Shown here in pieces: positions 1-33,808 of a stretch of DNA of 33,808 bases. The stretch is taken from positions 1 to 33,808 of the IMG/VR virus record IMGVR_UViG_3300037245_004426. The stretch is one strand, 5' to 3'. Position 1 is the first letter of the stretch. Every line of letters begins with the position of its first letter. A program made the translations under genes and the position numbers. The notes beneath the pieces were generated by a model. That model did not search any database. It was not told the DNA's origin and saw nothing but the letters and a program-made list of their open reading frames with translations. Source of the stretch: a virus.

Positions 1-111
1 GCATTCACTATGGGAGAGAACGATACTCTACCGCATATTGAAAGATGGTGCACGCAAGAAGAAATGAAAGATCACATGAATAAGACGTTGATGGGAATAC
101 GTAATGGATAG
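1..111 (+). CDS. 3' part of small hypothetical protein cut by the window start
   Basis: This is the C-terminal portion of the 65-residue protein that appears complete at 33590-33787. The reading frame enters at base 1 and ends at the TAG at 109-111. It carries no recognised domain. The end overlaps the start of the lipoprotein gene at 104, so the two are probably translationally coupled. It is one gene with the right-hand copy, not a second paralog. Confidence 0.8.
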   Translation, partial: AFTMGENDTLPHIERWCTQEEMKDHMNKTLMGIRNG

Positions 112-132
112 ACTTATATTTTTCTTGGGAAG
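1..132. repeat. Left copy of terminal direct repeat (circular closure)
   Basis: Bases 1-126 are identical to 33677-33802. Bases 127-128 are GG here and TT in the right copy, and the last four bases match again. Such an overlap at the two ends of a contig is what a circular or terminally redundant genome gives on assembly. The unique length would then be about 33,676 bp. The two mismatches lie at the extreme end of the right copy and may be an assembly-end error or population variation. Confidence 0.9.
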
Positions 133-244
133 CTTGATGCTTCTTACTTGTGCATGCGGCCGACCTGAGAGAAGGTGCAACCACTATGGTCCTAATCCAG
201 GAGACAAATCAGTAGAACAAGGATCCCTACATGAAAAGACTTAA
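104..244 (+). CDS. Small lipoprotein (46 aa), possible outer-membrane spanin-like protein
   Basis: The 46-residue product starts MDRLIFFLGSLMLLTCACG: a short hydrophobic signal segment followed by a Cys-rich, lipobox-like stretch (LLTC, Cys16 and Cys18), then a short polar tail with a further Cys25. This looks like a small secreted lipoprotein. By size and class it resembles outer-membrane spanins (Rz1 type), but no inner-membrane partner lies beside it, so that role is inference. It overlaps the preceding gene by 8 bp and the next by 14 bp. In the right-hand terminal copy the GG to TT difference at codon 8-9 would create a TGA and end the peptide after MDRLIFFF. The left copy is used here. 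Confidence 0.55.
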   Translation: MDRLIFFLGSLMLLTCACGRPERRCNHYGPNPGDKSVEQGSLHEKT

Positions 245-368
245 GAAGAAGATTGTTTCACACCTTAAAGACGATATCAAGGGGTACTCGAAACAACGGA
301 AGCATCTGAAAGAAGAGATGAAAGAAGACAAAGATCTCATAAAAAAACTAAAGAAGAAGAAAAAGTAA
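231..368 (+). CDS. Small Lys-rich hypothetical protein (45 aa)
   Basis: The open frame begins at ATG 231 inside the end of the lipoprotein gene and stops at TAA 366-368, which overlaps the ATG of the next gene (TAATG). The 45-residue product is strongly basic and helical in composition, ending in a Lys-rich tail (IKKLKKKKK). No domain is recognised. The tight overlaps on both sides are the main evidence that it is a real gene. Its character fits the other tiny basic proteins downstream of the portal, which may be virion or DNA-associated. It has no clear Shine-Dalgarno sequence, so coupling to the upstream gene is likely. Confidence 0.55.
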   Translation: MKRLKKKIVSHLKDDIKGYSKQRKHLKEEMKEDKDLIKKLKKKKK

Positions 369-652
369 TGGCTAAGAAAGTAACGATTGGAAAGGGAATG
401 AAGGTTCCTAGAGGAAAGGAAGCTAAGCTTCAAAAGAAAGCTGGTGGTTCTAATGTAGGAGAATATAAGAAGGTCTCCAAGAAAGATTTTGCAGGTCCAA
501 AGGGCGGTTCTCCGGAAGGGTCATTTCCTATTAATACCCTTAAGAGAGCAAGAGCAGCTTTAGCTTATGCGCACAACGCACCTTCTCCAGCTGGCATACG
601 CAGAGCAGTATACGCAAAGTATCCCTCGTTAAGAAAAAGTAAAGGAAAGTAG
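368..652 (+). CDS. Small basic hypothetical protein (94 aa)
   Basis: The 94-residue basic protein has a Gly/Lys-rich N-terminal half and a C-terminal half with the pattern SFPINTLKRARAALAYAHNA followed by a basic YAKYPSLRK end. From memory, short segments of the form 'SFPI..(K)..ALAY...A..AVYAKYPSL' recur in small phage proteins of unknown role near portal and head genes. I cannot name a family with certainty. It is coupled to the preceding gene by TAATG. It ends the run of small post-portal genes, and a candidate promoter follows at 661. Function is unknown; a minor virion or DNA-binding role is only a guess. Confidence 0.7.
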   Translation: MAKKVTIGKGMKVPRGKEAKLQKKAGGSNVGEYKKVSKKDFAGPKGGSPEGSFPINTLKRARAALAYAHNAPSPAGIRRAVYAKYPSLRKSKGK

Positions 653-660
653 GTTTTCCC

Positions 661-689
661 TTGTCTTCCTTTAGTAGGGTATCTATAGT
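661..689 (+). promoter_or_regulatory. Candidate sigma70-type promoter
   Basis: TTGTCT (661-666), a 17-nt spacer and TATAGT (684-689) make a reasonable -35/-10 pair. The predicted start near 696 lies about 50 nt before the first copy of the tandem duplication that carries the GTG start site. It follows the last of the post-portal genes and would drive the accessory genes at 748-1185. Confidence 0.4.
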
Positions 690-738
690 ATAAGACTGAG
701 TTAAACAATTTGCATTCTCTCTCTGTAGATAAATCATT

Positions 739-838
739 AGGAACCTCGTGAAATTTTTAATGTATTTTTTTACCACTTTAACAACTGGAGGAACCTCGTG
801 AAATTTTTAATGTATTTTTTTACCACTTTAACAACTGG
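739..838 (+). repeat. Perfect 50-bp tandem duplication over a translation start
   Basis: Two head-to-tail identical copies (739-788 and 789-838) each contain an AGGA-type ribosome site, a GTG start and the first 13 or so codons of a signal-peptide-like sequence. The second copy runs on into the full gene starting at 798. Because 50 is not a multiple of three, the first copy's frame ends just inside the second copy. There are no spacers, so this is not a CRISPR array. Confidence 0.95.
748..801 (+). CDS. Upstream mini-ORF (17 aa) created by the duplication
   Basis: The first repeat copy has the same AGGA site and GTG start as the downstream gene. It reads 17 codons and stops at TGA 799-801. 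That stop overlaps the GTG (798-800) of the real gene as GTGA, the classic overlap for translational coupling. The peptide begins like the N-terminus of the downstream protein (MKFLMYFFTTLTTG) before shifting frame. It may be a by-product of the duplication or a leader peptide that tunes downstream translation; the sequence alone cannot decide. Confidence 0.35.
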   Translation: MKFLMYFFTTLTTGGTS

Positions 839-1034
839 TGTTTTAGTGGCTCATACTTTTGATTTCCATGTACATACTCCCGAGATGGAAGATATTCTTC
901 GTTATGATCTAACCGAGAAATCTACTCATGAATTTTTTGAGGACTTTTCTCGTGAATATCATAGAGACCATGATAACGACTCTTACGACTCCGACGGTGG
1001 GTCTTATGATGGAGAGAGGGACTATGGGGATTAG
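798..1034 (+). CDS. Secreted or membrane-anchored acidic protein (78 aa)
   Basis: It starts with GTG at 798 behind an AGGA site in the second repeat copy. The first 18-20 residues are hydrophobic (MKFLMYFFTTLTTGVLVAHT) and look like a signal peptide or membrane anchor. The rest is very acidic and rich in His, Asp, Ser, Gly and Tyr, ending in a low-complexity Asp/Gly/Ser/Tyr tail. No family is recognised. An exported, possibly metal-binding or disordered protein is all that can be said. The 3' end overlaps the next gene's start. The N-terminal coding region is the part that has been tandemly duplicated upstream. Confidence 0.55.
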   Translation: MKFLMYFFTTLTTGVLVAHTFDFHVHTPEMEDILRYDLTEKSTHEFFEDFSREYHRDHDNDSYDSDGGSYDGERDYGD

Positions 1035-1185
1035 TGGAGTAAAAGTTTATCCATTTAGGATTTTACTGTCGGCGTGTCTTATTATTTGCTTCGGATTATT
1101 AATTGGATGGAAGTCTGGTGAGTTTGATTCACAGGAAGTTAAAAGCGGGCGAGAGCTTATGCAGAATGTTTACAGAAGTTCGTAG
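1024..1185 (+). CDS. Small single-pass membrane protein (53 aa)
   Basis: ATG 1024 is chosen because the purine-rich GGAGAGAGGG at 1011-1020 precedes it; an in-frame start at 928 would lie wholly within the previous gene. The 53-residue product has one clear membrane segment at about residues 12-28 (ILLSACLIICFGLLIGW) and a short polar C-terminal tail. It overlaps the stop of the preceding gene by 11 bp and its stop abuts the convergent minus-strand gene at 1186. Its size and topology would suit a small holin-like or anchor protein, but there is no specific motif. Confidence 0.5.
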   Translation: MGISGVKVYPFRILLSACLIICFGLLIGWKSGEFDSQEVKSGRELMQNVYRSS

Positions 1186-1413
1186 TTAGACTGCCTCCAA
1201 CTTTCTTTCTTCATCTAACTTAAGCATTATTGTTAGTTCCCCAAGCATTTCTTCTAGTTTTTGGATTCTTTTTGAGTGCTCGTTGTATCTCCTGAAAAGT
1301 CCTTTTCTAAGGTTACTTTGTTGAACCTCGATCTCATGAATTTTTTGAAATTCCATTCTTTCCACAAAGGAAAGTTCTTCAAACATGTCAAGCTGTACTT
1401 CTTTCATCCTCAC
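1186..1413 (-). CDS. Small coiled-coil protein after the recombinase (75 aa)
   Basis: This minus-strand gene overlaps the 3' end of the serine recombinase gene by 26 bp, so the two are probably co-transcribed. The product is highly charged and heptad-like over residues 35-72 (RKGLFRRYNEHSKRIQKLEE onward), which suggests a coiled coil. No DNA-binding motif is recognised. A partner or regulator of the recombinase is possible by position only. Its end meets the convergent plus-strand gene at 1185 with no gap and no evident terminator. Confidence 0.6.
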   Translation of the reverse strand: MRMKEVQLDMFEELSFVERMEFQKIHEIEVQQSNLRKGLFRRYNEHSKRIQKLEEMLGELTIMLKLDEERKLEAV

Positions 1414-1981
1414 CCAAATTTAGTGTTTTCCCGTCTTTTCTGACATACTTATAAAGAGTTACTTTACAAACTCCATACATCAAGCATAGCTCTTTTACGC
1501 TTAATGCTTGTGATTTGTAGAGATTGACCATTTGTTTAATTTTATCTCCCTTGAGCTTGTTTGGACGTCCGATATGTCGACCTCTTTTTCGAGCGCCTTC
1601 CATTCCCTGACGAATTCTTTCTAGGTTTCTGTTTCTCTCGTTCTCGGCAAAAATAGCCATGAATCCGAACATCATCTTCCCATGTGCTGTTCTAGTGTCT
1701 ATGTCGTGTCCAAGAATTACTAGATCAATTTCCCTGTTATGGAATTCGTCCAAAAGAATAGTGAGGTCTTTGGTAGATCGACCGAGCCTGTCGACTCCGG
1801 TAACTACTACAACATCTTTCGCTCTCACAAACTCCATCATCTTGTCGAATTCTCCCTTTACACAGTTGTATCCGGAGATTTTTTCTGAGAATATTTTTTC
1901 ACATCCGGCATCCTTAAGAAGCGCCACTTGATTTTCTAGAGACTGTTGTGGGGTGGATACACGAGCATACCCAAACATCAT
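1388..1981 (-). CDS. Serine recombinase, resolvase/invertase family
   Basis: The 197-residue protein has the full small serine recombinase layout. The N-terminal catalytic motif YARVSTPQQSL (residues 5-15) contains Arg7 and nucleophile Ser9. VDRLGRS (63-69) gives the Asp/Arg cluster. A long helix around AIFAENERNRNLERIRQG (about 109-126) and the hinge GRHIGRP (134-140) precede a C-terminal helix-turn-helix (about 150-182). The length matches resolvases and invertases (Tn3, Hin, Gin type), not large serine integrases. Family members cut DNA through a Ser-phosphate link and resolve multimers or invert segments. No convincing res or inversion site pair was found. It lies in a minus-strand operon between the genes at 1978-2196 and 1186-1413, overlapping the first by ATGA. 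Confidence 0.93.
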   Translation of the reverse strand: MMFGYARVSTPQQSLENQVALLKDAGCEKIFSEKISGYNCVKGEFDKMMEFVRAKDVVVVTGVDRLGRSTKDLTILLDEFHNREIDLVILGHDIDTRTAHGKMMFGFMAIFAENERNRNLERIRQGMEGARKRGRHIGRPNKLKGDKIKQMVNLYKSQALSVKELCLMYGVCKVTLYKYVRKDGKTLNLGEDERSTA

Positions 1982-2196
1982 AGGTATTTTCCTTGTCTTT
2001 GATGGCAGTCACAAAAGGAGTCGCTGTCTTCATGGTATGTGCCACAGTAAGCGCACACCCACCATTCGCAGGTCTGTCCTGGAATGAAAAACTCACATTT
2101 AGTTTCATAAAATATAGGAAAAGCAGGTGAAAAGTGAAAGAGTGACGCTAGTCCGATTAATAGTGTTAACACGAGTCCTCCGATTAAAATCTTCAT
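1978..2196 (-). CDS. Small membrane protein with Cys-rich C-terminus (72 aa)
   Basis: The first gene of the minus-strand recombinase operon; its stop overlaps the recombinase start by 4 bp. An N-terminal hydrophobic segment (about residues 2-20) is followed by a domain with six Cys and two His: C34, C43, C48 and C51 in a CxxxxCxxC-like arrangement, then C62 and C64. This could bind zinc or form disulfides. No family is recognised. Because it leads the operon it may be co-regulated with the recombinase, though no functional link is visible. Confidence 0.6.
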   Translation of the reverse strand: MKILIGGLVLTLLIGLASLFHFSPAFPIFYETKCEFFIPGQTCEWWVCAYCGTYHEDSDSFCDCHQRQGKYL

Positions 2197-2360
2197 GGTG
2201 TGTTTTAAGGTTCAATAAAAAGTTTCTACGAGCCTAAACTAAACTCTTACTTTGTGAACACCTTTTTTTACTAAAAAGAATAGAAATATGGGATTTTCGA
2301 GGTTTTTCTAGAAAGGTTTTATAGTGGTTCATAAACGGTTGTTATATTTACTCGAAGGGA

Positions 2361-2390
2361 TTGACCAGATAAGACAAGAAATGGTATTCT
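2361..2390 (+). promoter_or_regulatory. Candidate promoter for the outer-membrane-like gene
   Basis: TTGACC (2361-2366), an 18-nt spacer and TATTCT (2385-2390) lie upstream of ATG 2420. The predicted start near 2397 gives a short leader. The divergent interval 2197-2419 otherwise contains AT-rich sequence with no visible gene. Confidence 0.4.
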
Positions 2391-2419
2391 TTATCTTTAA
2401 TTTTCCAAAGGGAACCAAA

Positions 2420-2938
2420 ATGAAAAGTTTAATTTTTACAATCATGTTAGCTGCGTTTTCTGTCGTGAACACAGGATGGGCTGACTTAGAAAAAGAACCA
2501 TATCACGAAATTTCTAAGTATGCAGGAATAAGTGGGTCCGATATTGCATTTGTGGTGCCAACCATAGGTATGAGAACCCAATATAAGGATGTTATGTTAG
2601 ACATTAATGCATCTTATCTACTAGTTAAAGGATCATGGGAAGACTGGCATTATGCAATAGTAAGTGCATCGGCACTATCTTCTTTTTTGAAAAATGATTT
2701 AGGAGAGGCTTATGGAGGCTTGGGACTTCAGGTAAGTGCACTCTTTAATCACGGACACTTAAAGGATAACCATAGGTCCCTCTATCCCGAATTTATAGCT
2801 GGGATTAAAAGGAATATTTCGGAAGAACACTTTATTTTCTTCCAAATTAATGTTCATCCATGGGAAATCCCTATTCACAGTCATTCTCCTGGAAAAAGAA
2901 GTGGCGGTGTGTTATTTAAAATGGGTATATCAATCTAG
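2420..2938 (+). CDS. Secreted outer-membrane-like protein (172 aa)
   Basis: ATG 2420 is chosen because it opens a typical signal peptide (MKSLIFTIMLAAFSVVNTGW, cleavage expected after Ala21). An upstream in-frame start at 2324 would bury the signal and overlap the promoter. The mature part has alternating hydrophobic and polar stretches (for example MLDINASYLLV, GLGLQVSALF, HFIFFQINVHPW, GVLFKMGISI) of the kind found in small outer-membrane beta-barrels. No specific family is identified. A monocistronic, separately promoted envelope protein in a phage is typical of a moron: a gene that alters the host surface, for example to exclude competing phages. That role is inference. It could also be a host gene picked up by transfer. 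Confidence 0.65.
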   Translation: MKSLIFTIMLAAFSVVNTGWADLEKEPYHEISKYAGISGSDIAFVVPTIGMRTQYKDVMLDINASYLLVKGSWEDWHYAIVSASALSSFLKNDLGEAYGGLGLQVSALFNHGHLKDNHRSLYPEFIAGIKRNISEEHFIFFQINVHPWEIPIHSHSPGKRSGGVLFKMGISI

Positions 2939-2968
2939 TCCTATTTCGCATTTTGACTTTGGCTCGCA

Positions 2969-3247
2969 ATGAAATTTGAATGTCCTTCTTGTTTCCTCTT
3001 GTGGGCTGATAGTCGGTCTCCTAAAGATGAATATCATCAAATCTTATGCTCTTTCTGCGCTAAGCGTCATACAGAAATAGAGCTTCTCAACTGGCAAATA
3101 GATCATATAGAAAACATTTCTTCAGAAAAACTTCCTCGTGTGATAAGAAATTTATTTAGATACGTCACACAAGAAATGAGCATTCTGAAGGAGAAAGTTT
3201 ATGAGCACGGCCTTTCCAGTGAAAAAGAGAAGGAAGAGGACTCCTAA
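2969..3247 (+). CDS. Small zinc-ribbon-like protein (92 aa)
   Basis: Two Cys pairs, CPSC at residues 5-8 and CSFC at 27-30, are spaced as in a zinc ribbon or treble-clef finger. A helical, charged C-terminal half follows. No enzyme domain is attached. The protein may bind nucleic acid or another protein through the zinc site. The start has only a weak ribosome site. The last 47 bp overlap the next gene, whose own strong AAGGAG site lies inside this frame, so the two belong to one transcript with 3491-3970. Confidence 0.65.
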   Translation: MKFECPSCFLLWADSRSPKDEYHQILCSFCAKRHTEIELLNWQIDHIENISSEKLPRVIRNLFRYVTQEMSILKEKVYEHGLSSEKEKEEDS

Positions 3248-3491
3248 TAAAAAAAGATTTTTAGTTGAGGTTTCCTATTCCCCAGTCTACAAACTGACCA
3301 AATTTGAATCCGATGGGTGGGCAGATGCAGAGATGTATAAGCCCATTCCATATGACTTAGTCCTTTTAGAAACTAGCGAAGGAAAGCTCAAGAGTGGCTG
3401 GTGGGCTGAATTTAATTGGGATGGTCGAAGAGTAGAGAGCTCAGAAGTTATTGTTCGCTGGAAAAGACTAATGTATGACTGGGGAAACTAA
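3201..3491 (+). CDS. Hypothetical protein (96 aa)
   Basis: It starts at ATG 3201 behind AAGGAG (3188-3193) and ends at the TAA whose last base is the first base of the next ATG (TAATG). The N-terminus is strongly basic (KKRRKRTPNKKR), suggesting contact with nucleic acid. The remainder is Trp-rich (five Trp residues in segments such as GWWAEFNWDG and IVRWKRLMYDWG). No family is recognised. Its tight coupling on both sides supports a real gene. Confidence 0.65.
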   Translation: MSTAFPVKKRRKRTPNKKRFLVEVSYSPVYKLTKFESDGWADAEMYKPIPYDLVLLETSEGKLKSGWWAEFNWDGRRVESSEVIVRWKRLMYDWGN

Positions 3492-3970
3492 TGGAAAACA
3501 AAAAAACTGTAGGAGCCTATTCATATGAACTTCAGCAAAAAGATGAAAAGATTAATCCTATTGAGCTTCAGCAGGCTATGCATGAAGGTAATGAGTCGGA
3601 CGATTCTTACGAAAATCAAGTGGGACTAGCGGTTAAGCGTGGAGAAGAACTTTATAAAGGGAACTTTTTCATAGTTGTTCTCTTCAAGAAAGAGCGCCTG
3701 ATGATGAATGTCGTTAGGCAATACTTTATGCCTCGTAAAACGTGCCCAAGACCTGAGTACGATCAAGTGGTCTATAAATACAATAGAGAGGCCGCAGACC
3801 TTTCTTTTATATGGGTGATACCAGACAAGCAGTCGTGTGAATCTATTCCTATGGATATTCTAAAGTATCCCAAGGAGCAAAAAGAGTTCCTCCACTATGT
3901 AATGGATTTCAACTCAGGCAAATTAGATAAGCTTTGTGATGAGATCAACATGAAAGAAGGAATTCTTTAA
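3491..3970 (+). CDS. Hypothetical protein (159 aa)
   Basis: Coupled to the preceding gene by TAATG. The 159-residue product has a polar N-terminal third and a more globular C-terminal part with aromatic and Pro-rich motifs (FIVVLFKKERLMMNVVRQYF, FIWVIPDKQ, DILKYPKEQKEFLHYV). No catalytic motif is recognised. It is the last gene before the scaffold/capsid pair, so a structural or host-takeover role is possible. The 124-bp interval after it holds an AT-rich weak hairpin and the scaffold ribosome site. Confidence 0.65.
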   Translation: MENKKTVGAYSYELQQKDEKINPIELQQAMHEGNESDDSYENQVGLAVKRGEELYKGNFFIVVLFKKERLMMNVVRQYFMPRKTCPRPEYDQVVYKYNREAADLSFIWVIPDKQSCESIPMDILKYPKEQKEFLHYVMDFNSGKLDKLCDEINMKEGIL

Positions 3971-4094
3971 TCTCCATAGAAATAAATCCCATTACATTTT
4001 ATTTAAAAACTAACTCATGAATCGTTTCCCACGTTACGGGATGGGTTTAAATTTCAGGCGTAAACGCGAGTCGCCTTCGCAAAAAGGAGTTCTT

Positions 4095-4805
4095 ATGGCA
4101 GTTGAAGCCCCGAATGTAAGTGAAGAAATTCAAAATGAGGAAGTCGTTCACCCTCCGCAAACGCAAGAGACACTAAGCCAAGAGCAACTAGATACCTCTG
4201 CTGGGGTGCAAGAAGATAATAAAGATTATAACTTCAAGCAGCTACGAGAGGGAAAAAAACAACTTGAAGAAGAAGTGAAACAGCTAAGAGCACAAATGGA
4301 TTCATTTGCCGAGACTCGGGCTTCTTCTCCTCACAAAGACGAAGACTCTATTGATATAGGAGATGACGACTTAGTAGAAGGACGTCATGTAAAAAAGCTT
4401 ATGTCTCGTGTGGAAAAGATGCTTTATCAAAAAGAAGTTGAAGCAATTCCAGATCGCCTGAAGACGCGTTTTAACGATTTCGACGATGTTGTAACAAAAG
4501 AAAATATAGAAAATTTAAAAAAAACTGAGCCTGAAATTTATCGATCCATTACTTCTGGAAACGACATTTTTGCTAAGGGAGTCTCGGCTTATAAAACTTT
4601 AAAAGCCTTAGGGATATACAAAAAACCCCAAGATTTCTCGCAGCAAAAGCAACAAGTCCAATCCAATCACAACAAGCCTATGAGTGTGCAAGCAGTAAAA
4701 GGTCAAGGAGCTCTTCATGAAGCAAATGTATTTGCTCAGGGACTTACTCCGGACCTCAAAAAACAGCTGCAAAAAGAAATGGTCGACGCAGCGAAGGCTC
4801 GGTAA
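4095..4805 (+). CDS. Head scaffolding protein (236 aa)
   Basis: ATG 4095 is chosen over an in-frame ATG at 4017 because AAGGAG at 4084-4089 is ideally spaced. The protein is highly charged. A disordered Glu/Gln-rich N-terminus is followed by a coiled-coil stretch (FKQLREGKKQLEEEVKQLRA) at about residues 50-72, an acidic middle, a helical region and a C-terminal basic helix (DLKKQLQKEMVDAAKAR). Position directly before the major capsid gene plus this composition is the hallmark of podovirus scaffolds, which line the procapsid and leave before DNA packaging. There is no sequence motif unique to scaffolds, so the call rests on context and composition. Confidence 0.8.
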   Translation: MAVEAPNVSEEIQNEEVVHPPQTQETLSQEQLDTSAGVQEDNKDYNFKQLREGKKQLEEEVKQLRAQMDSFAETRASSPHKDEDSIDIGDDDLVEGRHVKKLMSRVEKMLYQKEVEAIPDRLKTRFNDFDDVVTKENIENLKKTEPEIYRSITSGNDIFAKGVSAYKTLKALGIYKKPQDFSQQKQQVQSNHNKPMSVQAVKGQGALHEANVFAQGLTPDLKKQLQKEMVDAAKAR

Positions 4806-4820
4806 TAACCGAGGTATAAA

Positions 4821-5129
4821 ATGACTACCACCACGAGTGTCTTACCGGCTCCAGTGCAACAGGCTTTTAGCTATAAGTTGCTTAGTGTGCCAGTTCCTTA
4901 TTTTGTCCACAATATTCCAGCTATGCCTAAGCAGATGCCAAGGAATGGTGGTACAACACTTAGAATGCGCCGTTACAACCCACTAGGGACTGCTACAGTT
5001 CCCCTAGGAAATACCGGTGTTACTCCTCCTCCCCAACAGTTAACAGCCGTTAACATTGATGCTGAGATGGATTTCTATGGGAGCTACATAATTCTTAACG
5101 AGCAGGTAACACTGCAAAACCAAGACCCT
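4821..5129 (+). CDS. Major capsid protein, exon 1 (codons 1-103)
   Basis: This is the N-terminal third of an N4-gp56-like major capsid protein, preceded by GAGG. Characteristic stretches include GGTTLRMRRYNPLGTATVPL and DFYGSYIILNEQVTL, which in relatives continue directly into a 'DP-VLNE.A.RLG' segment. Here the frame instead runs into 19 unrelated residues and a stop at 5184-5186. The 103-codon exon ends with CAA GAC CCT at 5129. Joined to 5880, it gives a continuous 315-residue protein. The last exon bases AGACCCT pair with the intron guide as P1. Without splicing only a truncated, surely non-functional capsid fragment would be made. Confidence 0.93.
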
Positions 5130-5213
5130 AGACAACAAAATGGGGTCTCTAAACCAACTCTGATTGACTTGGAAGCCGCAGCGTAAAGACGGTGGCGACA
5201 GGGCGGAAGGACA

Positions 5214-5699
5214 TTAAGTTTTAAATGGATGACCATGAAAGCGAGAATTAAGTTTACGAATTTCCCTCAGAAGAGCCTCTCTTTGATGAACAGTTTCATC
5301 AGAAAGGCGCTTGCTTCCGATGTTTTTGTAGGTCTTTCGAATCTTTTTCATAACATCCGAATGAGGCTTTTTTATAATCAAGTAAGAGGAACACGTTTCA
5401 AGAATATGTTCAAGAAGAGGACCAGAGGCTGTCCAAGAATATACATCGCGCTCATAAGCGCGTTTGGATGTATATCTTGTTCTCATCTCTTTATATCCTC
5501 CGAAAAGTTCATTGAGCCAATCTATAAGAATTGCATCGCAAGAACAGATTTTGAGAAGGCAGTGCCATTGAGTACCATTGCCGTATCTTCCTTGCTTCAC
5601 TTTTCCAAAGTAGAAACATCCTTCTCCATCAATAAGGCCTGCCAAATAGGCAAGCTGAGTTGGAGTTTGATCGGTAGTAAACTTGACGATTCTTCCCAT
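5214..5699 (-). CDS. LAGLIDADG homing endonuclease, antisense within the intron
   Basis: The 161-residue protein (from ATG 5699, MGRIVKFT) carries one LAGLIDADG signature (LAGLIDGEGCFYFGK, residues 19-33), so it should act as a homodimer like single-motif family members. Such enzymes cut intronless alleles and spread their intron. A basic C-terminal region (KKIRKTYKNIG, LREIRKLNSR) fits DNA contact. An in-frame GTG at 5753 is rejected as start because it lies upstream of the -35 element of a good promoter (5724-5752) whose start would fall between the two. The gene lies in the loop between the 5' core and P7 and is opposite to the intron strand. Its transcript would be antisense to exon 1. 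Confidence 0.9.
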   Translation of the reverse strand: MGRIVKFTTDQTPTQLAYLAGLIDGEGCFYFGKVKQGRYGNGTQWHCLLKICSCDAILIDWLNELFGGYKEMRTRYTSKRAYERDVYSWTASGPLLEHILETCSSYLIIKKPHSDVMKKIRKTYKNIGSKRLSDETVHQREALLREIRKLNSRFHGHPFKT

Positions 5700-5723
5700 A
5701 TGACACTCATTTATTACTGTAAT

Positions 5724-5752
5724 ATAATAAACGAGAACTTGATTTATGTCCA
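5724..5752 (-). promoter_or_regulatory. Promoter for the antisense homing endonuclease
   Basis: On the minus strand TGGACA (5752-5747), a 17-nt spacer and TATTAT (5729-5724) match the sigma70 consensus at five of six bases each. Transcription would begin near 5717, about 18 nt before the ATG at 5699. This gives the endonuclease expression independent of capsid transcription. Confidence 0.6.
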
Positions 5753-5879
5753 CCGTGAGAGACTAAGTGAGATGGACCCGAAAGGGTATGCGATAGTCCG
5801 ACCCCAAGAGGAAACCTTGGGAGGGAGGAATAACAAGACTCCCCGCCTAGCTTTGCTAGGTCATAAAAGTAACAGAATG

Positions 5880-6518
5880 GTTTTAAATGAGGCCGCTCAA
5901 CGGCTTGGTGTTTCGTTACGCCAAACAGAGGATGAACTAACAAGAAACATGCTAGCTTCAACTGCTTCCTTCATTAACTGTGTGGGTGGAACAAATGGCG
6001 ATAACCCAACTGAACTCACTCGTAGCGATGTCGACGTTATTATCCGCACTCTTGCTGATAACAATGCTTACACAATTGCTGATAACATCGAAGGAGAAGA
6101 CCGGTTTGGAACTGCTCCTGTTAGGGATGCTTACTTTGCTCTTGGTTCAACTCAGCTTATTGGCGATCTTGAACAAGTAAATGGATTTATTGCTAAAGCA
6201 CAATATCCAAGTCAAATGAGTACACTACGCCCTGAGTGGGGAAGTGTCTCAAACCTACGTTTCCTTCTTTCTTCAATCGGATCTGAAACAGTAGCTGGAT
6301 CTAACAACGGAAACGATGTTTTCAACGTTTTCTGTGTTGGTATGGAAGCTTATGCAGTGGTTGAACAAGATGGTTACAGTGCGCAGTTTATCTACCGTCC
6401 ACCTATCTATGATGGACCTTTAGCACTCAATGCTTCTGTTGGATATAAATTTGCACAAGTACCACGTATCACAAACGATGCATGGGTCCTTAATCTTAGA
6501 ACAACATTAAGCGCTTAA
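5880..6518 (+). CDS. Major capsid protein, exon 2 (codons 104-315 and stop)
   Basis: The second exon begins VLNEAAQRLGVSLRQTEDEL and continues through MLASTASFINCVGG, RSDVDVIIRTL, NIEGEDRFGTAPVRDAYFAL, RFLLSSIGSE, CVGMEAYAVVEQDGYSAQFI and YKFAQVPRITNDAWVLNLR. These are hallmark blocks of N4-gp56-like HK97-fold capsid proteins. The 213 codons end at TAA 6516-6518. An open frame runs in from the intron, but the intron-encoded residues are compositionally unrelated and are not expected in the protein. The product is the shell subunit. It is followed at 6530 by a gene with its own AAGGAGG site. Confidence 0.95.
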   Translation, partial: VLNEAAQRLGVSLRQTEDELTRNMLASTASFINCVGGTNGDNPTELTRSDVDVIIRTLADNNAYTIADNIEGEDRFGTAPVRDAYFALGSTQLIGDLEQVNGFIAKAQYPSQMSTLRPEWGSVSNLRFLLSSIGSETVAGSNNGNDVFNVFCVGMEAYAVVEQDGYSAQFIYRPPIYDGPLALNASVGYKFAQVPRITNDAWVLNLRTTLSA

Positions 6519-6529
6519 GGAGGCAAGTA

Positions 6530-7504
6530 ATGGCATCAACAATAATTCAATCAGGTAGCTTTACTTCTACAGGTGTCTCGGTAGACTTAGATCTTCGTTC
6601 AGACGTTGACTGGGTAGAAGTAATTAACTACACACAAATGGCGACTCAACAAACACCAGGTCGTGGTGTAAAGTTTGAGTGGTTAAGAGGAATGGCTACT
6701 GGTACTGGTGTAGAATTCACTAAGGCCGATGGAGCCGACACTCTCCAGGGAGAAACTCTTGCCAGTGGTGGATTCACACTTCTGGACACATCAAGTCAAG
6801 CTCCAGGAAACCTCAATGCAACAATCACAGCTATTTCCAATGCACCGGGAGCTACTATCCCTGCTGTTACCAATTCTGGTACTAACGGACTGGCTGCTGG
6901 TGATGTCGTTAGAATTATCGATGTTACAGGTGCACAACAGCTTGGTGGAATGGATTTCACTGTAGGTAATAATACCTTAAGTACCACTACATTTAGCTTA
7001 GACTACATGGCTCAAATTGTTGCTGGAACTACTGGATCATGGAGAAAAATCGACTTTGATCCTCAGTTTTATCCAAGACGACGATTCATCACAGCAATTA
7101 CCCAAGCAACAAGCGCCGTTATCACTATGTCAGTGACTCATGGCTTAACAGCGGGACAGTCAATTAGGCTTAACGTTCCGTCCGCTTTTGGTATGACTGA
7201 AATGGATGGTCTTCTAGCGAATATTACTGCGGTAAGCACTGCCAACAACACTATAACAGTTGATGTCGATTCTTCAGCATTTACTGCTTTCTCTTTCCCG
7301 CTAACTGCTGGTGTTCCCTTTACACAAGCTCAAGTTATACCGGTCGGAGAGACAGCTAGTGGAACTTATGCAAATACTCTTGATGATGCGACTGACAACC
7401 AGTCTCTCATCGGCATGCGTTTAAGTTCAGGAATTGATGGACCTGCTGGTTCTTCTGGAGATGTTATTTATTGGAAAGCCGGTAAATCTTCTCTAGTTAG
7501 CTAA
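6530..7504 (+). CDS. Virion protein with beta-rich repeats, probable head decoration/accessory protein (324 aa)
   Basis: The gene follows the capsid gene behind AAGGAGG. The product is Thr/Ser/Ala/Gly-rich and predicted beta-structured. It contains two versions of a motif common in podovirus structural proteins: 'GLAAGDVVRIIDV...GMDFTV' (about residues 121-146) and 'HGLTAGQSIRLNV...EMDGLLANITAVS' (about residues 204-236). A similar HNLMLGDYILIEE...LNG unit occurs in the gp10-like protein at 9484. This supports a surface or decoration role on the virion, but the exact position is unknown. The high-expression context and the hairpin after the gene fit a structural protein made in quantity. Confidence 0.7.
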   Translation: MASTIIQSGSFTSTGVSVDLDLRSDVDWVEVINYTQMATQQTPGRGVKFEWLRGMATGTGVEFTKADGADTLQGETLASGGFTLLDTSSQAPGNLNATITAISNAPGATIPAVTNSGTNGLAAGDVVRIIDVTGAQQLGGMDFTVGNNTLSTTTFSLDYMAQIVAGTTGSWRKIDFDPQFYPRRRFITAITQATSAVITMSVTHGLTAGQSIRLNVPSAFGMTEMDGLLANITAVSTANNTITVDVDSSAFTAFSFPLTAGVPFTQAQVIPVGETASGTYANTLDDATDNQSLIGMRLSSGIDGPAGSSGDVIYWKAGKSSLVS

Positions 7505-7510
7505 AAAAAA

Positions 7511-7531
7511 GGGGAGAATATATTTCTCCCC
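7511..7531 (+). terminator. Hairpin after capsid-accessory gene
   Basis: GGGGAGAA (7511-7518) and TTCTCCCC (7524-7531) form a perfect 8-bp stem with a 5-nt loop, six bases after the stop at 7504. The plus-strand tail is TTAAATTAA, only partly U-rich. On the minus strand the stem is followed by eight T, so it may be bidirectional or act as an mRNA-stabilising 3' hairpin that raises capsid transcript levels. Confidence 0.6.
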
Positions 7532-7566
7532 TTAAATTAACTCCAAACGTCACATAAGGAGAATTT

Positions 7567-7962
7567 ATGAGCACTACTACTTTAAAAAAACCTAGAAATG
7601 TTCGCAAGACTTCTGATGAAGAAATGCGACAAATGATGAAAAATGATCACAAAATTGTGAAAGGAATTTTTCGTTGTTATGAGCCACGTGGTGGTTCGAT
7701 GACATTCAGTTTCCGTAAGTACAAGGGAGACGATGTCCTTAAATATACTTTGGTAGATGGAGACATCTATGAACTTCCTCTCATGGTTGCAAAGCACCTC
7801 AATCAAAATTGCTGGTGGCCACAGCATTCTCATGTTTTAGATTCTAATGGCCATCCTTCTGTTGATGTTGGTAAAAAAGTCCAACGTTGCACATTTGATA
7901 GTTTAGAATTCCAAGATATCGTTGAAGAGGAAGATGAGCACACTAGCAACAATAAGGACTAA
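7567..7962 (+). CDS. Hypothetical small structural protein (131 aa)
   Basis: It starts at ATG 7567 behind AAGGAG. The 131-residue product has a basic N-terminus and a compact centre (GIFRCYEPRGGSMTFSFRKY, DGDIYELPLMVAKHLNQNCWW). Its C-terminus is acidic. From memory, small proteins with a 'DG.(V/I)Y.LP..VAKHLN' pattern lie between capsid and adaptor genes in many podoviruses; their role is not established. The last 29 bp overlap the start of the adaptor gene. It is probably a minor head protein. Confidence 0.65.
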   Translation: MSTTTLKKPRNVRKTSDEEMRQMMKNDHKIVKGIFRCYEPRGGSMTFSFRKYKGDDVLKYTLVDGDIYELPLMVAKHLNQNCWWPQHSHVLDSNGHPSVDVGKKVQRCTFDSLEFQDIVEEEDEHTSNNKD

Positions 7963-8920
7963 AGTAAGGCGGCTAACGGGCCGTCCTTCTCCGCAACAAA
8001 TTACCGATACTCAGATCGATGAGTATGTGAATACTTTTTATCAATACGATTTCCCTGAGCACCTGCGTGTTTTTTCTAATACCTCTACCTTCAAGTTTAT
8101 GACAGAAGCGAATGTAGCTGAATATGACCTGAGAACAATGCAGGTAGCCTTCGATGGAGGAACAGAAACTGCCGTAAATATTTATTACAACTTGCAGCCA
8201 CCAGCTTACATCGCGGGTTATCAAAGCTTTTACTCTCAATCTAGAGAGCAATTCCTGCGTATATATCCGGAGCTTGGAGACATTACTTCTTCTGTAACGG
8301 GAGACGGAACGCCGGGGCCTTATACTTTCACTCTTACTAATGTTCCCGTTCTTCAGAATTCTATTACAATTGGAGCAATTGACAGTACAGGAGCAACGGT
8401 AAAGGTAGTGGATAGCCCTGTTAATCGTACGACAGGAAACTGGGAAATCAGTTTATTAGAAACCGCAGTAACTGGGAGCATCAATTATGTTACTGGAGCT
8501 GGGACAATTACTTTTGCAAATAACATTCCTGTGGGAAATGAAATCACCTCCGTATTCACTCCGTATGCCGCTAATAGACCTCAAGCAGTGTTATTCTATG
8601 ACAATGTGATCACACTTCGTCCTGTGCCGGATAAACCCTATCCAGTGGAATTAAATGCTTTTTTAACACCCTCCGCCCTTATTTCTTCTAATCAAGCGCC
8701 TATTTTGAATCAGTGGTGGCAATATTTAGCTTACGGAGCAGCTAAAAAGATTTTTGAAGACTCTCAAGACCCAGAAGGCGTAGATCAAATTATGCGTGGG
8801 TTTAAAGAACAAGAACAACTCGTCTTAAACAGACATGTCGTACAACAGACTAATGAAAGAACAGCTACCATCTATACAGAAATGGTGTCGTTTCCTTATA
8901 GCAACAATAATAGGTTTTAA
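7934..8920 (+). CDS. Head-to-tail adaptor / head completion protein, P22 gp4-like (328 aa)
   Basis: ATG 7934 (MSTLATIRTKVRRLTGRPSP) is preferred to an upstream in-frame TTG at 7922. The N-terminal helical part (TDTQIDEYVNTFYQYDFPEH) and the C-terminal helical part (WWQYLAYGAAKKIFEDSQDP, QEQLVLNRHVVQQTNERT) are the pattern of tail-adaptor proteins that bind under the portal. A beta-rich insertion at about residues 115-215 (DGTPGPYTFTL...TGSINYVTGAGTITF) resembles insertions seen in related adaptors and in the 9484 protein. The order capsid, adaptor, gp10-like supports the assignment. Confidence 0.75.
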   Translation: MSTLATIRTKVRRLTGRPSPQQITDTQIDEYVNTFYQYDFPEHLRVFSNTSTFKFMTEANVAEYDLRTMQVAFDGGTETAVNIYYNLQPPAYIAGYQSFYSQSREQFLRIYPELGDITSSVTGDGTPGPYTFTLTNVPVLQNSITIGAIDSTGATVKVVDSPVNRTTGNWEISLLETAVTGSINYVTGAGTITFANNIPVGNEITSVFTPYAANRPQAVLFYDNVITLRPVPDKPYPVELNAFLTPSALISSNQAPILNQWWQYLAYGAAKKIFEDSQDPEGVDQIMRGFKEQEQLVLNRHVVQQTNERTATIYTEMVSFPYSNNNRF

Positions 8921-8922
8921 TA

Positions 8923-9483
8923 ATGTCATCATATACTTCCAATATTCCGCAGCCCACTGACAACCCTTCAAGCAGTCAAGACCAAATACTCCAAAACTTT
9001 CAGTCTATTTCAACTACGGTGGCTGTTAACCATGTCCAATTTAATGATGCTGATCAAGGGAAGCACAAATTTCTTCAAATGCCTGAAGAATCTTCCGCTC
9101 CTTCCACAGCATCCAATGAAGGTGCTCTTTATACGAAAGATACGGGTTCGGCGCCTAATTTGTTTTGGAGGAATGAATCTAATGGAACTGAGCAACAAAT
9201 GACAAACACGATTCCTGTGACAGTTTCTCCAAACAGACATTGGAATTTTTCTGATGGCCTCCAAATAAGATTAGGAATTGTTACTCATACAGGAACTAAC
9301 ACTCCGGTGGTGTTTTCGTCTCCTTTTTCTAGTGTTGAATACACGGTAATGCTTACTCCAATAGGAGCTGCGGGACTTGTAAGTGGATGGAATGCCCAAA
9401 ACTTATCTACTACGGGATTTACTATGGCTAGTTCAGGGAGTGGGGGAGGAAATTCGTTCTATTACATGGCTTATGGAAGTTAA
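8923..9483 (+). CDS. Tail-fibre-like protein with gp53-type C-terminal domain (186 aa)
   Basis: It starts three bases after the previous stop. The N-terminal 40 residues (SSSQDQILQNFQSISTTVAV) resemble the conserved 'D.....NF..I...F..NH' head of many phage receptor or tail proteins. The C-terminal 70 residues (TNTPVVFSSPFSSVEYTVML, LSTTGFTMASSGSGGGNSFY) follow the 'F..PF...Y.V..T.......W.......TTGF......G...Y.A.G' layout of gp53-like fibre tips. It may be a minor fibre, or a virion component that relies on trimerisation. It is encoded within the head-tail gene run, so a tail-hub-associated fibre is plausible. Confidence 0.65.
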   Translation: MSSYTSNIPQPTDNPSSSQDQILQNFQSISTTVAVNHVQFNDADQGKHKFLQMPEESSAPSTASNEGALYTKDTGSAPNLFWRNESNGTEQQMTNTIPVTVSPNRHWNFSDGLQIRLGIVTHTGTNTPVVFSSPFSSVEYTVMLTPIGAAGLVSGWNAQNLSTTGFTMASSGSGGGNSFYYMAYGS

Positions 9484-11649
9484 ATGGTATTAAAAAGTTT
9501 TCTTATAGGTCCGATGCAAGAAGGGTGGGTAAACCGTGTAGAACCGTTTTATCTTCCCGAAGAAGCTTTTTACGAACTAGAAGATGTTTATGTTTGGAGA
9601 GGAAGAGTCAGGAAAAGGTTTGGATACTCCTTGATTGGACAAACTGAACTGGAATCTCGACTCAGAGTAAACGTAGGCACTACCGATGCTGTTACAGGAA
9701 ACTTTTCTGTTACGGTGCCGGGGGCTATTTTTGAAGTAGGACAAATGTTTTCTATTGGGATCACCCGCTTCACTGTAAATTCGACGGGAACTCCTGCTAC
9801 GCTGCTTACTACAGGAACTGCCACAGGCACCTATAATACGACTACTGGTGCTCTTGTTATCACCGGAAATACGGAAAACCCCTCTACTGCTGTTTATTTT
9901 TATCCGTCCGATCCTGTGATGGGCCTTAGAGTACGGGAAACTTCTTCTGTCAACGCAGAGCAAGTTATCGGATTTGATACTCAATTTGCATATGAAAGGA
10001 CAGGGGGAGCCTGGGGAAGGCTAGGAACTGCTCTATGGGCAGGATCTAATTCTCAATTCTTTTGGAGTGTTAACTATCGAGGAGCCAATCCTTATGAAAC
10101 CTACTTTTATGTAGTTAATAATAATGCTGCTGACAATATTAAATATCTTCCTTCTGGGTCTTCTACTTGGACAAATTTAAGACCTCAACTTAATAGCGGG
10201 GCAACACGCTTCTTAGAAACTTGTCGTGTATTAGTAGCGTTTAAAGATCGACTGATAGCTCTCAATACTATTGAGGATGAAAGTGCCACTGATCGCACCT
10301 ATCAAAACAGAGCTCGATTTTCTCAAAATGGCGATCCACGAGCAGCCGCTACATCTTGGCTTGATGATATCCCAGGAAGAGGAGGTTTCATAGATGCACC
10401 TACACAAGAAGCTATTATATCGGCTGAGAGACTTCGAGATAGACTCATAGTGTATTTTGAAAGGAGCACTTGGGAACTTGTATATACCGGTAATGAGAGT
10501 GCTCCATTTAGATGGCAACAACTTAACGACGAATTGGGGTGTGAAAGTTCTTTCTCGATTATTGGATTTGATAAGACAGTTTTAGGAGTTGGAAACGTAG
10601 GGGTTCATAACTGTAACGGTGTAAATGTAACGAGAATCGATGAAAAAATTCCTAACGAAGTGTTTAAAATTCACAATGGTAATAGCGGTCCTGAGCGTGT
10701 TTATGGGATACGCGATTTTTATAACGAACTTGTATATTGGACTTTTCCTGATGCTTCTGCAAATCCAACTTTTCCAACTCGTGTTTTACTATATAATTAC
10801 GAAAACGGGACTTGGGGCTTTTTTAACGACTCCTTTACATGTTTTGGAAATTATCAGGGAGAATCTGATCTTACTTGGGCTAATGTAGGAGATAGATTTG
10901 GAGAGTGGCAGACTTGGAATACCCCCTGGGGATCTCCCCTCTTCCAGTCAGCTTTTCCATTCATTATTTCAGGAAATCAAGAAGGATTTGTCTTTATTCT
11001 AGACAATGAAAAATCTTCTAATTCACAGTCACTCTATATTACAGACATGACACCAGCCTCAACCTTGACGATTATTAATCATAATTTAATGCTCGGAGAC
11101 TACATTTTAATTGAGGAGGGTGTTGGCATAACATCTTTAAACGGAAATATATTCAGAGTTCAATCCGTCACTGATGATGATAATATTGTCATAGATACAA
11201 CCTTTACAGGCACCTACAGCGGAGGGGCCAAGGCAACCCGGATAAGCAATCTAAAGATCTTATCTAAAGAGTTCAACCCCGGCACTCCCGTGGGTCAGCA
11301 ATTTAGCATGCCTTATGCTGACTTTCTTTTAAATCGGACCTCTCTAGGAGAAGTAAGTTTAGATTATCTAATAGACACAACCGACAATGATTCTATTGCC
11401 GATATGGCGGCTCCAGGCGTTTTGCTTGGAAGTAATATTCTATATACGAGACCTGAAGACAACCAGACATTCCAACCAAATCAACAGCAGATTTGGCATC
11501 GATATTTTATTCAATCTCAGGGAGCTTTTATTCAGCTTTTATTTTCTATGTCTGATGAGCAAATGAAAAATGCGGCTATTTCTCAATCCGATTTTCAGCT
11601 GCATGCGATAATGCTCTACATAGAGCCACAAGGAAGGATCACAGGATAA
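9484..11649 (+). CDS. Packaged-DNA stabilisation / tail protein, P22 gp10-like (721 aa)
   Basis: The ATG directly follows the TAA of the preceding gene. The start (VEPFYLPEEAFYELEDVYVW then RGRVRKRFGY) is the familiar opening of gp10-like tail proteins that plug the portal after packaging. The middle shows a seven-bladed-propeller-like pattern of Trp/Tyr-rich strands (residues about 150-480). A beta insertion occurs near residues 60-140 and an 'HNLMLGDYILIEE' motif unit near 535-560. A C-terminal block from about 590 ends in EPQGRITG. It is longer than P22 gp10, probably because of these insertions. Position after the adaptor and before fibre and ejection genes supports the role. Confidence 0.8.
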   Translation: MVLKSFLIGPMQEGWVNRVEPFYLPEEAFYELEDVYVWRGRVRKRFGYSLIGQTELESRLRVNVGTTDAVTGNFSVTVPGAIFEVGQMFSIGITRFTVNSTGTPATLLTTGTATGTYNTTTGALVITGNTENPSTAVYFYPSDPVMGLRVRETSSVNAEQVIGFDTQFAYERTGGAWGRLGTALWAGSNSQFFWSVNYRGANPYETYFYVVNNNAADNIKYLPSGSSTWTNLRPQLNSGATRFLETCRVLVAFKDRLIALNTIEDESATDRTYQNRARFSQNGDPRAAATSWLDDIPGRGGFIDAPTQEAIISAERLRDRLIVYFERSTWELVYTGNESAPFRWQQLNDELGCESSFSIIGFDKTVLGVGNVGVHNCNGVNVTRIDEKIPNEVFKIHNGNSGPERVYGIRDFYNELVYWTFPDASANPTFPTRVLLYNYENGTWGFFNDSFTCFGNYQGESDLTWANVGDRFGEWQTWNTPWGSPLFQSAFPFIISGNQEGFVFILDNEKSSNSQSLYITDMTPASTLTIINHNLMLGDYILIEEGVGITSLNGNIFRVQSVTDDDNIVIDTTFTGTYSGGAKATRISNLKILSKEFNPGTPVGQQFSMPYADFLLNRTSLGEVSLDYLIDTTDNDSIADMAAPGVLLGSNILYTRPEDNQTFQPNQQQIWHRYFIQSQGAFIQLLFSMSDEQMKNAAISQSDFQLHAIMLYIEPQGRITG

Positions 11650-11650
11650 A

Positions 11651-12175
11651 ATGAGCAGTTCCTTTTCTCCCAATCCTAATAACTTTCTTCCCGAAACATT
11701 CATTCTCCCAGAAGATGATGCTGAGTTTAAAATAAAGCTCTATGAATATTTAAATCAGATAGCTTTAGCTACTAACAGCAAAGACAGCGGCCTATATGAC
11801 ACGGAAGAAAGTATCACTGGAAAACAGTTTGTTCCCACCTTTTCTACCACAAGAAGTTCTAATTCTACTTATAGGGATGTATTTCGAGTGGTGGTAGATA
11901 CCGGGACTCTTCCTAATGCGGGAACTAGCACTACCGCCCACGGAATTACTACTACAGAAACTTACTCTATTGTAGCCCTTTATGGAGGAGCTACCGATCC
12001 TGGGGTTTCTACACTTACAACCGGTATTCCCCTTCCCCATATCAACACGACCACTCCAGGAGATAGTGTAACTTTAACTATCGATGCTACCAACATAAAT
12101 ATCACTACAACCACGGCTAATTACACTGGATTTACTCGCAGTTTTGTAGTAATAGAATACATAAAAGAAATTTAA
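11651..12175 (+). CDS. Virion-associated hypothetical protein (174 aa)
   Basis: It starts one base after the previous stop behind AGGAT. The N-terminal third includes a helical segment (DDAEFKIKLYEYLNQIALAT) followed by a Thr-rich beta region (DVFRVVVDTGTLPNAGTSTT AHGIT..., then NITTTTANYTGFTRSFVVIE near the end). Proteins with an 'L..FL......L..IA.A.N.K..G.Y' opening and a 'R.V...G.LPN.' core are common in podovirus tail regions and are thought to be tail or fibre accessory proteins. The exact function is unknown. It is followed by the ejection-type genes. Confidence 0.65.
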   Translation: MSSSFSPNPNNFLPETFILPEDDAEFKIKLYEYLNQIALATNSKDSGLYDTEESITGKQFVPTFSTTRSSNSTYRDVFRVVVDTGTLPNAGTSTTAHGITTTETYSIVALYGGATDPGVSTLTTGIPLPHINTTTPGDSVTLTIDATNINITTTTANYTGFTRSFVVIEYIKEI

Positions 12176-12189
12176 AAATAGGTGTTCCT

Positions 12190-12696
12190 ATGGCCTTCAT
12201 GGATTTCCTCTTCGGAGAAGGTGAAAAAACAAAAACTAAACCAATTTATTCTCCCCAGCAAGAACAGCTGTTAGGAACTGCGCGAGGCGGATTGCAACAG
12301 CAACTTCCAATGGGACTAGAGAACCTTCGCAAGATTTTAGGGGGAGATGAAGAAACTTTTGAGTCATTTTTTGCCCCGGCCCGCAGAGGGTTTGAACAAA
12401 AGACTCTACCATCCATAGCTGAAAGATTTACTGGCATGTTGGGAGAAGGAAGCCAACGGTCGTCCGCTTTTGGTCAACAGTTAGGCCAAGCCGGAAAAGA
12501 ATTTGAAGAAGATATCTTTTCCCAGAGACTTGGAATGCAGCAAGGAGCTCTACAGCAATTACTTCAACTCCTGCAACCTTCACTAGCTCCCACACAATAT
12601 GAATACACTAAACCAAGACAACCAGGGTTTTTAGAGAATATTTTAGCCGCCGTAGCTCAAGGAGCTGGCTCTGGTTTAACACAGGGATTCGCATGA
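12190..12696 (+). CDS. Ejection-type / internal virion protein (168 aa)
   Basis: The first of three overlapping genes (stop of this one overlaps the next start as ATGA). The product is Gln- and Leu-rich and helical (GLQQQLPMGLENLRKILGGD; GMQQGALQQLLQLLQPSLAP). It begins with a short hydrophobic segment (MAFMDFLFG) and ends in a Gly/Ala-rich segment (ILAAVAQGAGSGLTQGF). This combination is typical of podovirus DNA-ejection proteins that leave the capsid to build a conduit through the envelope. There is no enzymatic motif. The assignment rests on composition and position. Confidence 0.6.
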   Translation: MAFMDFLFGEGEKTKTKPIYSPQQEQLLGTARGGLQQQLPMGLENLRKILGGDEETFESFFAPARRGFEQKTLPSIAERFTGMLGEGSQRSSAFGQQLGQAGKEFEEDIFSQRLGMQQGALQQLLQLLQPSLAPTQYEYTKPRQPGFLENILAAVAQGAGSGLTQGFA

Positions 12697-13715
12697 CCAT
12701 TTATACTTCCCCCGAAATGTTTGAAGATCCTACTCCTTCTGCTGGTCAACGGATTGGTGGCGCTTTTGCTGGAGGCATTGGCTCTGGTTTAGAAATGCTT
12801 ATTGGAAGCAAAATCCAAAATCTTCGCACCCAACATCAGAAAAAAGCCCTTCTTTCTAAAGGATTTCCTCCGGAGATTGCAGAGATTTGGGGAGAACTCA
12901 CTGAAGGTGGCAAAACACAATTTGCTAGCATGTTTATGGATCAGCTTCAAAGAGAGCCCGAAGTCCAAGGTGAAATAGAAATGGGAGAAGAGTCCGTGGG
13001 ACCTTCCCGAACATCAGGGCTCACCCCCAAGGAATCTGTAGCTCGTCAAGACAAACGTTATGACAAAAACTTACCTCTCTTTCAAGAACATGAAAAAAAG
13101 AAGCGTGGTCAAGAATTAGAGAACGTTAAAATTGATCAGCTTCAAAGACTAAACGAATCAGGAGCTCTTCCAGAAGGACTCGGTAGAATTAATGTTCATC
13201 CAAAGACAGGAGAGCTGGTTTTGCCCGCTGCCGCTTCTGGTGAAACACAACTGTTCGTTAAAACAATAAATGACTTTCTAGCTGGAGCTAAAGATACATT
13301 TGGGGCTCGTGTCACTAACTTCGAAGTAGATCGCTTCATGAAAAGACTTCCTTCTCTAGCCAATACAAGTGATGGTAGAACATTAATACTTAGACAGATG
13401 GAAATAATTAACGAGCTTAATCAACTTCATGATAACGGAGTTTTAAATGCATTTGAGAATGCAGGTGGAATTCGAAACGTTGATTATGACAAAGCAGTAC
13501 GTGAAGGTAGAAGGTCTTCACATAAAAGAGAAAAGGAACTGAAAAGCGAATTTTCTACTCTTGTTTCTGAAGGCCCAAAAAAATCCTCAACTCCCAAAAC
13601 AGAAGAAATTTCTGTTGAGGAAGTGTTAATGTTAGATCCAGCGGGGAACGTACGAAAGTTAAAAAAATCTGACGCCGCAGAAGCGAAAAAAGCAGGTTAT
13701 AAATTATATAAATGA
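12693..13715 (+). CDS. Ejection-type / internal virion protein (340 aa)
   Basis: ATG 12693 overlaps the preceding stop by 4 bp, and its own stop overlaps the next start by 4 bp. A Gly-rich amphipathic N-terminus (GQRIGGAFAGGIGSGLEMLI) is followed by long charged helical segments (residues about 50-310) and a basic C-terminus. The N-terminal motif matches the C-terminal Gly-rich motif of the preceding protein and resembles membrane-interacting segments of ejection proteins. No lytic transglycosylase or other enzyme motif is visible. A virion-internal role is inferred from the operon. Confidence 0.6.
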   Translation: MTIYTSPEMFEDPTPSAGQRIGGAFAGGIGSGLEMLIGSKIQNLRTQHQKKALLSKGFPPEIAEIWGELTEGGKTQFASMFMDQLQREPEVQGEIEMGEESVGPSRTSGLTPKESVARQDKRYDKNLPLFQEHEKKKRGQELENVKIDQLQRLNESGALPEGLGRINVHPKTGELVLPAAASGETQLFVKTINDFLAGAKDTFGARVTNFEVDRFMKRLPSLANTSDGRTLILRQMEIINELNQLHDNGVLNAFENAGGIRNVDYDKAVREGRRSSHKREKELKSEFSTLVSEGPKKSSTPKTEEISVEEVLMLDPAGNVRKLKKSDAAEAKKAGYKLYK

Positions 13716-15016
13716 GTGCTCCGACATTTAAAGAATTTGGTGAGATTATAGAAGAACCTTCTAAGGGTTCATTCAAGGAATTTGGAGAGATTGTTGAAGA
13801 AAAAAAACCTTCTAAGGCTGCTTCGATAGGTAGAGCAGGAGCCAAGGGTTTGCTTGAGGCAGCTATTGGAGTTCAAGATATTATACCCTTGGGAGCAAAA
13901 GGGCCTCTTTCGGCAGGAGAACAACTAAAGTCTTTAATGGGATTAATTGGAGAGCCAGAAGAGGGTCTCGCAGAACGTTTCACTGAAAGAACTGCAAAGA
14001 CACTTCCTTATCTGTTAGGTGGTCCTGGCGGAGTAGCTGGCAAGGTCGGCAGAGGATTACTTTCCTCAGCTCTTGGTCAAGCGACCGAAGAAGTAGGAGG
14101 GGGAGAGGTAGCTCAAACAGTAGCTGAAATGGTAGGACTGGGGCTTCCAGGTCTTGGAAAGAAAATCTCTCCTACAAAAGGACAGGCAAAAGGCGTAGAG
14201 ATGCTACGTAAACGTGGCATTACTGAAAAACAAATTGCCCCATTAATCCCAACAGAAAAAAAAGCCGCGGTATTGGGAAAAGTGGCAGCAAAAGGATTTA
14301 GAACTGCAAAGGCCGCTAAACAAACCAGAGAAGCCCTGGGGAATGTTTATTCTCAAATTTCAGAAGAAGGAGCTAAGCTTCCTATTTTATCTTCGGGAAG
14401 AACACAATCTCTTGAATCTGAATTAAGACAGAAACTCCAAAAGATGCCCAGTTCTGTGAGGAGAAGTATAGATGCTGATATGCAAGATCTTTTCTCTAAA
14501 CCGGTAAAGGCAAATGACATAATAAATTTCTGGCAAGACTTGAACTCTGAAATAAATTGGAAGAAAATTGGAGGAGGTAAGAACCGTCTTAATTCTCTTA
14601 AAGACTCGCTGAAAGAAGGAATCTCAGACATTAGCCCTGACTTAGCTGCTGACTTTGAATTAACCAACGATTTCTATTCTAAATTCAGCAAGATGTCTAG
14701 AAACCTTCAGCCCAAAGATCTAGATAGATTAATTGCTCTAGGTGAAATGGGAGCTGTACTGGGCGGTCTTTTAAAATTCGGCCCAAAAGTAGCACTTCCT
14801 GCGATAGGAACAGAAGCTGCCCGTAGAGTAGCATCAGAAATGCTCATTAATCCCAGGCTTCAAAATCTTACGAGACAAATGACGACAGCCGTGAAAAACA
14901 ATAAAGTAGCTATCGCCAAAAAAGTTCAAGAGAAGATGGAGGAAGAACTGAAAAAGAGTGGAATTGATCTATCACCCTCTAAAGCTCTCCCAGAGTCTCA
15001 AACAACCAATCCATAG
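13712..15016 (+). CDS. Ejection-type / internal virion protein with N-terminal FKEFGEI repeat (434 aa)
   Basis: The last of the three overlapping genes. Residues 5-12 and 20-27 repeat the unit FKEFGEI(I/V)EE twice in tandem, separated by PSKGS. The motif may bind a virion partner. A Gly/Ala/Leu-rich amphipathic region (about 45-150: ASIGRAGAKGLLEAAIG, GGPGGVAGKVGRGLLSSALG) looks membrane-active. The remainder is helical and basic. A hydrophobic segment (IALGEMGAVLGGLLKFGPKV) follows around residue 345. No catalytic motif is visible. Its 3' end overlaps the 30-residue membrane peptide gene encoded on the opposite strand (14979-15071). Confidence 0.65.
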   Translation: MSAPTFKEFGEIIEEPSKGSFKEFGEIVEEKKPSKAASIGRAGAKGLLEAAIGVQDIIPLGAKGPLSAGEQLKSLMGLIGEPEEGLAERFTERTAKTLPYLLGGPGGVAGKVGRGLLSSALGQATEEVGGGEVAQTVAEMVGLGLPGLGKKISPTKGQAKGVEMLRKRGITEKQIAPLIPTEKKAAVLGKVAAKGFRTAKAAKQTREALGNVYSQISEEGAKLPILSSGRTQSLESELRQKLQKMPSSVRRSIDADMQDLFSKPVKANDIINFWQDLNSEINWKKIGGGKNRLNSLKDSLKEGISDISPDLAADFELTNDFYSKFSKMSRNLQPKDLDRLIALGEMGAVLGGLLKFGPKVALPAIGTEAARRVASEMLINPRLQNLTRQMTTAVKNNKVAIAKKVQEKMEEELKKSGIDLSPSKALPESQTTNP

Positions 15017-15071
15017 CGACCCATCCAATAACCACGGCCGGTCCAATAAACAACCAAAACAAAATGCTCAT
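14979..15071 (-). CDS. Tiny membrane peptide (30 aa), antisense to ejection gene end
   Basis: ATG 15071 is preceded on the minus strand by a near-ideal AAGGAGG five bases upstream. The frame reads 30 codons to TAG 14979-14981. The peptide is almost entirely hydrophobic (MSILFWLFIGPAVVIGWVAM then DWLFETLGEL): one membrane span with an acidic C-terminal tail. It is the last gene of the minus-strand cassette starting at 15857. Its final 38 bp overlap the 3' end of the plus-strand ejection gene. Size and topology resemble small pinholin-like or toxin-like membrane peptides, but no family can be assigned. The strong ribosome site is the main support. Confidence 0.55.
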   Translation of the reverse strand: MSILFWLFIGPAVVIGWVAMDWLFETLGEL

Positions 15072-15092
15072 GACTTCCTCCTTCTCTGAGTA

Positions 15093-15281
15093 TTAATTTT
15101 CTTTAATTTTCTCGTGTTGTACATACACCACTTTGCTTGAAAACTCTAATCTATCTTCAATACGAGTAAGTCTTTTATCCACATTATGTACATCTTTTCT
15201 TATTCCATCGACTTTGATAGATAAATATAAAAATGCTCCTCCAAAAACCCCTAGAATTACAAAAACTTGTGTCCAATCCAT
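15093..15281 (-). CDS. Membrane-anchored coiled-coil mini-protein (62 aa)
   Basis: The start has a strong AAGGAGGAG site. Residues 5-22 (QVFVILGVFGGAFLYLSI) form one membrane span. Residues 25-50 are a heptad-like charged segment (IRKDVHNVDKRLTRIEDRLE), then a KVVYVQH motif. The N-terminus MDW.Q matches the neighbouring broken gene (15304-15513). The C-terminal 'RI..RLE.S.KVVYV.H' matches the 50-residue protein at 15515-15667, so the three are paralogs. Such N-in membrane/coiled-coil proteins include XhlA-like and spanin-like lysis accessories. A lysis or superinfection role is possible but unproven. Confidence 0.7.
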   Translation of the reverse strand: MDWTQVFVILGVFGGAFLYLSIKVDGIRKDVHNVDKRLTRIEDRLEFSSKVVYVQHEKIKEN

Positions 15282-15303
15282 TTTATGTCTCCTCCTTTTT
15301 TGT

Positions 15304-15513
15304 TTAAATTTCTTCCGATTTGTCTTTTTCTAGTTTAACTCCCTTCCACTGAGCTTCAATACTGCATAGCCGGCCATGAAAGTCTTTCATTTCTGTATTC
15401 ATAGCGGCGACTAAGTTTTCAACTCTCCTGGAATCAGCTCTAGATTCACTACGACTCTACAAGAAAAGAGTTACCGTAGGTCCTACGAGCGCTAAAATTT
15501 GATACCAATCCAT
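15304..15513 (-). pseudogene. Paralog of the membrane-coil protein interrupted by an in-frame amber codon
   Basis: From ATG 15513, behind GAGGAG, the frame reads MDWYQILALVGPTVTLFL and then TAG at 15459-15457. It resumes without frame change for 50 codons (SRSESRADSRRVENLVAAMN and so on, including EMKDFHGRLCSIE) to TAA 15304-15306. Undisturbed it would be a 69-residue protein: membrane span plus coiled coil. The amber lies exactly at the span/tail border. TAG is one step from TGG (Trp), a common residue at that border, so a point mutation is likely. Readthrough by a suppressor tRNA, or use of the short 18-residue membrane peptide by itself, is also possible. The codon is not reassigned in this genome, since several genes end in TAG. 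Confidence 0.65.
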
Positions 15514-15514
15514 T

Positions 15515-15667
15515 TCAATTCTCCTCGTTGTTTTTGTGTTTCACGTAGACTACTTTCTGGGAGTACTCAAGTCTAATATCAATCCGGTCAATCATTCTCT
15601 CCATCCTGCGTAGTCTTTCGCGGATCTCAGCTAGCTCTTTTTCGACTATATGGCAGCTGTCGCTCAT
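15515..15667 (-). CDS. Small coiled-coil protein without membrane span (50 aa)
   Basis: ATG 15667 follows AAGGAG on the minus strand. The stop at 15515 is one base before the next ATG at 15513, so the genes are coupled. The product is a charged helix (HIVEKELAEIRERLRRMERM) ending in RLEYSQKVVYVKHKNNEEN. That end is closely similar to the C-terminus of the 62-residue protein at 15093-15281. It lacks the membrane span of its paralogs and could act as a soluble partner that co-oligomerises through the coiled coil. No wider family is assigned. Confidence 0.6.
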   Translation of the reverse strand: MSDSCHIVEKELAEIRERLRRMERMIDRIDIRLEYSQKVVYVKHKNNEEN

Positions 15668-15668
15668 C

Positions 15669-15857
15669 TTATTTCTCCTTCTTTTCTATTTTAATCGTCT
15701 TGTCTTCTCCTCTCTCGATCTTTCGAACTTTATCAGTAAGAATTCTCTCTATGAAAGTTCTCATACTGAGATTGGAGAAGGCCCCATAGGCTTTAAGCTT
15801 TGCAACTAATTCTTCTCTAACAAGAATATTAAGCTGTTTGAATTTAGGTTCTTCCAT
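15669..15857 (-). CDS. Ribbon-helix-helix (CopG/ParG-like) DNA-binding protein (62 aa)
   Basis: ATG 15857 (MEEPKFKQLNILVREELVAK) is chosen because a strong promoter (15883-15910) places the transcript start about 19 nt upstream; an in-frame start at 15908 would lie above the -10 box. The protein reads as one beta-strand (KQLNILV), helix (REELVAKLKAYGA), turn and helix (SMRTFIERILTDKVRKIER), the layout of CopG/Arc/MetJ-type repressors. A charged Lys/Glu tail follows. Such dimers usually bind their own promoter, so it probably regulates the minus-strand cassette it leads. A plasmid-partition (ParG-like) role is an alternative. Confidence 0.7.
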   Translation of the reverse strand: MEEPKFKQLNILVREELVAKLKAYGAFSNLSMRTFIERILTDKVRKIERGEDKTIKIEKKEK

Positions 15858-15882
15858 ACGTTTATTCCTAGTTTTATAGGTG

Positions 15883-15910
15883 ATTATACCACAAACCCTT
15901 ATTCCCACAA
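15883..15910 (-). promoter_or_regulatory. Strong extended -10 promoter for the minus-strand cassette
   Basis: On the minus strand TTGTGG (15910-15905), a 16-nt spacer and a perfect TATAAT (15888-15883) preceded by TGG form an extended -10 promoter. Initiation near 15876 gives a 19-nt leader to ATG 15857. It fires against the late operon. Confidence 0.65.
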
Positions 15911-15970
15911 GAATTAAAATAATTTTCGTAGTAAATGGAAAGAAAGTAATAATAAAATTTAGAGGACAAA

Positions 15971-17914
15971 ATGGTTTCCAAGAAAAAAAATCGTGCTTAT
16001 GGATTAGGCAGCCCCCTTCAAGATGTATTTCCAGAACCAGTAAAGGCTCAAAGAGCTCCTACCACAAGTGATCTAGGTTACGAGATTGGTCAAATGTGGG
16101 TAGACCAAGTTTCGGGTCAAATTTATGGATTAGCTAGTGTAGCGTCTAATTCCGCAGTATGGTCAGTTTTAGGACCCGGAGCTTCAGATGTAGATACATT
16201 AACTGGAGATACAGGTGGAGCACTTTCTCCCACAGCCGGTAATATTAATATTCTTGGTGGCGATGGACTTAGTGTGGCCGGAGCTGGTAGTACGCTTACG
16301 ATTAATAGAGACGCAGAAGGTGGATATCCAATTACACCTTATGTTGTCGGAGCCTCTGGAGAAGCTGGCTATGCAACGGTTCAAGCAGCTATAGATGCAG
16401 CAACATCCGCAGGAGGAACTAATGTTATTTGGGTTCAACCTGGAACTTACACAGAAGATTTAAATATCACTTCCAGCATTACTTTCATGAGTATCGATGG
16501 TGTCGCAATTATTACTGGAATTCATACTCCACCTGCTTCAGGCGCAGTTACTTTTGATGGATTCGTTTTAATAAGTGCTACCCATATTATTAGTTCAGCA
16601 GCAGCTGGATCGACAACATTCAACATAAACAACTCTTTCATCATTGTCACGAATGGTTATGTATTTAACGTCCCCAATTGGACAGGTGAAATTCTCATGG
16701 ATAACTGCGGAGAAGCGAGCACTAATGATGGAGTGGTCAACAATGCAACTGGATCTTCAGATATCAAGTTTATTAATGTTGAAATGGGTGCGGGAACAGG
16801 TCAGACCATGCAGCTCAATGGTGGTGGCGGATTCCTCCGATTCGATACATGTAATGTGAATTGCCCTGTAAACTTAGCAGGTTCTGGAGACCTTATAATG
16901 CAAAACGGGGTGCGTTTTGGGGATACAGTTACCATCGGTGGTTCTTTAACTGGATATGCTATTCAAACAGCATGGAGAACTGGAGCTAACCAAGCGATCA
17001 CTTTCAATTCTAGTGGAGACTTTTCTATTTCTAGTGGAGAAGTTCAATCTACAAATGATCCAGCGATTGGTGGAACCGGTGCAGGAACCCTTACTCTCAC
17101 TTCAATTGCTTTCCCAGATAATGCTAATTTGGCAGCTACTCTTACCGTTGTAGGGGGAACTACCACCTCAGGAACTTTCAATACAAGTGATCAAACAGCG
17201 GGGCTTACTATTTCGGGAGATGATATTGATGCGGATGGATCAGCTACCGATATTTCTATTACAGTATCTCCAAAAGGAACAGGAGACTTTATTGTAGATG
17301 TTGGTGATATCCAAGACACTGCTGGTGATATCATTGCTACGAGATCTAGTGCAGGTGGAGATGTTACGTTAGAGGCCACGAACTCTGATAATACCAATGC
17401 TGCTTCACGAGGTGGTTTTGAAGCTGCCGTTGGTGGAACAAGTGCTGGAGATCCCTATGTCAACTTCCTTATTAGTGGGGGTCAAAGCTTCACAATGGGT
17501 ATTGATAATAGCTCTACCAATGATGACTTTGTAATTTCAGACAATGCAACTCTTGGAACTAATGATCGTCTAGTGATCGATGGGACAACTGGAGATACCA
17601 GCGTCACAGGAAACCTCCTTCTTCCAACGGCTGCTACTCAGCTTCAAGTAGAAGGTGGAGCTGTTACCGACTTTATTGGGCAGGCCACTCTTGTTCTAGG
17701 AACTGTAACAGTTGCCAACACTAACATTGCGGCAACAGATAAAATATTCCTTTCTAGAGAAGGGGTGGGAGCTTCCACCACACTTGGTGAGCTTGATGTT
17801 TCGATTAGTGCATCCACAAGTTTCACTATTACAGCATTGCAAACAGGAACACCCGGATCTACAGAGACAGGTGATCTTTCGATTGTGAACTACTTTATCG
17901 TAAGACAACTATAG
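15971..17914 (+). CDS. Tail spike/fibre with beta-helix domain (647 aa)
   Basis: It starts at ATG 15971 behind AGAGGAC. Residues 1-70 form a virion-attachment head (DLGYEIGQMWVDQVSGQIYG). Residues 75-110 form the linker module 'TLTGDTGGALSPTAGNINILGG' type, shared with the genes at 18635 and 21757. From about 118 (PITPYVVGASGEAGYATVQA, then VQPGTYTEDL) runs a pectin-lyase-like right-handed beta-helix to about residue 400. The C-terminal part has SPKGTGDFIVDVGD and TGDTSVTGNLLL repeats and a distinct tip (ITALQTGTPGSTETGDLSIV). It probably forms trimers that recognise the host surface. No obvious catalytic residues can be assigned from sequence alone. Confidence 0.8.
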   Translation: MVSKKKNRAYGLGSPLQDVFPEPVKAQRAPTTSDLGYEIGQMWVDQVSGQIYGLASVASNSAVWSVLGPGASDVDTLTGDTGGALSPTAGNINILGGDGLSVAGAGSTLTINRDAEGGYPITPYVVGASGEAGYATVQAAIDAATSAGGTNVIWVQPGTYTEDLNITSSITFMSIDGVAIITGIHTPPASGAVTFDGFVLISATHIISSAAAGSTTFNINNSFIIVTNGYVFNVPNWTGEILMDNCGEASTNDGVVNNATGSSDIKFINVEMGAGTGQTMQLNGGGGFLRFDTCNVNCPVNLAGSGDLIMQNGVRFGDTVTIGGSLTGYAIQTAWRTGANQAITFNSSGDFSISSGEVQSTNDPAIGGTGAGTLTLTSIAFPDNANLAATLTVVGGTTTSGTFNTSDQTAGLTISGDDIDADGSATDISITVSPKGTGDFIVDVGDIQDTAGDIIATRSSAGGDVTLEATNSDNTNAASRGGFEAAVGGTSAGDPYVNFLISGGQSFTMGIDNSSTNDDFVISDNATLGTNDRLVIDGTTGDTSVTGNLLLPTAATQLQVEGGAVTDFIGQATLVLGTVTVANTNIAATDKIFLSREGVGASTTLGELDVSISASTSFTITALQTGTPGSTETGDLSIVNYFIVRQL

Positions 17915-17927
17915 AAAAGAGAGAATA

Positions 17928-18287
17928 ATGACAACTGCTACAAAAATTAAAGCTAGTTTTTTAGAAGCTCTCGGCGATGATCATACAGGTGCAGGAGCGG
18001 CATATGCTGCTCTTGGCACTGCTACCACTAAGCCGGTAGAATCAATTATCATCACTACTACTTATAACAACTCTGTGTTTCTATCGGTAGATGGAAGTAC
18101 GGACCATATATTTGTTCCAGTAGACACTGCGGTAACCAATACGGCTCTTACCATTAATTTTAGCTCTTCCAAGCAAAACACAGGGCGTTTGGAACTTCCT
18201 CTTGGAACTCAATTTTATTTAAAACAAGGTCCTGATGGAGCTCCTACAGCGGGAGATCTTTACATCACCCTTATTTATGCAGGATAA
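17928..18287 (+). CDS. Small virion protein, paralog 1 of a tandem pair (119 aa)
   Basis: It starts behind AGAGAGAA 13 bases after the spike gene. The product is beta-rich. It shares with the next gene the pattern 'AYAALG...V..I.....N..V..S.DGSTDH......G.Q.YLK', so the two look like an old tandem duplication. Position between spike genes suggests a tail or head surface component. Such small beta-sandwich-like proteins occur in fibre regions of podoviruses. There is no enzymatic motif. Confidence 0.65.
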   Translation: MTTATKIKASFLEALGDDHTGAGAAYAALGTATTKPVESIIITTTYNNSVFLSVDGSTDHIFVPVDTAVTNTALTINFSSSKQNTGRLELPLGTQFYLKQGPDGAPTAGDLYITLIYAG

Positions 18288-18290
18288 TAC

Positions 18291-18635
18291 ATGGCATACG
18301 GAACACGAGTTTCTTTTGATGCAATACGAGAACTTGCCTTTGGATCGGTTACAGGAACCTATGCGGCTTTAGGTGTGCCCACTTCTGATCATGTAAGGCT
18401 TATTTCACTTCAGAATCAAACTAATGAACAGGTCTATATTTCCTTTGATGGAACTACTGATCATCTTCGTTTATCCTCTAATTCATTCAAACTTTTAGAC
18501 CTATCAGCAAATAAAGTAAGGGATGATGGCCTTTTTATTGCTTCAGGAACTCAAATATACGTCAAATATGTAGGAACTCTCGGCACCTCGGGAAGTGTTT
18601 GGGCTGAAGTGATGTCCGCGGAAGGAGGAAAATAA
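18291..18635 (+). CDS. Small virion protein, paralog 2 of a tandem pair (114 aa)
   Basis: It starts three bases after paralog 1 and ends with a TAA that overlaps the next gene's ATG by one base (TAATG). Shared elements with paralog 1 are YAALG, YISFDGTTDHLRL and SGTQIYVKY. It diverges at the N-terminus (VSFDAIRELAFGSVTG) and C-terminus. A heteromeric or alternative copy of the same virion part is likely. The AAGGAGG-like site for the following spike gene lies within its last codons. Confidence 0.65.
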   Translation: MAYGTRVSFDAIRELAFGSVTGTYAALGVPTSDHVRLISLQNQTNEQVYISFDGTTDHLRLSSNSFKLLDLSANKVRDDGLFIASGTQIYVKYVGTLGTSGSVWAEVMSAEGGK

Positions 18636-21600
18636 TGTCTCAACAAGGGCCCTTAACGGATCTTAGTTCTGCTGGAACCGATATAGAAACTCTTACCGGA
18701 GATACAGGAGGAGCTGTAGGACCAGATGGACTATTTAATATTGATATTCTGGGCGGTGACACAACAACTGTTACCGGAAATCCAGGGACGAGCACTCTTA
18801 CTGTAGATGCCTCTGTTTCGGGTTACCCAATCACACCCTATGTGGTGGGACCTTCAGGACAAGCAGGTTATACAACTATTCAAGATGCTCTGGATGCAGC
18901 GAATACCGCTGGAGGTGGGATAGTCGGAGTACAGCCAGGAACGTACACAGAAGATCTTACTCTTTATGATGCTACAGAAGTAGTTGGGTTTGGAGGCAAC
19001 TCTTCAGTTAATGGTGGAGGAACTTATGCCCCTATAGTCATAACAGGAACTCATACTCCTCCTTTAACGGGTTCATTTGTATTTAAAAACCTCACTTTAA
19101 CAAGCGCTGGGAGTGTTATCTTTTCTGCCTCGGCACTCGGGACTGCCACCATTAATGTTGAAGGGTGTATCATCGGAAACATTTCAGGATATTTATTTGA
19201 TTTAGATAATTGGGGCGGCGAATTTTCCCTAATAAACACTATTAATCCCGGATCAGGAAATAGAGGAATCAATAATACTTTCGGTTCAAATGTCTTTATT
19301 CTCCAAAGTGAATTAGGATCTTTCGGAGCACTTAGCTCAAACCTCGGAGGAACTCACAGATTTCAAAACGCCACGTGCAGGACTCCGATTGCTTTTTTAG
19401 ATGGATCTGATACTCTTTTTAATAATGGAGTTTTTTTATCGGGATTTACGACGGCCGGAGCTTGTGAAGTCAGTGTATATGAAAGTTTAATTCAGAACTC
19501 TTCTTCTAGTGCCATTACCCATGAATCTGATGATCCATTGATCGTGAGCAATTGCACTGTAGATTCCTCCACCAATCCAGCTATAGCAGGCTCAGGAATG
19601 GGGCAATTAAGTTTAACGGGAATTGAGTTCACATCAAACACTTCCTTATCAGCAACTTTAACTGTAGTTGGAGGCACTTCTTACTCGGCTATTTATAAGT
19701 CTGATTATACCGATCATGGAGTAATATTAGGTCAAGGCTCAACTACTGACATGGTGGCAACACCCGCGGGTACAGATGGTCAAGTTTTAATAGGAGCTAC
19801 AGGTGCCGATCCGGCTTTTGCAAGTCTAACTTCCACAGGAGAAACCCTTGCTTTTACGTCAGGAGCTAATTCTCTTAATATAGATTTTAGTGACAATGCT
19901 AAAACGACGGCAGTAAATGGATGGAATGGGTCTATAAAAGAATCAGCAGCTGTAACCGTTACTTCGGATGGAGCTACGATCACCTGCTCCGTAGAGCAAA
20001 GTGGCGGAGGCGATTTAACAGTTGTATTTTCAGATGGATTTTATGACTGGGATACTACGCCAGCAGATACAGTTACTTTAACCGCTGGAACCGATACAGC
20101 TCCCCAATTAAATTACGTATATTTTCTTCAGTCTACTAAAACGTTAACCGCAAGTACCACTAGTTTCCCTGCTACAGAATATGCTCCCATAGCGACCGTC
20201 CTTTGCCAAAGTGCCTCTTCTCTTCAAACTGAAGGTGCATATAAAATGAATGCTTGGGCGGATCATGTCACGGGATCAAATGACCAAGGGCACATTCCCG
20301 ATTTAAATTATTGGATTAGAAAACAAAATGCCACCTGGGAATCAGGTGTTTCTCAGACTTATACGATAACTCCTAATGGGGGAGTCCCCGACAATGTTCT
20401 TATCACCACAGCTATTGGATCTGTTCTACAACTTCACCCACACACTTTCCCTGCTTTTAGTGGAACTCCCGATTACTACGTGATTAATGATTCAGTCACT
20501 CCTTATACGATAACAACTGACTTGAACACTCTTCTTACCGACTCTACAGGGGCAAGTATGAGCGGAAGATATTTTTCTCTTGTCTTGTGGGGCGTTGTTA
20601 GTGAAGATACGACAGATTGCAAGTTATTCATAAACCTACCTTCCGGAAGCTATAATAACTCGGCAGGAGTTCTTAGGGATATCTCTGAATTCGCTAACTT
20701 TACTATTCCCGATGAATTTAAAGGAACAGGATTTCTTATTTCCCAGTGGAATTTGCGTCATCAAGCTGCTTCTGGGGGAAGATGGACTTCCCTCGAAGAA
20801 AAAGACTTGAGAGGACTAGCTCCTTCTATAACTCCAGGAGGAACCACAGGAACACCAACTGAATTTGATGACAGTACTTTCCGTATATTTGACAATGCTG
20901 ATGATACAAAAGAAATAGCCTTTGAAGCTTCCTCTATAACGACGGCTACTACACGCACCATTACAATGTCCGACTATGATTTAGATCTCTCTACAGTAGC
21001 TAATTCTGTTCCCACCGATGCCGGAACAGCGACCCCGGCAGCTGGAGTTCTTACTATTTCAGGAGGGACAAATATCAATACAAGTGGGGGGTCCTCAACT
21101 GCTACAGTTAATCTCGACGGAGATGTATTCGGACTCACTGACCTGACAGTAGATAACCTACAGATCAATGGAAATACTTTATCCAGTACCGATACAAATG
21201 GAGATGTGATTATAGCTCCCGATGGGTCAGGAGCTGTTTCAGTGTCAGCAGCTCCTATTGTTCCAACAACCGATCGAGCCGATTCTTTAGGTTCGGCTAC
21301 AAATTCATGGGATAATCTCTACGCAGATGGTGTCACTTTCGATGATGGCTCTAATGTAATGAGTGCTTATGAAGAAGGAACGTGGACACCGGCACTAACA
21401 TTTGGTGGTGGTTCTACAGGGATAACCTATACCACGCAACAAGGAACTTATACACGCATCGGAAACACTGTATTTTACACTCTTTTCCTTCAGATTTCTA
21501 ATAAAGGAAGCTCCACTGGGGCAGCTACTATTACTGGACTGCCGTTTACAGTCGGTTCTTCTAGTTTCACATCTACAGTTGGAGGATACGGCGCCATAAA

Positions 21601-21760
21601 TCTAACAGCTGGTTATACAACTGTTGGAATTAGAGCGAATACAGCTACAACGACTGCCGGGCTGGTGCAATCGGGAGATAATGTGGCATTCGCAACTATC
21701 ACGGACGCTGAATACAATAATTCAAGTCTTGTAACTACAACCGGGTTTTATATTGTATGA
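18635..21760 (+). CDS. Large modular tail spike/fibre (1041 aa)
   Basis: The longest gene here, coupled by TAATG. Module order: short linker with TLTGDTGGAVGPDGLFNIDI (residues 19-38); beta-helix from PITPYVVGPSGQAGYTTIQD (about 68) to about 350, parallel to the 15971 spike; TPAGTDGQVLIGATGADPAF linker; a middle domain (about 400-720) with GHIPDLNYWIRKQNATWESG; a fibre-type segment GFLISQWNLRHQA; and a C-terminal tip. The tip includes DSLGSATNSWDNLYADGVTF and 'YEEGTWTPALTFGGGSTGI', 'YTRIGNTVFYTLFLQISNKG'. That tip is duplicated in the next gene. It is expected to be a trimeric receptor-binding protein. Catalytic residues for a depolymerase are not identifiable by eye. Confidence 0.8.
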   Translation: MSQQGPLTDLSSAGTDIETLTGDTGGAVGPDGLFNIDILGGDTTTVTGNPGTSTLTVDASVSGYPITPYVVGPSGQAGYTTIQDALDAANTAGGGIVGVQPGTYTEDLTLYDATEVVGFGGNSSVNGGGTYAPIVITGTHTPPLTGSFVFKNLTLTSAGSVIFSASALGTATINVEGCIIGNISGYLFDLDNWGGEFSLINTINPGSGNRGINNTFGSNVFILQSELGSFGALSSNLGGTHRFQNATCRTPIAFLDGSDTLFNNGVFLSGFTTAGACEVSVYESLIQNSSSSAITHESDDPLIVSNCTVDSSTNPAIAGSGMGQLSLTGIEFTSNTSLSATLTVVGGTSYSAIYKSDYTDHGVILGQGSTTDMVATPAGTDGQVLIGATGADPAFASLTSTGETLAFTSGANSLNIDFSDNAKTTAVNGWNGSIKESAAVTVTSDGATITCSVEQSGGGDLTVVFSDGFYDWDTTPADTVTLTAGTDTAPQLNYVYFLQSTKTLTASTTSFPATEYAPIATVLCQSASSLQTEGAYKMNAWADHVTGSNDQGHIPDLNYWIRKQNATWESGVSQTYTITPNGGVPDNVLITTAIGSVLQLHPHTFPAFSGTPDYYVINDSVTPYTITTDLNTLLTDSTGASMSGRYFSLVLWGVVSEDTTDCKLFINLPSGSYNNSAGVLRDISEFANFTIPDEFKGTGFLISQWNLRHQAASGGRWTSLEEKDLRGLAPSITPGGTTGTPTEFDDSTFRIFDNADDTKEIAFEASSITTATTRTITMSDYDLDLSTVANSVPTDAGTATPAAGVLTISGGTNINTSGGSSTATVNLDGDVFGLTDLTVDNLQINGNTLSSTDTNGDVIIAPDGSGAVSVSAAPIVPTTDRADSLGSATNSWDNLYADGVTFDDGSNVMSAYEEGTWTPALTFGGGSTGITYTTQQGTYTRIGNTVFYTLFLQISNKGSSTGAATITGLPFTVGSSSFTSTVGGYGAINLTAGYTTVGIRANTATTTAGLVQSGDNVAFATITDAEYNNSSLVTTTGFYIV

Positions 21761-22560
21761 GCACTAATAACAATCAACCTCAATCTCCTCTTGAATATCC
21801 AGCAAATGACCAAGTCCCTGTACGTATATTTCGACGCAATAGAGCACCACTAACAACTGATTATAGAAATTTCAAGGTTAGAGATTTTTGGAATGATACT
21901 TCATCCGATGATCTATGGTATTTAACTTCTAAAACTACAGCAAGCGGAGTATGGATAAAGCTTGGAGGAGCGACAGCGGGTGACGTTCAGTTTTTGGCTG
22001 GAGATAGTGGAGGGAACATACCTCCTGATGGTTCAGGTGTTGTTGGAGTTCTAGGGGGGACTAATATAACAACGTTTGGATCAGTAAATGATGTAACATA
22101 TAACTTGGATGATAATATTGAGGTCTCCTCTGTTTCATTTGATGCAGGAAGCAACCTCCTAAACTACTATGAAACTGGCACTTGGACTCCAGTTCTCAGA
22201 TTTGGAGGAGAAACAACAGGAATTGAGTATTCTACCCAACAGGGGAATTATACTCGCATTGGAAATATTGTTTTCATTGGGTTTATAGTGAGTCTCCAAT
22301 CAAAAGGATCTGAAACTGGGGCAGCAACTATCACTGGTCTTCCTTTTACTCCGTCCACTTTATCAGAATACTCCTCAGCATGTGCATTCGCGGATATTAA
22401 TCTTGGAGTAGGATACACCTCAGTTTTTGCTGGAGTGAGGGGTGCATTAGGAGATATCTTATTGGCTAGAAGCGGTGATAATAAAATATTTGACTCAGTA
22501 ACTGATACGGAATTCCAGGACGACACCATTTTAAATCAAACCATATTTTATTTTGTCTAA
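21757..22560 (+). CDS. Short tail fibre sharing head and tip modules (267 aa)
   Basis: ATG 21757 overlaps the previous stop as ATGA. A distinct N-terminal attachment region (VPVRIFRRNRAPLTTDYRNF then KVRDFWNDTSSDDLWYLTSK) precedes the linker 'FLAGDSGGNIPPDGSGVVGV', equivalent to the TLTGDTGG linkers of the two spikes. The tip module (YYETGTWTPVLRFGGETTGI; YTRIGNIVFIGFIVSLQSKG) is closely related to the C-terminus of the 1041-residue spike. It is therefore a short fibre with no beta-helix, possibly an alternative adhesin or a branch that docks on the spikes. The gene ends the plus-strand fibre cluster. Confidence 0.75.
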   Translation: MSTNNNQPQSPLEYPANDQVPVRIFRRNRAPLTTDYRNFKVRDFWNDTSSDDLWYLTSKTTASGVWIKLGGATAGDVQFLAGDSGGNIPPDGSGVVGVLGGTNITTFGSVNDVTYNLDDNIEVSSVSFDAGSNLLNYYETGTWTPVLRFGGETTGIEYSTQQGNYTRIGNIVFIGFIVSLQSKGSETGAATITGLPFTPSTLSEYSSACAFADINLGVGYTSVFAGVRGALGDILLARSGDNKIFDSVTDTEFQDDTILNQTIFYFV

Positions 22561-22573
22561 ATAGGAAAAAACT

Positions 22574-22849
22574 ATGAAAATAAAAGAATCCTCAATGGTC
22601 ACAACAGCTTTTATGCTTTTAATGGCTATCGCTACATTTTTTGTAGGTAAAGTCTCTTCACAAAGGGCTGATCACAATCACCGCAGAGACCAAGAAAGGC
22701 ACATAGAAGAGGCAGTAGAAAAGCAGAGACAAAGAAATGAGCTAGAAAGAGTTTATCACGAGAAAGAGGTAAGGGACTTACATAAGCATTACGAAGAAGA
22801 AGAAGACCGGCTAAGAGATAATTGGAATCTCCCATCCAGAGACTATTAA
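22574..22849 (+). CDS. Membrane-anchored coiled-coil protein (91 aa), spanin-like topology
   Basis: It starts at ATG 22574 behind AGGAAA. One N-terminal membrane span (about residues 8-26, MVTTAFMLLMAIATFFVGKV) is followed by a long, highly charged helix (residues 30-85, QERHIEEAVEKQRQRNELER and similar). This matches the topology of inner-membrane spanins (Rz), which link to an outer-membrane lipoprotein and fuse the envelope at lysis. A candidate partner lipoprotein is at 104-244, far away but adjacent to no other lysis gene. The call is topological only. It is convergent with the YqaJ gene at 22856. Confidence 0.55.
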   Translation: MKIKESSMVTTAFMLLMAIATFFVGKVSSQRADHNHRRDQERHIEEAVEKQRQRNELERVYHEKEVRDLHKHYEEEEDRLRDNWNLPSRDY

Positions 22850-22855
22850 AACGCC

Positions 22856-22880
22856 TTAACGTGGGACGTTGATTTTATAG
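22856..22880 (+). terminator. Weak hairpin at convergent gene ends
   Basis: AACGT-GGG-ACGTT (22858-22870), extendable by a G-U and an A-U pair, is followed by GATTTTATAG. It lies between the convergent genes, inside the 3' end of the YqaJ gene. The stem is short, so this is only a possible plus-strand terminator. Confidence 0.25.
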
Positions 22881-23737
22881 AAACCGATCGACTTAGACTT
22901 TCTGATATACTTTTCTACATCGATCCCATCCATTTTCATCTTAGGGATATCGTAGGTTGTTTTAGGCATACATCGTGTGATGCAAAAACCATATGACAAG
23001 AAGTTTCCATCATCTCCCTGCTCTACGATCTGCTGTTTAAGCTCTTTCTTGCGGCTCTGAGCCCGTTTTTCTTGTTTATCTAACTCACCATACTCCTTAA
23101 GTAAAGATTTAAGCTCAGGTGTCTCTATAACGATGTAATCTTGGGATTCTGGTTCTGGTTGGACCCCACAAACCACCTTCCTCCAAAAATCGTGAGCCTT
23201 CTCTTTCATCTTTTCCTGTCTTTCAGGCAGGCAAAACGCTTCGATCGTTACACACGAACTATATCTGTAATCCCACACAGCAATCATCGCTCTGATAGGA
23301 TTACACAAAATAATCTGCCACTGAATCTGGTCAAGCCAGTACTCAGGAACTTTTTGACGCAATCTAACGTCATCTAAAATAGAATCCGTAATTGGACACT
23401 TGATCTCAACAAGAGTTCTTTGATCTTTATCATATCCATCCAAAGAGGCTCTAAAGTGAGAGTGTTCCTCATCTTCTAGACACAGGGGCTCTAATTTAAG
23501 ATTTTGATTTTCATTAATCCAATCACGTGCCACTCCTTCATTTTTAACACCATGCATAATGGCTGCATTTACTACATCTTCCGACTCAAAACCGCACTTT
23601 TTATTCCACAGCTTCAAGGGAGTAGTGTACCGATTTGTCCCCATAATAACAGGAATATCGGAGGCACCGATTCCTCCGCGCCTCCATCGTAGCCAATCGT
23701 CACTCCCTTGTCCTTCCAGAAAGTTAACAATCTTCAT
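22856..23737 (-). CDS. YqaJ-like recombination nuclease (lambda Exo type, 293 aa)
   Basis: The protein shows the YqaJ/lambda-exonuclease fold markers. These are WLRWRRGGIGASDIPVIMGT at residues 15-34, Glu67 in the helix KNEGVARDWINE, and the catalytic core SLDGYDKDQRTLVEIKCP with Asp100, Glu111 and Lys113. A C-terminal Lys/Glu-rich region follows. The enzyme class digests one strand of linear dsDNA 5' to 3' to load an annealing protein. It is the last gene of a minus-strand operon with SSB and the ERF annealing protein, a complete phage recombination set. All three reading frames are intact. Confidence 0.9.
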   Translation of the reverse strand: MKIVNFLEGQGSDDWLRWRRGGIGASDIPVIMGTNRYTTPLKLWNKKCGFESEDVVNAAIMHGVKNEGVARDWINENQNLKLEPLCLEDEEHSHFRASLDGYDKDQRTLVEIKCPITDSILDDVRLRQKVPEYWLDQIQWQIILCNPIRAMIAVWDYRYSSCVTIEAFCLPERQEKMKEKAHDFWRKVVCGVQPEPESQDYIVIETPELKSLLKEYGELDKQEKRAQSRKKELKQQIVEQGDDGNFLSYGFCITRCMPKTTYDIPKMKMDGIDVEKYIRKSKSIGFYKINVPR

Positions 23738-23739
23738 AC

Positions 23740-24111
23740 TTAAAATACCCCTGATATATCAGAATCGTCTCTAGTTTGTTGATTTGCCTCTCCGTCAGAT
23801 TTCTTCCCTGGAACAAAAATGAGAGAGCTCGCTTTAATAGAAAGATTAACCCTGTTCTCTCCATCTTTCGATTGATAAATAGAGGTCTCTCCGAGAGTTC
23901 CTGAAACCACAATAAGAGATCCCTTTTTTATAGCTTTAGCCATGGTGAACAGTCCAACATCCCATACTTGAATTTGATACCAGATGGTTTTCTTTTCACC
24001 TTTCGAGAAGCTTTCTACCGCGACAGGAAAGAAGTAACCCTTCGATCCCTTTTGGGTGGATTTTTCTTCGGGATCTTTTCCTACGAACCCAAGAATCATA
24101 ATCTGTTGCAT
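23740..24111 (-). CDS. ssb: Single-stranded DNA-binding protein (123 aa)
   Basis: An OB-fold SSB: MQQIMILGFVGKDPEEK at the N-terminus, WYQIQVWDVGLFTMAKAIKK (about 45-64) with GSLIVVSGTL following, and NLSIKASSLIFVP (about 88-100). A short acidic tail (DDSDISGVF) ends in an aromatic residue, as in the SSB tip that recruits partner proteins, but it lacks the canonical DDxIPF. It starts one base into the stop of the ERF gene and ends two bases before the YqaJ gene. It protects ssDNA during replication and annealing. Confidence 0.9.
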   Translation of the reverse strand: MQQIMILGFVGKDPEEKSTQKGSKGYFFPVAVESFSKGEKKTIWYQIQVWDVGLFTMAKAIKKGSLIVVSGTLGETSIYQSKDGENRVNLSIKASSLIFVPGKKSDGEANQQTRDDSDISGVF

Positions 24112-24812
24112 TACTGATCTCCTTCTCTGTTACGTTTGATCTCTCTTATTCTCTCAATACACTTAGTATAACGTGTTTGAGGTAAATCTGAAAGCTTTGA
24201 TATAGCAAAAGCCTTTAGCATGTTTTCAAGTATTCCCTCTTCTCCCTTTAGCTCTTCAGCAAGAATGTGAAGCTGCGCTTTAGAGATCGCCTCACTCTGA
24301 GTTTGTGTTGGCTGTCGAGAGGATGTCATGGCTGTTTCTCCGTCATCATCTTCATCACCAGCAACAACTCCAACCATACTTGAGTAGGAATACCTTCTTA
24401 AGTAAGTGAGATACGATCCAAGGGTTTGAATATCTTGCTTGGGAGGATTAACAGGCATCAAGCTCTCCATCCACTGACCAGATAAGTGTCCCAATCTAGT
24501 GTGAAGAAAAGACCTTCCCTCTTCTCCAGGAATAGGGCGCTGAATTACGCATAGTCCATTCTTAGATAGAAAAGGCCTCGAGGCTTCGATGACAGACTTA
24601 AGGTCTGCATACTTGCTTTTAAAATATGGGTTGGTGCTATCAGTTTTAGCAACTTCCATTTCTAGCTGCGCTTTGGCAAGAGCCTCAAACAGCTTGTTTA
24701 GTTCTGCAGACTCCATAGGTCTAGGAGTTGCTCTTTCTGGTTCATGTGTGACGTAGGTTTCTTCTGGTATGCTCATAAAATTCTCCGAAAAGTTAATAAT
24801 TTTTCCGGCCAT
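24111..24812 (-). CDS. ERF-family ssDNA annealing protein (233 aa)
   Basis: Residues about 34-165 carry the ERF signature: LNKLFEALAKAQLEMEVAKT, TNPYFKSKYADLKSVIEASR, LSKNGLCVIQ, and GSYLTYLRRYSYSSMVGVVA followed by GDEDDDGE. ERF proteins form rings that anneal complementary single strands, working with the exonuclease downstream and with SSB. AAGGAG precedes ATG 24812; a second in-frame ATG at 24776 also has a GGAG site, so the start is not certain. The C-terminal third is more variable and Gln/Ser-rich before a helical end. Confidence 0.9.
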   Translation of the reverse strand: MAGKIINFSENFMSIPEETYVTHEPERATPRPMESAELNKLFEALAKAQLEMEVAKTDSTNPYFKSKYADLKSVIEASRPFLSKNGLCVIQRPIPGEEGRSFLHTRLGHLSGQWMESLMPVNPPKQDIQTLGSYLTYLRRYSYSSMVGVVAGDEDDDGETAMTSSRQPTQTQSEAISKAQLHILAEELKGEEGILENMLKAFAISKLSDLPQTRYTKCIERIREIKRNREGDQ

Positions 24813-24819
24813 TTTCTCC

Positions 24820-25104
24820 TTAGATTTTGGCCTGATTTTCTATTAGGTATTTGCCAAGCTCGAAATATTCGTTCGACTTCTTTTGTACGTTTAGTTCTTT
24901 CTTGAAAGGTGTTGGGAGGTCTAGTGCCCCACAAACTTCAAATACAGCGTCTTCCATATCATTAAGAGGTTTATCTCCATATAGACTATCAAGGACTACC
25001 TGCATCTTTTCTCGAGCATACTCTAGCTCCGACATCTCATCTTCCGCATCTCTTTCATTGGCAAAGACTTCATAGAAGTCCTCAGGTGTTTCGTAATAGC
25101 TCAT
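24820..25104 (-). CDS. Acidic hypothetical protein, first gene of recombination operon (94 aa)
   Basis: ATG 25104 (MSYYETPEDFYEVFANERDA) has a GGAG site; an in-frame TTG at 25161 has none as good. The protein is acidic and helical (AEDEMSELEYAREKMQVVLD) and has one Cys. No family is recognised. It is the promoter-proximal gene of the minus-strand operon with ERF, SSB and YqaJ, so a role in early DNA metabolism or a protein inhibitor is possible. Confidence 0.65.
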   Translation of the reverse strand: MSYYETPEDFYEVFANERDAEDEMSELEYAREKMQVVLDSLYGDKPLNDMEDAVFEVCGALDLPTPFKKELNVQKKSNEYFELGKYLIENQAKI

Positions 25105-25185
25105 AAATTCTCCAGTTGTGACGTTTGGTTTTTGTATAGCCTCATCAGGCGTTGTTCTCAATTATTTTCCTAGCTTGTTGCTTTT

Positions 25186-25214
25186 TAGATATTCGAATGA
25201 TATCATCATATCAA
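25186..25214 (-). promoter_or_regulatory. Candidate early promoter for the recombination operon
   Basis: On the minus strand TTGATA (25214-25209), a 17-nt spacer and TATCTA (25191-25186) form a promoter-like pair 80-110 nt upstream of ATG 25104. The -35 box is good and the -10 box weak. The pair overlaps the palindrome at 25198-25213. Confidence 0.35.
25198..25213. promoter_or_regulatory. Candidate operator: perfect inverted repeat
   Basis: TGATAT-CATC-ATATCA is a perfect 6-4-6 inverted repeat in the divergent region between the minus-strand recombination operon and the HTH gene at 25239. It sits on the -35/spacer of the leftward promoter. A palindromic ATTCGAAT (25191-25198) abuts it. The neighbouring HTH protein is the natural candidate to bind here. 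Confidence 0.45.
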
Positions 25215-25238
25215 TATTAATCGCACACAAAAAGATAC

Positions 25239-25466
25239 ATGATGGCCTCAAAGATTGATTCTATACGTAATTTTATGAAGAAAAGCAAGATAACGATGGA
25301 GGAAGTGGGAGACGAAGGAGGATACCGAAGAGAGCAAATCGGAAGAATCTTAAACTCAACGTCACCTCCAACGAAGAGAAACCTGCTAGTAATTGAGCAC
25401 GCCATTACTGTTATCTTAGCCGAAAGAAGAGAGCTAGAAGAAGAATGGAAAAAAATAAGAGACTAA
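25239..25466 (+). CDS. Small helix-turn-helix regulator, Cro/CI-like (75 aa)
   Basis: Two adjacent ATGs (25239, 25242) open the gene. The sequence fits the XRE/Cro fold: ITMEEVGDEGGYRREQIGRI (residues 18-37) as the helix-turn-helix, then LNSTSPPTKRNLLVIEHAIT and a charged helical tail. Such proteins bind palindromic operators as dimers. It is transcribed away from the recombination operon across an interval holding a perfect inverted repeat, the usual layout of a phage switch. No second, larger repressor gene is present, so it may serve as the single early regulator. Confidence 0.7.
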   Translation: MMASKIDSIRNFMKKSKITMEEVGDEGGYRREQIGRILNSTSPPTKRNLLVIEHAITVILAERRELEEEWKKIRD

Positions 25467-25503
25467 CCTATATCCCAAGGTAAACAGTTAAACAGGAACA
25501 ACG

Positions 25504-25929
25504 ATGGAAAAACCCCTTATTTTCGCCGGATTGATTTTAATTTTAATTTTCTTTGGAATCACTTGGTACTCCATAGCCGGCATTAAAAAAAATCAACACT
25601 CACAAGCTTCTCAACTAAAAAGGATACTGCTCGAGACTTCTGAGCCACGGGTACTAATATCTGAATATCTAAACGATCAGCAGGCAATTCTTTCTGGAAT
25701 TGAGAAGAAAATGAATGAGTCTTTGAACGCTCAACAAAGCTGGATAGACTACTCGTTTAGGAAGCCCGGTGATTACCAGGATGTTTCCCTTATGCTTGAA
25801 AACGATGCGATTATCTCTAGAGCTAAGTACGATCCTCTTCAAAAACACTTCCACAGATTAGACCGACACCACGTGGGACTCAATATCTCGCCGGTGAAGG
25901 TAAAACAGTGGAAGAAAATATTTTTTTGA
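25504..25929 (+). CDS. Membrane-anchored hypothetical protein (141 aa)
   Basis: An N-terminal membrane span (about residues 5-26, LIFAGLILILIFFGITWYSI) is followed by a mostly helical, charged domain (QLKRILLETSEPRVLISEYL, QAILSGIEKKMNESLNAQQS) with a basic C-terminus. No family is recognised. It follows the HTH regulator in the same direction and precedes the replication genes, so it is probably early-expressed; an exclusion or host-membrane role is only a guess. Confidence 0.6.
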   Translation: MEKPLIFAGLILILIFFGITWYSIAGIKKNQHSQASQLKRILLETSEPRVLISEYLNDQQAILSGIEKKMNESLNAQQSWIDYSFRKPGDYQDVSLMLENDAIISRAKYDPLQKHFHRLDRHHVGLNISPVKVKQWKKIFF

Positions 25930-25982
25930 TGACATCTATCTTTGGAAAACGGTAGGATCGGGGAAAAAAGAAAAAAACAAGA

Positions 25983-26003
25983 CCAGAAGCATGGTGCTTC
26001 TGG
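25983..26003 (-). terminator. Strong hairpin, terminator-like on the minus strand
   Basis: CCAGAAGCA-TGG-TGCTTCTGG forms a perfect 9-bp stem in the gap before the Rep-like gene. The preceding plus-strand sequence is A-rich, which reads as a T-rich tail on the minus strand. It could stop leftward antisense transcription or act as a structured leader of the plus-strand mRNA. Confidence 0.5.
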
Positions 26004-26036
26004 CCTCTGAATATAAACCCTTCTCACAGGAAATTT

Positions 26037-26861
26037 ATGATCCAAACTATACCAGGCCTCTCTTTTTCTTCACAACAAAATAAAAACAATTCAACAAGAT
26101 TTATATCTTTAACGACCGAAGACGACCTTGAGTATCGCCTTTCAGTAGCTAGTTGCCCTGGAAAAATGGAAGACGTAACAGCGATTTCGAACACCCAGGA
26201 CTTCCACAGAGTCTTTCCACATCTTAGTAGAAAGTGCCAGCATCTGTTTCGGCTGCTTCAGAACTGGTCTTATTTAGAATGCTTCCCATCTCAAACGCTC
26301 CTAGCCAAGATGATAAAATGTACACGCAAGCATGTGAACTTTCTTCTAAAGATTCTAGATAAGATTGGCTTCATCAAAAAGCATTATCGACACAGAAAAA
26401 CGTGCCTCTATTTTGTGAGAGATTTCATAGGCAATTTAGGGTGGGGAGACACTAAAAAAGCACTCCAAAAAAAGGCAAAGGTTACACATGAGGTTACACC
26501 AAGTTCTAGAACTTCTAATAATTCTATTGTAAGCATTAATAATGGGGGTAAAAAGAAGAAAATCCCCCCTGATCGTTCGGACCCCAAAATAGAACCCCCG
26601 ACATGGCTACCCAAATGGCCTATGATCAAAGAAAGATTCCCCCAATTAGCGAGAGAAATCTTTGCAGACAAAGAAATATATACCAACTTGGCCGCTTTTA
26701 ATGAGAATGCGGTACATAGAGCCCTAGAGAGCCTAGAATATGCCCAAAATAAAAATAATTACATAAAAACCACTCATGCTAAATACCTCTTTGGCTCTCT
26801 TAACAAGCTGGTGGAAAAGAAAGACAGGAACTGGAGTTTCGCTATGAGCCTCAGAAAATAG
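26037..26861 (+). CDS. Winged-helix replication initiator-like protein (274 aa)
   Basis: Residues about 64-130 form a winged helix: SRKCQHLFRLLQNWSYLECF then FPSQTLLAKMIKCTRKHVNF, LLKILDKIGFIKKHYRHR and a wing TCLYFV. That is the DNA-binding layout of plasmid Rep and lambda O-like replication proteins. A Lys/Ser-rich linker (about 150-180) leads to a helical C-terminal domain (FADKEIYTNLAAFNENAVHR) that could bind a helicase or its loader. No iteron cluster is obvious by eye. The position at the head of a replication gene block supports origin recognition; no ATPase or polymerase motif is present. Confidence 0.65.
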   Translation: MIQTIPGLSFSSQQNKNNSTRFISLTTEDDLEYRLSVASCPGKMEDVTAISNTQDFHRVFPHLSRKCQHLFRLLQNWSYLECFPSQTLLAKMIKCTRKHVNFLLKILDKIGFIKKHYRHRKTCLYFVRDFIGNLGWGDTKKALQKKAKVTHEVTPSSRTSNNSIVSINNGGKKKKIPPDRSDPKIEPPTWLPKWPMIKERFPQLAREIFADKEIYTNLAAFNENAVHRALESLEYAQNKNNYIKTTHAKYLFGSLNKLVEKKDRNWSFAMSLRK

Positions 26862-26869
26862 GAGAAAAC

Positions 26870-27265
26870 ATGAAACATAAAGAAAGAAAGGAAGTTCCCG
26901 AAGACTTCTTACTATATCACCTAAAAAAAAGGACTTGGGATAGTTGGTACATAATCCATGATAAAAAAATCTTCCCTTTGCACGTAATGATGTACACCTG
27001 CATTAGTAGATCTTGCTGGCATGCCGGTTTTTGCATGGCTAGTGACGAAGAACTGTCAGAACAGATGGGACAAAGCGTTGATGTGGTTAAAACTCTTATA
27101 AAAAACCTGCAAGAATGTTTCTACCTAATTAGAAGCAATCATTTCACTATGATGGGAAAAAACGTCAACATCATATTGAACAAAGATCCACAGTTCTTTC
27201 AGGAAATTAAGGAGGAAGAAGAGCTTATGGATAAAATATGGAAAGAGGAAACAGTCACAACATGA
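26870..27265 (+). CDS. Second winged-helix protein of the replication block (131 aa)
   Basis: It starts behind AGGAGAA eight bases after the Rep-like gene. The core MASDEELSEQMGQSVDVVKT followed by LIKNLQECFYLIRSN is a helix-turn-helix with recognition helix and wing, preceded by an aromatic helical segment (FPLHVMMYTCISRSCWHAGF). It is smaller than but similar in layout to the next protein. It could be a replication accessory or regulator. The stop overlaps the next ATG (ATGA). Confidence 0.6.
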   Translation: MKHKERKEVPEDFLLYHLKKRTWDSWYIIHDKKIFPLHVMMYTCISRSCWHAGFCMASDEELSEQMGQSVDVVKTLIKNLQECFYLIRSNHFTMMGKNVNIILNKDPQFFQEIKEEEELMDKIWKEETVTT

Positions 27266-27549
27266 ACCAATACTTAGCCGACCACGATATTCCAGACGAT
27301 CTCAAAGAAGATGTTAAACTGAACCAAGAGCACCTCAAGCTTTACTCCCTCATCAAAAGCTGTGAGGCTTGCGAGGGTTATTGCACCTACACTGACAAGC
27401 AATTAGCTGAACAACTAGGCCACGACACGTCTAAGATAAAAAGGCTACTCAAAAGACTATCTGAGAGGGGCTACATCGTTAGGCAAAAGGAGCAAGAGGG
27501 AATGGTTAGAAGCAGGAAGATCTTTATTCGTGAGAAAAAGGAAGCATAA
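27262..27549 (+). CDS. Third winged-helix protein of the replication block (95 aa)
   Basis: ATG 27262 overlaps the preceding stop by 4 bp; an in-frame start at 27238 would lie inside that gene. LKLYSLIKSCEACEGYCTYT then DKQLAEQLGHDTSKIKRLLK and RLSERGYIVRQKE is a textbook winged helix, followed by a basic wing (VRSRKIFIREKK). It resembles the DNA-binding domain of replication initiators and is shorter than the first gene of the block. Three such genes in a row suggest tandem amplification of one module. Confidence 0.65.
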   Translation: MNQYLADHDIPDDLKEDVKLNQEHLKLYSLIKSCEACEGYCTYTDKQLAEQLGHDTSKIKRLLKRLSERGYIVRQKEQEGMVRSRKIFIREKKEA

Positions 27550-27567
27550 CGAAAAACAGTGCTCATG

Positions 27568-27591
27568 ATATATCCCCGTGTAGGGATATAT
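27568..27591 (+). promoter_or_regulatory. Perfect hairpin in the leader of rusA
   Basis: ATATATCCC-CGTGTA-GGGATATAT is a perfect 9-bp inverted repeat, ending 18 nt before ATG 27610 and 5 nt before the AAGGA ribosome site. It may be a repressor operator for one of the winged-helix proteins or an mRNA hairpin affecting resolvase translation. Confidence 0.4.
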
Positions 27592-27609
27592 AGCGTAAGG
27601 AAAGCCAAT

Positions 27610-27996
27610 ATGAAGATAGAAATACTAGGAAACCCAAAGCCTTTAAAGAGGCATAGAACATCGAGAGGTAAAGTCTACGATCCTTCTCAGGAAGATAAAA
27701 AGAACTTCGCTTGGGATGTAAGAACGCTTACTGTAGGCCTTTTTCCACACACAGAGGCGGTTAAAGTAGATCTTGAGTATCATATGCCCATTCCAAAGAG
27801 TTATTCCAAAAGAGCACGCTTAAAAGCGATTGGAGAGCCACACCAAAAGAAGCCTGACCTTTCAAATCTCGTCAAGTTCACCGAAGACTCTCTTAATGAG
27901 ATACTCTGGGCAGACGATTCGATCATTGCTGAAATCACAAGCAAGAAGGTATATTCCGAGGAGCCTAAGACAGTAATCACAGTGGAGAAGCTTTAA
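27610..27996 (+). CDS. rusA: RusA-like Holliday junction resolvase (128 aa)
   Basis: ATG 27610 (MKIEILGNPKPLKRHRTSRG) is chosen for its AAGGA site; an in-frame start at 27559 would include the hairpin. RusA markers are the KR-rich start, QKKPDLSNLVKFTEDSLNEI (about 79-98) with Asp83 and Asp93, then LWADDSIIAEITSKKVYSE with Asp102/103. The family resolves Holliday junctions as a metal-dependent dimer. Ser85 stands where most members have Asp in the KPDxDN motif, so activity may depend on a rearranged metal site, or it may be a tolerated variant. Length is normal for the family. Confidence 0.85.
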   Translation: MKIEILGNPKPLKRHRTSRGKVYDPSQEDKKNFAWDVRTLTVGLFPHTEAVKVDLEYHMPIPKSYSKRARLKAIGEPHQKKPDLSNLVKFTEDSLNEILWADDSIIAEITSKKVYSEEPKTVITVEKL

Positions 27997-28187
27997 TGAA
28001 AAAGATGACGATCTATACAAACTCAAGCGTCCATGTATATGAAGATATTTACATAAAGTATTTGTTTGAGATGACAGATAAAAATCAACTCATCATCACC
28101 AGAAGGGATGGGGTCACTGGGATGGAGAACATTCACGCGTGTTTCAATTCTTGGGACTACTTTCTCCTTGAGGAAGAGGAGGCTTAG
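27996..28187 (+). CDS. Small hypothetical protein (63 aa)
   Basis: Coupled to rusA by TAATG. It looks beta-structured at the start (MTIYTNSSVHVYEDIYIKYL), continues with QLIITRRDG and ends in an acidic tail (LEEEEA). No family is recognised. Overlap with rusA and conserved spacing support a real gene. Confidence 0.55.
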   Translation: MKKMTIYTNSSVHVYEDIYIKYLFEMTDKNQLIITRRDGVTGMENIHACFNSWDYFLLEEEEA

Positions 28188-28251
28188 CAAAAAACGTTGC
28201 TCAAAAGATGTGCTTGGACTAACGTTACTGAAAACAAAAGAGGTATACCAG

Positions 28252-28527
28252 ATGTTCAACATATCAATAATGAAGCTCAAAGCAGAAGAGGCAGAAGAAG
28301 TTGAATTAACCCCCATGGACTCAATTAATGAGAACCTGCTTCAAATAATTCGTAAGATGCAGCAACTTCGTGGGGTGAATACCCAAGAAGCTTTCGTTGC
28401 GGTCGTTCAACACGCTCTCTGCGAGTACTTTAGAAACTGTGATACTTATACATTGAAAGACGAAAAGATCTTCTGGGACCACTACTTAAAAGAGGTAGTA
28501 GACTACCACAAAAAGAACCCTTCCTGA
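28252..28527 (+). CDS. Hypothetical protein at the end of the replication block (91 aa)
   Basis: ATG 28252 (MFNISIMKLKAEEAEEVELT) is chosen because AGAGG lies just upstream; an in-frame start at 28108 would lie inside the previous gene. The product is acidic at the start and helical later (LLQIIRKMQQLRGVNTQEAF, then VAVVQHALCEYFRNCDTYTL), possibly a regulatory or RNA-polymerase-modifying protein. No family is recognised. It is followed by two terminators, so it ends the early block. Confidence 0.6.
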   Translation: MFNISIMKLKAEEAEEVELTPMDSINENLLQIIRKMQQLRGVNTQEAFVAVVQHALCEYFRNCDTYTLKDEKIFWDHYLKEVVDYHKKNPS

Positions 28528-28573
28528 ATTCTGGTTCCAAATCTTCTGGGGTGTTCCTCTAAGAGCCCCGGAC

Positions 28574-28607
28574 GGCCTCGCTTTGTAAGACTTGCGGGGC
28601 CTTTTTT
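28574..28607 (+). terminator. Rho-independent terminator of the replication block
   Basis: GGCCTCGC (28574-28581) and GCGGGGCC (28594-28601) pair over 8 bp with one G-U, around a 12-nt loop, followed by TTTTTTAAA. This is a textbook intrinsic terminator for the early plus-strand transcript, 47 bases after the last stop. Confidence 0.88.
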
Positions 28608-28684
28608 AAATTTGCCTTTTAAGACACTTTCCCATATTCATATAAGATGGCGAGCCACGAGTTCGTTACCTTTTTTTATCTAGG

Positions 28685-28720
28685 TAGGGGCTTGCTATAA
28701 ACGTGGGCCCCTATTTTATT
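28685..28720 (+). terminator. Second hairpin terminator before the packaging genes
   Basis: TAGGGGC (28685-28691) and GCCCCTA (28707-28713) pair perfectly around a 15-nt loop and are followed by TTTTATT. The interval 28528-28784 holds only this terminator, the preceding one and AT-rich sequence (28714-28784) that may contain the late promoter; no convincing -35/-10 pair was found there. Confidence 0.6.
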
Positions 28721-28784
28721 ATCCATTGAAATAATCATTTATTTACGATACCTAGAGATTAACAATAATTAATTCCTTGGAATC

Positions 28785-29246
28785 ATGGTTCAACAAGCAC
28801 AAGTATCGGAAGAGTATCTAGACACCATTTGCGACTGGTTAGAAGAGTGGGTGAAGAAGCCCACTAGCATGGCTATCCCACAGTTTTTGTCCCACAGGGG
28901 GATAGGGTGGGGTTTTTTCAAGCAATTTTTGGAGATGTCTCCCAAATTACAAAACACCTTTGAAGTAGTAGTGTGTGAGCTACACTCTAGGTGGATCGAC
29001 TATGCCTTCAGTAAAAAAGAAATATCAAGGCATCTCCAGTCTATTCTAATGAGATACTTAAGGGTTTATGATCCACATGCATTTGATCTTGAACTCATGG
29101 CAAAAAAGGAAGTTGCTGAATCTTCTAATTTAACCCTGATAAAATATGAGTCAGAAAACTACTCCTCAGCCGACCTTCAAGGAGTTTTTAAGCAGAAGTA
29201 CGAAGACAATGCTAACAAACGTAGAAGTCGAAAGAAAGCTAAATAG
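28785..29246 (+). CDS. terS: Terminase small subunit (153 aa)
   Basis: The first gene after the terminators and directly before the large terminase. The product has an N-terminal helical, HTH-like region (VSEEYLDTICDWLEEWVKKP; IPQFLSHRGIGWGFFKQFLE), a helical core (ELHSRWIDYAFSKKEISRHL) and a very basic C-terminus (KYEDNANKRRSRKKAK). This matches small terminases that recognise the packaging site as a ring and feed it to TerL. Position is the strongest evidence. The C-terminal coding sequence overlaps the large-subunit gene. Confidence 0.8.
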   Translation: MVQQAQVSEEYLDTICDWLEEWVKKPTSMAIPQFLSHRGIGWGFFKQFLEMSPKLQNTFEVVVCELHSRWIDYAFSKKEISRHLQSILMRYLRVYDPHAFDLELMAKKEVAESSNLTLIKYESENYSSADLQGVFKQKYEDNANKRRSRKKAK

Positions 29247-30588
29247 GTATGTTCCCCGAGCCTACCAGATTCCAGTTCTTAAGGCATTAGACGAGGGGTT
29301 CAAGCGCGTCTTAGCTATTCTTCCCAGGCGTGCTGGAAAGGACATCACTGCTCTCAACTACGTCATCAGAAAAATGTGGGAGTGCCCTGGTGTGTACTAC
29401 TATATTTTCCCTACCTATTCTCAAGCCAAGAAAGTTATCTGGGACTCTCTCGACAACGATGGACACAGAATTCTCGACTACTTCCCGAAGGACCTCGTAG
29501 TCCAAATGAACTCTCAGGAAATGAAGATCCGAATGAAGACGAAGGATGGTGGAACCTCTCTTTTTCAACTTATTGGCTCAGATAACTATGACAGTCTTAT
29601 GGGCACTAACCCTCGAGGATGCGTCTTTTCCGAATATGCGCTGCAAGACCCGCTAGCCTACCGATATATTCGTCCTATACTGACGGCCAATGGGGGTTGG
29701 GCCCTTTTTATTTCAACGCCAAGGGGAAAGAATCACCTTTGGAACATCTACCAAATAGCTCAGCAATCACCCGACTGGTTTTGTTACAAGTTAACCATCG
29801 AAGACACAAACCATATTCCGTTAGAAGAAATAGAGAAAGAAAAAAGATCAGGTGAGCTTTCTCAGGACATGATCATGCAAGAATACTACACCTCTTTTGA
29901 GATGGGTGTAGAAGGTTCTTACTACGCTTCTTACATGGATCGAATGAGACGGGAGCAGAAGATAAGCGATGTTCCGTGGGAGTGTGCATTTCCAGTTCAT
30001 ACTGCTTGGGATATTGGAGTAAGAGACAGCACAACTATCATCTTCTTTCAGACTATCGGACAGACGGTTCGGATCATTGACTGCTACCAGAACTCCAAGC
30101 AGGGAGTTGAGCATTATGCAGAGATCATTCATAACAAACCATACACCTACGGGAAGCACATCGCCCCACATGACATCCGCGTTAAAGAGTGGGGATCAGG
30201 AATCACTCGTTATGAGAAAGCCCGTCAGCTTGGTGTTAAGTTCACTATTGCAGATCAGTTTCAGATCCCAGACGGAATAGAAGCTTGTCGGTCATTATTC
30301 TCTAAGTTATGGATTGATGACGGGAAGTGCGAGGAGCTTGTTAAGGCTCTAGAGAACTATCGACAAGAGTACGATGTGAAGAAAAAAGTATATCTTCCAC
30401 GTCCTCTTCATGATTGGTCTTCTCATTTTGCAGATTCCTTCAGGTATCTCGCCGTCTCTTTACCCAAGACTTCTGATGGCATTTCTGCTAAAGAGATAGA
30501 GGAGCAGTACAATGAAGCTCAATACGGGGGCAACAGTAATATGCCCTCAATTTTTCAAGACAACGTTTATGTAGGACGACATCACTAA
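29209..30588 (+). CDS. terL: Terminase large subunit (459 aa)
   Basis: The ATPase has the Walker A variant ILPRRAGKD (about residues 37-45), Walker B VFSEY (139-143) and the coupling motif STPRGKNHLW (169-178). The RNase H-like nuclease has AWDIGVRDS (Asp268, Asp273) and a C-terminal HDWSSHFADSFRYL. It cuts concatemers and pumps DNA through the portal. ATG 29209 (MLTNVEVERKLNRYVPRAYQ) is chosen as start; ATG 29146 is an alternative that would add 21 residues and overlap terS by 101 bp. The stop overlaps the portal ATG as TAATG. Confidence 0.93.
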   Translation: MLTNVEVERKLNRYVPRAYQIPVLKALDEGFKRVLAILPRRAGKDITALNYVIRKMWECPGVYYYIFPTYSQAKKVIWDSLDNDGHRILDYFPKDLVVQMNSQEMKIRMKTKDGGTSLFQLIGSDNYDSLMGTNPRGCVFSEYALQDPLAYRYIRPILTANGGWALFISTPRGKNHLWNIYQIAQQSPDWFCYKLTIEDTNHIPLEEIEKEKRSGELSQDMIMQEYYTSFEMGVEGSYYASYMDRMRREQKISDVPWECAFPVHTAWDIGVRDSTTIIFFQTIGQTVRIIDCYQNSKQGVEHYAEIIHNKPYTYGKHIAPHDIRVKEWGSGITRYEKARQLGVKFTIADQFQIPDGIEACRSLFSKLWIDDGKCEELVKALENYRQEYDVKKKVYLPRPLHDWSSHFADSFRYLAVSLPKTSDGISAKEIEEQYNEAQYGGNSNMPSIFQDNVYVGRHH

Positions 30589-32651
30589 TGACACTCTTCC
30601 CTCAAATTAACACTGATTTTATCTCCTATCAAACAGACAATGACCTGACCGTAAAGACTATGATGGAAAAGGTTTATGCTCAGTCTATTACAATCAATCA
30701 ATCTTTTTGGGCTGAGGCAGATATTGACTCTCGGTTTCGAGCTGGAGATCAGTCTCTGTGGGACGATATCTATGGAAATATACCGGCAGCTCGAAGACGT
30801 GTCTTTAATTTTAATCGCATCCGTCGCGTTTGTAATATGGTGAGCGGATATCAGCGGAATCATCGAAAGTCTACTACTGTTGTCCCCATTGAGAATAGTG
30901 ATGAGAAGACTGCTGATCAGTTCTCTAAGATAATGATGTGGGCAATGGAAAAAGACTCTACATTGGATACGATTTCCCAAGCGTTTGATGGAACTTTAAC
31001 CACTGGAATGAACCTTCTATCCTGCTGGATGGACTACCGAGAGGACCCCATCAATGGAGATATCCGGATTGATAATGTGTCTTATAATGCCTATCTTATT
31101 GATCCATTTTTCAGAAAACACGACTTAAGCGACTGTAATTTCATCTGGACCCGTAAGTGGTTGACAAAAACTCAAATAAAGTCTTTACTACCTGAAAGAA
31201 AGAGCGAGATCGACAAACTTAACGCAAGCGGAAATCGTGACGGTAAGTTTGAATACATGCCGGAATCCTACAATTACGGTATGACAGACCTCCTCACTTA
31301 CGATGAGTTTTGGTATCGAGACTACCGGACTCAGACTCTCCTCGTCGATGTTAAAACCGGCGAGACAATGGAGTGGAAGGGTAAGGATGAGGACCTCGAT
31401 GTTTTTCTCTCTAAATTCCCAGAGATAACATCCCTAGAGATCGAGGTCCCAACTACCAAGCTTGCTATAGTTGCACAGGGCATTGTCATGTATAGCGGGC
31501 CTAATCCCATGGGCGTTGATCCTTATCCTTTCGTTCCTGTTTTAGGATATTACGATCCACAGATTCCCTATTTTCCCTATAGAGTTCAAGGTGTTGTTAG
31601 AGGTCTTAGGGACAGTCAGTACCTTTATAATAGAAGAAAGGTGATTGAACTTGATATCCTAGAGTCTCAAATCAACAGCGGGTTCAAGTATAAGCCCGAT
31701 TCGCTTGTTAATCCAAAAGATATCTTTCTTCAAGGACAAGGACGCGGACTCGCTATTAAACAAGATGCTCAGCTTTCAGATGTAGAGCAGATTCAAGCTC
31801 CTTCTATTCCTCAATCTATGATTGAACTTTCTAAGATTCTTGGGGAAGAGATTCAGCAGATATCTGGTGTCAACGAAGAGCTTCTTGGAAGCGCCGTCGA
31901 TGATAAAGCAGGAGTTCTTGCCATGCTTCGCCAAGGTGCGGGACTCACTACTCTTCAGATTCTATTTGATCAGCTTGACTATTCACAGAAGTTGCTTGGT
32001 AGATTGTTCATTGATCTCATCCAAACAAACTTCTCACCAGGAAAAATTCAGAGAATAATAAACGAGGAGCCCTCTCTTCAGTTTTACTCTAAAGCATTCG
32101 GAAAATTCGATTCCGCCGTTGAAGAAGGTATTAATAGTAGTACTCAACGTCAAATGCAGTTTGCACAGCTCATGGAGATGCGCGCTGCTGGTATTGAAAT
32201 TCCACAAGACCTATTGATTAGGGCATCTACGCTTCAAAATAAAGAAGAGCTCGTGGAAGCGATTGGCCAAAATCAAGAGCAGCAACAACAGATTCAAGAA
32301 ATGCAGATGCAAGTCGCACTTGAAAAAGAGAAGGCTGAAATAAAAGATCTCGAATCACGGGCAGAAGCCAACGCGGGACTAGGGCTTGAAAGAGCTTCTC
32401 GCGTACAAGAAAACCGCGCTTTAGCAGTTGAAAGACTTGCTGAATCTCAGAAGGATAGAGACCTTGGAACTCTTCATTTGGTAAAAGCCATGAAGGAGCT
32501 AGAGGGAATGGACATTGAGCAAGTTGCGAGGCTCATGGAGCTCGCTAAAACAGTCCAATCTATTGAGAGTCCTCAAGAGATCGAGGAAGAAGCAGCGGTA
32601 AAAACCCCAAACGTCGAAGAACTGGCCGTAATGGCTCAAGGAGAAAAATAA
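30588..32651 (+). CDS. Portal protein, P22-like (687 aa)
   Basis: The N-terminal half carries typical portal blocks (NIPAARRRVFNFNRIRRVCN; MVSGYQRNHRKSTTVVPIEN), and the region PYFPYRVQGVVRGLRDSQYL onward follows the P22-type pattern. The LLGSAVDDKAGVLAMLRQGA stretch (about 442-461) is part of this fold. The long C-terminal helical barrel (residues about 545-670: QEQQQQIQEMQMQVALEKEK and similar) is the long barrel found in P22-type portals. The ring of twelve sits at one capsid vertex and anchors TerL, the adaptor and the tail. Length is close to the P22 portal. It is tightly coupled to terL. Confidence 0.88.
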   Translation: MTLFPQINTDFISYQTDNDLTVKTMMEKVYAQSITINQSFWAEADIDSRFRAGDQSLWDDIYGNIPAARRRVFNFNRIRRVCNMVSGYQRNHRKSTTVVPIENSDEKTADQFSKIMMWAMEKDSTLDTISQAFDGTLTTGMNLLSCWMDYREDPINGDIRIDNVSYNAYLIDPFFRKHDLSDCNFIWTRKWLTKTQIKSLLPERKSEIDKLNASGNRDGKFEYMPESYNYGMTDLLTYDEFWYRDYRTQTLLVDVKTGETMEWKGKDEDLDVFLSKFPEITSLEIEVPTTKLAIVAQGIVMYSGPNPMGVDPYPFVPVLGYYDPQIPYFPYRVQGVVRGLRDSQYLYNRRKVIELDILESQINSGFKYKPDSLVNPKDIFLQGQGRGLAIKQDAQLSDVEQIQAPSIPQSMIELSKILGEEIQQISGVNEELLGSAVDDKAGVLAMLRQGAGLTTLQILFDQLDYSQKLLGRLFIDLIQTNFSPGKIQRIINEEPSLQFYSKAFGKFDSAVEEGINSSTQRQMQFAQLMEMRAAGIEIPQDLLIRASTLQNKEELVEAIGQNQEQQQQIQEMQMQVALEKEKAEIKDLESRAEANAGLGLERASRVQENRALAVERLAESQKDRDLGTLHLVKAMKELEGMDIEQVARLMELAKTVQSIESPQEIEEEAAVKTPNVEELAVMAQGEK

Positions 32652-32929
32652 TGGCAAAAAAATACAAACAAGGTCTTAAGGATCGAGAAGATGAAAGCCG
32701 CGCAATGAAAAAATCTTTCAAAGGTGGTTTAGATTCAGGCTACATGGGTATGCTTTCTGAAAATCATAGCGCACCTGCCAACCTTCCACAAGGAGTTGTG
32801 CATGAGTACTATCCAAAGAATGAATACATGGATAGTCACTACCTAGATGACACTATCAAAGGAATTGATGATAACAATCGTGACAACATCGATCGTATTG
32901 ATCGTCATCAGTCAGACAGTATGTATTAA
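32651..32929 (+). CDS. Small protein with a KQG-DR-DES motif (92 aa)
   Basis: The ATG overlaps the portal stop as TAATG and the stop overlaps the next ATG the same way. The N-terminus has KYKQGLKDREDESRAMKK, a basic/acidic motif that recurs twice in the 84-residue protein at 33104. The remainder is polar, with a PQGVVHEYYPKNEYMDSHYL segment, and ends in an Asp/Arg/Asn-rich region. No family is recognised. A virion-internal or packaging-associated peptide is plausible from its place after the portal. Confidence 0.6.
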   Translation: MAKKYKQGLKDREDESRAMKKSFKGGLDSGYMGMLSENHSAPANLPQGVVHEYYPKNEYMDSHYLDDTIKGIDDNNRDNIDRIDRHQSDSMY

Positions 32930-33129
32930 TGGCTATGCCGCGTCCATCTGGGAAGGCCCAGAAGATAGCTGAGGCGGTTATTCCTGGTTTGTCTAGGAAT
33001 GGAAAATCTAAGTCGTTATCAAGGAGGTCCGTAAAGGAGGTCCCTAATGACGAAGTAGAGATGAAGATAGTAGATATTAATGAACATTTAGGTAGGTTAC
33101 CTCATGAAAAGAAAAAAACAGGGATATAA
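32929..33129 (+). CDS. Small basic hypothetical protein (66 aa)
   Basis: It starts one base into the previous stop (TAATG). The N-terminal half is basic (SGKAQKIAEAVIPGLSRNGK; SKSLSRRSVKEVP), the C-terminal half mixed and charged. Its last 26 bp overlap the next gene. No motif is recognised. Confidence 0.5.
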   Translation: MAMPRPSGKAQKIAEAVIPGLSRNGKSKSLSRRSVKEVPNDEVEMKIVDINEHLGRLPHEKKKTGI

Positions 33130-33358
33130 CGATCGTCTTGACGAAAGCATCGGTGAAAGACATAGAGGACCTAAGTCTCAATCCCTTAAAGATCGCAGAG
33201 ACGAATCTAAGGCCATGGAAAAAAAAGACCGTGGTCATGCTTATGCTGGTGATCGTGAGATGGATGAAGGCGTCAAAGAGCGTCTGCACCACCACATGAT
33301 GAAAGCCCATCATCAATTTATGGCACGCCATCATAAGAAAAAATCTTATAGTAAATAA
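33104..33358 (+). CDS. His/Lys-rich protein with two DR-DES motifs (84 aa)
   Basis: It overlaps the preceding gene by 26 bp. Two units of the motif seen in the 32651 protein occur: KKQGYNDRLDESIGER (residues 4-19) and SLKDRRDESKAMEKKDRG (residues 27-44). The C-terminal third is a His-rich helix (LHHHMMKAHHQFMARHHKKK). Metal or nucleic-acid binding is possible. The duplicated motif links it to the 92-residue protein and suggests a common binding partner, for example the portal or packaged DNA. No database family is recalled. Confidence 0.6.
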   Translation: MKRKKQGYNDRLDESIGERHRGPKSQSLKDRRDESKAMEKKDRGHAYAGDREMDEGVKERLHHHMMKAHHQFMARHHKKKSYSK

Positions 33359-33416
33359 CTTGTGCTCATAAAGGCTGGGAAGGCTCTGTCTTCCTGGCTT
33401 TATATAAGGAGGACTT

Positions 33417-33593
33417 ATGCCGTTGAAAAGTAAAGCCCAGAGGGCGTATCTATGGGCAAATGACCCAGAACTTGCTAAACAATTTGAAAGACATACAGCT
33501 AAAGGTAGCAAACTACCTCAGAGAGTGCCAACTACTAGAAAGAAGGTAAAGAACCCTCCCACAAAAAGGTGGATGGGAGTTCCGGTAAAATGA
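33417..33593 (+). CDS. Small basic protein with KSKAQRAYLWAN motif (58 aa)
   Basis: ATG 33417 follows an excellent AAGGAGG (33407-33413). The 58-residue product begins MPLKSKAQRAYLWANDPELA. The 'KSKAQR.YLWA..P' opening recurs in small proteins of many phages, where it sits near portal or head genes; the role is unknown. The rest is Lys/Arg/Pro-rich. The stop overlaps the next start as ATGA. The 58-base gap before it holds an imperfect hairpin with two G-U pairs. Confidence 0.7.
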   Translation: MPLKSKAQRAYLWANDPELAKQFERHTAKGSKLPQRVPTTRKKVKNPPTKRWMGVPVK

Positions 33594-33787
33594 TTTGGAA
33601 AAAACCGCCACATCTTCCAGAAGTAGGGGAGAAGGTTTATGGAGTTTTAAATGATGAAAATAGTAAACGATTTTTTGCATTCACTATGGGAGAGAACGAT
33701 ACTCTACCGCATATTGAAAGATGGTGCACGCAAGAAGAAATGAAAGATCACATGAATAAGACGTTGATGGGAATACGTAATGGATAG
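33590..33787 (+). CDS. Small hypothetical protein spanning the circular closure (65 aa)
   Basis: ATG 33590 (MIWKKPPHLPEVGEKVYGVL) overlaps the previous stop by 4 bp and is preferred to an in-frame ATG at 33569. The 65-residue product has an aromatic, compact sequence (KRFFAFTMGENDTLPHIERW) and no recognised domain. Its 3' part is repeated at 1-111 as the left end of the window, which confirms that the genes are continuous through the ends. Confidence 0.65.
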   Translation: MIWKKPPHLPEVGEKVYGVLNDENSKRFFAFTMGENDTLPHIERWCTQEEMKDHMNKTLMGIRNG

Positions 33788-33808
33788 ACTTATATTTTTC
33801 TTTTGAAG
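33677..33808. repeat. Right copy of terminal direct repeat
   Basis: Identical to bases 1-126, with TT instead of GG at 33803-33804 and four matching bases after that. See the left copy. If the TT version were real, the lipoprotein gene would end after eight codons at TGA, so the GG version is more likely correct. Confidence 0.9.

Follow-up and report, generated by a model that had tools for sequence, protein, structure and literature searches.

A probable mobile group I intron carrying an antisense LAGLIDADG endonuclease gene in the major capsid gene of a virus from metagenomic data

The major capsid gene of the virus record IMGVR_UViG_3300037245_004426 (33.8 kb) is split by 750 nt. The record was analysed over its whole length of 33,808 nucleotides, referred to here as the window. 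Positions 5130–5879 are very probably a mobile self-splicing group I intron. Exon continuity, empty sites in relatives, covariation in the core, and homology of and selection on an endonuclease were observed; splicing, promoter use, cleavage and homing are inferred. Splicing would be required for an essential, highly expressed virion gene, and the endonuclease gene would be expressed from the opposite strand. The initial annotation had noted a capsid gene split by an intron. The split itself was confirmed, and its reading as an intron is supported by intronless relatives, by introns at the same site in about 30 related phages, and by covariation in the core.

Capsid exons and their junction

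The capsid gene and its insertion occupy the following positions.

4821..5129, plus strand: major capsid gene exon 1, residues 1–103 (TIGR04387 profile positions 1–100, E = 1.9e-12; phrog_1357 23–128)
5130..5879, plus strand: group I intron, 750 nt, phase 0, between codons 103 and 104 (intronless relatives; spliced alignment; core-model matches)
5880..6518, plus strand: major capsid gene exon 2, residues 104–315 and stop (TIGR04387 102–322, E = 2.3e-21; phrog_1357 132–345)

Two halves of an N4-gp56 capsid protein had been predicted 750 nt apart, and TIGR04387 and phrog_1357 each matched both halves in order. The TIGR04387 cut-off of 60 bits was exceeded by exon 2 of the window alone (76.4 bits) and by the uninterrupted protein of the nearest relative, L003 (141.8 bits), so that membership of the N4-gp56 family was met. 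No other capsid gene was found in the record. Joining exons of 309 and 639 bp at 5129/5880 gives 315 aa, and the claim that the frame is kept held up: the same protein is continuous, without an insertion at the predicted codon junction, in 65 of the first 80 IMG/VR relatives. L003, whose DNA is 88% identical to that of the joined exons, is continuous exactly at 5129/5880, where CAAGATCCA is followed directly by GTTCTTAATG. Spliced alignment guided by nothing but the protein profile and general U/G preferences arrived at the same junction, length (750 nt) and phase (0). Comparison of the joined 315-aa protein with relatives, which had been proposed as a check, showed that uninterrupted homologues encode it across 5129/5880.

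The frame of exon 1 reads on for 18 aa into the intron to a stop at 5184–5186, and a second frame stays open from 5229 to the end of exon 2. Both frames would be expected of a degenerate intron in a capsid made as two polypeptides, namely exon 1 with an 18-aa tail (stop 5186) and an exon 2 product whose translation begins internally, e.g. inside the frame 5229–6518. Nevertheless, this is very unlikely. The intervening residues, whose presence in relatives would have refuted the intron, are never encoded by uninterrupted relatives; P1, P10, the core and the terminal G are intact and covarying; and the sense frame is less constrained than the antisense frame, of which it looks like a mirror image. 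An intein or other in-frame protein insertion would account for a frame kept across a 750-nt insertion with an endonuclease gene, but can practically be dismissed given the in-frame stop at 5184–5186 and an endonuclease gene that, being antisense, cannot belong to the capsid polypeptide.

Two other parts of the record were noted in passing. Large tail-like proteins at 15971–17914 and 18635–21760 have the repeated modules YPITPYVVG.SG.AGY.T.Q.A and PGTYTEDL in common, which, as far as sequence can tell, suggests duplication of a beta-helix-like part. Open frames at 28785–29246 and 29146–30588 (plus strand) overlap; the second is the large terminase, which probably starts later than 29146.

Intron RNA and the endonuclease gene in loop L6

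The elements of the intron are given in order along the window.

5123..5148, plus strand: P1, 7 bp, 5123–5129 with 5142–5148, terminal U5129–G5142 (sequence)
5137..5141, plus strand: P10 strand, pairs with 5880–5884 of exon 2 (permutation test)
5154..5160, plus strand: P3 5′ strand, pairs with 5769–5775, one A–A mismatch (consensus P3)
5168..5206, plus strand: P4, 5168–5171/5199–5202, and P5, 5175–5179/5192–5196 (core-model match 5151–5252; covariation)
within 5168..5206, plus strand: P6 5′ strand, 5203–5206, pairs with 5753–5756 (core-model match; covariation)
5209..5214, plus strand: P6a 5′ strand, pairs with 5746–5751, endonuclease gene in the loop beyond (sequence; fold of the joined 5′ and 3′ parts)
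5214..5699, minus strand: LAGLIDADG homing endonuclease gene, 161 aa, motif LAGLIDGEG, in loop L6 (I-MsoI profile; Foldseek; pN/pS)
5724..5752, minus strand: promoter-like site TGGACA-17-TATTAT upstream of the antisense gene (consensus match only)
5761..5798, plus strand: P7, 5761–5765/5794–5798, and P3 3′ strand, 5769–5775 (core-model match 5704–5801)
within 5761..5798, plus strand: P8, 5776–5779/5784–5787, GAAA loop (core-model match 5704–5801)
within 5803..5861, plus strand: P9, 5803–5808/5816–5821 (sequence; fold)
within 5803..5861, plus strand: P9.1, 5823–5827/5839–5843 (sequence; fold)
within 5803..5861, plus strand: P9.2, 5845–5851/5855–5861 (sequence; fold)
5866..5879, plus strand: intron 3′ end AAAGTAACAGAATG, terminal G5879 (clade 3′-end consensus)

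P1 with its terminal U–G, P10, P7, the GAAA-capped P8, P9, P9.1 and the terminal G had all been described in the initial annotation, and every one was recovered in the sequence at the positions listed; P3, P4, P5, P6, P6a and P9.2 were located in addition. The minimum free energy fold of the whole 781-nt region (z −2.5) was not used for the structure, as it lost the core to pairings with the endonuclease ORF. P1 spans 6–8 bp in 23 same-site introns, ends in U–G throughout, and changes along with the exon (GACCCT/GGGGTC to GATCCT/GGGATC). P10 at this site (site 103.0) fits its own exon 2, with a mean of 4.65 bp versus 3.10 bp when permuted (0/20000 permutations). Nearly every intron of the clade has the pattern AGTAA[CT]AG...G at its 3′ end.

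Core covariation was measured on an alignment of 19 short, endonuclease-free introns of relatives, from which the window was excluded, and was counted over the named P3–P8 structure including the P3/P7 pseudoknot. Pairing was found in 95.1% of cells versus 73.0% after shuffling, and the covariation score was 0.615 versus 0.207, a value reached by none of 500 shuffles. Sliding the partners destroyed the signal. The consensus P3 consists of seven pairs with compensatory changes in every one. A family-specific covariance model of 116 positions, built from this alignment, matched the window at 5151–5252 (E = 1.1e-5) and 5704–5801 (E = 1.8e-5), both on the plus strand and nowhere else; the two matches belong to one core, whose 5′ half and 3′ half are separated by the insert in L6. 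A core with the P3/P7 pseudoknot, a U–G P1 and a terminal G are together diagnostic of group I introns. The core (P3-P4-P5-P6-P7-P8 with the pseudoknot) passed this test, the P7 and P3 strands being in place in the window, and so did the ends, with a U–G P1 at the 5′ splice site, G5879 as last nucleotide and P10 aligning exon 2.

A search with Rfam RF00028 had been put forward as a check. No match to this model was obtained on the window at gathering or relaxed thresholds, even at E 10, so a group I assignment by RF00028 was not met. The model was equally silent on 12 loci that include relatives whose core is proven by covariation; its silence is therefore uninformative and no valid refuter, RF00028 being a detection model and not a defining feature. 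Taken at face value, the missing match would favor an intron of group II or of another class, or a chimera created in assembly. Either is extremely unlikely, however, since the pseudoknotted core, the U–G P1 and the terminal G are present and covarying and the arrangement recurs in many independent contigs.

Although sound on the structure of the intron, the initial annotation overlooked the antisense endonuclease gene inside it. Evidence for this gene came from a profile search, which identified I-MsoI (E = 3.3e-22), and from an AlphaFold2 model (mean pLDDT 84.7), for which Foldseek retrieved I-MsoI, I-CvuI and I-CreI with E about 1e-7 over about 140–150 residues. Pfam and NCBIfam protein searches at default thresholds gave no match for the endonuclease; 13 of 13 members matched PF00961, the window enzyme below threshold. 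The PHROGs label HNH was discarded as wrong, being contradicted by the fold. By motif and fold, the 161-aa protein meets the test for a LAGLIDADG homing endonuclease. Compared with 15 same-site relatives, the antisense frame had the lowest pN/pS of the six frames, at 0.36–0.61 for most relatives and 0.70 for L181; the divergent L217 gave a tie at 0.88, and its gene shows no clear selection. Judged by these substitution ratios, the endonuclease gene is under purifying selection. A sense ORF at 5229–6518 (429 aa, from the intron into exon 2) was rejected as a gene, since by its frame statistics it seems to mirror the antisense gene.

The sigma-70-like site at 5752–5724 (minus strand) has 10/12 matches, and a TATTAT or TATAAT stretch and a Shine–Dalgarno (SD) sequence before the start codon are kept in most relatives, the SD of the window's own gene being weak. 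Because of this site and these conserved stretches, an antisense transcript of its own is the probable source of the endonuclease, although promoter use is inferred.

In the proposed mechanism, the intron would fold within the late transcript into P1–P10 and the P3–P8 core. Exogenous G would attack after U5129 and exon 1 would then attack after G5879, joining the capsid mRNA in frame. The gene in L6 would probably be read from the promoter on the opposite strand and so be independent of the late transcript. Its product, an I-CreI-like single-motif enzyme, probably acts as a homodimer that would cut intronless alleles near the strongly conserved QDP/VLNEA codons, repair then copying the intron in.

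Intron sites and coreless elements in related capsid genes

Relatives were sampled as 207 distinct, complete capsid genes (contigs L002–L282) from three homology scans and one motif scan. Introns in a gene of this kind had been called uncommon, which needs qualifying: 74 of the 207 genes carry complete introns, a fraction that is not a population frequency as the sample is not random, and the case of mycobacteriophage LittleE was already known (PMC3706429). About 30 intron positions were found within one 315-codon gene, the exact position being uncertain by some bases at a few sites represented by a single case. Up to four introns occur in one gene (L158; 51.1, 129.0, 143.0 and 178.2).

Site 103.0, that of the window, is the commonest (33/207 genes; introns of 203–1263 nt). 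The endonuclease gene is antisense in most of its 700–830-nt introns (e.g. the window, L037 and L108) and sense in L113, larger sense genes are found in L096, L141, L166 and L177, and short introns have none. As orientations and sizes differ at this one site, endonuclease genes entered the intron more than once and in both directions. The capsid gene of this clade, whose phage genomes are about 35–40 kb, is a mobile-intron hotspot; organellar cox1 is a comparable one.

Two database matches were also noted. Positions 81420–81484 of Nitratidesulfovibrio phage SRB7757 (PV062637), unannotated in that record, are 80% identical to the 5′ core of the window intron; on this similarity, that cultured phage may have a related group I intron there. 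A 4.5-kb contig, L252 (JAEORV010000230.1), carries a 60% identical capsid gene within a metagenome-assembled genome labelled Lokiarchaeota; it is probably a stray phage contig in that bin. Lokiarchaeota as host would rest on this one genome-collection match, which is too weak to use.

In some sister genes the spliced alignment also removed 32–65 nt after codon 87. These inserts are mostly not multiples of three, contain stop codons, and all end in ATG, TTG or GTG, some with GGAG before it. Such coreless elements were found in at least 20 sister genes (e.g. L254 1118–1176, L268 1372–1426 and L108 1116–1168); the window has a full intron and no codon-87 element. Each element holds an exact antisense of the joined exons, and the examples found by protein homology alone all have a P1 of at least 7 bp ending in U–G and a P10 of at least 4 bp. 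The P1/P10 guide pairing and the terminal G of group I introns are thus met. A catalytic core of their own is absent from these 32–65-nt elements (the model has 116 positions), and the model matches fall in complete neighbors. Complete introns with the same kind of guide also occur at the codon-87 site (e.g. L039), and the short elements have therefore probably lost their core.

A motif scan of IMG/VR returned 30 stretches, 29 of which are a codon-87 element in a capsid gene. The pattern fixes six P1 and two P10 pairs, which accordingly provide no evidence. It places no constraint on the wobble base of codon 88 or on its partner; of 24 distinct elements, 23 have a Watson–Crick pair there, and all four types occur (C–G 13, G–C 6, T–A 3, A–T 1). 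Likewise free was a tether helix of 8–13 bp, in which the 3′ part of the element pairs with the exon; it scored 10.4 with its own exon versus 6.3 when permuted (0/10000 permutations). Relatedness of the elements inflates the permutation results.

The exon strand of the tether follows the site of the next intron. With an intron at codon 95 its last position is nt 18 of the mini-exon, immediately 5′ of the P1 strand GAGCAGGT; with one at codon 103 it ends at about nt 39, directly before the P1 strand CAAGACCCT or CAAGATCCT, extending to nt 41–43 in a few, including the codon-103.2 relatives. In L273, which has an extra intron at codon 92, the GTTCTGTA of the element skips that intron, and its complement TACAGAAC lies directly beside the codon-103 intron. 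Descent by itself does not easily account for four types of wobble pair and a tether that switches with the neighbor's site.

All contigs that extend far enough have, at codon 92–103, either a complete intron or an insertion matched by the core model, and the complete neighbor lies within about 50 nt of exon 3′ of the element; some of these matches are weak (e.g. L269 and L277). Only about one in seven genes without a codon-87 element has an intron at codon 92–103. The neighbors at codon 103 belong to the site family of the window's intron.

It is reasonably likely, short of firm, that the complete intron at codon 95 or 103 lends its catalytic core to the removal of the coreless introns at codon 87. 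By inference, the neighbor's core would accept the P1 helix of the element, and attack by G would release the exon that ends with codon 87; this exon, kept in place by P10 and the tether helix, would attack after the element's terminal G; and the core would then splice its own intron. One ribozyme would thereby splice both ends of the mini-exon, with guide and tether supplied by the short element. Three other accounts of the inserts were rejected. Against dead remnants, no second capsid gene was found in ten contigs with a codon-87 element. Translational bypass would need a landing codon to match the take-off codon GGT, and there is none; nor would it explain the guide pairing. As restart signals of a split gene, some inserts lack an SD, and the antisense guide, the wobble covariation and the tether remain unexplained. 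We know of no earlier case of group I introns without a core living on that of a neighbor. Dependence on a neighbor's core is a step often imagined on the path of self-splicing introns to shared machinery.

Comparison with known systems

No description of such an intron-dense capsid gene or of the coreless elements was found in the literature searched, from which subscription papers and preprints were mostly absent, and within the same limited coverage no natural precedent for core sharing at codon 87 was found. Comparable reactions in trans have been described for engineered group I ribozymes, namely trans excision-splicing and spliceozymes (e.g. PMC4094466). Trans excision-splicing resembles the codon-87 model in that a group I core removes an RNA segment outside its own intron; it uses laboratory constructs, whereas the codon-87 case would be natural, with the guide on the excised segment. 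If the model is correct, the codon-87 elements are a natural counterpart of trans excision-splicing.

In StenR_269 (OR838459; L091), a distant N4-gp56 Stenotrophomonas podophage, a LAGLIDADG gene at 2732–3181 lies between the scaffold and N4-gp56 capsid genes. The capsid gene adjoins this gene, which has 30% identity to that of the window. In contrast to the window, the capsid gene is uninterrupted and the LAGLIDADG gene is free-standing, upstream and sense; a first impression of a same-site intron was accordingly rejected.

I-MsoI, I-CreI and I-CvuI share with the window enzyme the same fold, about 20% identity over nearly the whole length, and an intron-borne gene. Each has one motif and is presumably a homodimer. 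The window enzyme differs in having E for the catalytic D of the motif (LAGLIDGEG), a capsid-gene target, and an antisense position in a phage intron.

The closest parallel is LittleE, in which an 819-bp insertion with U/G ends interrupts the major capsid gene and relatives are intronless (PMC3706429). The type of intron was called unclear, most likely group I, and splicing was shown by RT-PCR and protein sequencing; gp14 (177 aa) is a LAGLIDADG-like ORF on the bottom strand, and another capsid-gene intron, in Tuc2009, was cited (PMC3706429). The insertion in the capsid gene, the bottom-strand LAGLIDADG-like ORF and the intronless relatives are as in the window, whereas the two endonucleases have only the motif region in common. 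Unlike in LittleE, the group I core in the window is supported by covariation, and its gene belongs to a clade with about 30 intron sites. A capsid-gene intron with an antisense LAGLIDADG gene is therefore already known from LittleE, to which the window adds a better-supported group I core.
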